DNA of 42,718 nucleotides, from the NCBI GenBank assembly GCA_002718655.1, contig PBFM01000045.1, positions 1-42,718 on the forward strand. The letters are read 5' to 3'. The notes below the pieces were generated by a model. The model was given only the letters and a program-made list of their open reading frames with translations. It had not been told where the DNA came from and did no database searches. The DNA is from Fidelibacterota bacterium. Its GTDB lineage: Bacteria > Fidelibacterota > Marinisomatia > Marinisomatales > UBA1611. Below, piece by piece: positions 1 to 42,718 of this stretch; within the stretch, counting starts at the first letter, position 1; every line of letters starts with the position of its first letter. A program made the position numbers and the translations under genes.

Positions 1-205
1 CCAAGGCAACCAAGGCAACCAAGGCAACGGTTACAACGGCGGCCAAGGCAACCAAGGCAACCAAGGCAACCAAGGCAACGGTTACAACGGCGGCCAAGGC
101 AACCAAGGCAACCAAGGCAACCAAGGCAACCAAGGCAACGGTTACAACGGCGGCCAAGGCAACCAAGGCAACGGTTACAACCAAGGCAACGGCAACCAAG
201 GCGGC
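1..205 (+). repeat. In-frame tandem repeat (CAAGGCAAC and GGTTACAACGGCGGC units)
   Basis: This stretch is made of 9-base CAAGGCAAC units (Gln-Gly-Asn) interrupted by GGTTACAAC with GGC codons (Gly-Tyr-Asn-Gly). Asn is always AAC, Gln always CAA and Tyr always TAC. The array is therefore repetitive at the DNA level, as expected from recent slippage or unequal recombination. It continues the array at 42432-42718. Confidence 0.95.
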
Positions 206-241
206 CCGCAACAAGATCATAATTTCTTACCTAACCAATAA
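2..241 (+). CDS. SSB-like (DUF2815-type) protein, C-terminal part; continues from 41897
   Basis: This is the distal end of the gene that begins at 41897. The frame opens at base 2 and stops with TAA at 239-241. About 69 residues are only Gly, Asn, Gln and Tyr, in QGN and GYNGG units. They are followed by an ordinary tip, GGPQQDHNFLPNQ. Joined literally base to base, the window ends are out of frame by one; the frame is restored if the ends share one base or a few repeat bases are missing, so the true repeat number is uncertain. The tip lacks the acidic D-D-D-I-P-F motif of bacterial SSB. The wrap-around assignment is inferred from identical repeat composition and codon use at both ends. Confidence 0.85.
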   Translation, partial: QGNQGNQGNGYNGGQGNQGNQGNQGNGYNGGQGNQGNQGNQGNQGNGYNGGQGNQGNGYNQGNGNQGGPQQDHNFLPNQ

Positions 242-252
242 AACGAAAGGCG

Positions 253-271
253 GCCCGGTGTTAAGCCGGGC
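253..271 (+). terminator. Small hairpin after the SSB-like gene, weak terminator or attenuator
   Basis: GCCCGG (253-258) and CCGGGC (266-271) form a 6-bp stem with a 7-nt loop. The sequence after it is TGTTTC, a poor U tract, so termination would be partial. It lies between the SSB-like stop and the exonuclease start and could lower expression of the downstream polymerase genes relative to SSB. Confidence 0.35.
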
Positions 272-280
272 TGTTTCAAT

Positions 281-850
281 ATGGAAAGATTACCCGTACA
301 CATTTTTGCAGACCTCGAAGCGCTCGACACGGGCGACGACGCCAAGATCTTAAGCGTCGCGCTACACGGCATTAAAACCGATATGAAAGAGATCCCCGGC
401 ATTGAGGTTATAATCGACGCCAGTACAAGCGGCGGGACGATATGCCCTAAAACGGTCAAATGGTGGAGCGAGCAATCGCGCGAAGCACAAGCCCGCGTTT
501 TTCGCCCTAAAGAAGTAATAAGCGAAGCCGACGCGGTGGCGAAGTTGGATCGATACCTGCGGAACTTTTACGGTGATTTTCGTATATGGGGGAACGGTGC
601 GACGTTTGACATAACGAAGATAAAGCGCATGTTTGAGCGCCACGGGTACGCGGTGCCGTGGGAATTTTGGAACGAGCGCGACGTTAGAACGATCGTTGAG
701 TTGGGCGAACTTTGCACCCTGCCGGACTTTAAAAACGTTCTACCGTTCGAGGGAGTTAAACACGTCGCACTCGACGACGCCCGGCACCAAGCGCGCTACA
801 CAATGCAAACAATACGCGCACTTATGAAAAAGGCGGGCCGTGTATGTTAA
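281..850 (+). CDS. DEDDh 3'-5' exonuclease (RNase T / DnaQ fold)
   Basis: The 189-residue protein matches the DEDDh exonuclease plan. D11 and E13 lie in an ADLEALD strand, D110 follows a WGNGATFD strand, and H161 with D166 gives the H-x4-D signature near the C terminus. It resembles small phage exonucleases of the Rv2179c/RNase T type, which remove 3' nucleotides from DNA or RNA with two metal ions. The start at 281 keeps the first catalytic strand, but no strong ribosome binding site precedes it and a hairpin sits just upstream, so translation may depend on the SSB-like gene. The polymerase two genes downstream suggests a role in replication or nucleotide recycling. Confidence 0.82.
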   Translation: MERLPVHIFADLEALDTGDDAKILSVALHGIKTDMKEIPGIEVIIDASTSGGTICPKTVKWWSEQSREAQARVFRPKEVISEADAVAKLDRYLRNFYGDFRIWGNGATFDITKIKRMFERHGYAVPWEFWNERDVRTIVELGELCTLPDFKNVLPFEGVKHVALDDARHQARYTMQTIRALMKKAGRVC

Positions 851-945
851 CTTTTTTCGGGCTTTTGTGTCTTTTCGGGTTTTTCAGGGCTGTTTCTCGC
901 GTCCCTGCGCTATCCTCTGACGATTACAGCTATACAGGGCGATAA
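844..945 (+). CDS. Possible 33-residue hydrophobic peptide
   Basis: A short frame starts with ATG inside the exonuclease stop region (7-nt overlap) and ends at TAA 943-945, two bases before the next ATG. Its first 15 residues are strongly hydrophobic (MLTFFGLLCLFGFF), like a membrane-inserted microprotein. Its fit between two genes supports it; its length and the pyrimidine-rich DNA argue for caution. Confidence 0.3.
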   Translation: MLTFFGLLCLFGFFRAVSRVPALSSDDYSYTGR

Positions 946-947
946 TC

Positions 948-1184
948 ATGCAACAATTCTTTATTAACGCGCTGGCGTTGTTTCTGGCGCTTTCTGCGGC
1001 GGGCTTCATTACTTACCTGTTATTTTTAGGCGACGAAAGGGCGCAAAAGCGCGAAGAAAGACGACGCGCGAACCGCTGCGACGAACTCGACGAACTCCAC
1101 GGCGGATCGTGGTACTACGACAAAACGCGCGGCGACTTTGCCGACGCAATGACAGACCGCCGCGTGGCGGATAAGGATCAGTAA
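948..1184 (+). CDS. Small membrane-anchored protein ahead of DNA polymerase
   Basis: The 78-residue product has one clear transmembrane helix (about residues 5-27), then a very basic stretch (KREERRRANR) and an acidic, hydrophilic tail. The positive charges after the helix place the tail in the cytoplasm. An AGGGCGA sequence precedes the ATG, and its TAA overlaps the polymerase ATG by one base (TAATG), so the two are probably co-translated. I recognise no family. A membrane tether for replication proteins or a small holin-like protein are both possible, but neither is shown. Confidence 0.7.
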   Translation: MQQFFINALALFLALSAAGFITYLLFLGDERAQKREERRRANRCDELDELHGGSWYYDKTRGDFADAMTDRRVADKDQ

Positions 1185-3661
1185 TGGGCGTTATAGTTTA
1201 CCACCCGGAAAGCGATTGCACCTTTGTCGCTAACCCGGATCAAATGACTGGGCCGGACTGGGATCACGTTTACGAAGTGGCACCACATGAGATCCCGGAC
1301 GGTACACAAATTCGAAGCCTCGGCGCGTACCCGTCAACCGTCCGCCCCTCGTTAGACTTCGAGACGTACAGCGAGGCGGGCTTCACGGTTGACCGGGTCA
1401 CAAAAACGGTTCGCGGTATCGGTGCGAACGGTAAAGGCGGCCTCCCGGTTGTAGGTACGCCCGTTTATGCTGAACACCCTAGCACCGAAATTTTGTGCCT
1501 ATATTACGACCTTAAGGACGGCCGGGGCGTGCGCGGGTTCATACCCGGACTAAGCGCCGAGCCAACCGATTTACTCGAACACGTTAAGAACGGCGGGTGG
1601 TTAGAGGCGTTCAATTTTACATTTGAATGGTGGATCTGGAATATGGTCTGCGTGCGCCGCTACGGCTGGCCGCCTATCTCGTTCGATCGTGGTGTCTGCG
1701 TTATGGCACGCGCCCGCCGTTTCTCTATGCCGGGATCGCTCGCGACTTGCTCGAAAGTTCTCGGCTTAGAGGGCAAGCAAAAAGACGGTAAGCAACTGAT
1801 CCAGCAATTGACCCGCCCGCACAAGCCGACAAAAACCCGGCCTGAGTTCCGCCGCTTACCGCGCACCCACTTCGAAGAATTTAAACGACTGTATTCGTAT
1901 TGCGCGCAAGACGTAACGGCCGAAGATATGGTCGCGGCGCATTTGCCGGATATGTCCGACTACGAGCGCGCAACGTGGATCACGGATCAGCGCATAAACG
2001 CGCGCGGCGTACTCGTCGACCGGGTAACGCTGGATCGCTGTCTATACCTTTACAGCGAAACCGAAAAGCGCCTGACAATCGAACTAGGGCAGATAACCGG
2101 CGGCGCGGTCGGCTCGGTCGGTGAAACCGCTAAAATGTGCGAATGGTTGAACGGGCAAGGCTTACCGATCGCCGACGTTAAGGCCGAGACGATCGAGGGA
2201 CGTCTGCAGAAAATCGACAAGGCCGTAAAAATTATGTCCGGCGAGTTGGTCAACGTTCACCCTGTCGACTACGACGACGCGCCGAAGTTCGCACAATTCC
2301 GGGGCGGTAAAGTTGAACGCGTGCTGCAGATACGCCAAGCGCTCGCCGGTGCCAATATTAAAAAGCTTTTCAGCCTCGACCGCTCGCTTAGTTCCGATAA
2401 CAGGCTACGCGATCAGTATATGTATTGCGGCGCGGATCAGACTGGCCGGTGGTCTGCAGGTGGCGTTCAGTTGCAAAACCTGACCGCAAAAGGCCCGAAG
2501 ACGCGCCGCTGCGACGATTGCGGCCGCTACTTTGGCGACGGCATAAAAACGCTTGAACACCCTAACGCGTGCCCGGAATGCGGATCCGATAATACTCCGC
2601 TCGTCGACTGGCTGATCGATCCAATGGTCGCGGCTATTGAAGACATAAACCGTTACTACGATAAGCCTGATTTATTCGCTGGCTTGTGGGTTGACGCGGT
2701 CGAAACAATAACTGGCTGTTTGCGCGGTCTGTTTAAAGCGAGCGAGGGCAAACGTTTAATTTGCTGTGACTTCTCGGCGATCGAGGCTGTCGTCCTTGCG
2801 TGCCTCTCCGGGTGCCAATGGCGGATCGACGTATTCGCAACACACGGCAAAATATACGAAATGAGCGCGGCGGCTATCACCGGCAATTCGCTTGAATATT
2901 ACTTAGATTACAAAAAGCAAAACGGCACGCACCACCCGGATCGGAAAAAGGTCGGCAAGGTGGCCGAGTTGGCGAGCGGTTACGGCGGTTGGATAGGCGC
3001 GTGGAAAGCATTCGGCGCGACACAATCCGACGACGAACTTAAACAACTGATCATTAAGTGGCGCGAAGCCTCGCCCGAGATCGTCGAATTTTGGGGCGGC
3101 CAGTTCCGACAAATAGGCCCGAAACCGTGGGACGCCGTCCCCGAATTGTTCGGCCTAGAGGGCGCTTTCATTGCAGCGGTACGCAACCCCGGCAAATACT
3201 ACGACGTTGGCCCGATCACAATGGCTTATGATAAGCGCGGCGACGTGCTGTATTTGCGCTTACCGTCCGGGCGTTTTCTTCACTATCACCGGCCGAAGCT
3301 GATCCCGGACGAAGACAAGTTAAAGCGCGGCCCGTGCGTAAAAATCACGTTCGAGGGATATAACACCAATTCACAAAAAGGCCCGATCGGCTGGATTGTA
3401 AAAGACACCTACGGCGGCCGACTAGCTGAAAACGTCACGCAAGCCGTGGCGGCGGATATTCAAGCCGAAGCACTGGTACGCGTTGAGCGCGCCGGTTATC
3501 CCGTGGTAATGCACACGCACGATGAAATAATAGCCGAGGTCGAACACGGGCGCGGCTCTTGGCAAGAAATGGCGGCGATAATGTCCGAGCGTCCCGCGTG
3601 GGCGTCGTGGTGGCCGATTAAAGCCGACGGGTGGGAACATGAACGCTATCAAAAGGATTAA
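1184..3661 (+). CDS. DNA polymerase, family A, with N-terminal 3'-5' exonuclease
   Basis: This 825-residue protein is the replicative polymerase. The N-terminal proofreading domain shows D58 and E60 in LDFETYS, an ExoII-like region around NFTFEWW and a CAQD motif. Palm motif A is CCDFSAIEA with D529, motif B is a K-rich helix ending in SGYGGW, and motif C is HTHDEI with D780. An insertion just after the GRWSAGGVQLQNL segment carries two CxxC pairs (C443/C446 and C463/C466), a likely zinc ribbon. That insertion is absent from E. coli Pol I and T7 polymerase. The gene starts directly at the stop of the membrane protein. Confidence 0.96.
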   Translation: MGVIVYHPESDCTFVANPDQMTGPDWDHVYEVAPHEIPDGTQIRSLGAYPSTVRPSLDFETYSEAGFTVDRVTKTVRGIGANGKGGLPVVGTPVYAEHPSTEILCLYYDLKDGRGVRGFIPGLSAEPTDLLEHVKNGGWLEAFNFTFEWWIWNMVCVRRYGWPPISFDRGVCVMARARRFSMPGSLATCSKVLGLEGKQKDGKQLIQQLTRPHKPTKTRPEFRRLPRTHFEEFKRLYSYCAQDVTAEDMVAAHLPDMSDYERATWITDQRINARGVLVDRVTLDRCLYLYSETEKRLTIELGQITGGAVGSVGETAKMCEWLNGQGLPIADVKAETIEGRLQKIDKAVKIMSGELVNVHPVDYDDAPKFAQFRGGKVERVLQIRQALAGANIKKLFSLDRSLSSDNRLRDQYMYCGADQTGRWSAGGVQLQNLTAKGPKTRRCDDCGRYFGDGIKTLEHPNACPECGSDNTPLVDWLIDPMVAAIEDINRYYDKPDLFAGLWVDAVETITGCLRGLFKASEGKRLICCDFSAIEAVVLACLSGCQWRIDVFATHGKIYEMSAAAITGNSLEYYLDYKKQNGTHHPDRKKVGKVAELASGYGGWIGAWKAFGATQSDDELKQLIIKWREASPEIVEFWGGQFRQIGPKPWDAVPELFGLEGAFIAAVRNPGKYYDVGPITMAYDKRGDVLYLRLPSGRFLHYHRPKLIPDEDKLKRGPCVKITFEGYNTNSQKGPIGWIVKDTYGGRLAENVTQAVAADIQAEALVRVERAGYPVVMHTHDEIIAEVEHGRGSWQEMAAIMSERPAWASWWPIKADGWEHERYQKD

Positions 3662-3667
3662 TCGACT

Positions 3668-3925
3668 ATGAAGACCATAACAAACGATACAAGCTTTACG
3701 GCGTCGGCGACGGCTTTTATAGACGGCGTTAACGGCTACGCGAAACAAGAAGTGCAGATCCTTATCGACGGCGAGCCGTGCGGCGTCACTATGCACAACG
3801 AGCGGGCGACTAGGTATTCCAACTGGGATCGGTACTTCACACACCCCGGCGCGCCTGACTGGAAGTTCTCCGAATTGCGCGACGCCCTGCCGCTGAGTGA
3901 ATTTAAGTGGGAACGTACAAAATGA
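3668..3925 (+). CDS. Hypothetical protein, 85 residues
   Basis: The frame begins six bases after the polymerase stop with an upstream AAGGA. It ends in an ATGA overlap with the next gene. The protein is polar, with several aromatic residues (YSNWDRYF) and no membrane segment or known motif. Conserved spacing and coupling support a real gene; function unknown. Confidence 0.75.
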   Translation: MKTITNDTSFTASATAFIDGVNGYAKQEVQILIDGEPCGVTMHNERATRYSNWDRYFTHPGAPDWKFSELRDALPLSEFKWERTK

Positions 3926-4161
3926 TTGTGCACGCACTTTTACAAGGGCAAGAAACCCGCGAACGGCTCGAACTGATCTTAAGCCTGACGTCGATCCGCC
4001 CGGGGCCGATCCGCGACGCGTTGTTCTCGCATTACGTCGACGGGATGCCCGCCGCCGCTGCGATATTTACGCACGACGTCGCAAAGCAGAATTTTAGCCG
4101 CGCACAAAAGACGGTTAACAAAGTATATTCGATTACTTGCGCTATTCACAAAATCACTTAA
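3922..4161 (+). CDS. PapB/FocB-like helix-turn-helix protein
   Basis: The start chosen is the ATG at 3922, which overlaps the preceding TGA by four bases; an in-frame ATG 15 bases upstream gives a less likely longer form. The 79-residue product is one helical domain. The run LILSLTSIRPGPIRDALFS followed by VDGMPAAAAI and an FSRAQKTVNKV recognition-type helix resembles the PapB/FocB fold in order and spacing. PapB-family proteins bind AT-rich DNA as oligomers and control fimbrial genes. A phage copy could silence or activate host or phage promoters. The assignment is by eye and tentative. Confidence 0.6.
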   Translation: MIVHALLQGQETRERLELILSLTSIRPGPIRDALFSHYVDGMPAAAAIFTHDVAKQNFSRAQKTVNKVYSITCAIHKIT

Positions 4162-4198
4162 TTGATTACTTGCGCGTAACTAATAAAGAGGTTACAAG

Positions 4199-4393
4199 AT
4201 GAAAATAATTAGTTGTAAAGCGTGCGGCGTTGTACTCGACGCCGAGGTGTTGCCGTTCCCTCGCGATATTCACAACGACGACGGATCAGTAAACACCAAG
4301 AAAGCCGGGTGGAACGGTGAAGAATACGAACCGATCGCGCCGTGCCCTAACTGCGGAACGTCGATAAATAGCCAAGGCGAAGAACTCGTATGA
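4199..4393 (+). CDS. Small zinc-ribbon protein
   Basis: The 64-residue protein has two CxxC pairs, CKAC at residues 6-9 and CPNC near residue 49, as in a four-cysteine zinc ribbon. A good AGAGG ribosome binding site lies six bases before the ATG. The stop overlaps the next start (ATGA at 4390). It may bind nucleic acid or act as an adaptor; the partner is unknown. Confidence 0.75.
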   Translation: MKIISCKACGVVLDAEVLPFPRDIHNDDGSVNTKKAGWNGEEYEPIAPCPNCGTSINSQGEELV

Positions 4394-4677
4394 ACTTAAG
4401 CCAGAAAATTGCAGCGCTGATCGAGTCGGTGAAGTACGGCGAAGACGTGGCACCGTACGGCCCGAACTTTCGCGAAGACTTGATCGAATGCCTCGAACGC
4501 GTAACCGAAGCCGTCGACCTAGTAAGCGAGGCGGCCGAGGCGATACCCGACCCGGAACGGTTCGACGAACTCGGCGAACACTTAGTCGCTAACCCTGCGG
4601 CGTTTAAAGTATTCGCTAAAATCATAAACGAAATTGAAGAAGACAAAACGAGGATCCAAAAATGGACGAACAACTAA
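4390..4677 (+). CDS. Hypothetical acidic helical protein, 95 residues
   Basis: The start is coupled to the previous stop by ATGA. The product is predominantly helical and acidic, rich in Glu, with no cysteine pair or membrane segment that suggests a family. It overlaps the next gene by 16 bases. Function unknown. Confidence 0.7.
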   Translation: MNLSQKIAALIESVKYGEDVAPYGPNFREDLIECLERVTEAVDLVSEAAEAIPDPERFDELGEHLVANPAAFKVFAKIINEIEEDKTRIQKWTNN

Positions 4678-4976
4678 TCGCGCACCTTAATAAACTAAAT
4701 TCTGAGGCGGTCGGTTTGGCGCTTAAGCTATGCGAGACGAAAAGCCCGGCCGACGTCGTGCACATTATCGCGACGGCCTCCGCTCTCGTTGCTGCAGCGA
4801 TATGTCGCAACGCACCGAACGAAAACGCGTTACAACTTCAAGTTAAACGCACGTTAGATCAGATCCACACGACCGGGTATAAGCAAGCGAACGCAAAGTC
4901 GTTCACTGAAAGCGCAACCCATTTTATTCAAGCAATCGAAAACGCAAAAGGAACCGAAGACAGTGTCAAACATTAA
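4662..4976 (+). CDS. Hypothetical helical protein, 104 residues
   Basis: The frame overlaps both neighbours (16 nt upstream, 14 nt downstream), typical of this operon. The protein is alanine-rich and helical, with a mildly hydrophobic central helix (about residues 29-49) that is not convincing as a membrane span. No family recognised. Confidence 0.7.
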   Translation: MDEQLIAHLNKLNSEAVGLALKLCETKSPADVVHIIATASALVAAAICRNAPNENALQLQVKRTLDQIHTTGYKQANAKSFTESATHFIQAIENAKGTEDSVKH

Positions 4977-5523
4977 TTTAAACGAACTCGCAAGGCGTAT
5001 CTATGAACAAAATAAGGCGGTCGGCTGGTGGGACGATCCGAACCGTTGCCTATTACAGACATTACAGCTTGTTAGTACCGAAGTAGCCGAAGCGACCGAG
5101 GGCGAACGAAAAAACCTTAACGACGACCACCTGCCCGATCGCAAAATGGGCGAGGTAGAACTGGCCGACGCGCTGATCCGTACGCTAGACGTTGCCGGGC
5201 GGTACTGTATTAAGTACAACCCGGAAAAAGCCGGGGCGAGCGTGGATCCTTTCTGCGAATACGACACGATCGGCGCGCAACACTTAGGCATAAACGGCGC
5301 GCTTACCGACTTTGCTCGCGAGGTTCATCTGGCGCAATTAATACCGACGGCGGCACGTTCGATCGAACACCGATACCATACACTAGTTGATAGTATTATT
5401 TTTGTTGCCGAGCGTAACGACTACGATTTATTCGGGGCGTTGGAAGAAAAGCTGGCGTACAACAAAAACCGCCAAGACCATAAACGGTCTGAAAGGGCGA
5501 AGCCCCACGGGAAAGGATTTTAA
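4963..5523 (+). CDS. MazG-like nucleotide pyrophosphohydrolase
   Basis: The 186-residue protein starts with GTG at 4963 behind an AGGA site. Helix LVSTEVAEATEGER (E40, E43) and the later EVELADALIRTLD (E66, D69) match the EExxE and ExxD metal-binding pattern of all-alpha NTP pyrophosphohydrolases. Enzymes of this group hydrolyse dNTPs or modified nucleotides to monophosphates; phage members are proposed to adjust nucleotide pools or alarmone levels. It lies in the replication operon, just before a SLOG-type nucleotide-binding gene. The C terminus is basic and probably disordered. Confidence 0.75.
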   Translation: MSNINLNELARRIYEQNKAVGWWDDPNRCLLQTLQLVSTEVAEATEGERKNLNDDHLPDRKMGEVELADALIRTLDVAGRYCIKYNPEKAGASVDPFCEYDTIGAQHLGINGALTDFAREVHLAQLIPTAARSIEHRYHTLVDSIIFVAERNDYDLFGALEEKLAYNKNRQDHKRSERAKPHGKGF

Positions 5524-5585
5524 AAAAGAGTGCGCCGTCCTTGGCGCGCATACATATAGCAAGAAACGCAATAAGAGTGTAGAAC

Positions 5586-5912
5586 ATGCGAGTAATTATT
5601 GAAAGCCCTTACGCGGGCGACGTTGAGAAAAATTTGAACTATTTACGCGCGGCAATGCGCGACTGTGTAACGCGTAACGAAAGCCCTTACACTTCACACG
5701 GCCTTTTAACGCAACCGGGGGTATTAAATGACAACGACCCCGAAGAAAGGGCGCAAGGCATAGCGCTCGGCTTTGAGTGGCGAGACGTCGCCGAGAAAAC
5801 GGTCGTTTATACCGATCTCGGCTGGTCTTCGGGTATGCGTGCCGGGGTGGAAGATGCGAAACGCAAAGGCCGCCCGGTTGAACTTAGACGCCTTGGTCGT
5901 CCTTGGTCTTGA
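5586..5912 (+). CDS. DUF7768 / SLOG-like nucleotide-related protein
   Basis: The 108-residue product opens with a short strand then SPYAGD, as in nucleoside deoxyribosyltransferase-like and SLOG folds. A GWSSGMRAGVEDAKRKGRPVE segment near the end corresponds to the fold's second ligand loop and last helix-strand. Such proteins bind nucleotides or derived ligands, and phage copies often lie near nucleotide-metabolism genes, as here. The exact reaction is unknown. It is the last gene of the rightward operon and overlaps the opposite-strand lysis cassette by 29 bases. Confidence 0.65.
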   Translation: MRVIIESPYAGDVEKNLNYLRAAMRDCVTRNESPYTSHGLLTQPGVLNDNDPEERAQGIALGFEWRDVAEKTVVYTDLGWSSGMRAGVEDAKRKGRPVELRRLGRPWS

Positions 5913-6111
5913 TCTCGTTGGCGATTGCTTCGATCGCCGTTCTCATTGCCTCCGGGTCGTTAGCTGACGCCGCCGCGATAAGGTTTACGACATTGTCGTC
6001 GATCTTGTTGGTGGTAAAGCTGGCGGCCATGCGAGCGCCCCAAATTGCCATCTTTTCGGTAAGAAAAGCGGCACCCAAATTTTTAAGCACGGTTAATAAA
6101 AACAGTTTCAT
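5884..6111 (-). CDS. Small protein of the lysis cassette, 75 residues
   Basis: The ATG overlaps the endolysin stop as ATGA. The N-terminal 32 residues are hydrophobic to amphipathic with scattered lysines (MKLFLLTVLKNLGAAFL then MAIWGARMAAS). The rest is a soluble acidic helical tail. It could be a membrane-active lysis accessory (pinholin-like or antiholin-like), but the hydrophobic part is short for a classic holin. It ends within the convergent gene at 5912. Confidence 0.65.
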   Translation of the reverse strand: MKLFLLTVLKNLGAAFLTEKMAIWGARMAASFTTNKIDDNVVNLIAAASANDPEAMRTAIEAIANEIKTKDDQGV

Positions 6112-6617
6112 TGTAGTTCTACCCTTTTTGACAGCCAGCCGTCTAAAAACGCGCGGTTAGTCGGGCGAGTCCGGGCCAGTGCAATAAAATATTGTGATAT
6201 GAAAGAACGAAGCGCAACCGGCAACGCGTCCGGGTCTGCCTCTTTTGCGGCCGCTGCGGTCTTGCTTCCGACGATCCCGTCTTCTTTTAGCGCTAACTTA
6301 GTGCCACGACTAAAAGCGTTCACCGCGCGTTGTAGTGCGCGCCCTGCTTGGAATGGCCCGGCAACAACACAAAAATCTACGACTTGTTCGCGGACGTTGG
6401 CGGGAAGTTTCGAGGCGTTGACTGTGTCCCAAAATTCGCCCGAGTATATCGAAACGGCGAGATCGTAAGGTAGATCCGCCATGTCGCCCTCGTAGCCGTG
6501 GCGGCGGGCGGTCTTCTCGGTTATGCCGTAGCGAGTAGCGCCCCCGGCGTCGTTCGGGTGGTCTGAAAAGCCCCCCTCCCTTTCGATAATGCGTTTAATT
6601 ATGTCGGCTTTTTTCAT
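6108..6617 (-). CDS. Endolysin, GH108 family muramidase
   Basis: The start at 6617 overlaps the upstream TGA as ATGA and gives 169 residues beginning MKKADIIKRIIEREGGF. A longer in-frame start at 6686 would only add an atypical basic extension. The EGGF motif (E14 the likely catalytic acid), the following GGATRYGIT and the PxxAxxIYxxxFWD segment are the GH108 hallmarks. The C-terminal third fits the PG-binding-type domain usual in this family. It cleaves peptidoglycan glycan strands to release progeny. No signal peptide or SAR helix is visible, so it needs a holin. Confidence 0.93.
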   Translation of the reverse strand: MKKADIIKRIIEREGGFSDHPNDAGGATRYGITEKTARRHGYEGDMADLPYDLAVSIYSGEFWDTVNASKLPANVREQVVDFCVVAGPFQAGRALQRAVNAFSRGTKLALKEDGIVGSKTAAAAKEADPDALPVALRSFISQYFIALARTRPTNRAFLDGWLSKRVELQ

Positions 6618-7066
6618 GCTGCGGATCCCCTCGGGTTTCGATACTTTTCGACAATGCTCTGCAGTTCGCGCCGGGCGGGTTGCCATACTTGCGCGATCTC
6701 CCGGATCATATCATGTTTGCGGATAACGTCGGCGAGTTGCCCGGCGCGTATAGGTTTACGCAAGTAATCAACACAACCCAAATGAAGCGAGGCGATCGCG
6801 TGGTTGACGTCGTCCGAGGCGCTTAGAAACATGATCGGGATCTCGCGGGTGGCCGGGTTGAGTTTGAAGTCCCGGCAAAGTTCAAGCCCGGATTTATTCG
6901 GCATGATTATGTCGATAATTATAAAATCCGGCTTCAACTCTACGGCGACTTCGATCGCGCGTTCCGGGTCAGTGAGGGCGATCGCATTGTAGCCCTCCTC
7001 TTTCATAGCCTCGGTGATCAATTCAAGGCTGATCACGTCGTCGTCTATCAATAATACGGTGGTCAT
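6614..7066 (-). CDS. CheY-like response-regulator receiver protein
   Basis: This 150-residue protein is a complete receiver domain: acidic cluster D8-D9-D10, phospho-acceptor D52 in FIIIDIIMP, switch residue S82 in MFLSAS, and the invariant K104-P105 in YLRKP. After residue 118 there is only a short helical tail with no DNA-binding or enzymatic output domain. All phosphorylation residues are intact, so it should accept phosphate from a histidine kinase or small phosphodonor. It lies between a membrane coiled-coil gene and the endolysin, coupled to both by ATGA overlaps, which points to lysis timing or host signal interception. That function is inference. Confidence 0.93.
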   Translation of the reverse strand: MTTVLLIDDDVISLELITEAMKEEGYNAIALTDPERAIEVAVELKPDFIIIDIIMPNKSGLELCRDFKLNPATREIPIMFLSASDDVNHAIASLHLGCVDYLRKPIRAGQLADVIRKHDMIREIAQVWQPARRELQSIVEKYRNPRGSAA

Positions 7067-7428
7067 TGCTTCTCACCCCTTTGGTTTAAAAGGTGCATCG
7101 TTAATTCGGTTAGTCGCGCGTCTTGTTTGTCTACGGCGGCCAGCATGGTTTCGCCCAGTCGCCGAAAGTCGTCGCGGACTTCGTCGTCTCTTTTGTCACT
7201 CGCTCGGGTCGCCGTCTCGATCGCTTTCTTGATCTCGGCGTGCTGCCCGGCGCATTCCTTTCGAATTTGCGCCCCCATTTTTTCAGCGGCACCGTCGGCG
7301 ATTTTCTGCGCCTCGGCTTCGGTTATCGGGGCGGACTTCTTAAGGCGAGCAAAAACCATTCCTACCAAACCGGCGACGATCGCCGTGATTATCGCCCCGT
7401 ATAAAACGCTTTTAAAATCGAACGGCAT
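7063..7428 (-). CDS. Membrane-anchored coiled-coil protein of the lysis cassette
   Basis: The 121-residue protein has one transmembrane helix (about residues 8-26) and then an almost continuous charged helix to the end, with heptad-like spacing and one cysteine. A strong AAGGAGG site lies nine bases before the ATG. Its stop overlaps the receiver start as ATGA. Size and shape resemble DUF2730-type proteins and inner-membrane spanins (Rz-like) of phage lysis cassettes. A holin role is less likely with a single span. A membrane partner for the receiver protein is also conceivable. Confidence 0.75.
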   Translation of the reverse strand: MPFDFKSVLYGAIITAIVAGLVGMVFARLKKSAPITEAEAQKIADGAAEKMGAQIRKECAGQHAEIKKAIETATRASDKRDDEVRDDFRRLGETMLAAVDKQDARLTELTMHLLNQRGEKQ

Positions 7429-7503
7429 GATCGATCGCCTCCTTTCTTACTGGTATTTTAGCGCACGGTTGACAATCTAACACGACAAACACACCCGGCA
7501 TAG

Positions 7504-9648
7504 TTAACTCGACGATATGGTCGCGCCAAGCGCAACGCGTTTCCATGATCCGCCGTCACTTACCGCAAGGCACGGCGCGCCGCTGTCGCCGTCGGTTACG
7601 CCGATCGCCACCATGTAACGAGTGGACGGATCCGGGACGGTAGCGGTAGAGTAAATCGGCAATATTAGATCGCCGTTCATCTTAAGACCGTTCGGCGCGA
7701 TTGTCACCGCTGCGCGAACGCCCGTACCGTCGCCGAACACTACATACTGATAACCCGCCTCTAAAAACACCGTCCCACCCGCGCCGGTGGTTAAGGTGCA
7801 GCCGCCGTCGCTGTCATTTGTCACAACCCACATTCGTTCAAGCGGTGCAACGGTTAGAGTTCGAGACGTCCCCGGCGTGCCGCCTAATTGTATAACGGGT
7901 ACGTTTGATTGTTCAGCGCTTAACGTCACGTTACCGGCCGACACGTCGGCGTAAGCCTTACCCGTTGCGCCTCGGCTCCCGCCGTCAAAAAGAACATTCG
8001 ACCATGGTTTCCACCCCGAAGCGTTAGAGGTTTTTTGGCGGAAAGCCATGCCCGGGTTAGCGTTGCTGTTATCGACCGCGATCTGCGTCACGTATTCGCC
8101 GGAACCGGGGCTGAAATACTCACCCGAAACGGTGACGCTGAACACCCCTGCGGAGTCCGGGAAAGGATTGTCCCCTGCGGTCGGGTTGCTTGCGTGCGAA
8201 CCCCCATACCCGAAATAAAAGCCGCTTTGAGTCGTGGCGTCGATGTCGTTACCTACACACCCTTTGGATCGCTTCACTCCGTAGTCTAAGGCATTAATCG
8301 AATTACCCGTGTGTAATACCTCATACCAGTTAGTGAAAATTGACCCCGACCCCCCTCGTATGTATGCTTGAACTGTGTTGTCTTGCTCGGCACCCCTAAC
8401 ATAAATTTGGTTAAAGCCGTCGTCGTCACTACGGCCTAAGTTTAAAACGCTGGCTATACTCGATGTTAAAGGCGTTCCCACCTCCCCGCCGCTTGTTCTA
8501 TAAATACCGCTTATTTTGTTCGTGTTGAAGTTCCCGATTATCGGCGGGTCTTCTAAGCCCGGAACACCGATCCCGAATTGTTTAGCGTTAACGCTGTTCC
8601 CTGAATGGTAAAGCTCCCCGTCATAAGTCCAACCGTTACCATCCCTACGTAGTTTATGAATTGAATTATTGCTATTACTCATAGCCAGTATCGCGTCCGT
8701 ATTACGGCTGACATAGGCTAAGATGTAAAACGCATCGGGCATTCCCTGCGGAATATTTGCCGCCCCCGCTGGTACTGAAAGAAAACCCCCAAAGTTTAGG
8801 GGAATAGAGTCCCAATCATTAAAAACAGGAGCATCACCCCCTAAGCCATATCCCTTAAAGCTTTCTAAGAACGCCGACGCGCCTAAATTAGCGATCGCGG
8901 CTTCTTCTGCGTCCGTAAAAGCGTTCGTGTCTGCGTTCGACTCGTAAAGTGTTTTTATTTCTGCGGCTGTTAATTCACTACCGCCACCCGAACCGGCCGC
9001 CGCTGCGATCTCGGCCCATAAGTCGCGCCACCCTCCCCAAGTAGACGCCCCGACTTTTACGCGGTGGTGCGTAGAGTCGGATCGTTTAGTTTCGATAACT
9101 TCTACCGTGAATCGATCGGACTCTTTCACAAGCTTAATAATTGCGTTTACGTTAGTAGCCGATTTAAACGCGGGCGCGTTGGCTACGGCTGACACGTCGG
9201 AATGGAAAACGGAATAAAAACCCGTCTGGTACTGGTCTAGGTCGTTATAGTCCGTTAGCGTTATGAACTTGGCGTTAGTGCCTAGCCCGTATTCGGAAAA
9301 CTCAACGCCCGCGCCGCCCACGTCGGCGATCCCCGAAGCGCGGGCAACCACTACGCGTTCTTCGTCGAGTATTTCGAAGATCCACCCGGTCGGTAAATCT
9401 ATGTAATGCCATTCAGCATTGAAGCGAAAAGCGATCTTTCCCTCGTTGGGTGCCCAGTCGCCCGTCGCCCCCTCCGGGACAAAAAACGCGCTGCCCTCAA
9501 CCGGGACGCTCGGCGGCGTCGCGGTCGTTATGCTGTTAAGACTCGCGCCCGCGTATATGTCGAGCATGGCGAGCGCTTCGTTATGGGTTAAATGCTTACT
9601 GGCCTGAGATTGTGTGATCTCGGGTAGCTTAAGCCGTGCTGTTGTCAT
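7504..9648 (-). CDS. Tail fibre / receptor-binding protein with DUF2793 and pyocin-knob-like repeats
   Basis: The 714-residue protein begins with a DUF2793-type domain (residues about 10-115, with EGSAFFVPEGATGDWA and a W-x-Y-I-DLPTGW motif), found in fibres of gene transfer agents and related siphophages. Repeated segments containing QTGFY, ISGIYR or SGFYFG followed by N-containing loops and ending in W-x-x-x-L resemble pyocin-knob modules; four or so are visible. The final 150 residues form a beta-rich tip. It is the last structural gene, coupled by ATGA to the tail hub, and probably determines receptor recognition. Confidence 0.85.
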   Translation of the reverse strand: MTTARLKLPEITQSQASKHLTHNEALAMLDIYAGASLNSITTATPPSVPVEGSAFFVPEGATGDWAPNEGKIAFRFNAEWHYIDLPTGWIFEILDEERVVVARASGIADVGGAGVEFSEYGLGTNAKFITLTDYNDLDQYQTGFYSVFHSDVSAVANAPAFKSATNVNAIIKLVKESDRFTVEVIETKRSDSTHHRVKVGASTWGGWRDLWAEIAAAAGSGGGSELTAAEIKTLYESNADTNAFTDAEEAAIANLGASAFLESFKGYGLGGDAPVFNDWDSIPLNFGGFLSVPAGAANIPQGMPDAFYILAYVSRNTDAILAMSNSNNSIHKLRRDGNGWTYDGELYHSGNSVNAKQFGIGVPGLEDPPIIGNFNTNKISGIYRTSGGEVGTPLTSSIASVLNLGRSDDDGFNQIYVRGAEQDNTVQAYIRGGSGSIFTNWYEVLHTGNSINALDYGVKRSKGCVGNDIDATTQSGFYFGYGGSHASNPTAGDNPFPDSAGVFSVTVSGEYFSPGSGEYVTQIAVDNSNANPGMAFRQKTSNASGWKPWSNVLFDGGSRGATGKAYADVSAGNVTLSAEQSNVPVIQLGGTPGTSRTLTVAPLERMWVVTNDSDGGCTLTTGAGGTVFLEAGYQYVVFGDGTGVRAAVTIAPNGLKMNGDLILPIYSTATVPDPSTRYMVAIGVTDGDSGAPCLAVSDGGSWKRVALGATISSS

Positions 9649-12600
9649 ATTACGATCCCCGCTGGTTTTCCGTCGCCGACTACCGCCGAAACTTGGACTA
9701 TTTCTAAATATCTTTCGTCGCCCGGCCCGAAGTAGCCGTCTAATTCTTCGTAGCTAAAAAATACACTAGGCGACGTTATTTCATGTGTCCGAAGTATGTC
9801 ACCCCCGATCCCGTCGCGCAAGTAAGCCCGATACAACTCGGACGCCTCGCCGAGTACCGCGTCGACCCCGTCGCGCCATTCAGCCGATAAGCGGGTCTGT
9901 CTGATCCATGTGACGGTGATCCCGGTTGCCGCTTTTCGTGCCTTAAGGTGCACCGGCGCGAATGGCTTTAAGCGCTCCGCGTAAGGCGTAAAGGTTAGCG
10001 GCTCGACGTCGGCTTCGGTCTGCCCTACTGAAACGGCTTTGTAATAGCTTTCTACGCCTATTTCGTTTTCATTCAATGGAACATCAGCGATCCCGGTGGA
10101 AGACAGCAAAATGAAGCGTTCACCGCTCACATGGCCGTATATTCGATCGCGGGTGCCACAACGACCACGGGCGATCGTGCTAATCTCGAATTGACTCGCG
10201 CCAACGATCACGGCGTCTTTAAAATAAATGATCTCGTTGCCGACTAGCGCAAGGTTTTTACCCGCCAAGAACTCGCCCTCACTGATGCTTGAAAGCGTGC
10301 CGTTTTCTAGCGTTACGATTAAGCGGCTTTCACGGTCAAACTGATCCGGGCTCTTTTCAAGTAATGGCGCGTTTACTATGCCGTGCGTCGGCTCCACTAG
10401 GTACCGCGCGCTCGCCGAATATGTAACATCGTCGGTAGACGTAAACAGGCCAGCCCCGCGCCAGTTTGACCCAAGCGGCACCGGGTAAGACGACACCCCG
10501 ATCGAGTCGAGATCGTCACGGTAAAGCGGTATATCCAATATGACGCCGATCGTCCCCGCGACGGCATTAACACCCGTCGTTCCTGCCGGGTCGCCACTCC
10601 CCGCAATGCCAAACGTGAACGCGGTCGGGTCGTAGCTGTGCGCTTTCACGTCTGCCACACCCTCGGCGCTTAAGTCTATTTCTCTAAACTGCATACGGCG
10701 GATCACGTTGTCGATCATGTATTCGCGAACGTCGCCCGGCTGCAGCGTCTTGTCGGTTATCGCGAACTCATAGTCGGTGCGCTGGCTGTGCGCTTTTAGC
10801 ATTTGCGTGTAGCAGATCTGCAGCGCTTCGTCGCCGGACATATAAACCGGGCTTTTAAAGCTGCGTTCGTCTTCGCTGCGCGCTGATCGCTTCTCAATGT
10901 AACGCGTATCGTCTTGGCCGTTGCGCGACGAATTCGGGAAGTCCAGTTCTACCCGGCGCGGCAATTCGGACTCTCGGGTGCGGGTCTCATTAAAACCACG
11001 CGAGGTGATCACATTTTCGAGGCTTTCAACGCTGACCGTACGAGACCGCGCCGCTATCCATTCAGCATGTGTTTTTAGCCGGTCTTCGATTGTTTGCCTT
11101 GGAATACCTACTGCAGCGCGCACCGAGTCGAGCGGCCCTAAAAACTTAGCTAGTACCGTTACGATCTCGCCCGACCAAAAACCGAACCACTCCGCGTTCG
11201 CCGGGTTATGTGACCACGTCCCCGCGACTTCTCCGTACGCGTCGCCCCATAGTCTTTCGAGGTAGTCCCACAAGCGATCAATTAAAGTGACCATGCGAGC
11301 CTGTTCGGTGCCGTGCAAATGCAAGTACGCCGCCGCGCGCATAAAGAGCGCCGCCGCGTGCGGTTCGTCGTAGTCTCCGTAAGCCGGGATCGTGCCGTAT
11401 GTATAGCCAATGCAAAGCCATTGAATTTCACCGTCTAGGACACTCGACCCGATCGACGTCGGGAAGTTCGGCGCGCTCGCTGCGGTCGATCCACCCTCGG
11501 ACAAATTGACACAACGATAAACGCGGCCGTTGTAAGGCGTGGCGACGTCACCCGGCGAGTAAGGGCGGGAACGCTGAATAAATGCGAGTGTTTCCGGGAA
11601 GTTTGTCGGGATGTATTGATCCGGGTCTTGCCATTCGCTTTCAAGCCATGCGAGGAAGTAAGACGCGAGCAACGCGGCGCGGCTGTTACTGGATAAGTGC
11701 GCCGACTCTGCCAACGCTGCGACCGCCCGCGCGGTATAGCCGACCCACTGCGAGTTCGGATCGACCCAGTCAAACGTCCACGTATTCGGGGCGGCGTCGG
11801 TCGCTTGCAAGTCGAAGCGATCCCACACGTAAGACGGCATGAACGGCCCGCGCTGTCCGTAGCGGCTGAAATACTCGTTTTGTGAATCTTCCATAAAGTC
11901 GAGCATACCCTCAAGCCCGGCGCTATTGTTAAGGCGCGACCATACAACCGGGTCTTGATAACCGATCCCCGGTGCGCCTCGCCATTCGATTAGCTGGCCG
12001 TCGATACTGTTCGCGGTGTACGGCGCAATGTGCGGCGAGTAGGGCAGTTGTAGTTCCGGCACCGGGCGGAAATTCAAAAGTTCGATCTCTGCGGCGGGCT
12101 CGCTTTGGTAGGTGTAGCCCACAACGTCGATCACTACGCCCTCCTGTAACGGCGTTGCGTTAATCACGGGACGCCAACCAAAATCACCGCGTATTGTGTA
12201 AGCGATCCAATCTTCAAGCGGGATCACCTCGTCGATCTCCCCGGCTCCGGGTTGTAGAGTACGGCGCAAAAAATAACGGGTGGAGTTGTCGACCGTTGGC
12301 CCTGATTGAACAAAGATAGTGATCGAAGCGGTCGCGTCAATGTCATATTTGAGGCGAACCCGGATCCCGGTGTCGGTTGCTTTGATTGAGTCGCGTAAAC
12401 CCCGGCCGACTTGTGCCTCGCCCTCGCCCTCTGGTATCACGGCCAAAACGCCGAGATCGTTAGAACGTGAAAGCGAGTTGTCACCGAAACCGGGACGGCT
12501 CGACGATACATAAGCACCCGACGTGTTTAACGGCTCGCCGCCTCGCGGCTTGAACCACGCCCGGCCGTCGTCAACGTTAAACACGGTGTATATGCTCGCC

Positions 12601-14174
12601 TCGGTGGCGTTATACGCGTCGGTGTACTGCTGTTCGCCCGTAACGTCGGCGAGTAGTTCAAAGCATTCCAGCGCCCACGGCATGACGTCCACGGCGCAAT
12701 CTATTTCACCGGGTTCCAACGGCCGCCAATACGGCCAAGCCTCCATGTTTTGCGAAACATTAAGCACCGGGCCGAAGTTATAGATCACCATAGCGTTAGC
12801 GGTTAGCGCGCCGCCGCTGCTATCGCCTTGGAGTACAAGAGTAGTTCCTGTCTCGTCGGTTTCCACGCTTACCGGGACGCCGTAGTCATCGCCGTTAATA
12901 CTGGCGAATGGGTTAAAAAACGTAACCCAAGACGATTGATCCGAATAGATGCGCGTGATCTGTTTGATACTCTCGCCGAAATTCGGGTAGCCCGCTGGTA
13001 TAAACGCCGTCCAACCACCGGCGAACGGTTCAAGGTAAATTTTAACGTTTAGCTTTTCACTTTGCGCCGCGACGGGTGCCTTGCAGTTATAAAGCCAGTG
13101 CGGCGAATACAAAGTGTCTGTATCGGTCGGCGGGGTCTGGTTGTATATCCCATCAACACCCCGGCGTAAATTATCCATTATGCCGCGCCACTCGCTCGTC
13201 GAATCGCCGACGTACTTAACCGCCAACGCTGCGGCGCGTAACATTAAGAACTGACCCTCTGACGTGCCCGCCTCGCTCGGGAAGTAACCCTGACGGCCTA
13301 AAACGTCGTGATACGCGTTAACCAGGAGCCCGTCTTCGTTGATCAAACATGGCTCGTTGTACTCGTCGCGCTCAACCGGGACAGGGTCGCTTTTGAACAC
13401 TAGCTTTTCGCCTTTCTCCTGCGGAAAGAAATTGTATAAAGCCATAAGCGGTTCAAGCTGTTCCATACCCGAGCCCGACGACGTGAACGAATACCCGGTG
13501 ATCGTGTCGGACAGTTCCGAGACGTCGAAAAGCGTCGGCGGGATCCCGGAACGCACGCAAATTTCGCCGACTAGGTCGCGCAAATAAAGCGGGTACGGGT
13601 AAACAGTGTCATACGTTGAGCCGGTGCCGTTCTCCACGACCTCGACTTCCACCGAGGGGACACGGTTCCCGAATTCTTCCAGCTCAATGTCTTGGAATAC
13701 GATGTAAGCCCGGCCCCGGTACGCGGGCGTCGCGTCGCCGTAACGCGCTTGTAAAATCGGGTCGGGCATCTGGTCTTCGGTGCCGTGGTAGACGTTAAAA
13801 AATGACTCGGCCGTCTCGCGCGCTTGCGCTACCGTCCCGGACATAAACGGGCGGTTTTCATAAAACAGTTTCGAGTTAAGCCAGATCCGGCGCACGCCTT
13901 GGATCTTTTGCGGGCATATCATAACGGCGAACGTTGCCGAATAGGTGTAAGTGGTTTTCGTGTATGACGACGTTCCGCCACCTTTACCGCCCGCCTCGAC
14001 TTCTTCTTCGTGCACCGTCTCGACGATCGGTAATTGGTGGATAAGACGCGCCGGGATCCGAGCCATGCCCTTAACGCGTGCTAAAACTTTACCATACCCG
14101 ACCGGGTTTACGTCGGACGTGTCGAGGCGTTCGCCCTCTTGATCGGGTAAGTCTACGCTGAATAATGATCCCAT
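9645..14174 (-). CDS. Tail hub / tip protein with a large inserted helical-barrel domain
   Basis: At 1509 residues this is the largest gene. Residues 1 to about 275 (VGYGKVLARVKGMARIPARL, later RAYIVFQDIELEEFGNRVP) and about 1050 to 1509 (NVITSRGFNETRT, DKTLQPGD, ARGRCGTRD) match the two halves of phage tail-3/GTA hub proteins. Between them lies a roughly 770-residue block rich in aromatic residues and paired helices, such as CAVDVMPWALECFELL and HAAALFMRAAAYL, suggesting an alpha/alpha-barrel hydrolase-like domain. A short module with YSPGDVATPYNGRVYRC looks like a carbohydrate-binding repeat. It would act at the tail tip during adsorption and wall penetration. Confidence 0.88.
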   Translation of the reverse strand: MGSLFSVDLPDQEGERLDTSDVNPVGYGKVLARVKGMARIPARLIHQLPIVETVHEEEVEAGGKGGGTSSYTKTTYTYSATFAVMICPQKIQGVRRIWLNSKLFYENRPFMSGTVAQARETAESFFNVYHGTEDQMPDPILQARYGDATPAYRGRAYIVFQDIELEEFGNRVPSVEVEVVENGTGSTYDTVYPYPLYLRDLVGEICVRSGIPPTLFDVSELSDTITGYSFTSSGSGMEQLEPLMALYNFFPQEKGEKLVFKSDPVPVERDEYNEPCLINEDGLLVNAYHDVLGRQGYFPSEAGTSEGQFLMLRAAALAVKYVGDSTSEWRGIMDNLRRGVDGIYNQTPPTDTDTLYSPHWLYNCKAPVAAQSEKLNVKIYLEPFAGGWTAFIPAGYPNFGESIKQITRIYSDQSSWVTFFNPFASINGDDYGVPVSVETDETGTTLVLQGDSSGGALTANAMVIYNFGPVLNVSQNMEAWPYWRPLEPGEIDCAVDVMPWALECFELLADVTGEQQYTDAYNATEASIYTVFNVDDGRAWFKPRGGEPLNTSGAYVSSSRPGFGDNSLSRSNDLGVLAVIPEGEGEAQVGRGLRDSIKATDTGIRVRLKYDIDATASITIFVQSGPTVDNSTRYFLRRTLQPGAGEIDEVIPLEDWIAYTIRGDFGWRPVINATPLQEGVVIDVVGYTYQSEPAAEIELLNFRPVPELQLPYSPHIAPYTANSIDGQLIEWRGAPGIGYQDPVVWSRLNNSAGLEGMLDFMEDSQNEYFSRYGQRGPFMPSYVWDRFDLQATDAAPNTWTFDWVDPNSQWVGYTARAVAALAESAHLSSNSRAALLASYFLAWLESEWQDPDQYIPTNFPETLAFIQRSRPYSPGDVATPYNGRVYRCVNLSEGGSTAASAPNFPTSIGSSVLDGEIQWLCIGYTYGTIPAYGDYDEPHAAALFMRAAAYLHLHGTEQARMVTLIDRLWDYLERLWGDAYGEVAGTWSHNPANAEWFGFWSGEIVTVLAKFLGPLDSVRAAVGIPRQTIEDRLKTHAEWIAARSRTVSVESLENVITSRGFNETRTRESELPRRVELDFPNSSRNGQDDTRYIEKRSARSEDERSFKSPVYMSGDEALQICYTQMLKAHSQRTDYEFAITDKTLQPGDVREYMIDNVIRRMQFREIDLSAEGVADVKAHSYDPTAFTFGIAGSGDPAGTTGVNAVAGTIGVILDIPLYRDDLDSIGVSSYPVPLGSNWRGAGLFTSTDDVTYSASARYLVEPTHGIVNAPLLEKSPDQFDRESRLIVTLENGTLSSISEGEFLAGKNLALVGNEIIYFKDAVIVGASQFEISTIARGRCGTRDRIYGHVSGERFILLSSTGIADVPLNENEIGVESYYKAVSVGQTEADVEPLTFTPYAERLKPFAPVHLKARKAATGITVTWIRQTRLSAEWRDGVDAVLGEASELYRAYLRDGIGGDILRTHEITSPSVFFSYEELDGYFGPGDERYLEIVQVSAVVGDGKPAGIVI

Positions 14175-14608
14175 TCTTTTAACCTGTGTACTGTGTGAAT
14201 CTGCTTAAACGTGCGCGGATCCAGACTTTGTTCGATTACTTTCCGCGCGGCTTGGTAGCTGTGAACGATCGTATTTTCTCCGACGTATAGCGCCAAGTGT
14301 TGCGGGAATTTGCGAAGCTTTAGTAGAAGAATATCACCGGCGGCCATTTCTTGCACGGGTACGGTGTGACAGTAGCGCCCTAAGTGCTTAAGCAGTAGAG
14401 CCGGGCGAGGCACCCGCGAATAGTCGGTAGGTAGGTCGAACTCGACCCCGGCCGTTTCGTGCGCGGCCATTACGAGCCCTATGCAATCCAGCCCCGCGCC
14501 CGGTGTCCGTCCTTGGTGTTTGTAAGGTGTGTTTTTGAAACTGCGAGCGGCGTTACAAATTAACTGTATTGAAGAAGCCCGCGACCCAGTCGTCGGAATC
14601 TGGCACAT
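14153..14608 (-). CDS. NlpC/P60 peptidoglycan peptidase of the tail tip
   Basis: The ATG at 14608 (151 residues) is preferred because GGTGA lies five bases upstream; an in-frame GTG at 14617 is the alternative. The protein shows the papain-like NlpC/P60 arrangement: catalytic Cys42 in GLDCIG, His103 in PQHLALY and a further His115. In GTA-type tails this gene always sits between DUF2163 and the hub. Its product cuts peptide cross-links so that the tail can cross the wall. It overlaps DUF2163 by 56 bases and the hub gene by 22. Confidence 0.9.
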   Translation of the reverse strand: MCQIPTTGSRASSIQLICNAARSFKNTPYKHQGRTPGAGLDCIGLVMAAHETAGVEFDLPTDYSRVPRPALLLKHLGRYCHTVPVQEMAAGDILLLKLRKFPQHLALYVGENTIVHSYQAARKVIEQSLDPRTFKQIHTVHRLKEWDHYSA

Positions 14609-15398
14609 AAGGTTCACCGTAATAATTAAGCATGTTGTTATACTTTTGGCAGTCGGTGATCCACTTATTGCAGCCGAACGTCACGACGCCATTTAAACCC
14701 GTCGGATCGAACGCGGGCGGCTCGGTCAATGTTAGTCTGTCCGCCGTGTTGCTGTCTATGTCGAATTTAACCCCGTTAGATAGTTCGAGCAATCCGCGCC
14801 GGGCGTCATTTACGCCTAAGTTCGGAATATTGATCGAGACAACGCGGCCGCTGTAACCCGTTATAAAGCCGCTTTTTCGGTATTGGCTTAAGTCTGCCCG
14901 GCAATTGTGATCGCCGAACTCTGCGCGGCATAGGCGCGACGTTTTAACGCTGTTCGACTGTCTTAATAAGTCGGTAAGCGTCCGGGCTTCGATAACCCAC
15001 GCGCCACGCTCCCGGATAGCGTCACCCACTACGCCACTTTTAACCCAAATAACTGACGTCTCGGTGATCTCCGCTGGTGGGTTTTTATAGTTCAGTTCGA
15101 ACACATCAATTTTAGCGCCGTCGTAAAGCTTGTTTAAAACTTGTTCCGGGACGCCGTCCTCGTCGTCTATTAGCCCGTGAACTTCGGTTGTGTCAACGTC
15201 TAGCCCCATCGTCGCGGCCGTGTCGGTCTGTGAGACGCCCGAGGCTTTAAAAACCAAGCCGCCCGCCTCAATGCTTGAATCATGCGACGTAAAGCCCACC
15301 ACGACGCCGTCCGTGCGCGTAACGCGCCAACACGTCGCCAAGGTGGTGACGGTTTCGATCAAATGCTCGCGTAAGATATTATCGATCGCTCTACTCAT
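14553..15398 (-). CDS. DUF2163 tail-tip adaptor protein, probable Fe-S binder
   Basis: The 281-residue protein matches DUF2163/BR0599: N-terminal TLATCWRVTRTDG, central TLTDLLRQ and a C-terminal cysteine domain. Four cysteines (C157, C166, C243, C250) are arranged as in GTA tail-tip proteins and are comparable to the iron-sulfur site of lambda gpL. It should sit between the distal tail ring and the hub. It is coupled by ATGA to the DUF2460 gene. Confidence 0.9.
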   Translation of the reverse strand: MSRAIDNILREHLIETVTTLATCWRVTRTDGVVVGFTSHDSSIEAGGLVFKASGVSQTDTAATMGLDVDTTEVHGLIDDEDGVPEQVLNKLYDGAKIDVFELNYKNPPAEITETSVIWVKSGVVGDAIRERGAWVIEARTLTDLLRQSNSVKTSRLCRAEFGDHNCRADLSQYRKSGFITGYSGRVVSINIPNLGVNDARRGLLELSNGVKFDIDSNTADRLTLTEPPAFDPTGLNGVVTFGCNKWITDCQKYNNMLNYYGEPYVPDSDDWVAGFFNTVNL

Positions 15399-16021
15399 GG
15401 GATCAGCCTTTCTTCGGTTAGTACCACGTTTACGGTTCCGTTGTCGTAGCCGTCGAGGTTAGTCGGTAGGTCGTCTTCTTCAAAGCTTACCGGGACGTCG
15501 AACTCATAGCCCGCCGTGATCAAGGTTCCGGGCGTGGGTGCCGACAAGAAAGTAAGCCGCCCGAATTCGTCCACCGTGTAACCGGCCGGGTCGACGTTTA
15601 AGCCGCTAAACGCAACGATTAACGTATTTAAGCGCGGCTTGTTGATACGGCGAAATTTCACATGCGGCCCGACGGTGTAACGCTTCACTAGTTGAAAAGT
15701 CCGGGTTGTGCCGTCGCCGGTTCCGATCAGCTGATCGCTTCGGCTGATCTCGTCGTGAGGCAAACAACTTTTATAATCGAACCAATCTTTAAACCGAAAC
15801 GAATGCGCGGCACCCTCGGCAACGTGAAAGAAACTTAAGACCTTGTGCAAGTCCTCGAACGACCGAACGCCGAACGCCACGTCGTAAGAGTGTAGCGGGT
15901 ATTCCCAGTTGATATTCTTTTTAACGCGGCCGTTTAGCGACTCGGTGCGGCTTGTGCTGTAACGCGGGCCGCCCTGCGCGCCGTTGCTTATATCTTCCGG
16001 GAAAATTTCATTTATAAACAT
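15395..16021 (-). CDS. DUF2460 distal tail protein
   Basis: This 208-residue protein follows the DUF2460 pattern: an early FPEDIS..AQGGPRYST, the segment HSYDVAFGVRSFEDL, then AHSFRFKDWFDYKS. It forms the distal tail ring on which DUF2163 and the hub assemble. It starts two bases after the tape-measure stop. The order tape measure, DUF2460, DUF2163, NlpC/P60, hub is the diagnostic GTA-like tail-tip set. Confidence 0.92.
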   Translation of the reverse strand: MFINEIFPEDISNGAQGGPRYSTSRTESLNGRVKKNINWEYPLHSYDVAFGVRSFEDLHKVLSFFHVAEGAAHSFRFKDWFDYKSCLPHDEISRSDQLIGTGDGTTRTFQLVKRYTVGPHVKFRRINKPRLNTLIVAFSGLNVDPAGYTVDEFGRLTFLSAPTPGTLITAGYEFDVPVSFEEDDLPTNLDGYDNGTVNVVLTEERLIP

Positions 16022-16023
16022 AG

Positions 16024-18732
16024 TTAACGGTTCCTTTCATACGCGCGCTGATAGCCTCGGTATTGCGCCGCTTCTAACTGACGACGTGAACGCGGGCGGG
16101 TAAATTCGCGAACGTTCGACGTTGTAACATTCATTACGTTATTCATTACGACGCTGTTACCCGCCGCTGTGCCTTGCCCGGCGTCGCGAGGCGTTACGAT
16201 CCGGCCGTCGGTGTGAGGCATAAAGAACTCTTGATCCCACTCGTTCACCCGGTAGAGTTGGCCGCCTCGAACATTACCGCCCTGACTACGTCCGCCAATA
16301 GCAAGCGCCGCCATAATGGCCGCGATACCGCCAAGGGCGATCGCCGTGCCTGAGATAGCCGCGCCGCCCCCGGTAGCGATCGACGTTGCCGCCGCTGCGG
16401 GTGCCGCTGCCGCTCCGATTGTTGTTACTGCCGACGTTTGCGCCCCGGCAACCACACCGGCCGCCGTTGTCGCTGCTGCGGTTTGTGTACCAATCGCGCC
16501 GGTGATAGCCGCCGTTTTGCCAGCCTCGGCGGTTTGCGTGGCGATCATGCCCTTAAGCGCCGCCGCTGCGGTTTCTATACCCCAGTTGATCACGGTGCCG
16601 AGTAGTTGCGTACCGATAGTTCTCGCAAGGCTGGCCGCCGCGTCTTCGCCGTCTTGAAAGCCGAGCGCAACCGAAGCGGCGGTACCACTTACCGTATTAG
16701 CGAGGCTGTCCATTTCACCGGCTAGATCATCAAAAAGGCCGTTTTCCGTTTTCTTTTTAAGGTCGTCGAGCGCTTCTTCGTAACGCTTAAGGGCTGCGAT
16801 CCCCTCCTCGGTGTTTTCGGCTTCTAGCTGAGAAACAAAACCGTAATGGTCTTGTATGATCTGCAGCCGTTCTTCGTAAATCTGGCGCGCACGTTCCGCC
16901 GGGTTGTTTTCCGCTTCGATCTGTCTAACGAATGCGCTATACCGTTCTAGTTCGCGTTTTTGGTCTTCTAGGGCTTTCTTAGCGGCTTGGCGTGCGCGTT
17001 CTTCCTCGGCTAACTCTTTTCGTAGATCGTCGTTTGCTGCGGCTTCGTCGCGCTTTGCTTGTGCGGCGTCTTCGCTGGCTTGCTTTTGGTCGTTAATCGA
17101 CTTGATCAGCGAAACGATCACCGGGTCGAGATCGTCGACCGACTCTTTGCCGGTAGCCAGTGCGGCCGCGTAAAGCTGCCCGGCCAGTTCGCCCTCTCTT
17201 AGGGTCTTGTCTTGGATCGTTAGTTGCTGGATCAGATTGTCGACCGCGTCGGAATAGTTTTTAACCGGCTCGGTCTGCAGTGTACCCTCGCTTGATACGT
17301 CGAAGTTTAAGCGGCTTAACTTGTCGCCCGCCTCGACGCCCTTGTCGACGAATTCGGAAATAGAGCCGATCAAGCGGTCGATCTGGTCGCGGGTCTGCGG
17401 CGTGGCGTTTTCTGATAGGCTGTTTAGCCGTTCTTCGATTTCTCTAAACGCCTCGGGCGTCTTGAACTGCTCCGCCGCCGCGATAAGGTTTACCACCTCG
17501 ACACCTAGCGCGCGGGCTTCTTCTGTCGTGGCACCTAACGCCGTGCCGAGTTGGTCGGCTATGTTGTTTTCAAGCGTGCGGCCTATGCCGGTAGTTAACG
17601 CCGGGCCGATGCTATCGCCCGCCGCGCGTGCTGCGCTGATCGCGTCTTCTAAATTACCCGCGATAAAGTCACCAAGATCGAACGCGTCCTGAAAGCTATC
17701 GGCTATCCCCTGCGAGGCTGCGCGGGCTGCGTCTTCGGCGTCTAAAATGGCGGCGCGTAGTCGGCCGCGTGCGGCTTCTTCGCTAACCTTTGCCAGTTCG
17801 CGGATCGCGTCGGTGTATTCAATTATACCGCCGCTGTTCGAGTTGGTGATTACCCGGTCGACCCGGTCGAGTGCGTCGGCGAGTCTGTCCGAAGCGCTGG
17901 CACCGTCGAAAAGGCTGTTAATAAATGGCCCGGCTAAGGCGGCCGAAACGGCGACAATCGAACCGATTAATGGCGCGCCTAATACGATACCAAGGTCGGC
18001 CGCTTGGAATGCGAACGACTGCGCGATCGGTGCCCCCGCTGACAGACTCGTCACAAGCTGTTCAATCTGGATCCCGGCTTGCGCTGCCTTGGCACCGAAT
18101 CGACCCGCCCCGGCTGCGGCGACGTCTGCGCTTTCTGCGTACGCCCGGCGCGCTGCGGCTGCCCGGTTAGTTATGCCGATCTGTTTCTCGATCTGCTCGG
18201 CTACTTCGCGCGCTTCTTGCTGCAGTCGTTCTTCGGCTGCGGCTGCGGCTTGTGCTGCGGCCACGTTGCGCGCCGTGCCTTGTGCTGCGCGTTCCATAGC
18301 GTCGGCGACGTTATCCGCCGTATTTTGTAGGTTTACGAATTGGCCGGTTAGCTTGGCGTACTTGGTGGTCGCCTCGGTCGCTTTGGTGCCGTTGGCGTTT
18401 AGCACTTCCCCGGTGTCACTGATAACGCGCCCGGCTTTCACCTGTTGCGTTATGAAGTCGAGCAAGGCACCGCGCGCCCCGCTTAACTCACTGGTGAATT
18501 TTTGCGAAGCGGTCACGCCCTGACTTAGCGAGGTGTTTAGTTTGGTTTGTGCTGCGGCGGCTTGGCCTGATACGGCCGCCGCTGCGCTTATTGCTTGGTT
18601 CGCTCGGCCTGTTGAAGACTCGACGCGATCCGCTGCCGTAGCTGTCGCGTTTCCTTCGTTTTTAAGTTCTTTGAGTCGGGCCGTGGCTGTTTCGACTTGG
18701 GAACTGTCCGCGCGGATCTCAACTGTTGACAC
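16024..18732 (-). CDS. Tape measure protein
   Basis: The 902-residue protein starts with GTG at 18732 behind a perfect AGGAGG (18741-18746) eight bases away. It begins VEIRADSSQVETATARLKEL, the usual tape-measure opening. Long Ala/Gln/Glu-rich coiled coil, a central hydrophobic stretch (about residues 240-270) and an Ala/Gly-rich late section (about residues 760-830) follow. The end is a typical QLYRVNEWDQEFFMP tail motif. By the common estimate of 1.5 angstrom per residue it would set a tail near 135 nm. The gene overlaps the end of the GT frame by 145 bases. Confidence 0.95.
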   Translation of the reverse strand: MSTVEIRADSSQVETATARLKELKNEGNATATAADRVESSTGRANQAISAAAAVSGQAAAAQTKLNTSLSQGVTASQKFTSELSGARGALLDFITQQVKAGRVISDTGEVLNANGTKATEATTKYAKLTGQFVNLQNTADNVADAMERAAQGTARNVAAAQAAAAAEERLQQEAREVAEQIEKQIGITNRAAAARRAYAESADVAAAGAGRFGAKAAQAGIQIEQLVTSLSAGAPIAQSFAFQAADLGIVLGAPLIGSIVAVSAALAGPFINSLFDGASASDRLADALDRVDRVITNSNSGGIIEYTDAIRELAKVSEEAARGRLRAAILDAEDAARAASQGIADSFQDAFDLGDFIAGNLEDAISAARAAGDSIGPALTTGIGRTLENNIADQLGTALGATTEEARALGVEVVNLIAAAEQFKTPEAFREIEERLNSLSENATPQTRDQIDRLIGSISEFVDKGVEAGDKLSRLNFDVSSEGTLQTEPVKNYSDAVDNLIQQLTIQDKTLREGELAGQLYAAALATGKESVDDLDPVIVSLIKSINDQKQASEDAAQAKRDEAAANDDLRKELAEEERARQAAKKALEDQKRELERYSAFVRQIEAENNPAERARQIYEERLQIIQDHYGFVSQLEAENTEEGIAALKRYEEALDDLKKKTENGLFDDLAGEMDSLANTVSGTAASVALGFQDGEDAAASLARTIGTQLLGTVINWGIETAAAALKGMIATQTAEAGKTAAITGAIGTQTAAATTAAGVVAGAQTSAVTTIGAAAAPAAAATSIATGGGAAISGTAIALGGIAAIMAALAIGGRSQGGNVRGGQLYRVNEWDQEFFMPHTDGRIVTPRDAGQGTAAGNSVVMNNVMNVTTSNVREFTRPRSRRQLEAAQYRGYQRAYERNR

Positions 18733-19393
18733 TGTGACAACCTCCTGACGCGCTCCAACCTTAATAATATGTGATATTCGAACGGCTGCGGCGTCGTGCC
18801 TAAATTAGTAAAATGGTGGTGCACGTTTGACGCGCTAAACTCGGCGAGACTTAGATCCCGGTGGTGCGTCCACAAGTAACCCAGTGTTTCGGGTGCCTCG
18901 GGTAGTAACCACTCGGGATCGATCCTTGTGCCGTACTCTTTCGCTTTCTCGACTCGCCTCTCGTTAGTCTCGCCGAGCGTCTTCGAGTTGGGATCCTTGG
19001 GATCTACTCGTTGGGCGAATCGGTAGTAGGCTTCGGCGTATCGTTCGAGTTGTCCGATTGCTTTCCCAAACTAACCGCCGCCGCCGAGGCTTCGATCTGT
19101 ACTTTTTTAAGCAACTCGGGCACCTTGCGGAATAGACTCACCGCGCCCTCGATCGTGAGTTCGTCGTCTAAGTTCCAGCGGCGCACCAAATGCGCGGCAC
19201 CCTCGCGGTTAATCTGTCCGTTACCCTCGGCCGTTTCGATATTGATCAAGCCTTTTGCAACGCGTCGGTTAGCGAGTGATAAGTAATCATTGTAAGCCGA
19301 AGACAGGGTCGAAGTGATAAACACCTCGATCCCGTCATGCTCGACCTTGATTTCCTCGCCCTCGTCCGGGTCTGGTATATCATCAAGTCTCAT
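18588..19393 (-). CDS. Tail assembly chaperone GT fusion, made by -1 frameshift
   Basis: The second chaperone frame has no usable start of its own. It opens at a TAG just upstream of the heptamer G GGA AAG and continues in the -1 frame as AIGQLERYAEAYYRFAQ, then ETLGYLWTHHRDLSLAEF, to a stop at 18588. Ribosomes slipping at the heptamer would join 111 residues of G to 157 residues, a 268-residue product. This is the lambda gpG/gpGT arrangement, in which the fusion is made in small amounts, recruits tail tube protein to the tape measure and is absent from virions. Confidence 0.85.
19004..19393 (-). CDS. Tail assembly chaperone G
   Basis: This is the zero-frame chaperone, 129 residues, acidic, in the fixed position between tail tube and tape measure. 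Its ATG overlaps the tube gene stop (TAATG). The last 18 codons after the slippery site are low-complexity (Asp, Asn, Pro, Thr, Ser), as in other G proteins. It coats the tape measure with the GT product before tube polymerisation. Confidence 0.85.
   Translation of the reverse strand: MRLDDIPDPDEGEEIKVEHDGIEVFITSTLSSAYNDYLSLANRRVAKGLINIETAEGNGQINREGAAHLVRRWNLDDELTIEGAVSLFRKVPELLKKVQIEASAAAVSLGKQSDNSNDTPKPTTDSPNE
19061..19067 (-). promoter_or_regulatory. -1 ribosomal frameshift slippery heptamer G GGA AAG
   Basis: On the minus strand the sequence is GGGAAAG, in the zero frame as xxG GGA AAG. This is identical to the lambda G-T slippery site. A -1 slip gives GGG AAA GCA, entering the open T frame, whose only upstream stop (TAG) lies two codons earlier. 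Confidence 0.9.
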
Positions 19394-20325
19394 TACGCCG
19401 GTGTCCTTTCTAAAATAATACTAGTTTGCTCGGTGGCGTCGTACTCACCGTAAAAGTTCAAAACGATAGGCACCGGGCCGTCGCTGGTGGTGTCGTCCTG
19501 CTTTTGAGTGTAGAGCAAGTTCGGCAATTTAATATACTTAATGTCGCCGGTCTGGTAGTCGGTTAACTGCAGCTCTAAGTCCGATCGCGTCTCGTTTAAA
19601 TACGCTTGTTGGTAAGCCATATCGACAAAATCAACGGTCAGCGTCCCATCTACAAGCAACTTGCCCGGCGCTTTACTGCCCGCGACGTACGAACCAAGGT
19701 TAAACGACGTTGTTAAATTGCGGTTCACGTTGATAGTGGCCGCCGTAGCGATCGCCACCACTTGCCCGCCTTGCGTCACGGCTACGTCGAACCCGGTAAA
19801 CGGGTATGCCTCGGTCATAGGTAAAAGGTTCTGACCGGCGATCGCCGTGTTGTCTTTCAGTTCTTCAAGCCCTAGCATGTTGTAAGTGCAAGAAACCGCC
19901 GCGTTTTGGCCGATAGTTAACGCAATGCTGTTAACTTCGCACCCTCTGAAATACTGATAGCCCTTATCACCGCGTTTACGAACAACCGTGAAGCCTTGGC
20001 GGCCTCGGCCACCTTTCGCTTGATCTGTGCCCGCTGCGGGCGTCCCTACTTCCCAAGTCGCGCCAATGGCGGCGGCTAGTAGATCATCGAATGCGCCGAA
20101 CACAAGTTCGCCGACTAAATCGCCGTTTACGTTGTAGCCGCCTAAGCGAGTGCCAAAACGCGAGTTTACGCCGAGGCGATTAGACTCCAACGTCTCGCGG
20201 TCTGTCTTAAGTGTGCACGACGACACCGGCAAAACTTGAAACTGCGGATTAGGCGGCGTTACGCCCAGTGTTTGTTCTTTTACGATCCCGACTTCTTCGT
20301 CGAAGCCGCTGTGTAATTCAGCCAT
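19393..20325 (-). CDS. Major tail tube protein
   Basis: The 310-residue protein has the right position (between the tail terminator and chaperone genes) and a beta-rich composition. Segments such as CTLKTDRETLESNRLG, a GDLVGELVFGAFDDLLAAA helix region and FTGFDVAVTQGG are typical of siphophage tube proteins of the tail_tube/DUF3383 type. It polymerises in stacked rings around the tape measure. Confidence 0.85.
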   Translation of the reverse strand: MAELHSGFDEEVGIVKEQTLGVTPPNPQFQVLPVSSCTLKTDRETLESNRLGVNSRFGTRLGGYNVNGDLVGELVFGAFDDLLAAAIGATWEVGTPAAGTDQAKGGRGRQGFTVVRKRGDKGYQYFRGCEVNSIALTIGQNAAVSCTYNMLGLEELKDNTAIAGQNLLPMTEAYPFTGFDVAVTQGGQVVAIATAATINVNRNLTTSFNLGSYVAGSKAPGKLLVDGTLTVDFVDMAYQQAYLNETRSDLELQLTDYQTGDIKYIKLPNLLYTQKQDDTTSDGPVPIVLNFYGEYDATEQTSIILERTPA

Positions 20326-20327
20326 AA

Positions 20328-20744
20328 TTAGCCCCTGTTAACATACGCGAAAAAGTCCGCGCGTAATGTGTTTAAATGCCAGCCGTCCACGTTGGATCCG
20401 GGCCGGGTTCCTGTCGCTGTAATGCGTATCTGTGCTTCGCCACTCGAAGCGGTAAGAGCCGCACCACGTTTAACCACCGCGCCGATCTTATCCATTGCGT
20501 TAAACGCTCCGGCCTCGGTGGTCTTCTGCTCGGTGAAAATTTTAAACTCTAACGACCCGTTAAATTTATCTTTTCCACCGGGACCGAGCGACCCGCCCGC
20601 CCCATCTAATCTAGTAATAGCGCCGCGCGCCCATGTGCCGTTCTTCGGCGGCTTTTCCGTACCGTTCGGCCATATCACCGGGAACGGTAGCGCGCCGTCT
20701 ATTATTGAACGGATCACCGCTTCGCGTAAATCTGTTTTATACAT
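20328..20744 (-). CDS. Tail terminator / completion protein
   Basis: The 138-residue protein begins with a helix (TDLREAVIRSII), then strands and the LDGAGGSLGPGG loop. Such proteins, related to DUF4128, cap the tail tube and join it to the head connector. Position between the gp10-like protein and the tube gene supports this. It overlaps the upstream gene by 8 bases. Confidence 0.7.
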   Translation of the reverse strand: MYKTDLREAVIRSIIDGALPFPVIWPNGTEKPPKNGTWARGAITRLDGAGGSLGPGGKDKFNGSLEFKIFTEQKTTEAGAFNAMDKIGAVVKRGAALTASSGEAQIRITATGTRPGSNVDGWHLNTLRADFFAYVNRG

Positions 20745-21144
20745 ACCTTGCCACCCCGTCGACTATTTCGCCCCACCTTTCGACCTCTTGCGCGATCCAA
20801 CCGTTCGGCCGTTGGTCGCTGGTGCCGTCTTCTAAGTATTCAAGATAATCGACATTAGCGAAAAGGTAAACCGACGACCCCACCGGCGGGATCTCGTTAA
20901 ATTCAATTGTAGGCGCTGGCCGTTGCGTCGTTTCTTCACCCGATACCGGCGCGGGTAGAAATTCGTCGACGCTCTCACCGACGCGCCAACCTGATCGAGC
21001 GTAGCCGGTGCGAACGGGCGTACCGATGATCACACGGCTGAAAAGCGTCACTGTCGAACTTTTCCAAATAAAGTCTAGTTCCTCGATCGCTCGGTCGACT
21101 TCCCGGCCTAGTTCAATACCGAACGGATTAAGCGCCACCGGCAC
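20737..21144 (-). CDS. HK97 gp10-like neck protein
   Basis: The 135-residue product contains the classic TPVRTGYARSGWRVG motif and a later LEYLEDGTSDQRPNGWI. Both are characteristic of HK97 gp10/tail-component proteins at the head-tail interface. It overlaps both neighbours, as is usual in connector gene sets. Confidence 0.85.
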   Translation of the reverse strand: MPVALNPFGIELGREVDRAIEELDFIWKSSTVTLFSRVIIGTPVRTGYARSGWRVGESVDEFLPAPVSGEETTQRPAPTIEFNEIPPVGSSVYLFANVDYLEYLEDGTSDQRPNGWIAQEVERWGEIVDGVARYV

Positions 21145-21496
21145 ACCTTAAGCGGTACGTCGCCCCGGCCGGGTCTTTCCCTACGGCTTTTAATTCATAG
21201 CGCACGCCGTCGACCACCACGCCGGTTCTATGCGCGACGGGTTCTTCCGGGACGGTGCGAACTAGGGCGATTAATAAAAATTCATCCGTAGCCATGCCGA
21301 ACGCCTCGCGGGCTTTCTGGTCTAGCTGCGGGCGTTGCATAGAGATCGGATCGCTATCGGTTCCGGGTGCCACTTCTTCGCCAGTGATCGGATCCAACTG
21401 TCCCGGCTCAACAAATGAAGCCGTTACGGCGACGCTTTCGAAGCGTTCGAAAAGGCGCTCCGCCAGCGAGTTAAAACGTTGTTTTAGCGTTGCCAT
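21128..21496 (-). CDS. Head-tail joining (stopper) protein
   Basis: The 122-residue protein sits in the stopper position. It is predicted to be beta-rich, with the VVVDGVRYELKAVGKDPAGATYRLR ending characteristic of small head closure proteins. It probably seals the portal after packaging. No specific family motif is certain. Confidence 0.65.
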   Translation of the reverse strand: MATLKQRFNSLAERLFERFESVAVTASFVEPGQLDPITGEEVAPGTDSDPISMQRPQLDQKAREAFGMATDEFLLIALVRTVPEEPVAHRTGVVVDGVRYELKAVGKDPAGATYRLRCAGGA

Positions 21497-21500
21497 GTGA

Positions 21501-22004
21501 TCACCGTCTAAGATAATTCATGCCGCCGATCCCTAAGAGCGGGGCGAGATAACCCTCGGCGAGCGGGTGGCGAACATCGTCTGCAGTTCGGCCGGTGCCC
21601 TCTGCGTATCGGGTGGTAAGTTCGCCGACGCCTTGCAAAATCTCGGTCGTTTCTATTACTTCGCCAGCGGTGCCGGGATCGGGCTGCAGCGGTTCGTCGA
21701 TCTGGCGCTTCGTATACTCCGCCACGGCCTTAATTAGTTGGCGTGGTACCGACGTGTCGGAATATGGCCCGGCGCACTTTCTCGGCCATTCTAGCGCCTG
21801 ATCCGGGTTCTTTTTCTTGCCAATGAAGCGAGGGCCGAACTTTAGATCAACGAATTGGCTCGCCACGACGATCGCCGCTTCTACTGTCGTGTCGTCCGCT
21901 TCGATAACTTGCGCGCGGTCTTCCCAGTATTCGCGCACGGCTGCGGCGTCGGTGTACCCGTTGGCGTTTTCCAGCGCTTCGCCTGTTTCAACTATTAACG
22001 GCAT
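21501..22004 (-). CDS. Head-tail adaptor, DnaT-like family
   Basis: The internal ATG at 22004 (167 residues, MPLIVETGEALENANGY) is preferred over one 33 bases upstream because an AAGGGG site precedes it and the upstream residues overlap a terminator. The opening, with NGYTDAAAVREYW, and the VASQFVDLKFG helix match the phage DnaT-like/adaptor family that binds below the portal. Confidence 0.8.
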   Translation of the reverse strand: MPLIVETGEALENANGYTDAAAVREYWEDRAQVIEADDTTVEAAIVVASQFVDLKFGPRFIGKKKNPDQALEWPRKCAGPYSDTSVPRQLIKAVAEYTKRQIDEPLQPDPGTAGEVIETTEILQGVGELTTRYAEGTGRTADDVRHPLAEGYLAPLLGIGGMNYLRR

Positions 22005-22022
22005 TTTTCGGCCCCTTAAATA

Positions 22023-22048
22023 TAAAAAGGCGGGCACCGGCCCGCCCT
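22023..22048 (-). terminator. Rho-independent terminator downstream of the capsid genes
   Basis: GGCGGGC (22029-22035) pairs with GCCCGCC (22040-22046) around a 4-nt loop. In the minus direction it is followed by TTTTTATA. It lies after the small Lys/Ala-rich gene and before the adaptor. Partial termination here would give more capsid than connector transcript. Confidence 0.75.
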
Positions 22049-22074
22049 TTTGGCTTAGTGGAAGTTCGTTTTTA

Positions 22075-22239
22075 TTATTTCTCGGCCTTTTTGGCTTCGG
22101 CGTTAGCCTTAGCCGCTTCGGCTGCCTCGCGCTCGATCTTAGCCTTGGCGGCCTTGCGCGCTTCTAGGCCGTAGTCGACCGGCTTTTCTTTCGTTTCGGT
22201 CTCTGCCGCTTTCGCTGGCGCTTTTTTAGCTGTTGCCAT
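22075..22239 (-). CDS. Small Lys/Ala-rich protein next to the capsid gene
   Basis: A 54-residue frame starts with ATG at 22237-22239 behind AGGTGA and stops at TAA 22075-22077. It is almost entirely Ala, Lys and Glu (MATAKKAPAKAAETETKEKP and then AKAKIEREAAEAAKA), a highly charged helix. Similar short proteins occur right after capsid genes in other phages with no settled function. A minor head or DNA-interacting role is possible. Confidence 0.7.
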   Translation of the reverse strand: MATAKKAPAKAAETETKEKPVDYGLEARKAAKAKIEREAAEAAKANAEAKKAEK

Positions 22240-22299
22240 GCTAGTTCACCTTTTTGAAGTGTTAAGGGCTTGGCGGCCTGTTAAGACCGCCCCGCGCGT

Positions 22300-23310
22300 T
22301 TAGTTGTGAATCAAGAACGCCATTGGTACAAGCTTACGATCGATTTTACGATCCCAAGTTGCAGCGGCGCGCAATTCGGCCAACGTGTGCGACATACCCG
22401 TCGGGTCTGCTGCTAGGTCAAAACCGAACGGATGCACTAACCAAGTGTTACGACGCCATAGTGTTTCAACGCCGCCGCCGTTACCGCCGGACGCTTTGCG
22501 CTCAACTTCCACCGGCATTTCTGGCGAGCCCTCACCCCAACCGATCGCGCCGTCACCGTAAAGAATGGTGATATATTTAAAACCCGACGTTGCGCCCGGT
22601 AATACTGGCAGTGAGTCGTCTACGATGATGCGACGGCCCATATAAGTTTGGAACAATAGGCGGCCGTCTGCGTCGCGTACGTCTTCGACGTCGTCCTGAT
22701 CAACGGCTTGCTGATAAGCCATTGAATGCATACCAACTGCGCTGTAATTGTCGAAGTGATCGCCAGCGGTAAACGCCGCCGATACAAACGCCTTACGGCT
22801 GAAACGGTTCGCGTCGGTCGCGTTGTCGCCGTCTTCGGTCGCAACGTTGATCACCATGTCGCCGCCGTCGTTCGCCACGTTGTCGGCGTAAACGCCTTGT
22901 GCACAAGCGATCACGCGCTTCTCGAACTGAGTGCGAAAATACTTGTCGGTGCGGTTGCGGATATGCTCCATTGCCTTAGCACCCATCACCATTTCGGACG
23001 CGAGATCCGTCGCTTTCCAGCCTTTGTTCACAAAAGCCTTACGCGCTTTCTGCTCGCTTTGGGCAACCTTAGAAGTCGGGCCGTCTTGATCCGGGTCGTC
23101 GGTCGAATAGTTCACCTCGTCGTCGCCGTCCAAGTCGTTCCAGAATGGCAACTCGGCCGTTTTACCCGGGCCGTTTGCTAGGGTGTTAAGTAGTTCGCTT
23201 TGAACCACCACGCCGCCGTCTAAAAAGCGGTTTAGTTTAGTGCTTTCGACGCTCGGTAAGTCTTGGAAGACCACAACGTCGATAATATCTTCGAGTCTAA
23301 CTGATGGCAT
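22300..23310 (-). CDS. Major capsid protein
   Basis: The 336-residue protein lies between scaffold and connector genes, as the major capsid protein should. Features include PFWNDLDGDDEVNYSTDD, the long helix region AKAMEHIRNRTDKYFRTQFEKR (E-loop and spine-helix part), and VGMHSMAYQQAVDQD with GRRIIVDDSLP, a segment seen in the P-domain of HK97-fold capsids. There is no N-terminal delta domain, consistent with a separate scaffold gene. A hairpin (22271-22290) follows the stop but lacks a T tract. Confidence 0.92.
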   Translation of the reverse strand: MPSVRLEDIIDVVVFQDLPSVESTKLNRFLDGGVVVQSELLNTLANGPGKTAELPFWNDLDGDDEVNYSTDDPDQDGPTSKVAQSEQKARKAFVNKGWKATDLASEMVMGAKAMEHIRNRTDKYFRTQFEKRVIACAQGVYADNVANDGGDMVINVATEDGDNATDANRFSRKAFVSAAFTAGDHFDNYSAVGMHSMAYQQAVDQDDVEDVRDADGRLLFQTYMGRRIIVDDSLPVLPGATSGFKYITILYGDGAIGWGEGSPEMPVEVERKASGGNGGGVETLWRRNTWLVHPFGFDLAADPTGMSHTLAELRAAATWDRKIDRKLVPMAFLIHN

Positions 23311-23325
23311 TTTTCATGCTCCTGT

Positions 23326-24018
23326 TTAGCGGGTTGCTTTAAGCTGTTCATATTGCGCCGGGTTACTCTTGCGAATATCCGACAATTCGGCCGACGTGTA
23401 ATCAGCCCATTTTTTCGATCCCGGCGACCCGCCTTTCGATCCTTTCGCGTCTCCGCCGTTGCTCGGAACCTCCGCAACTAACGAGGGATAGCGATCGGCG
23501 ATCGTCTTCTCGTACTCGTCTAGGCTTAAGCTGGTGGCTTTGCCGTCTTCAAGCACGATTAGTTCGCCGTCTTCGTTAAAGTCTAGATCAAGCCCTACCA
23601 CGCGCGCAAGGACTGATCGTGTTTCTTCCGTACCGTGCGCCGACATTCTGGCGATCGCCGCTTTCTTAACGCTCTGGCGGCTTTCGTTTTTAAGGTCGTC
23701 GACCTCTTTCCGTAGCTTTTCGGTGTCCGTGTTGTAACGCTTCTCCCAATCCTCGGCAATTTCTTTAAATTTGCCCTGATCCTTTTTGTCGTCTCGCTCG
23801 CGGTCTTCAAGTGACTGTTTAAGCCCTTTCACGGTGTCGCCCAGTTCACTGAGTTTCGTTTGTGCCTGAGTCAGATCGCCCTTAGTGCGGAACGAATCGC
23901 GCAACGTGTCGGCTAATTCAGTGTGAACATAAACGGTTGATCCGTTTTCCTCGAACTCGACGAAAAACTCGGCGACGTCTGCCGGGATCTCGTCCTTGCT
24001 TTTATACTTCAATTTCAT
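23326..24018 (-). CDS. Scaffolding protein
   Basis: The 230-residue protein is highly charged and forms a long coiled coil between about residues 50 and 120, followed by a low-complexity Gly/Ser/Lys linker. Its basic C terminus (KKWADYTSAELSDIRKSNP) is typical of scaffolds that bind capsid protein. No protease gene is seen, so scaffold is probably expelled intact or cut by an unrecognised enzyme. Confidence 0.85.
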   Translation of the reverse strand: MKLKYKSKDEIPADVAEFFVEFEENGSTVYVHTELADTLRDSFRTKGDLTQAQTKLSELGDTVKGLKQSLEDRERDDKKDQGKFKEIAEDWEKRYNTDTEKLRKEVDDLKNESRQSVKKAAIARMSAHGTEETRSVLARVVGLDLDFNEDGELIVLEDGKATSLSLDEYEKTIADRYPSLVAEVPSNGGDAKGSKGGSPGSKKWADYTSAELSDIRKSNPAQYEQLKATR

Positions 24019-24055
24019 TGTGCGAACCTCGCGTGGTAGTTAGGGCGGCCGTAAC

Positions 24056-25525
24056 CTACGATCCGCCGTTTTGTGTATTATTCATGCGTTCGCGCAAGTC
24101 GTCAACCTCTCCAACCAACGCGCCGCCCTGCTTAAGCTGTTTCAACGCTTCTTCGTCGTCATAAAGTCCCGCGTCGCGCTCGTTTAGGATCGCGTTTCGT
24201 TCCTGCGGTGTGATCTTCGACTGGATGAAGTCGCGCGGTATTTTCACCACGTCGGCCGGTGCCTGAATGCCTTGGAACATTCCACAATACATGATTAGTT
24301 TGTTGAGCATTTTCTCGGTGCTGTCCGCTACGGCTGCGAGTACGCCGGTTTTTTCCGCGTGCTTAATCGCTGCGGCCTTGGCTGTCTCCGGGTCGCCGTC
24401 GGTCGTATCGAATACGCCGCCCAGTGCGCGGATCTCTCGCTCGTTGCGGCTTAAGTAGTCCGCGTATGCCGACTGTCCGGCGTTCCACGCGTGGATCTCG
24501 TACTCAATGCCAGCGGGTCGCATGAAGTGAGCGCCCGGCCCGCTCGGTACGTGTCGCAACCCGGTCATTTTCTGGTATTGCTCATGCGCGTGAGTGTCCC
24601 ACCCGCTAGAACTGGTCATGGGCGCGCCGTTAAGCCATAAACATTCTTTGTAGTCGCCCGAAGCGCGAAAACGTGCCAGTACCTTAGACGCGATCCCGGA
24701 TAGGTAGCCGAGTTTTTTCGGTAGGTCTTCCCGTAGCGACGGCGAGGCGATCGCGAATTCCAGCGGGATATACTTCATTTTAGCGCCGCGCATTTGAGGC
24801 TGAAACGGATCCGACCAACTGCCGCCGGTTTTCTGGTTCACGGTGTAGCGGATCTGTGTGTAAACGCCCTCGCCGTCGAGGTATAACACCAAATAGCTGT
24901 CGCGCTTCGTTACTGCGAAACGGTCGCCCGCGTCGCGCGTCTCGTCCTGTTCTTTTAGGACGATGTAGTCTAGCTGTCTGGTCTTGTTGATCCGTCTAAA
25001 ATTCCAATCGATCACGGCTTCGCGCGGATAGATTTTAATAAACGCCCGTAGCCCGGCTTCGCGTGCCTTGGAGCGGGTTAGCGTCTTGGCGTCTAAGTCC
25101 ATAGAGGCGAGATCCGAAAACTCGGCGAGCCCGGCAACAAAGTTAAAACCGAACTGTTCGAGCGCGATACTTTTCGCCGTTTCTTCTAGCCCTGCGCCGT
25201 CGCCGTCCGCGTCGTCTACGAGGTATTCCAGCCCGGCCGGTATGTCTTCAAACGTTAAGCGCTTTCGGAACATGGCACCCACTAGGCTTTCGCCCGTGTT
25301 GCCGACCACCTCGTCAAATTCAGCATTCGCCCTGTAACGCGCGAGGCGTGCCGTTTTGTCGTCGTCCTCGGTCAAGTGCGGAAACGGGTCGGGCAGGTGG
25401 GTGTCGATGTTTTCCGGGTCGCGGATCACAACTTCACCGTTTAGGGTGTCGCGTACCTGTTTAACTTGCGCGGCCGCCACGGTGTAAGCGGCGCACGGCT
25501 TCGTAATACCTTTATCATTTGCCAT
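24056..25525 (-). CDS. Portal protein (DUF4055 type)
   Basis: The 489-residue product fits DUF4055 portals. An early helix precedes DTHLPDPFPHL and VGNTGESLVGAMFRK. A TDGDPETAKAAAIKHAEKTG stem-helix region and a C-terminal NERDAGLYDDEEALKQLKQGG complete the pattern. It forms the dodecameric ring through which DNA is pumped. It lies between the MuF-like and scaffold genes. Confidence 0.9.
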   Translation of the reverse strand: MANDKGITKPCAAYTVAAAQVKQVRDTLNGEVVIRDPENIDTHLPDPFPHLTEDDDKTARLARYRANAEFDEVVGNTGESLVGAMFRKRLTFEDIPAGLEYLVDDADGDGAGLEETAKSIALEQFGFNFVAGLAEFSDLASMDLDAKTLTRSKAREAGLRAFIKIYPREAVIDWNFRRINKTRQLDYIVLKEQDETRDAGDRFAVTKRDSYLVLYLDGEGVYTQIRYTVNQKTGGSWSDPFQPQMRGAKMKYIPLEFAIASPSLREDLPKKLGYLSGIASKVLARFRASGDYKECLWLNGAPMTSSSGWDTHAHEQYQKMTGLRHVPSGPGAHFMRPAGIEYEIHAWNAGQSAYADYLSRNEREIRALGGVFDTTDGDPETAKAAAIKHAEKTGVLAAVADSTEKMLNKLIMYCGMFQGIQAPADVVKIPRDFIQSKITPQERNAILNERDAGLYDDEEALKQLKQGGALVGEVDDLRERMNNTQNGGS

Positions 25526-25528
25526 TGT

Positions 25529-26590
25529 TTAAAGTCCTAAGTTAGCCCGGCGGAACGCCCGCTGTCCGGGTATGGTTTCGGCTAGTTGTTCTAGTGTAAG
25601 CGGTACGTTTGCCGCGTCCAAAAATTTGTTAAGTGGTAGCCCGCCGTCGAGAAATAACGCGGCGCGGGTTTTGCCTAGCTGGCGTTCCACCCATTCGCGC
25701 GGCTGGCGCTTAAGCCATGCCGCCGCCGTGGTCTTGGCGCTGATTTCTTCCGACCCGTTGGCACCTTTAGACGGGCGATCACCGTCGAGCGGGTCGAATC
25801 CTTTCCCGGCGAAAATGTATACCGATCGCTCGTTGTAATGCAACGGTAAGCGCGGGTACTCGTCGCTCGTTATCGGGTAGCGGTTTAAGTGGTTGCCGAG
25901 ACAAATATCCGTCGTCGAGCCGTCTAGGGTCGCGAAGAAGATCCGATCGCTTATGTATTCGCGGTTAGCGTTGGCGAACTTATCCCGCGCCGCTGCGGTG
26001 TAATGTGATACGCCGGTACGGGCGAGCGTCGTCGCCTTTTTAACTTGTCCCTCAATGATCCCGCCCTCGTACGCCTTGGTGCGGCGGTTATACTTGCCGC
26101 GCAACTGGTAAAGAATATCGTTAAGCGTGCCGCCGTCTCTCCACATACGTTTAATACGGCCGTCGATGCGTTGCGCCGTTTCGTCGGCGTTACCGGCGAT
26201 AAACTCGGCCCACTTACCCGCCCGGATCAAGTTACCGTCACCCAGTACCATTTCGGGCACCACGACCCGCCCGCCCGGATTACGCACCCCGGCGATCACG
26301 TCGTCGTAAAGGTCGGTCATGTATTCGAGTTCTTGGATCGCCACGTCGCCAAGCTGCCCGGTGATCGGATCCCACATGGCTTTCCAGCGCTCCCGGACTA
26401 GCCGCTTAAGCTTGGCAAATACTTTGAATTGCTCCGCCCTTGGTAAGTCCTCATAACCGGCGAGCGCGCGCGGTATTTCTAGCGCCAATTCTTGCGCCGT
26501 TGGCCGTATATACTGGCGGACAAGAAACGACGCGAACCGCTGCAGCGCGAGTTCACGGCGGATCGTATCGTCGAGTATTTCTAACTCCAT
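25529..26590 (-). CDS. MuF-like minor head protein
   Basis: The 353-residue protein has a long helical N terminus and a C-terminal MuF-type domain, marked by TGVSHYTAAARDKFA, IFFATLDGSTTDICLGNHLN and PRLPLHYNERS. MuF-family proteins join portal and capsid and may be ejected with DNA. It overlaps the zinc-ribbon gene by 10 bases and precedes the portal gene by three. Confidence 0.88.
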   Translation of the reverse strand: MELEILDDTIRRELALQRFASFLVRQYIRPTAQELALEIPRALAGYEDLPRAEQFKVFAKLKRLVRERWKAMWDPITGQLGDVAIQELEYMTDLYDDVIAGVRNPGGRVVVPEMVLGDGNLIRAGKWAEFIAGNADETAQRIDGRIKRMWRDGGTLNDILYQLRGKYNRRTKAYEGGIIEGQVKKATTLARTGVSHYTAAARDKFANANREYISDRIFFATLDGSTTDICLGNHLNRYPITSDEYPRLPLHYNERSVYIFAGKGFDPLDGDRPSKGANGSEEISAKTTAAAWLKRQPREWVERQLGKTRAALFLDGGLPLNKFLDAANVPLTLEQLAETIPGQRAFRRANLGL

Positions 26591-26880
26591 AGATCCCCCG
26601 CGTTATGTCTAGCGCCGCAACCCGGACAAAAGACGCCGTCAAGCGTTACGAAAAACATATCATAGCCGCAATTGCATTGAAAAATCAGGGTGCTGTCGGT
26701 CGGTGCCGCGTTGTGTATAAACTCGCCCTTACTCAAACTACACGACGGGCATTCTAGGCCGCCTACGCTTTGCTCGCTGCCCGCTACTACAACCGCGTGC
26801 CATTCGTGGCGGCATGATAGGCACCGCGCCGGGCCGCCTAAGTGCGGCTTGTTCGCGTCGATGCTGATAACGTTACTCAT
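26581..26880 (-). CDS. Double zinc-ribbon protein in the packaging operon
   Basis: The 99-residue protein has four cysteine pairs or near pairs (CLSC, CPSC, CNC and CPGC), enough for two zinc ribbons. Related small proteins are found between terminase and portal genes in several siphophages. It may be a packaging or assembly accessory that binds DNA. Function unproven. Confidence 0.75.
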   Translation of the reverse strand: MSNVISIDANKPHLGGPARCLSCRHEWHAVVVAGSEQSVGGLECPSCSLSKGEFIHNAAPTDSTLIFQCNCGYDMFFVTLDGVFCPGCGARHNAGDLWS

Positions 26881-26883
26881 TGC

Positions 26884-28215
26884 TTAAGCCCTCCGAGGCG
26901 GCGCGGCGGCCATTGTCCCGCGTTCAACCGGCCATATTTTCGCGACCTGATAACCGATCGCTGTCGTAATGTGTTGGTACTGGTTCTTCTGGTCTTCCAT
27001 AAACGTAGAGCCTTTTTGCAACTGTACCGTATTTAAGCCCTCGTAACACCACGGCGCGGCGTCTTTATTTACGAACAGGCTTGTTTCGTCGGCGGCGTTT
27101 AGGATCTTAGCCCTTACCGCGTTCTGTCTGTCCTTGATCGCCGGGTGTGCGAGGCTTACGCGCCGTTCGAATCGCCAGCCCTCGCGCCGTAGCACGTCTT
27201 CGATCTGATTATAGTCCGACTTATGGCCGTGTTTCTCACCCGCCCGCCCCGCCGGGTCGCCGTAAATATAAACCATTTTGTTACGGTGATCGCGGTATCG
27301 CTCTACGAATTCTTCGGCGGACTGAGACGACACGGCCGACTCTAAGACAATTTCCCCGACGATAAACATATTTTGTCCCTCGACGACGCTGATCGACGAC
27401 GACAACGGCGTAAAGTTCTGATCGTGCGCCCAGTGGATCGCCTCATGGCTCTGAAGCTCTCGGTCGGTAAGATTATGATCGCCGAATTCCTCGTAGATCC
27501 TCCCGGTGGCCGTCTCGAAGCTGGCCTCGAATTCTTGGCGAAATTGCTTTTTACTCATTGAGCGTTTACGGCTTTCGAGTATGTCCGGCGGCAACACGGC
27601 CGAACTTTTCCAGTGATAAAGCCCGTATGTCGGATCGCCACTCGTCCGGGCGTATTCACACAACGTATAGTAATGGTTTAGGCCGTCCGGCACCCCTAGA
27701 AACCAACACCACGCCCGGTAATCGGGGCGGCGCGGGTCGACGGTATCTAAGGCGGGCATAACGTTAACGTGTAGCGCCTCTTTCTTAACGTCGGCGATCT
27801 CGTCAATGCCGCCACCCGTCCACACGACCCCCTCGATCCGTTCTGGTTTGTCGAGTCCTAAGACGTGAACCTCGGTGGCGTTGGGTAGCGTTATGATTAG
27901 TTCGGTTTCGCTGATTTTGTGACCCAATCCGGGCACGGTTGCGAATGTGAGCATTTTTAGATCTTGCCAAAATATTTTTTTAGCCTGATCGCGGGTAGGC
28001 GCTGCGGCGAAGTACCGCTCGCCGGGGTTCTTCATGGCCTGTTTAGCAAGAAAGCGTTTAAAGCGTTCGGTTTTGCCACTTCGACGACCCGCCGGGACGC
28101 ATGGAAACCGAACACCCTCGGCGACGGCGTTAATAAGCGCTATTTGTTCCGGGACGTCGATCAGATCGTACCACCGTTCGCGCGCCCTGACTAACTGCAG
28201 CGGTAATTCAGCCAC
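26884..28215 (-). CDS. Terminase large subunit
   Basis: The 443-residue protein has the packaging ATPase motifs: Walker A AGRRSGKT (residues 42-49), Walker B GGGIDEI with D138/E139, and a C-terminal RNase H-like nuclease with YIYGDPAGRAG as the first acidic strand. It cuts concatemers and drives DNA into the prohead. It overlaps the small subunit by 8 bases. Confidence 0.95.
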   Translation of the reverse strand: MAELPLQLVRARERWYDLIDVPEQIALINAVAEGVRFPCVPAGRRSGKTERFKRFLAKQAMKNPGERYFAAAPTRDQAKKIFWQDLKMLTFATVPGLGHKISETELIITLPNATEVHVLGLDKPERIEGVVWTGGGIDEIADVKKEALHVNVMPALDTVDPRRPDYRAWCWFLGVPDGLNHYYTLCEYARTSGDPTYGLYHWKSSAVLPPDILESRKRSMSKKQFRQEFEASFETATGRIYEEFGDHNLTDRELQSHEAIHWAHDQNFTPLSSSISVVEGQNMFIVGEIVLESAVSSQSAEEFVERYRDHRNKMVYIYGDPAGRAGEKHGHKSDYNQIEDVLRREGWRFERRVSLAHPAIKDRQNAVRAKILNAADETSLFVNKDAAPWCYEGLNTVQLQKGSTFMEDQKNQYQHITTAIGYQVAKIWPVERGTMAAAPPRRA

Positions 28216-28729
28216 CCGGCAATCCCTCCGCCAGTTTAGCCAGTGCGGCGGCCATATCGTCGGCGGCTCCGGCGTTGTCGTTTGGTGCCTTGGCCTCGTA
28301 GCGTCCGGCGAACATTTTCAGCCAAGCGATTTGAGCGATCTTATCGCCGTTTAATGCGTTACGTGCTAACCCGGCGGCGATCTCTGCGTTAACTGCGGAT
28401 CCGCCCGTTTCGATTTCTTCCGGGTAGTGCGCGGTCAGTGTTACGGCGTTAATACTTAGCGCCTTGGCGATCTGTTCGTTCGTCTCGCCGTTCATCTTCA
28501 TAAATTTAACTAACATTCGAGTTCGGCCGTTTGGCTTATGCTCTGGTTTACCCGGCTTAAGGTTCGCCGCTTCGATCTCTTTCCCGTAGTGTTTCTTTAG
28601 TGTGTTAACTGAAAGCCCTGTATAGCGTTTTAAGGCTTGGAGTTTTAACCCGTCGGCCAGCATAGCCCGGATCGCCTTGGCGGTCTTCTCGTTGCGCTGG
28701 TGGGGCGTGGTGCGGCCTTTCTGTGTCAT
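28208..28729 (-). CDS. Terminase small subunit with two HTH repeats
   Basis: The 173-residue protein sits immediately upstream of the large subunit. It contains two helix-turn-helix units of similar sequence. The first runs from KLQALKRYTGLSVNTL to HYGKEIE; the second from TNEQIAKALSINAVTL to HYPEEIE. Together they suggest an internal duplication. The C terminus is helical for ring formation. It recognises the packaging start site. Confidence 0.85.
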   Translation of the reverse strand: MTQKGRTTPHQRNEKTAKAIRAMLADGLKLQALKRYTGLSVNTLKKHYGKEIEAANLKPGKPEHKPNGRTRMLVKFMKMNGETNEQIAKALSINAVTLTAHYPEEIETGGSAVNAEIAAGLARNALNGDKIAQIAWLKMFAGRYEAKAPNDNAGAADDMAAALAKLAEGLPGG

Positions 28730-28766
28730 GGTTCCGAATTCCCCCTTTTTGTTTTAAGATTATGAA

Positions 28767-28928
28767 TCAAAGATCAAGCGCCCGCAATCCCGCCACGATC
28801 GCCGCTTTCTTGCTCCCGTGCTTCTCTGCCGCTCGCTCTAAAAGTACGTACTCTTGATACGATAGATAGCCCGACGGCAACCGGGGCAACGTCCGGCGTT
28901 TACGGTTTTGTTTTTGGTACGCTCTCAT
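28767..28928 (-). CDS. Small ribbon-helix-helix-like DNA-binding protein
   Basis: A 53-residue frame starts with an ATGA overlap with the upstream gene and stops at TGA 28767-28769. After a very basic N terminus (QKQNRKRRTLPRLP) comes a short strand then SYQEYVLLERAAEKHG and SKKAAIVAGLRAL. This is the helix-turn-helix pair of Arc/CopG proteins, with a Ser-Lys-Lys turn. It is the second gene of the leftward block and lies near clustered GTAACG repeats, so it may be their binding protein. Confidence 0.65.
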   Translation of the reverse strand: MRAYQKQNRKRRTLPRLPSGYLSYQEYVLLERAAEKHGSKKAAIVAGLRALDL

Positions 28929-29113
28929 AGTCCGAACCCTACCTCGACATATACGGCTGATACGGCCACCTCGCCCGCTACGGTCTGATTTTTAGCGATC
29001 GTTACGCTGACGTTTTCCGGCACCTCGCCCGCGTCGTCTATAATTTCGAATATGCTTTGGCTGAGCCGGGCTTCTAGCTCAAGTTTTTTATGTCTGACCT
29101 GTTTTAAGTCCAT
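28925..29113 (-). CDS. Small protein coupled to the RHH gene, 62 residues
   Basis: The ATG has a GAGGATC site upstream, and the stop overlaps the next start (ATGA). The product has a charged N-terminal helix (KQVRHKKLELEARLSQSIF) and a beta C terminus ending in VSAVYVEVGFGL. I do not recognise it. As the first leftward gene it is directly next to the repeat-rich control region. Confidence 0.65.
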   Translation of the reverse strand: MDLKQVRHKKLELEARLSQSIFEIIDDAGEVPENVSVTIAKNQTVAGEVAVSAVYVEVGFGL

Positions 29114-29172
29114 CGTTGTGATCCTCGTCGTTTAGTACCTACATATTACACCGGGCGAACGGTGCGATCCAC

Positions 29173-29198
29173 TTGTAACGCTTGTAACGCTGTAACGC
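29173..29198. promoter_or_regulatory. Tandem TTGTAACGC operator-like repeats
   Basis: Two perfect head-to-tail copies of TTGTAACGC (29173-29181 and 29182-29190) are followed by TGTAACGC (29191-29198). They lie 60-85 bases upstream of the first leftward gene. A TAATAT, possible -10 box on the minus strand, is found at about 29144-29149. The spacing of about one helical turn suits cooperative binding of a small dimeric regulator. Confidence 0.6.
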
Positions 29199-29202
29199 GT
29201 AA

Positions 29203-29290
29203 AACCCCGTAAAACTTATTTTTATATATTTCACCCTATATTCTCTTTATATACTCCCCTTTTTTATTTTTCTATTTAAAAAGAAGAAAA
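29203..29290. other. AT-rich tract in the divergent control region
   Basis: About 85 bases are strongly AT-rich and pyrimidine/purine-skewed (runs such as TTATTTTTATATATTT and CTTTTTTATTTTTC), in a genome of mid-50s %GC. No gene fits here. With repeats on both sides it could be a DNA unwinding element of an origin, or simply the core of divergent promoters. Confidence 0.5.
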
Positions 29291-29293
29291 GGT

Positions 29294-29496
29294 GTTACAA
29301 CGTTACAAGCCAGAACGGCTCTGGGCTGCGAGCGGATCGCGAAACGTTACTGTAACGTTACGGCTCGCGTTACAACGCCGCCGCTCAACTGGTCTTACCA
29401 GCGTAACGTTTGTGTAACGTTACGCCCAAACGTTACAAACTGCGGTAAGTACGTACTATTAAAAGCGGTTGACGTTGACCCCATAACGGCGTAACG
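29294..29496. repeat. Cluster of GTAACG / CGTTAC repeats
   Basis: Both orientations of the hexamer occur: GTTACAA at 29294, CGTTAC at 29303, 29345, 29368 and 29431, palindromes GTAACGTTAC at 29352-29361 and 29414-29423, GTAACGTT at 29403, and GTAACG at 29491. With the tandem array at 29173-29198 this is about eleven sites in 325 bases. The stretch 29114-29537 holds no other gene. This looks like an iteron or multi-operator region just before the primase-helicase genes. TTGACG at 29469 may be a rightward -35 element, but its -10 (TAACGT) is weak. Confidence 0.65.
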
Positions 29497-29537
29497 TAGG
29501 CGGCCGGAAAACGACATTACACGACAAAGGGCAAGCA

Positions 29538-29702
29538 ATGGAATATTTAACCATTCCGCAATTCGCCGAGCGGATGCAAGTCGACGAACGCACCGTCCAG
29601 CGGTGGGTCGCTGCTAAGGCTATTAAATACATTCGAATTAACCGCACCGTACGGATCCCGGCAAGCCAACTAGCGCAACGCGAAACGGTGGTGGCTAAAT
29701 GA
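29538..29702 (+). CDS. Excisionase/MerR-like helix-turn-helix protein
   Basis: The 54-residue protein (too short for many gene finders) reads MEYLTIPQFAERMQVDERTV followed by QRWVAAKAIKYIRI and ends in VRIPASQL. This is the standard excisionase/MerR N-terminal winged helix. It is the first rightward gene after the repeat region. Its stop overlaps the next start (ATGA). It may regulate the early operon or bind the origin. No integrase is present, so a true excision role is unlikely. Confidence 0.8.
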   Translation: MEYLTIPQFAERMQVDERTVQRWVAAKAIKYIRINRTVRIPASQLAQRETVVAK

Positions 29703-29938
29703 AACAATGGTATGTACCTCTCTCGGAATTAACACCGGCACAAATAGAAAAACTACTTGAAGGGATCCGCTACCAAGGCGGCGAGCCTATCGGCATTACT
29801 GCGGACGAAGATTGTATCGGCGACTTTAGGCCCGACCCCGCGCTACCGTCTGAAAGCCTTGATTACTGGTTTATCCGAGAATTCAAGCCCTCTGAACGGA
29901 TCACGTTTGAACAAGCGGTGGAGATCTTAAGTAAATGA
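29699..29938 (+). CDS. Hypothetical protein, 79 residues
   Basis: The gene is coupled at both ends by ATGA overlaps, to the HTH gene and to the primase-helicase. The product has a helix (TPAQIEKLLEGI) followed by acidic loops (ADEDCIGDFRPDP) and a final helix. No known family. A replication accessory role is possible from position only. Confidence 0.7.
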   Translation: MKQWYVPLSELTPAQIEKLLEGIRYQGGEPIGITADEDCIGDFRPDPALPSESLDYWFIREFKPSERITFEQAVEILSK

Positions 29939-32376
29939 TAAAAGACGCGCTAATAAAATCGGGCGTTCAAGTCTTCCCGTGTTGGATAAGACACAACCCG
30001 AATAAGAACAAATTCGAAAAAGGCCCGGCAATCCCGAAGAACACAAGCTGGCAGACCGTCGACCCGCTCGACCCGCGCTTAAACTGGAACACCGGCTGCA
30101 TTGGTATCGCGATCCCGGCGGGCGTGGTGGTACTCGACCTTGATACACAAAAAGGCGTTACCCGTGCCGACGTTGAGGCGTTTCTCGGCGTCCGTCTACC
30201 GTGGGAAAGTGCTTTAATACAAAACACACCAAGCGGCGGCGCGCACTATGCGTTCAAGACGTCCGAAAACATGCACCAACGATCAGACTGGATCGAGGGC
30301 TTCGACACTAGGACAGCCGGGGCGGGCTTCATTTGCTCGGGCGACTTGTACCCGTCGGCGGGTAATTTTGGCCCTTATGCGCTTTGCAACGTGGCGGCCT
30401 TGCCGGAATTCCCGACCAATACGCCGATCGTGTCCGTTGACCGTGGCCCGCTTGAACCGGCACCGCTGCCCGACCCTACCACCCGCGACGAAGAAAGCCT
30501 GATTAGTGCGCTTAAGTATTGCGACCCGACGGCGCGCGCGGACTGGCTAACCGTTGGCCTTGCGTTACGGAACTACTACCACGACGACCCCGACGCCGGG
30601 TTCCGTGTGTTTGATGCGTGGAGCCGTGGCGAGTATTGGCCGGACGGTTGCCCGGACTCTTACAACCCGGACACCCAGTTCGATCAGTGGGCGAGTTTTA
30701 AAGCCAGTAAGGGCGGCCGCGAAGTAAAGATCGGCACGGTGTATCACATGGCGGTACAATCCGGGTGGATCCCGCCCCGCCAGTTTGACACGGCGGCGGC
30801 GTTCGGTGCCGGTGGTGCCAGTTCCGAAGAATACGACGCGGCGATCGATGAAATTCAAGCGATAGGCGGCGACCCCAAGCAAGCGGCGCACGTCGTAGCC
30901 ATGATCCAACGTCTCGACGGGTCGGCGTTACAGCGTGCCATGCTTGGCGCTTTACTGCGTCGCCAGCTTAAGGAAGACGGCCTACTTACTAAGGAACTCG
31001 ACAAGACGCTGGAACAAATGATCGGCGTAAAAGGCGAGTCAAACGTAACCGGGTTGTATGGTAAGAACCATTCACAAAACGCGGTACTGTTCTTAGACGA
31101 AAAACACCCGGACGGGTGCCTCGTTCGTGTCTTAGAGGTGTGGTACGCATTCGACGGCCGATCGTGGGTAGAACTGAGCGACGACGCGGTACGCCATAAC
31201 CTCGCCGTTGAACTGGCACCAACTAGCCCACAAAACTCGACGATCTCGGGCACATACTCATTGTTAGAGGCGCTAACGTACCGGGAAGACCTAACACCCG
31301 GCGACGTGCCGAACGACGTCCTCCTGGTTCAAAACGGCGTCTTAAACGTGAACACGCTTGAACTGTTCCCACACGATAAGAACCTGTTTACCACTAACAT
31401 AATGCCTTACAACTACAATCCCGGCGCGCTCTGCCCGACGTGGATCGACTTTCTTAACGACATAACCGGCGGCGACGTCGAACTTATGGATCTGCTGCAG
31501 GAATGGTTCGGCTATATGCTCGTAAACGATTACCGGCACCAAAAAATATTTTTCATCCTTGGCCCGCGTCGTTCTGGTAAGGGCACGATCGGCCGTATTC
31601 TTAACAGGCTGGTCGGTGATCAAAACTTTGCGGGTGCGGACTTATCCGACCTAACAGAAAACAAATTTCTTGAAACCCTACCCACAAAAACCGTTATGTA
31701 TGACGGCGACGTGGCGAAAAGTTTTAAAGCCGGTTCCGAGGCGATAACGAAAAAGCTTAAAACGATCAGCGGTAACGACCGGGTAACGATCCCGCGCCTC
31801 TATAAACGCCCGCTAAACCTTTACTTGCCGACCCGGTTCACATTGGCGGGTAATCACTTGCCGCGCCTGTTCGACGACTCGGGCGCGCTGGCGGGCCGGA
31901 TCCTAATGCTGCCGTTATACAAATCATTTTACGGCAATGAGGATCTATACCTGTTCGATAAGCTGGCGAACGAAATCGAGGGGATCGCGAATTGGGCGTT
32001 GGCCGGGTTAATGCGACTTAACCAAAAGGGCAAATTTACCGAACCGGCGGCGAGCCGCGAAGAACTTAACCAAATGGCTGAGCAATACAGCCCGATCAAG
32101 CAATTTGTTGATACACAGCTGCACCTCGGCGGCGAGTTTATAACGTCCTCCGTCGACTTGTATGAACACTATCGCAATTGGGCGCTAAACGAGGGCGAAG
32201 ATCAGATCCGTTCGCGCAAGGCGTTGATCGGCGACGTTAAAGACGTAACACGCGGCGCGGGTGTAACATACGGCCCGCACCGTATAAACGGCGAAGTTGT
32301 ACGCGGCTTTAAAGGCGTTGTACTGCGTAACGACGACGCGCCGCCGCGCACCGCTGCGGCATTTAGCAAGAAGTAA
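29935..32376 (+). CDS. Primase-helicase: prim-pol domain fused to D5/SF3 helicase
   Basis: The 813-residue protein starts with a bifunctional primase-polymerase domain: VVLDLD with D68 and D70, SGGAHYAF with H104, and a later TRTAGAGFICSG. A linker with D5_N features follows. The C-terminal SF3-type ATPase has Walker A GPRRSGKGT near residue 543 and the PTRFTLAGNHLPRLFDDSGA arginine-finger region. It should unwind DNA and prime synthesis for the family A polymerase. It is the main gene of the operon next to the repeat region. Confidence 0.93.
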   Translation: MIKDALIKSGVQVFPCWIRHNPNKNKFEKGPAIPKNTSWQTVDPLDPRLNWNTGCIGIAIPAGVVVLDLDTQKGVTRADVEAFLGVRLPWESALIQNTPSGGAHYAFKTSENMHQRSDWIEGFDTRTAGAGFICSGDLYPSAGNFGPYALCNVAALPEFPTNTPIVSVDRGPLEPAPLPDPTTRDEESLISALKYCDPTARADWLTVGLALRNYYHDDPDAGFRVFDAWSRGEYWPDGCPDSYNPDTQFDQWASFKASKGGREVKIGTVYHMAVQSGWIPPRQFDTAAAFGAGGASSEEYDAAIDEIQAIGGDPKQAAHVVAMIQRLDGSALQRAMLGALLRRQLKEDGLLTKELDKTLEQMIGVKGESNVTGLYGKNHSQNAVLFLDEKHPDGCLVRVLEVWYAFDGRSWVELSDDAVRHNLAVELAPTSPQNSTISGTYSLLEALTYREDLTPGDVPNDVLLVQNGVLNVNTLELFPHDKNLFTTNIMPYNYNPGALCPTWIDFLNDITGGDVELMDLLQEWFGYMLVNDYRHQKIFFILGPRRSGKGTIGRILNRLVGDQNFAGADLSDLTENKFLETLPTKTVMYDGDVAKSFKAGSEAITKKLKTISGNDRVTIPRLYKRPLNLYLPTRFTLAGNHLPRLFDDSGALAGRILMLPLYKSFYGNEDLYLFDKLANEIEGIANWALAGLMRLNQKGKFTEPAASREELNQMAEQYSPIKQFVDTQLHLGGEFITSSVDLYEHYRNWALNEGEDQIRSRKALIGDVKDVTRGAGVTYGPHRINGEVVRGFKGVVLRNDDAPPRTAAAFSKK

Positions 32377-32377
32377 C

Positions 32378-32704
32378 AAAGGAGCAAGAAACGTTATGGT
32401 ACTTAATGAAAAAGACCTGCGATGCCTCGTAATTAATAATCAAATGAGGGATAGCATAAAAAGGCTAATGCTGACGAAAAATCATATAAATGTTTTGCGT
32501 TTTGTGGCAAGCCGAGACGGCACGACAAGTTCAGACCTCGCCAAGCATCAAAACACTTTAGTTCAAGGCGCGAGCCAACTTTTAAAAAACATTCACGGGA
32601 AAGGCTATTTAGAGCGCTTTGAACACAAGTCATTAAGTGGTGGGATAGAGTTCACTTATTTTGTTAGTGAGGTTTACAAAAGTGAGTTAAAGGAGCAAGA
32701 AACG
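32378..32704 (+). repeat. Duplicated 16-nt leader flanking the winged-helix gene
   Basis: AAAGGAGCAAGAAACG occurs at 32378-32393 and again at 32689-32704. Each copy is followed by two bases and an ATG. The copies bracket the AT-rich gene exactly, from leader to leader, so both downstream genes keep a ribosome binding site. A 15-nt part (AGCAAGAAACGCAAT, 32694-32708) also occurs at 5558-5572 upstream of the DUF7768 gene. Confidence 0.85.
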
Positions 32705-32710
32705 CAATGA
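32396..32710 (+). CDS. AT-rich winged-helix (MarR-like) protein, likely recent insert
   Basis: The start at 32396 follows an AAAGGAG site; upstream in-frame codons lie in the primase gene and are rejected. The 104-residue protein is a winged helix: HINVLRFVASRDGTTSSDLAKHQN, then VQGASQLLKNIHGKGYLERF and a beta wing. A hand count over 32401-32700 gives 118 G+C of 300 (39%), against 53-60% in sampled neighbouring lines. The leader is duplicated at the end of the gene. Both facts suggest a cassette acquired between the primase and the 32707 gene. Confidence 0.8.
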   Translation: MVLNEKDLRCLVINNQMRDSIKRLMLTKNHINVLRFVASRDGTTSSDLAKHQNTLVQGASQLLKNIHGKGYLERFEHKSLSGGIEFTYFVSEVYKSELKEQETQ

Positions 32711-33108
32711 TATTTGAAAACATTAAACCCGGTGATCTGGTACTGGTGCCCGTCGAGGTGCGTATCGGCTGGAATTCCCGCAAGTACAGGATCCCGCAAA
32801 AAGTGACCCGCACGACCCGGACGCAAATCATTGTAAACGGTAAACGATACCGCCGGGACGACGGCCGGGCGATCGGCTCGGGCGGCTACTTCGACGAAGC
32901 CTACCCGACCACCCGCCACGACAAGGACGAAACTATCGGATATAACGCCGCTAAGACGCGCGCCGACGCGATCGAAGTGATCAACAACGTAGCCCCGGAC
33001 TTAGAAGTATTAACGCGTAACGATCGCCTACAAACGATCAAGGCGGCGAACATGCTTAAGGCGGCCGAATTTATGCGCCTAGCGGTTGAGGCGTTGCAAA
33101 ATGAGTAA
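32707..33108 (+). CDS. Hypothetical protein, 133 residues
   Basis: The protein starts with a beta-rich, KOW- or SH3-like stretch (IKPGDLVLVPVEV, then TRTQIIVNGKRYRRDD) and ends with two helices rich in Ala and Arg. It resembles phage proteins that bind RNA or DNA, but no family is certain. Its ribosome site is the second copy of the repeated leader. Confidence 0.7.
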   Translation: MIFENIKPGDLVLVPVEVRIGWNSRKYRIPQKVTRTTRTQIIVNGKRYRRDDGRAIGSGGYFDEAYPTTRHDKDETIGYNAAKTRADAIEVINNVAPDLEVLTRNDRLQTIKAANMLKAAEFMRLAVEALQNE

Positions 33109-33280
33109 GCAGTTAGATTTTGGTCGCTTCGCTCCCGAGGGGGCGACTCATTGGTGCGCGCCGTACTACTACCGAGTAAAAGACGGCGTAGTGCTTAAGT
33201 TTGACCGGGGCGCGTGGTGCCCGTCCCTGTTCGACGTCAAGACGTTGACAAGTGAACCCGATTGCGAAAAGGTGAAGTAG
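33101..33280 (+). CDS. Hypothetical small protein, 59 residues
   Basis: The ATG at 33101, overlapping the upstream stop by 8 bases, is preferred over one 15 bases earlier. The product has aromatic clusters (THWCAPYYYRV and FDRGAWCPSLFD) and two cysteines. Function unknown. Its TAG overlaps the GTG start of the next gene. Confidence 0.65.
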   Translation: MSKQLDFGRFAPEGATHWCAPYYYRVKDGVVLKFDRGAWCPSLFDVKTLTSEPDCEKVK

Positions 33281-33474
33281 TGGAAAGGCTTTTAGAAACG
33301 GCCGAGGTAATGGCCGAACTTAACAAAATATACGAAGAACACGTCGAGCGCTGCGGCGTGCCGGTTGATATTTGCTTGCAAAAGGCACCGAACGGCGAAG
33401 AAATAGAAAACGCGATTTTTGTGCCGGTTCGCGTTATGAAGAAAGTAAATAAATTAATGAGTGAGGCGTCCTAA
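33280..33474 (+). CDS. Hypothetical small helical protein, 64 residues
   Basis: GTG at 33280 is chosen because AAGGTGA lies upstream and the codon overlaps the preceding TAG. The product is helical and acidic (ERLLETAEVMAELNKIYEEH), with two cysteines. No recognised family. Confidence 0.6.
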   Translation: MERLLETAEVMAELNKIYEEHVERCGVPVDICLQKAPNGEEIENAIFVPVRVMKKVNKLMSEAS

Positions 33475-33475
33475 C

Positions 33476-33643
33476 ATGGCGAAATATACAAGGGCTGAAT
33501 TAAGGCACATGGCAAAAGAAGCGCTACGCGCGCGAAATTGGAACGATCCGAGGTACGGGCAACTAGTGGCGACTATGCAAGTTTTTACCGGCTGGCCGCG
33601 TCTTATAGTTGAAGAAAAGATCCGGGCGTTGGCGAATGGTTGA
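33476..33643 (+). CDS. Hypothetical small basic protein, 55 residues
   Basis: The ATG at 33476 follows the previous stop directly and has GAGG upstream. The product (MAKYTRAELRHMAKEALRA then WNDPRYGQLVATM) is a basic helical protein. A nucleic-acid-binding role is possible but not shown. Confidence 0.65.
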   Translation: MAKYTRAELRHMAKEALRARNWNDPRYGQLVATMQVFTGWPRLIVEEKIRALANG

Positions 33644-33758
33644 GAAGCTAATAAAAAAGGCACCGCGACGGGTGCCCGAGTGGGTGCGCGACTTAACGGC
33701 CGCGCTATTTTTTATCTTCCTGATCGGCGTTGTCCAAACGGTGTTTGACGCCATCTAG
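33636..33758 (+). CDS. Possible 40-residue single-span membrane protein
   Basis: The ATG overlaps the previous gene by 8 bases. The product has a basic N terminus (KLIKKAPRRVP) then a hydrophobic helix (LTAALFFIFLIGVVQTVF) and a TAG at 33756. Positive charges before the helix fit N-in insertion. The frame runs through an opposite-strand terminator and over the end of a minus-strand gene, which lowers confidence. Confidence 0.45.
   Translation: MVEKLIKKAPRRVPEWVRDLTAALFFIFLIGVVQTVFDAI
33653..33676 (-). terminator. Rho-independent terminator ending the leftward small-gene operon
   Basis: GGCACC (33659-33664) pairs with GGTGCC (33671-33676) around a 6-nt loop; minus-strand reading ends in TTTTTT (33653-33658). 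It lies 29 bases beyond the 33705 stop, in the correct orientation. Confidence 0.8.
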
Positions 33759-33887
33759 CACAAGGTCGAAAAGTTGGCGGTCGTTACGAAACCACCGATC
33801 AAGCGTTACCCGGTGGCGGCCGCTGATCTCTTGCACCTTGGCGAGCGTTACGCCCGCCTCGGTTTTGCAGTATTCCGAACACGTCAT
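33705..33887 (-). CDS. Small helix-turn-helix protein, 60 residues
   Basis: The protein begins MTCSEYCKTEAGVTLAKVQE and continues SGRHRVTLDRWFRND with a QLFDLVLDGVKHR helix, a compact helix-turn-helix pattern. It is coupled to the upstream gene by ATGA and followed by a good terminator. It may be a transcription regulator of the phage. Target unknown. Confidence 0.7.
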   Translation of the reverse strand: MTCSEYCKTEAGVTLAKVQEISGRHRVTLDRWFRNDRQLFDLVLDGVKHRLDNADQEDKK

Positions 33888-34153
33888 ACCTTTTGAGCCT
33901 CCCAGTAATACAGCGGAACCCCGCCCGGCGTTAAATCCTCTTTAATCGCTCCGGCTGCGGCCAACAAAACAAGCCCGGCGTGAACGTCTTCGTTTTGCTT
34001 TACGACGTCACACGTAAGAGTAAGCGCCGCGCCGGGCGCGTTGCCTAACTGCAGGGCGGCCTCGCGTGCCTTGGCTCGGTAGTGCGCCGTCTCGGGCGAG
34101 AAGCCCACAACGGCATTGTAACGGCGATATATGTCACGACTAACCCAGTTCAT
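33884..34153 (-). CDS. Hypothetical protein, 89 residues
   Basis: The ATG at 34153, which overlaps the previous TAA (TAATG) and follows GAGGTG, is preferred over a GTG at 34162. The protein has a basic helical first half (SRDIYRRYNAVVGFSPETAHYR) and an Ala/Gly-rich second half. No known motif. It is coupled by ATGA to the HTH gene. Confidence 0.65.
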   Translation of the reverse strand: MNWVSRDIYRRYNAVVGFSPETAHYRAKAREAALQLGNAPGAALTLTCDVVKQNEDVHAGLVLLAAAGAIKEDLTPGGVPLYYWEAQKV

Positions 34154-34614
34154 TACGCGCACACCTCGTTCATAAAAGCGTTAACGTGGTGATCGCTGAT
34201 CGACTCGTCGCCGTAGCCGACCATTACAGACATTGACCCGACGAACTCGCCTTGCTTGAAGAATGAAACGATCGGGGCGTCGGTCGCTTCGATTGCTTCG
34301 AAAATGTCGCCAATGTCGCGCGAGTCGTCTAGGTCGAATTCGATTTCGCTCACGTCGCCGACGCTCACCGTTACGTCTTCATGCTTAAGCGCTTTACACA
34401 CGGCCGCTTTGAAGCTGTCGCCGTTCGCGTATACTTCCGGGTCGGGTGTTTCGTTAACTTGGCGCGAGGTCTTAGTCAACTTTTTATAGCCTTGGTCTTT
34501 CCACCCGTCGCGCTCCGCCTTAAGTTCGTACTCAACCTCGCTTTTGTCAAAAGAGCCAAAAAGCACTTCGGTTTCACCGTCGATCTGGCCTGTAATTTCG
34601 TAATAAGTATTCAT
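34153..34614 (-). CDS. Hypothetical acidic protein, 153 residues
   Basis: This is the first gene behind the strong promoter at 34649-34677. The protein is very acidic, especially in SEIEFDLDDSRDIGDIFEAI, and has no membrane segment. Acidic early phage proteins may mimic DNA or bind host enzymes, but that is a guess here. Function unknown. Confidence 0.75.
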   Translation of the reverse strand: MNTYYEITGQIDGETEVLFGSFDKSEVEYELKAERDGWKDQGYKKLTKTSRQVNETPDPEVYANGDSFKAAVCKALKHEDVTVSVGDVSEIEFDLDDSRDIGDIFEAIEATDAPIVSFFKQGEFVGSMSVMVGYGDESISDHHVNAFMNEVCA

Positions 34615-34648
34615 GTTTGCGTTTCCGTTGTTTGCTAAGTGAGATTAG

Positions 34649-34677
34649 AATATAACATTGTGTTACGTTTAGTTCAA
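34649..34677 (-). promoter_or_regulatory. Sigma70-type promoter with extended -10
   Basis: On the minus strand TTGAAC (34677-34672), a 17-bp spacer and TATATT (34654-34649) form a near-consensus promoter, and TG at the extended -10 position strengthens it. Transcription would start near 34642. A GTGTT...AACAC inverted pair spans 34660-34680 and could be an operator. Confidence 0.8.
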
Positions 34678-34686
34678 CACCTAAAC

Positions 34687-34712
34687 ACAAAAAAGGCGAC
34701 CTAATAGTCGCC
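34687..34712 (-). terminator. Rho-independent terminator overlapping the RMF-like gene stop
   Basis: GGCGAC (34695-34700) pairs with GTCGCC (34707-34712) around a 6-nt loop that contains the TAG stop of the gene at 34701. Minus-strand reading continues as TTTTTTG. It closes the methyltransferase operon and insulates it from the next promoter. Confidence 0.85.
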
Positions 34713-34901
34713 GTTCGCATGTTTCAAAAAGTGCATCGCGTCCTCGTAATGCTCGAAGTAATCCGAGTAACCGCGCCGCCAATAGTTCGCGAGGCTTTGC
34801 CGCTCGTACGGGCACACGGGCGGTTTTTGGCCGCTCCGAATGTCATAGGTTCGCGCCGCTCTAATGCCTTTTAAATACGCTGTTGCTTGCCGTGGGTTCA
34901 T
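34701..34901 (-). CDS. RMF/CrpP-like small protein
   Basis: The 66-residue product resembles ribosome modulation factor in its conserved core: a KGIRAART helix, VCPY at residues 29-32, R34, W41, and RRGYSDYF. E. coli RMF (55 residues) has RGYQAG, EMCPY, a W and GWREA in the same order. RMF dimerises 70S ribosomes in stationary phase. A phage protein could slow or redirect host translation. The match is by eye. It is coupled by ATGA to the TetR-like gene, and the terminator hairpin overlaps its stop. Confidence 0.6.
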   Translation of the reverse strand: MNPRQATAYLKGIRAARTYDIRSGQKPPVCPYERQSLANYWRRGYSDYFEHYEDAMHFLKHANGDY

Positions 34902-35200
34902 AGAAAGCCCCCTAATGCTTTACGCTTCACGCCCTCGTCTAAGTTTTCGACCGTGGTGTCTTTCATAACGATAAGCTGCGCAATAACCGAATACGACGGT
35001 TTAGCGATAGCGGCGCGTTTTACGGCGCGTTCTAGCTGCTTAAGCGTGCCGAAATAGTGGTTAATTGTTTGGCCGCTCACACCTACCACGCGCGCGACGG
35101 TTTGACGGTCTAACGCTGCGAAGCCGTCGCCCTCGACAATACCGATCGCCGCGTCGATGATCTGCTCTTTTCTTACTTCTGGTTTAAATCTTTTCTTCAT
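34898..35200 (-). CDS. TetR-type HTH protein without full ligand domain
   Basis: The 100-residue protein carries the TetR N-terminal DNA-binding domain: EQIIDAAIGIVEGDGFAALD, then VARVVGVSGQTINHYFGTLKQLERAV. TetR regulators are usually about 200 residues; here only about 35 remain after the HTH, so no ligand domain is present. It may be a constitutive regulator of this operon or of the host. ATGA overlaps couple it to both neighbours. Confidence 0.75.
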   Translation of the reverse strand: MKKRFKPEVRKEQIIDAAIGIVEGDGFAALDRQTVARVVGVSGQTINHYFGTLKQLERAVKRAAIAKPSYSVIAQLIVMKDTTVENLDEGVKRKALGGFL

Positions 35201-36555
35201 GGCTTAATTGCTCCCGCTCTCGCCTTGGCGATCTGAATATATTCGGCGCTAAGTTCTACGCCTACAAATTTTTGATTGTTAAGTTTGGCACCGCGCCACG
35301 TTGACCCCGACCCGGTAAAAGGATCCAAAATAGACGCCCCCGGACGCGCTAACAGGCCGCAAAGCCATTTCATTAACTCGGTAGGCTTAACGGTCGGGTG
35401 TGTGTTGCGTGCGCCGTCTCTGCGCCCTGCTCCGGCTCTTGGTGAGTTCAACCCGGCCGATCCCTCTTTACGCCCCCCGGTCGCGTCTCCGGCGCTTACC
35501 TTTTCGAATAGCTGAAGGCCGTCGTCCCGGTCTGCGGTTGACGCCTTAGCACAATAAAAATAACGCTCCCATTCTTTACCCGCGAACGCCTCGCCGTCGT
35601 GCAGTATGTTGGCCGGGAACCGTTCACCGTTGCGGCTGCCGTCTATATTCAGCGCGCCGGTGCCGTGCGTGACGACGTTTTCGGCGTAGGTTAAGGTCGT
35701 CGGCTTGCGCACTAATATGATCGGCTCATAACCGGGTTTTAACGCGGTGCCGTAGCCGTGCCACGCTTTCGCCTCGTCTGAGTGAGGCGCCGTTCTCGAG
35801 CCAAGGTTCCCGGCGCTTGTTTGTTCGCCGTACTTTTGCCGCCACTCGTTAAGCCCGGCAACTTTCTTGTAACGCTCGATCACTTCCCGGCTGTTGTGGT
35901 TTTCACTTTCGAATGTGCGAACGTCTACCAAGTCTTCGAACCACTGAGGCACCGCTGCAGTAAAAAACGGTCGAAGCTTTTCAAGGTCTGCGCGCGTTGG
36001 GATCTCCGGCTGCTTGCCTCCGGGTGCCTTGTCCCGGTAATGGCGTCCCATGCCGTTACGGCCTAAGAACTTATCGATCTGGCCGCTGCTTAACGGGCAA
36101 AACTCGCGGATCCAATCCGTGCAACGGTACGCGCTTTCTTTCTTAAGCTGTTTCGCATCCAGCTTGTCGACTTCCTGAGATACGTCGAGCGACTTCGGGA
36201 ACCCGGAACCGTAGAGCCAAAATAATTGATCGACCACCTCGAACCCTGCCAAGCGCAACGAGGCGGCCATTAAATACGCGGTACGGCTGCCCGCAAAAAC
36301 GGCACCGTACGCGCCGGGCTTAAGCACGCGGAACACTTCGCGCCATGTAGCCGGGCCGGGCACGAAACTGTCCCACGTCTTACCCATAAAACCCGAGCCG
36401 GTGGCCTCGTAGTCGTCGCCCTTGATCCAATGTCCGAAAACCTCGGCGAGATCCGGCTGCTTATTGAAGCCGTAAGGCGGATCAGTGACTAAAGCGTCGA
36501 ACGACTCCGCCGGTAAGTTCTTTAATACGTGTTTGCAATCGCCATGAATGATCAT
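35197..36555 (-). CDS. DNA methyltransferase (beta class, DPPY), N6-adenine type
   Basis: The 452-residue protein has DPPY at residues 25-28 and DPFTGSG near residue 410, the IV-to-I motif order of beta-class methyltransferases. DPPY favours N6-adenine. Between them lies a long variable region that probably recognises the target. No restriction enzyme is nearby, so it likely protects phage DNA or alters host gene regulation. Its opening resembles the next methyltransferase (MIIHGDCKHVL versus MIIQGDCRDVM). Confidence 0.9.
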   Translation of the reverse strand: MIIHGDCKHVLKNLPAESFDALVTDPPYGFNKQPDLAEVFGHWIKGDDYEATGSGFMGKTWDSFVPGPATWREVFRVLKPGAYGAVFAGSRTAYLMAASLRLAGFEVVDQLFWLYGSGFPKSLDVSQEVDKLDAKQLKKESAYRCTDWIREFCPLSSGQIDKFLGRNGMGRHYRDKAPGGKQPEIPTRADLEKLRPFFTAAVPQWFEDLVDVRTFESENHNSREVIERYKKVAGLNEWRQKYGEQTSAGNLGSRTAPHSDEAKAWHGYGTALKPGYEPIILVRKPTTLTYAENVVTHGTGALNIDGSRNGERFPANILHDGEAFAGKEWERYFYCAKASTADRDDGLQLFEKVSAGDATGGRKEGSAGLNSPRAGAGRRDGARNTHPTVKPTELMKWLCGLLARPGASILDPFTGSGSTWRGAKLNNQKFVGVELSAEYIQIAKARAGAIKP

Positions 36556-37364
36556 ACCTGCGACCCTCCTTTCTTATTAGTTAACGCGATCCTTTCGTTT
36601 GCGAGTGCAATATATTCGGGTTCGAGTTCTACACCTATAAAATTACGGCCTAGCGAGACGCTGATCGCGCCGGTCGTGCCGCTGCCCGTGAACGGATCAA
36701 AAACCGTATCGCCCGGATTAGACCAACTTAAAACATGATCGCGGGCGAGTTTTTCCGGGAATATGGCCGGGTGTTTAAATGCCTTGTCGAACTTGGTCGA
36801 GTGGCCTTTGCCCGTGGTGAAATACCAGATATTACCCTTTATTTTGTCAGTCCCCACGGGCTTTCGTTTCTTGCCACTTCTCGCGCTTCTTTTCACTTCG
36901 TCAGTGACCGAAAAATAACTATTTTGACGTGCCGTTTCTTTCTCCGGGAATTTAGTCGGCACGCGTATCGGGTTAAAAGTTTTCGGCTTTCCCTTACTAA
37001 AAACGAACATATATTCGAAGTCTTGCTCGTAGCGGTTGTGGTTTTTAGGTAGCGAGTTTTTCTGGTAGATCATGGTGTCGTGTAATCTGAAACCGATCTC
37101 CCTAGCGTATAGCGCCTGTCTAAAACTGGTTCCTGTCTCGCTGCCGTTGATCGTGGCGTCCGAAACCACCCACACCACAACGCCGCCTTTTTTAGTTAAG
37201 CGGTACAACTCTTTTAAAACCTCTTGCCATGCCGCCGCGCACCATAGCGCCGAATTACCTTTATAACTTCTTAGGTCGTCATAAGGCGGACTTGTGACAG
37301 TCAGATCGATAGACTCGCCCGGTAACGCGGCCATAACGTCGCGGCAATCCCCTTGAATGATCAT
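36552..37364 (-). CDS. DNA methyltransferase (beta class, TSPPY)
   Basis: The ATG at 37364 overlaps the upstream stop (ATGA) and gives 270 residues; a longer frame to 37469 adds a non-homologous, basic N terminus. TSPPY is at residues 24-28 and DPFTGSGTTG near residue 223, again IV before I. SPPY is typical of N4-cytosine enzymes but also occurs in N6-adenine ones. It is coupled to the VRR-NUC gene and to the second methyltransferase. Confidence 0.9.
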   Translation of the reverse strand: MIIQGDCRDVMAALPGESIDLTVTSPPYDDLRSYKGNSALWCAAAWQEVLKELYRLTKKGGVVVWVVSDATINGSETGTSFRQALYAREIGFRLHDTMIYQKNSLPKNHNRYEQDFEYMFVFSKGKPKTFNPIRVPTKFPEKETARQNSYFSVTDEVKRSARSGKKRKPVGTDKIKGNIWYFTTGKGHSTKFDKAFKHPAIFPEKLARDHVLSWSNPGDTVFDPFTGSGTTGAISVSLGRNFIGVELEPEYIALANERIALTNKKGGSQV

Positions 37365-37870
37365 AACTCGAACGGCTCCGACGCGAAGCGAGCGAACCCG
37401 CCAATTTTTGCCACTAGTGAAAGCCAAGCCATCTGTCCGGCCTCTTGGTCTTTTCCGCTGAACTGCCACCCGCGCCGCTTTGTCTCAACGCTGCCGAATT
37501 GGGCGATCGTGGTGCCGACCATTTCGGGTGTGATTAGGCGAGGTATGGCGAGGATCAAGTCGCTGGATTTCATACGCTCGTTAAGCTGCGCCGATTCGTT
37601 GGCGACTCCGTACCGTATCGGCTGGCGTTCGAGTGTGAAGCGGAAACCGCACGCGGGACACTGGCACGGCTCTTTCGCCTTGGTCGCGCCGACGTTGTTC
37701 CGCCACGCGAAGCCGCCCTGACTGGCGATACTGATCCTTATGTCTTGCTGTCTCGCGGCTTCACTGTCGCCGGGCGTTGTGCTTAGGTGCGAGTCGGTGG
37801 CGACTATGACGTCGTTTTCTAGCGACGCGGCGGCCTCGGGAAAGCGCGCGGCCCATTCGTTATAGTTCAT
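37361..37870 (-). CDS. VRR-NUC family nuclease
   Basis: The 169-residue protein carries a PD-(D/E)xK core: D104 in SSDLI, E129-x-K131 in SVETK and Q142 after FSGKDQ, with the upstream FAWRNNVG strand. VRR-NUC enzymes cut branched DNA such as flaps or Holliday junctions. Three cysteines (residues 69-74) are too few for a standard zinc site. It overlaps the helicase by 11 bases, and the pair probably processes replication intermediates. Confidence 0.85.
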   Translation of the reverse strand: MNYNEWAARFPEAAASLENDVIVATDSHLSTTPGDSEAARQQDIRISIASQGGFAWRNNVGATKAKEPCQCPACGFRFTLERQPIRYGVANESAQLNERMKSSDLILAIPRLITPEMVGTTIAQFGSVETKRRGWQFSGKDQEAGQMAWLSLVAKIGGFARFASEPFEL

Positions 37871-39590
37871 GTTTTAGATCCTTGGTAAATTTAGTTTTTA
37901 TGGTTTGAATTAGTTGGTCGGTCTCTTGCTCGCCTAGTGTGAAAGCGGTCGCAATGTCGATCCCGAAACGGTGGTAAAAACGTCTGTGCTTTTCTGCGAG
38001 CGGGCGATCTGCGGGTTGCATCCCCACCCACCACGCGACGAAATTCCGCAAAACTAGGCGGCGGTACTTCGCGGCTTCATGCTTGCGGATTAAACGGCCG
38101 TGATACGGCGGCGGGACGATCTTACCCTCGCTGTTTGGGACGAATAACCCGCGCGCGAAGTCTTCCCGGCTCATGTCCGCCTCTTGCTGTTTGTCGAAAA
38201 GGGCGCGCAACGCGTCGACGTCAAGTTCGGCCAGATCACCGTCGACTTGTGCCGGGGTGCTGCGCCCCTCTGGTTTATGATCCGCCCCGCAATACGGGCA
38301 CGGCGACAAATAAGCCGGGTAAGGCTGCGTGCAATCCATACATACGCGCTGCGCTATGGTATCGCCCGGCCCGGTGCCGCCAGCTTTACGGCCGTGAATA
38401 TTCCAAGCGCGAGGCCAATCTGGCAAGCCGTGGCGCTCCCAGTTTTTCACCGGGTCGATGATCACGGCGTACGGCTTAGGGCCGTTCGCTATTGCGGCCA
38501 GCCGACCCTCGCGCGTGCTTAAGTCGTAGCCCTTGGCGTAAACGGGACGAAACACCCGGCCGTTAATCTGCATATACTTCGCCAGCGATTCGGTCGGGCG
38601 GGCATGAACGGCACACACCGCGCCGGGTACGTCGAAGCCCTCGTCGAACAAGTTCACGTTTACGAGCTTTTCCAGTTCCGAGAATTCGAATTCATCCACG
38701 GCCTGATCGCGTACCGCGTCGTCGGTTTCACCGCTCAACGCTGCAGCTGTAATTCCGGCGGCGTTATACGCGTCGGCCTGTTCTTCGGCGGTCTTAACGT
38801 CGGTAGAAAACACGATCGTTTTTAGCCCGGCCGCGAAGCGCTGCGAGTGTTGCACCACGTCGCCGATTAGGTTCGAGTCGACGATCCGCGCCCTTAGCGC
38901 CTTGGCGTTAAAGTCCCCCGACGCGGTAACGGCGATCCCGCTAACGTCTAGATCTGACTCGGGGCAAAAATACTTGTAACGGCACAAATAGCCCTGATCC
39001 ATTAGCCAGTCGACGCTCGGCCCCTCGATCATTTCTTCGACGTAGCCATCAGCGTCAACGTGTAAGCCTTTACCGTCGGCGCGCTCCGGCGTTGCAGTAA
39101 CAAAAAGCAATTTAGACGCTTCGAGCATATCAACGGCGCGCCCCCAGTGGCCCGCGTCGGTGTAGTGGTGGCCCTCGTCGAATACGCCCAAACGCACCTG
39201 ATTTACAAAGCGCTTGATCTCCGGGTCGGTACTTGCTCTTTTACTCGCGAGTGTTTGGACGCTGGCAACGGCGCACGGTGCCCGCTCGTCTATCCACGAT
39301 CGGCCGTATTTCTTTACGTGGCGGCGACGAATACGGCGAAGCGTTGAAGACGGCGCGAGAATACGGTGTTTAACTTCAAGCGCGCCAAGCGCGAGACTAA
39401 TCTGCCCTAGAATTTCCTTTCGGTGTACGACGGCCATTGTGTAACCGTCGCGCCAGTCGTGGATCAGTTTTGAAAATATAACCGTTTTACCGCCGCCCGT
39501 TGGCACCACGGCCAAAACAACCCGGACACGGCCGAACGCGTCAATAATTTTGTGATAAACCTTTTCTTGATAGTCGCGAAGTTGTAACAC
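37860..39590 (-). CDS. DEAD/DEAH-type helicase (SSL2-like)
   Basis: GTG at 39590 is chosen because GGAGG lies 7 bases upstream; the longer frame to 39674 overlaps the upstream gene with a low-complexity Arg-rich start. The 576-residue protein has Walker A VPTGGGKT (residues 29-36), FDEGHHYTD, the SAT-like VTATPERAD, and motif V-VI NLFDEGFDVPG with QINGRVFRP. A CMDC...CPYC zinc ribbon sits in the C-terminal part. It unwinds or remodels branched DNA in replication or recombination. Confidence 0.9.
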   Translation of the reverse strand: MLQLRDYQEKVYHKIIDAFGRVRVVLAVVPTGGGKTVIFSKLIHDWRDGYTMAVVHRKEILGQISLALGALEVKHRILAPSSTLRRIRRRHVKKYGRSWIDERAPCAVASVQTLASKRASTDPEIKRFVNQVRLGVFDEGHHYTDAGHWGRAVDMLEASKLLFVTATPERADGKGLHVDADGYVEEMIEGPSVDWLMDQGYLCRYKYFCPESDLDVSGIAVTASGDFNAKALRARIVDSNLIGDVVQHSQRFAAGLKTIVFSTDVKTAEEQADAYNAAGITAAALSGETDDAVRDQAVDEFEFSELEKLVNVNLFDEGFDVPGAVCAVHARPTESLAKYMQINGRVFRPVYAKGYDLSTREGRLAAIANGPKPYAVIIDPVKNWERHGLPDWPRAWNIHGRKAGGTGPGDTIAQRVCMDCTQPYPAYLSPCPYCGADHKPEGRSTPAQVDGDLAELDVDALRALFDKQQEADMSREDFARGLFVPNSEGKIVPPPYHGRLIRKHEAAKYRRLVLRNFVAWWVGMQPADRPLAEKHRRFYHRFGIDIATAFTLGEQETDQLIQTIKTKFTKDLKHEL

Positions 39591-39592
39591 CG

Positions 39593-39892
39593 TTAAGCCT
39601 CCACGCGTAACGAGTGCGCGCCGGTTTGGACTAAAAGCCGGGCGACCTCGTCGTCGATCTTTTCTTCCGGGCAATTTAGCGACGTCATAACGCCGATCCG
39701 AATAATCGCGGCCGCGTGGTACAAGTTAACCGCGCTTATTTCGTCCGGGTCGATGCCCTCGACGATAACGCGAGTCAGTCGAATGTATCTAAAATCGCTT
39801 AAAAACGTATAGCTGAACGTATTAGCGCCTAGACGGTTAAGCATAACGATCCGGCCGCTGGCTCGGTCTATCATAAAAATAGCTTTACTCAT
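39593..39892 (-). CDS. Hypothetical protein, 99 residues
   Basis: ATG at 39892 is preferred over GTG at 39919 because the latter lies within the operator repeat and the former has GGAAAG upstream. The protein has a beta-rich first half (AIFMIDRASGRIVMLNRLG) and two helices, with two conserved-looking acidic stretches. I recognise no family. It is the first gene of the leftward operon, so it is probably expressed early. Confidence 0.7.
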   Translation of the reverse strand: MSKAIFMIDRASGRIVMLNRLGANTFSYTFLSDFRYIRLTRVIVEGIDPDEISAVNLYHAAAIIRIGVMTSLNCPEEKIDDEVARLLVQTGAHSLRVEA

Positions 39893-39912
39893 AATTTTTT
39901 GTCTTTCCGTTA

Positions 39913-39942
39913 TTGACACGGTGACAAATTAACAGTTAACCT
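39913..39942 (+). promoter_or_regulatory. Possible rightward promoter for the SSB operon
   Basis: A consensus TTGACA (39913-39918) is followed after 18 bp by TAACCT, a weak -10. It would serve the 39992 gene and the replication operon beyond. Evidence is the perfect -35 only. Confidence 0.4.
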
Positions 39943-39976
39943 TAGCGGCGTCAACTGACACAAAGACAAATTAACA
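39914..39976. repeat. Pair of 21-bp direct repeats in the divergent promoter region
   Basis: TGACAC-nnn-GACAAATTAACA occurs at 39914-39934 (nnn GGT) and 39956-39976 (nnn AAA), 18 of 21 positions identical. The copies start 42 bp apart, four helical turns, on the same face of DNA. They cover the promoter elements of both directions and look like operators. Confidence 0.8.
39926..39954 (-). promoter_or_regulatory. Leftward promoter for the helicase-methyltransferase operon
   Basis: Minus-strand TTGACG (39954-39949), a 17-bp spacer and TAATTT (39931-39926), with TG at the extended -10 position. The -10 lies inside the first of two long direct repeats, so binding there would block transcription. 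Confidence 0.6.
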
Positions 39977-39991
39977 ACGAGGTTTAAACCA

Positions 39992-40738
39992 ATGTTAAAA
40001 ATCGAATTCGATGCAAGCAATTTAAAACTAGCCGCCGCTCTCGGTGCCGCTCTTAGCCAATACGGCGCGGGCGAGTCGCAACAAATCCCGGCCAAAATTA
40101 AAACCGAAACCACGCCCGGCTCGAACCCTCCCGAGAAAAGCCTGATCGAAAAGGTTCACGACGTGATCGAAAAGACCGGCGAGTCAAAGGTCACGGTTAG
40201 CGACGCGGACACGGGCGAAACACTGGCCGAAGAAACCGTAAACACGGCGGCGGCGTTCGGCGCTAAAACCGAAGAAACGGCACCGGCTAACGACGCCCCG
40301 GTCGACGAACACGGCACGCCGCACAATGAAAAATTTTGTGTAAGCACTAAATCACAAAAGCCGTTTTATGCTTCGGGTGCCAATAAGGGCCAATGGAAGA
40401 AAAAGCCGGGCGTCGATGAAAACGCGTATAATGAATGGTATGCGGCGACTATGCCCTTAGACGGCGACGAACCGAAAGAAAGCGCCCCGGTAGACACGGC
40501 GAGCGCGTTCGGCGGTAAGACCGAGCAAACGGCACCGGAGGCGGGCGGCGACGTACCACAAAACGCGGGCGATTTAATGGAATATATCAGCGAGCGCCAA
40601 GCCGCCGGAACGCTCGATCAGAAACTTGTTACCGCTGCTTATGGTGAAGTAGGCGTGGAAATTAACGACCTGTTCGGCCCTAAAGAAGCCGAAGCGGTGG
40701 CGAAGCTTTACGCGCACTTAAAAACTATTTCACTTTAA
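39992..40738 (+). CDS. Unknown replication-operon protein with repeated AFG-x-KTE motif
   Basis: The 248-residue protein has a conserved-looking core (FCVSTKSQKPFYASGANKG with QWKKKPGVDENAYNEWYA) between two acidic linkers. Each linker contains a short motif: NTAAAFGAKTEETAP and DTASAFGGKTEQTAP. The C-terminal 60 residues are helical. GAGGT precedes the ATG. Position before DUF2800 and the SSB-like gene suggests a replication or recombination accessory. Function unknown. Confidence 0.75.
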   Translation: MLKIEFDASNLKLAAALGAALSQYGAGESQQIPAKIKTETTPGSNPPEKSLIEKVHDVIEKTGESKVTVSDADTGETLAEETVNTAAAFGAKTEETAPANDAPVDEHGTPHNEKFCVSTKSQKPFYASGANKGQWKKKPGVDENAYNEWYAATMPLDGDEPKESAPVDTASAFGGKTEQTAPEAGGDVPQNAGDLMEYISERQAAGTLDQKLVTAAYGEVGVEINDLFGPKEAEAVAKLYAHLKTISL

Positions 40739-40750
40739 AAGGCGACGATC

Positions 40751-41887
40751 ATGCACTTCAGACCGAGTTCGGCCCCAATATGGGGTAATTGTTCCGGGTC
40801 AGTCGTAGCGCTTAACGAAGCACTCGACCGATACCACCCGCGCACCGTCGAGGGCACGGCGGCGCACAAGGTCGGCGAAACCCTGCTAAACGCGCTTAAG
40901 TCGTTCGGCATGATGCCGCCCGCTGAGTCTTTCCACGGTAAGACGTGCCCGGAAACGGGGCTGATTATTGACGACGAAATGATCGAGGGCGCGAACATTT
41001 ACGCGGCGGACGTTCAGCGCATAGTCGCCGAGCGTGGCGGCGAACTTCTGGTCGAGTGCCCGATCGAATGTCCTCAAATTGACGCGAACAATAACGGCAC
41101 TTTAGACGCGGCGCTCGTCAACCTTAACGCCGGGTTTATTGTCCTATGGGACTATAAGCACGGGCACGCCGAAGTCTCGCCGTTGTCTTTACAGTTCGTA
41201 AACTACGCCGCCGGGCTGATCAACAAGTACGGGATCGACGGGCACGCCGAACAACACATAACGATCGAACTGCGCGTCGTCCAACCGTTTTGTTATCAGA
41301 ACGACGGCCCGGTGCAATCATGGCGCGGCAAACTGTCCGACCTCCGAGGGTATACTAACCAACTGGCGGCGAAAGCGTACGAGGCGCACAACAACCCGAC
41401 ACTAACGTCGGGCGCTCACTGTTACCATTGCCCGGCGCTGTGGCGTTGTCCGGCGGTTAAAAACCACGTTTACAAACTGTTAGATCACGCCAAAAACCCG
41501 CCCGAAATGGACGAAATGAACGGCGAAGCGCTGGCGATCGAGTTGTCCTTATTAGAGACGGCCGAGCGCTTGGCAAAAGCGAGACGATCAGCAATTGAGG
41601 ATCTAATCATTGAGCGAGTGAAAGGCGGCGACGCCTCGATCCCGCTGCGTCTTGAAAGTAAACCGGGCCGCCTTAAGTGGGACGACCCAAAAACGGCGAT
41701 CAAGCTTGGCCGTATGCTCGGCGCGGACTTCGACAAGTGCGAACCGATCACACCGACCCAAGCGATCGGCAAATTCCCGGATCTCGAAGAAGTGATCCGC
41801 AAAAAGGCGACGAAAAGCGCGTCGCTTAAACTTGTAAAATCTAACGAAACGATCGGCGCGAAAGCGTTCGGCAAAACTGAAAATTAA
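40751..41887 (+). CDS. DUF2800 nuclease (PD-(D/E)xK, RecB/Cas4-like)
   Basis: The 378-residue protein has the RecB-type nuclease core GTLDAALVN followed by VLWDYKHG. A cysteine cluster CYHCPALWRC follows, with C14 near the N terminus, reminiscent of the iron-sulfur cluster of AddB and Cas4 nucleases. DUF2800 is commonly found next to a DUF2815 SSB-like gene and a family A polymerase in phages. It may resect ends or process replication forks. It ends in AFGKTEN, echoing the motif of its neighbour. Confidence 0.88.
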   Translation: MHFRPSSAPIWGNCSGSVVALNEALDRYHPRTVEGTAAHKVGETLLNALKSFGMMPPAESFHGKTCPETGLIIDDEMIEGANIYAADVQRIVAERGGELLVECPIECPQIDANNNGTLDAALVNLNAGFIVLWDYKHGHAEVSPLSLQFVNYAAGLINKYGIDGHAEQHITIELRVVQPFCYQNDGPVQSWRGKLSDLRGYTNQLAAKAYEAHNNPTLTSGAHCYHCPALWRCPAVKNHVYKLLDHAKNPPEMDEMNGEALAIELSLLETAERLAKARRSAIEDLIIERVKGGDASIPLRLESKPGRLKWDDPKTAIKLGRMLGADFDKCEPITPTQAIGKFPDLEEVIRKKATKSASLKLVKSNETIGAKAFGKTEN

Positions 41888-41896
41888 GGAACCAAA

Positions 41897-42718
41897 ATGG
41901 CTCAATTCGACGAAAATCATGTGAGACTAGACGGCGGGATCGTAGTATGGGACGGCGTAACGCAACCCGAGACGCAACAACAAGGCGCGAACGCCGGGAA
42001 ACCTAAGTGGACGCTAAAAGTTGTTTTCCCACCGCAATGTCCTGATCTGCCTCTTTACGACCAACTAGCGCAAAAGCGCTTACGTGAAAGTAAGTTCAAA
42101 GGCAATTTACCGGCGGGCGGCCGTATGCCGATCGGCCAAGTTCAACCGGGCGAGTTTAACGACCTGTTCCCCGGCTGGCTGGTGATCAGCTTTAAAACGA
42201 CGTTACGCGCGCCGGACGTATACGACGAAAACGGCCAATTGCTCGACCCGATGCAATACGGGAACATGATCTACAACGGCCAAAAAGTTAACGTTTTAGC
42301 GCACTGCTACGACTACGACAACGCGGGTAATAAAGGCATTAGCGCCGGGTTAGACGGGATCCAAATCATTGCAAGCGCCAACGCTCAACGCCTAAACATT
42401 GGCGGCGGCGGCGTCGATACTGCGAGCGCATTCGGCGGCCAAGGCAACCAAGGCGGCGGTTACAACCAAGGCAACGGCAACCAAGGCGGCGGTTACAACG
42501 GCGGCCAAGGCAACGGTTACAACGGCGGCCAAGGCGGCGGTTACAACCAAGGCAACGGCAACCAAGGCGGCGGTTACAACGGCAACCAAGGCAACCAAGG
42601 CAACGGTTACAACGGCGGCCAAAACCAAGGCAACCAAGGCGGCGGTTACAACGGCAACCAAGGCAACCAAGGCAACGGTTACAACGGCAACCAAGGCAAC
42701 CAAGGCAACGGTTACAAC
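41897..42718 (+). CDS. SSB-like (DUF2815-type) protein, N-terminal part; runs off the window end
   Basis: The ATG follows AAGGAA. Residues 1-175 form an OB-type domain (WTLKVVFPPQCPDLP, GRMPIGQVQPGEF, ISFKTTLRAPDV, GQKVNVLAHCYDYDN) matching DUF2815 phage single-strand-binding proteins. VDTASAFGG follows. From about residue 181 to the window end (residue 274), nearly every residue is Gly, Asn, Gln or Tyr. The gene continues at base 2. The tail is at least 160 residues in total, far longer than in usual SSBs. It lies between DUF2800 and the exonuclease-polymerase genes. Confidence 0.88.
   Translation, partial: MAQFDENHVRLDGGIVVWDGVTQPETQQQGANAGKPKWTLKVVFPPQCPDLPLYDQLAQKRLRESKFKGNLPAGGRMPIGQVQPGEFNDLFPGWLVISFKTTLRAPDVYDENGQLLDPMQYGNMIYNGQKVNVLAHCYDYDNAGNKGISAGLDGIQIIASANAQRLNIGGGGVDTASAFGGQGNQGGGYNQGNGNQGGGYNGGQGNGYNGGQGGGYNQGNGNQGGGYNGNQGNQGNGYNGGQNQGNQGGGYNGNQGNQGNGYNGNQGNQGNGYN
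42432..42718 (+). repeat. In-frame tandem repeat of the SSB-like tail
   Basis: Units CAAGGCAAC, GGCGGC and GGTTACAAC recur with few substitutions. All Asn, Gln and Tyr codons are identical, and GGT is used only before TAC. The array continues at bases 1-205. Such a repeat explains why the sequence assembly opened here. Confidence 0.95.

Follow-up and report, generated by a model that had tools for sequence, protein, structure and literature searches.

A stand-alone CheY-like receiver gene paired with a membrane-helix gene among the lysis genes of Alteromonas phages

The receiver gene and its cassette

The window (the whole stretch of 42,718 nucleotides analysed here, contig PBFM01000045.1) is an R9Y-type Alteromonas siphophage, and its contig is about the size of a whole genome. 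On the reverse strand it carries a cassette in which a receiver gene lies between a membrane-helix gene and an endolysin gene (Table 1). Successive genes of the cassette overlap by 4 bases, with the partner stop and receiver start at 7063–7066, the receiver stop and endolysin start at 6614–6617, and the endolysin stop and the start of the 75-residue gene at 6108–6111. The coupling of the receiver to its two neighbours by overlaps, as an earlier note on this DNA had described it, was thus confirmed.

Table 1. Genes of the receiver cassette and its upstream neighbour in the window.
Feature	Coordinates	Strand	Remarks
Tail fibre gene	7504..9648	-	directly upstream of the cassette (context)
Membrane-helix partner, 121 aa	7063..7428	-	N-terminal transmembrane (TM) helix, residues 8–26, then a charged helical region
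Stand-alone CheY-like receiver, 150 aa	6614..7066	-	ATG start; phosphorylation residues complete; C-terminal helical extension
Endolysin, 169 aa	6108..6617	-	GH108 + PG_binding_3; likely start 6617
Last cassette gene, 75 aa	5884..6111	-	R9Y-type phages only; N terminus weakly hydrophobic

The sole Pfam match of the receiver gene product was Response_reg (PF00072), which covered residues 4–115 with 83.3 bits and exceeded the curated cut-off of 30.2 bits. In the alignment, D8, D9, D52, S82, Y101 and K104 were all retained, and the Pfam search found no output domain, the 150 residues being a receiver alone. AlphaFold2 predicted the CheY alpha/beta fold (pLDDT 86), ending in a long helix (residues 108–143), and approximately 25–30 residues past the CheY fold were predicted to be a helical extension of alpha-5. 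A Foldseek search with this model matched PDB at an E value of about 1e-11, and receivers in PDB superposed on it with TM ~0.9 over the target and an rmsd of 1.5 Å. The protein is therefore, as the earlier note had claimed, an intact stand-alone receiver with D8/D9, D52, S82 and K104 and no output domain. It shares its fold, catalytic residues and switch residues S82/Y101 with stand-alone receivers of the CheY/Spo0F type (PF00072), and its best PDB sequence match was the first receiver of PleD; in contrast to the CheY/Spo0F type, it is phage-borne, stands in a lysis operon and has a helical C-terminal extension.

Phages R9Y1-3 carry the receiver at 96–99% identity in the same place and order, and dN/dS was ~0.10 against R9Y2 and 0.11 against a relative at 75% identity. 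It is a real gene under purifying selection. A PhoB/OmpR-like transcription factor was rejected as an identity, as the C-terminal winged-helix DNA-binding domain is absent from both the window receiver and the ‘PhoB’ of Alteromonas phage R8W. Acquisition from a host with a close cellular parent was rejected as well: a pattern-based scan of an 84,980-species collection found no cellular receiver above ~41% identity, the nearest relatives found being only ~30–41% identical, and no close parent was present in 171 genomes of the class to which the metagenome-assembled genome (MAG) holding the window is assigned.

The partner gene has a strong Shine-Dalgarno sequence (GGAGG). Its product was modelled as all-helical at low confidence (AlphaFold2, pLDDT 60), and the helical part was predicted to be cytoplasmic by the positive-inside rule. 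It had no Pfam family and did not match the XhlA-type family profile. No other clear TM protein is encoded in the R9Y cassette, which makes the partner the best candidate for a membrane effector. Among the likely genes of the window phage genome, no canonical multi-TM holin was found. Neither a signal nor a SAR sequence was seen in the endolysin. The product of the last cassette gene was strongly conserved among R9Y-type phages and absent from all other phage records searched.

Recurrence in Alteromonas phages

Of 14 genomes of tailed Alteromonas phages scanned with a profile, ten had exactly one receiver and four (ZP6, AD45-P1, P24 and R7M) had none, so Alteromonas can be lysed without it. 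By tblastn, which differs in sensitivity from the profile search of the 14 genomes, receiver matches were found in 213 of 50,697 phage records, many of which are apparent bacterial contigs. IMG/VR searches with the PB15- and V19-type receivers gave no match. The phages with a receiver fall into six unrelated lineages: the R9Y siphophages, the T7-like Foturvirus phages H4/4 and R8W, the podoviruses V19 and R22Y, the siphophages PB15 and XX1924, the myovirus V22, and the schitovirus A5.

In all six lineages, the receiver gene directly followed a small gene for a helical protein with one TM segment, the two genes overlapping by up to 11 bases or standing up to 4 bases apart. The topology of the partner was uniform, with one TM segment and helices predicted to be cytoplasmic by the positive-inside rule. 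An Rz-type inner-membrane spanin was rejected as an identity for the partner, as the helices were placed in the cytoplasm and not in the periplasm in every lineage; V22 and A5 have an Rz-like gene apart from the membrane-helix partner. Outside the R9Y phages, a holin or holin-like gene separate from the partner was present.

The receiver sits among or beside lysis genes in each of the six lineages. It adjoins the GH108 endolysin in the window and lies near a class II holin and a 2-TM protein in Foturvirus, near an M15 endolysin (peptidase) or DUF5675 together with GTA_holin_3TM in PB15/XX1924, near a convergent holin-like membrane gene and DUF5675 in V19/R22Y, and near an Rz-like spanin, a 2-TM holin-like protein, and an endolysin or DUF5675 in V22 and A5, whose IMG/VR relatives also have an embedded lipoprotein of the kind usual for outer spanins. 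In the window and PB15 the receiver pair shares bases with the endolysin gene, and in V22 and A5 there is an overlap of 32–35 bases with the spanin gene. The window endolysin had relatives in 381 phage records, and only a small number of these can have the window receiver as well. The arrangement described for the window exists in other phages, and its recurrence in six unrelated Alteromonas lineages makes the link to lysis much stronger than the window alone did.

DUF5675 proteins recurred in lysis regions with no other obvious endolysin (L011 7027–7422, L017 2438–2836, L108 7829–8236) and may be lysis enzymes. In V22, a C92 papain-like amidase gene (L108 4960–5370) directly precedes the membrane-helix gene, and a very similar C92-amidase-like protein has the same position in an IMG/VR relative (L119); the V22 amidase is possibly an enzyme of the same operon.

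Six lineages do not amount to six independent events, as the receiver-partner pairs reduce to four groups. For the window and Foturvirus, homology extends to both genes, with 47% identity for the receiver and 34% for the partner, where homology covers the C-terminal 56 residues (shuffle p 0.002). Both genes are also homologous between V22 and A5. Between the four groups the receivers were only 10–30% identical and the partners had no reliable similarity; the shuffle values for window–A5 (0.01) and R8W–V19 (0.02) were marginal, given many comparisons of low-complexity helices. The PB15 partner matched the XhlA-type hemolysin family phrog_937 (E 1.8e-16). By sequence comparison, partner and receiver are inherited as pairs, and the module is either old and fast-evolving or was assembled several times, the weakly resolved tree of phage and cellular receivers fitting both.

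Lysis regions collect passenger genes and are known insertion spots, which counts against a role of the pair in lysis control. The pair could instead be a passenger (moron) with another late function, for example membrane superinfection exclusion or counter-defence, that landed repeatedly in an insertion-tolerant lysis region, and its absence from ZP6, AD45-P1, P24 and R7M is consistent with this. We regard such an origin as quite improbable in view of the overlaps with the endolysin and spanin genes and the XhlA-like partner of PB15. A defence system was rejected, as PADLOC gave no convincing match to known defence-system models. A tail-fibre module is common to P24, V22 and A5 (PMC10579305), yet P24 is without a receiver; this speaks for assigning the receiver to lysis and not to host recognition.

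Previous annotations and phosphorylation residues

In earlier papers, these receivers were treated as auxiliary metabolic genes (AMGs) of PhoB or CheY type, and no link to lysis was made. R8W g48 (‘PhoB’) and H4/4 gp44 form with their homologous membrane-helix partners the same gene order as in the window, but in these T7-like phages the receiver stands between holin and terminase genes. In the literature, R8W g48 appears as a metabolic gene, PhoB (PMC8228385). Its product (L009 6001–6462) consists of a receiver domain only, with no DNA-binding domain; judged from this sequence, the PhoB annotation and the low-phosphate adaptation inferred from it need correction. V22 gp30 and A5 gp11 likewise are stand-alone receivers that follow a one-TM helix gene and precede spanin and holin-like genes, but they are 20–25% identical to the window receiver and have partners whose homology to that of the window is not reliable. 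They were published as CheY-like class II AMGs and as part of a host-recognition module (PMC7289586, PMC10579305).

XhlA-type hemolysin/lysis proteins resemble the partners in having a single TM segment and a cytoplasmic coiled coil and in belonging to lysis cassettes. The PB15 partner matches them directly, whereas in the window partner, which matched no family, the TM segment is N-terminal. Lysis time can be set by small proteins, among them the T4 antiholins RI/RIII and further regulators of holins, and we know of none with a receiver domain. A literature search that reached few subscription papers, and whose silence is hence no proof, found no paper describing a lysis system with a receiver or response regulator. 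The earlier note had likewise known of no such system; that part stood, but the gene family was not new, being already annotated as PhoB in R8W and as a CheY-like AMG in V22 and A5.

The five key residues (D8/D9, D52, S82 and K104) were retained in five of the six lineages and in 9 of 11 aligned phage receivers, although receivers of different lineages shared only 20–47% identity. The dN/dS values of the phage receivers were 0.10–0.16. Phosphorylation of the receiver is thus probable in most lineages, as far as can be judged from the residues. The exceptions were V19 and R22Y, in which D52 is replaced by P or T, S82 by V, and K104 by I or L. These pseudo-receivers (L011 5998–6450 and L018 5001–5465, the R22Y record being unannotated) are still paired with a membrane-helix gene. 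As V19 and R22Y keep the pair without the phosphorylation residues, phosphorylation is dispensable there, and the module overall does not depend on it.

The retention of the partner gene and the lysis neighbourhood by these pseudo-receivers would also be expected if the receiver fold were a phosphorylation-independent adaptor, that is, a docking or folding (chaperone-like) partner for the membrane helix or the endolysin in which phosphorylation is vestigial. We consider this distinctly unlikely, given that the residues were kept in 9 of 11 receivers despite divergence to 20–30% identity between groups and that dN/dS was low.

A putative lysis-control unit

No histidine-kinase ATPase domain was detected on the window’s contig, so any phosphoryl groups would have to be derived from the host. 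Together with the intact residues in five lineages and the published assignments of the R8W and V22 genes to auxiliary metabolism (PMC8228385, PMC7289586), this is consistent with a hijack of host signalling, in which a late decoy, phosphate sink or mimic takes phosphoryl groups from an Alteromonas kinase, PhoR or CheA for instance, and redirects the regulation of the host, the helix only anchoring it near membrane kinases and the location among lysis genes being incidental. This explanation appears unlikely to us. There is no DNA-binding output domain, a factor for host reprogramming would be oddly placed among late lysis genes, the receiver always adjoins a membrane-helix gene of varying origin, and V19 and R22Y retain the pair without the residues. 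The phosphate sink, which the earlier note had offered as one of two possible roles, is less favoured, as it explains neither the fixed membrane-helix partner nor the pseudo-receivers.

We favour, with a probability of about 0.5, the reading that the receiver and the upstream membrane-helix protein are a two-protein lysis-control unit that is usually tuned by host-derived phosphorylation. The single TM segment would anchor the helix protein, and the receiver would dock on the cytoplasmic helices of that protein. Depending on the conformational state of the receiver, the helix protein would then help or block hole formation and the release of the endolysin. In five of the six lineages, phosphoryl groups donated by host kinases or by acetyl phosphate would probably determine this state, and lysis time would thereby follow a host signal. 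In V19 and R22Y, the receiver would be locked and would work without phosphorylation. The proposal of the earlier note that lysis timing is tuned by host phosphorylation is therefore retained in part: the link to lysis recurs in six lineages, but phosphorylation is not the whole story, as V19 and R22Y have lost the residues.

The timing of lysis is generally attributed to a holin clock intrinsic to the phage, and few external inputs are known. A more far-reaching version, which we put forward tentatively, is that lysis timing is wired to host two-component signalling, with a kinase-phosphorylated receiver switching a membrane antiholin or holin, and that this arrangement was built repeatedly with non-homologous partners in phages of one host genus. 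If so, the signalling state of the host (nutrients, stress) would act directly on when the cell lyses, and the module would account for genes currently filed as PhoB or CheY metabolic genes. The idea is directly testable in cultivable phage-host pairs, namely R9Y1 on A. macleodii ATCC 27126 and the phages R8W, V22 and A5 on their hosts.

The MAG that holds the window is not Alteromonas; its bin assignment of the contig is probably wrong, and the MAG is probably not the true host. The window’s contig and PBYJ01000001.1 are mentioned as two related MAG contigs in the R9Y paper (PMC9430817). The MAG assembly is 2.1 Mb, has very few two-component proteins and only two other receivers, and belongs to a small bacterial class. 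The contig end at 42392–42703 of the window is repetitive and of low complexity, its minus strand reading as a VVTAALVAL-type repeat.
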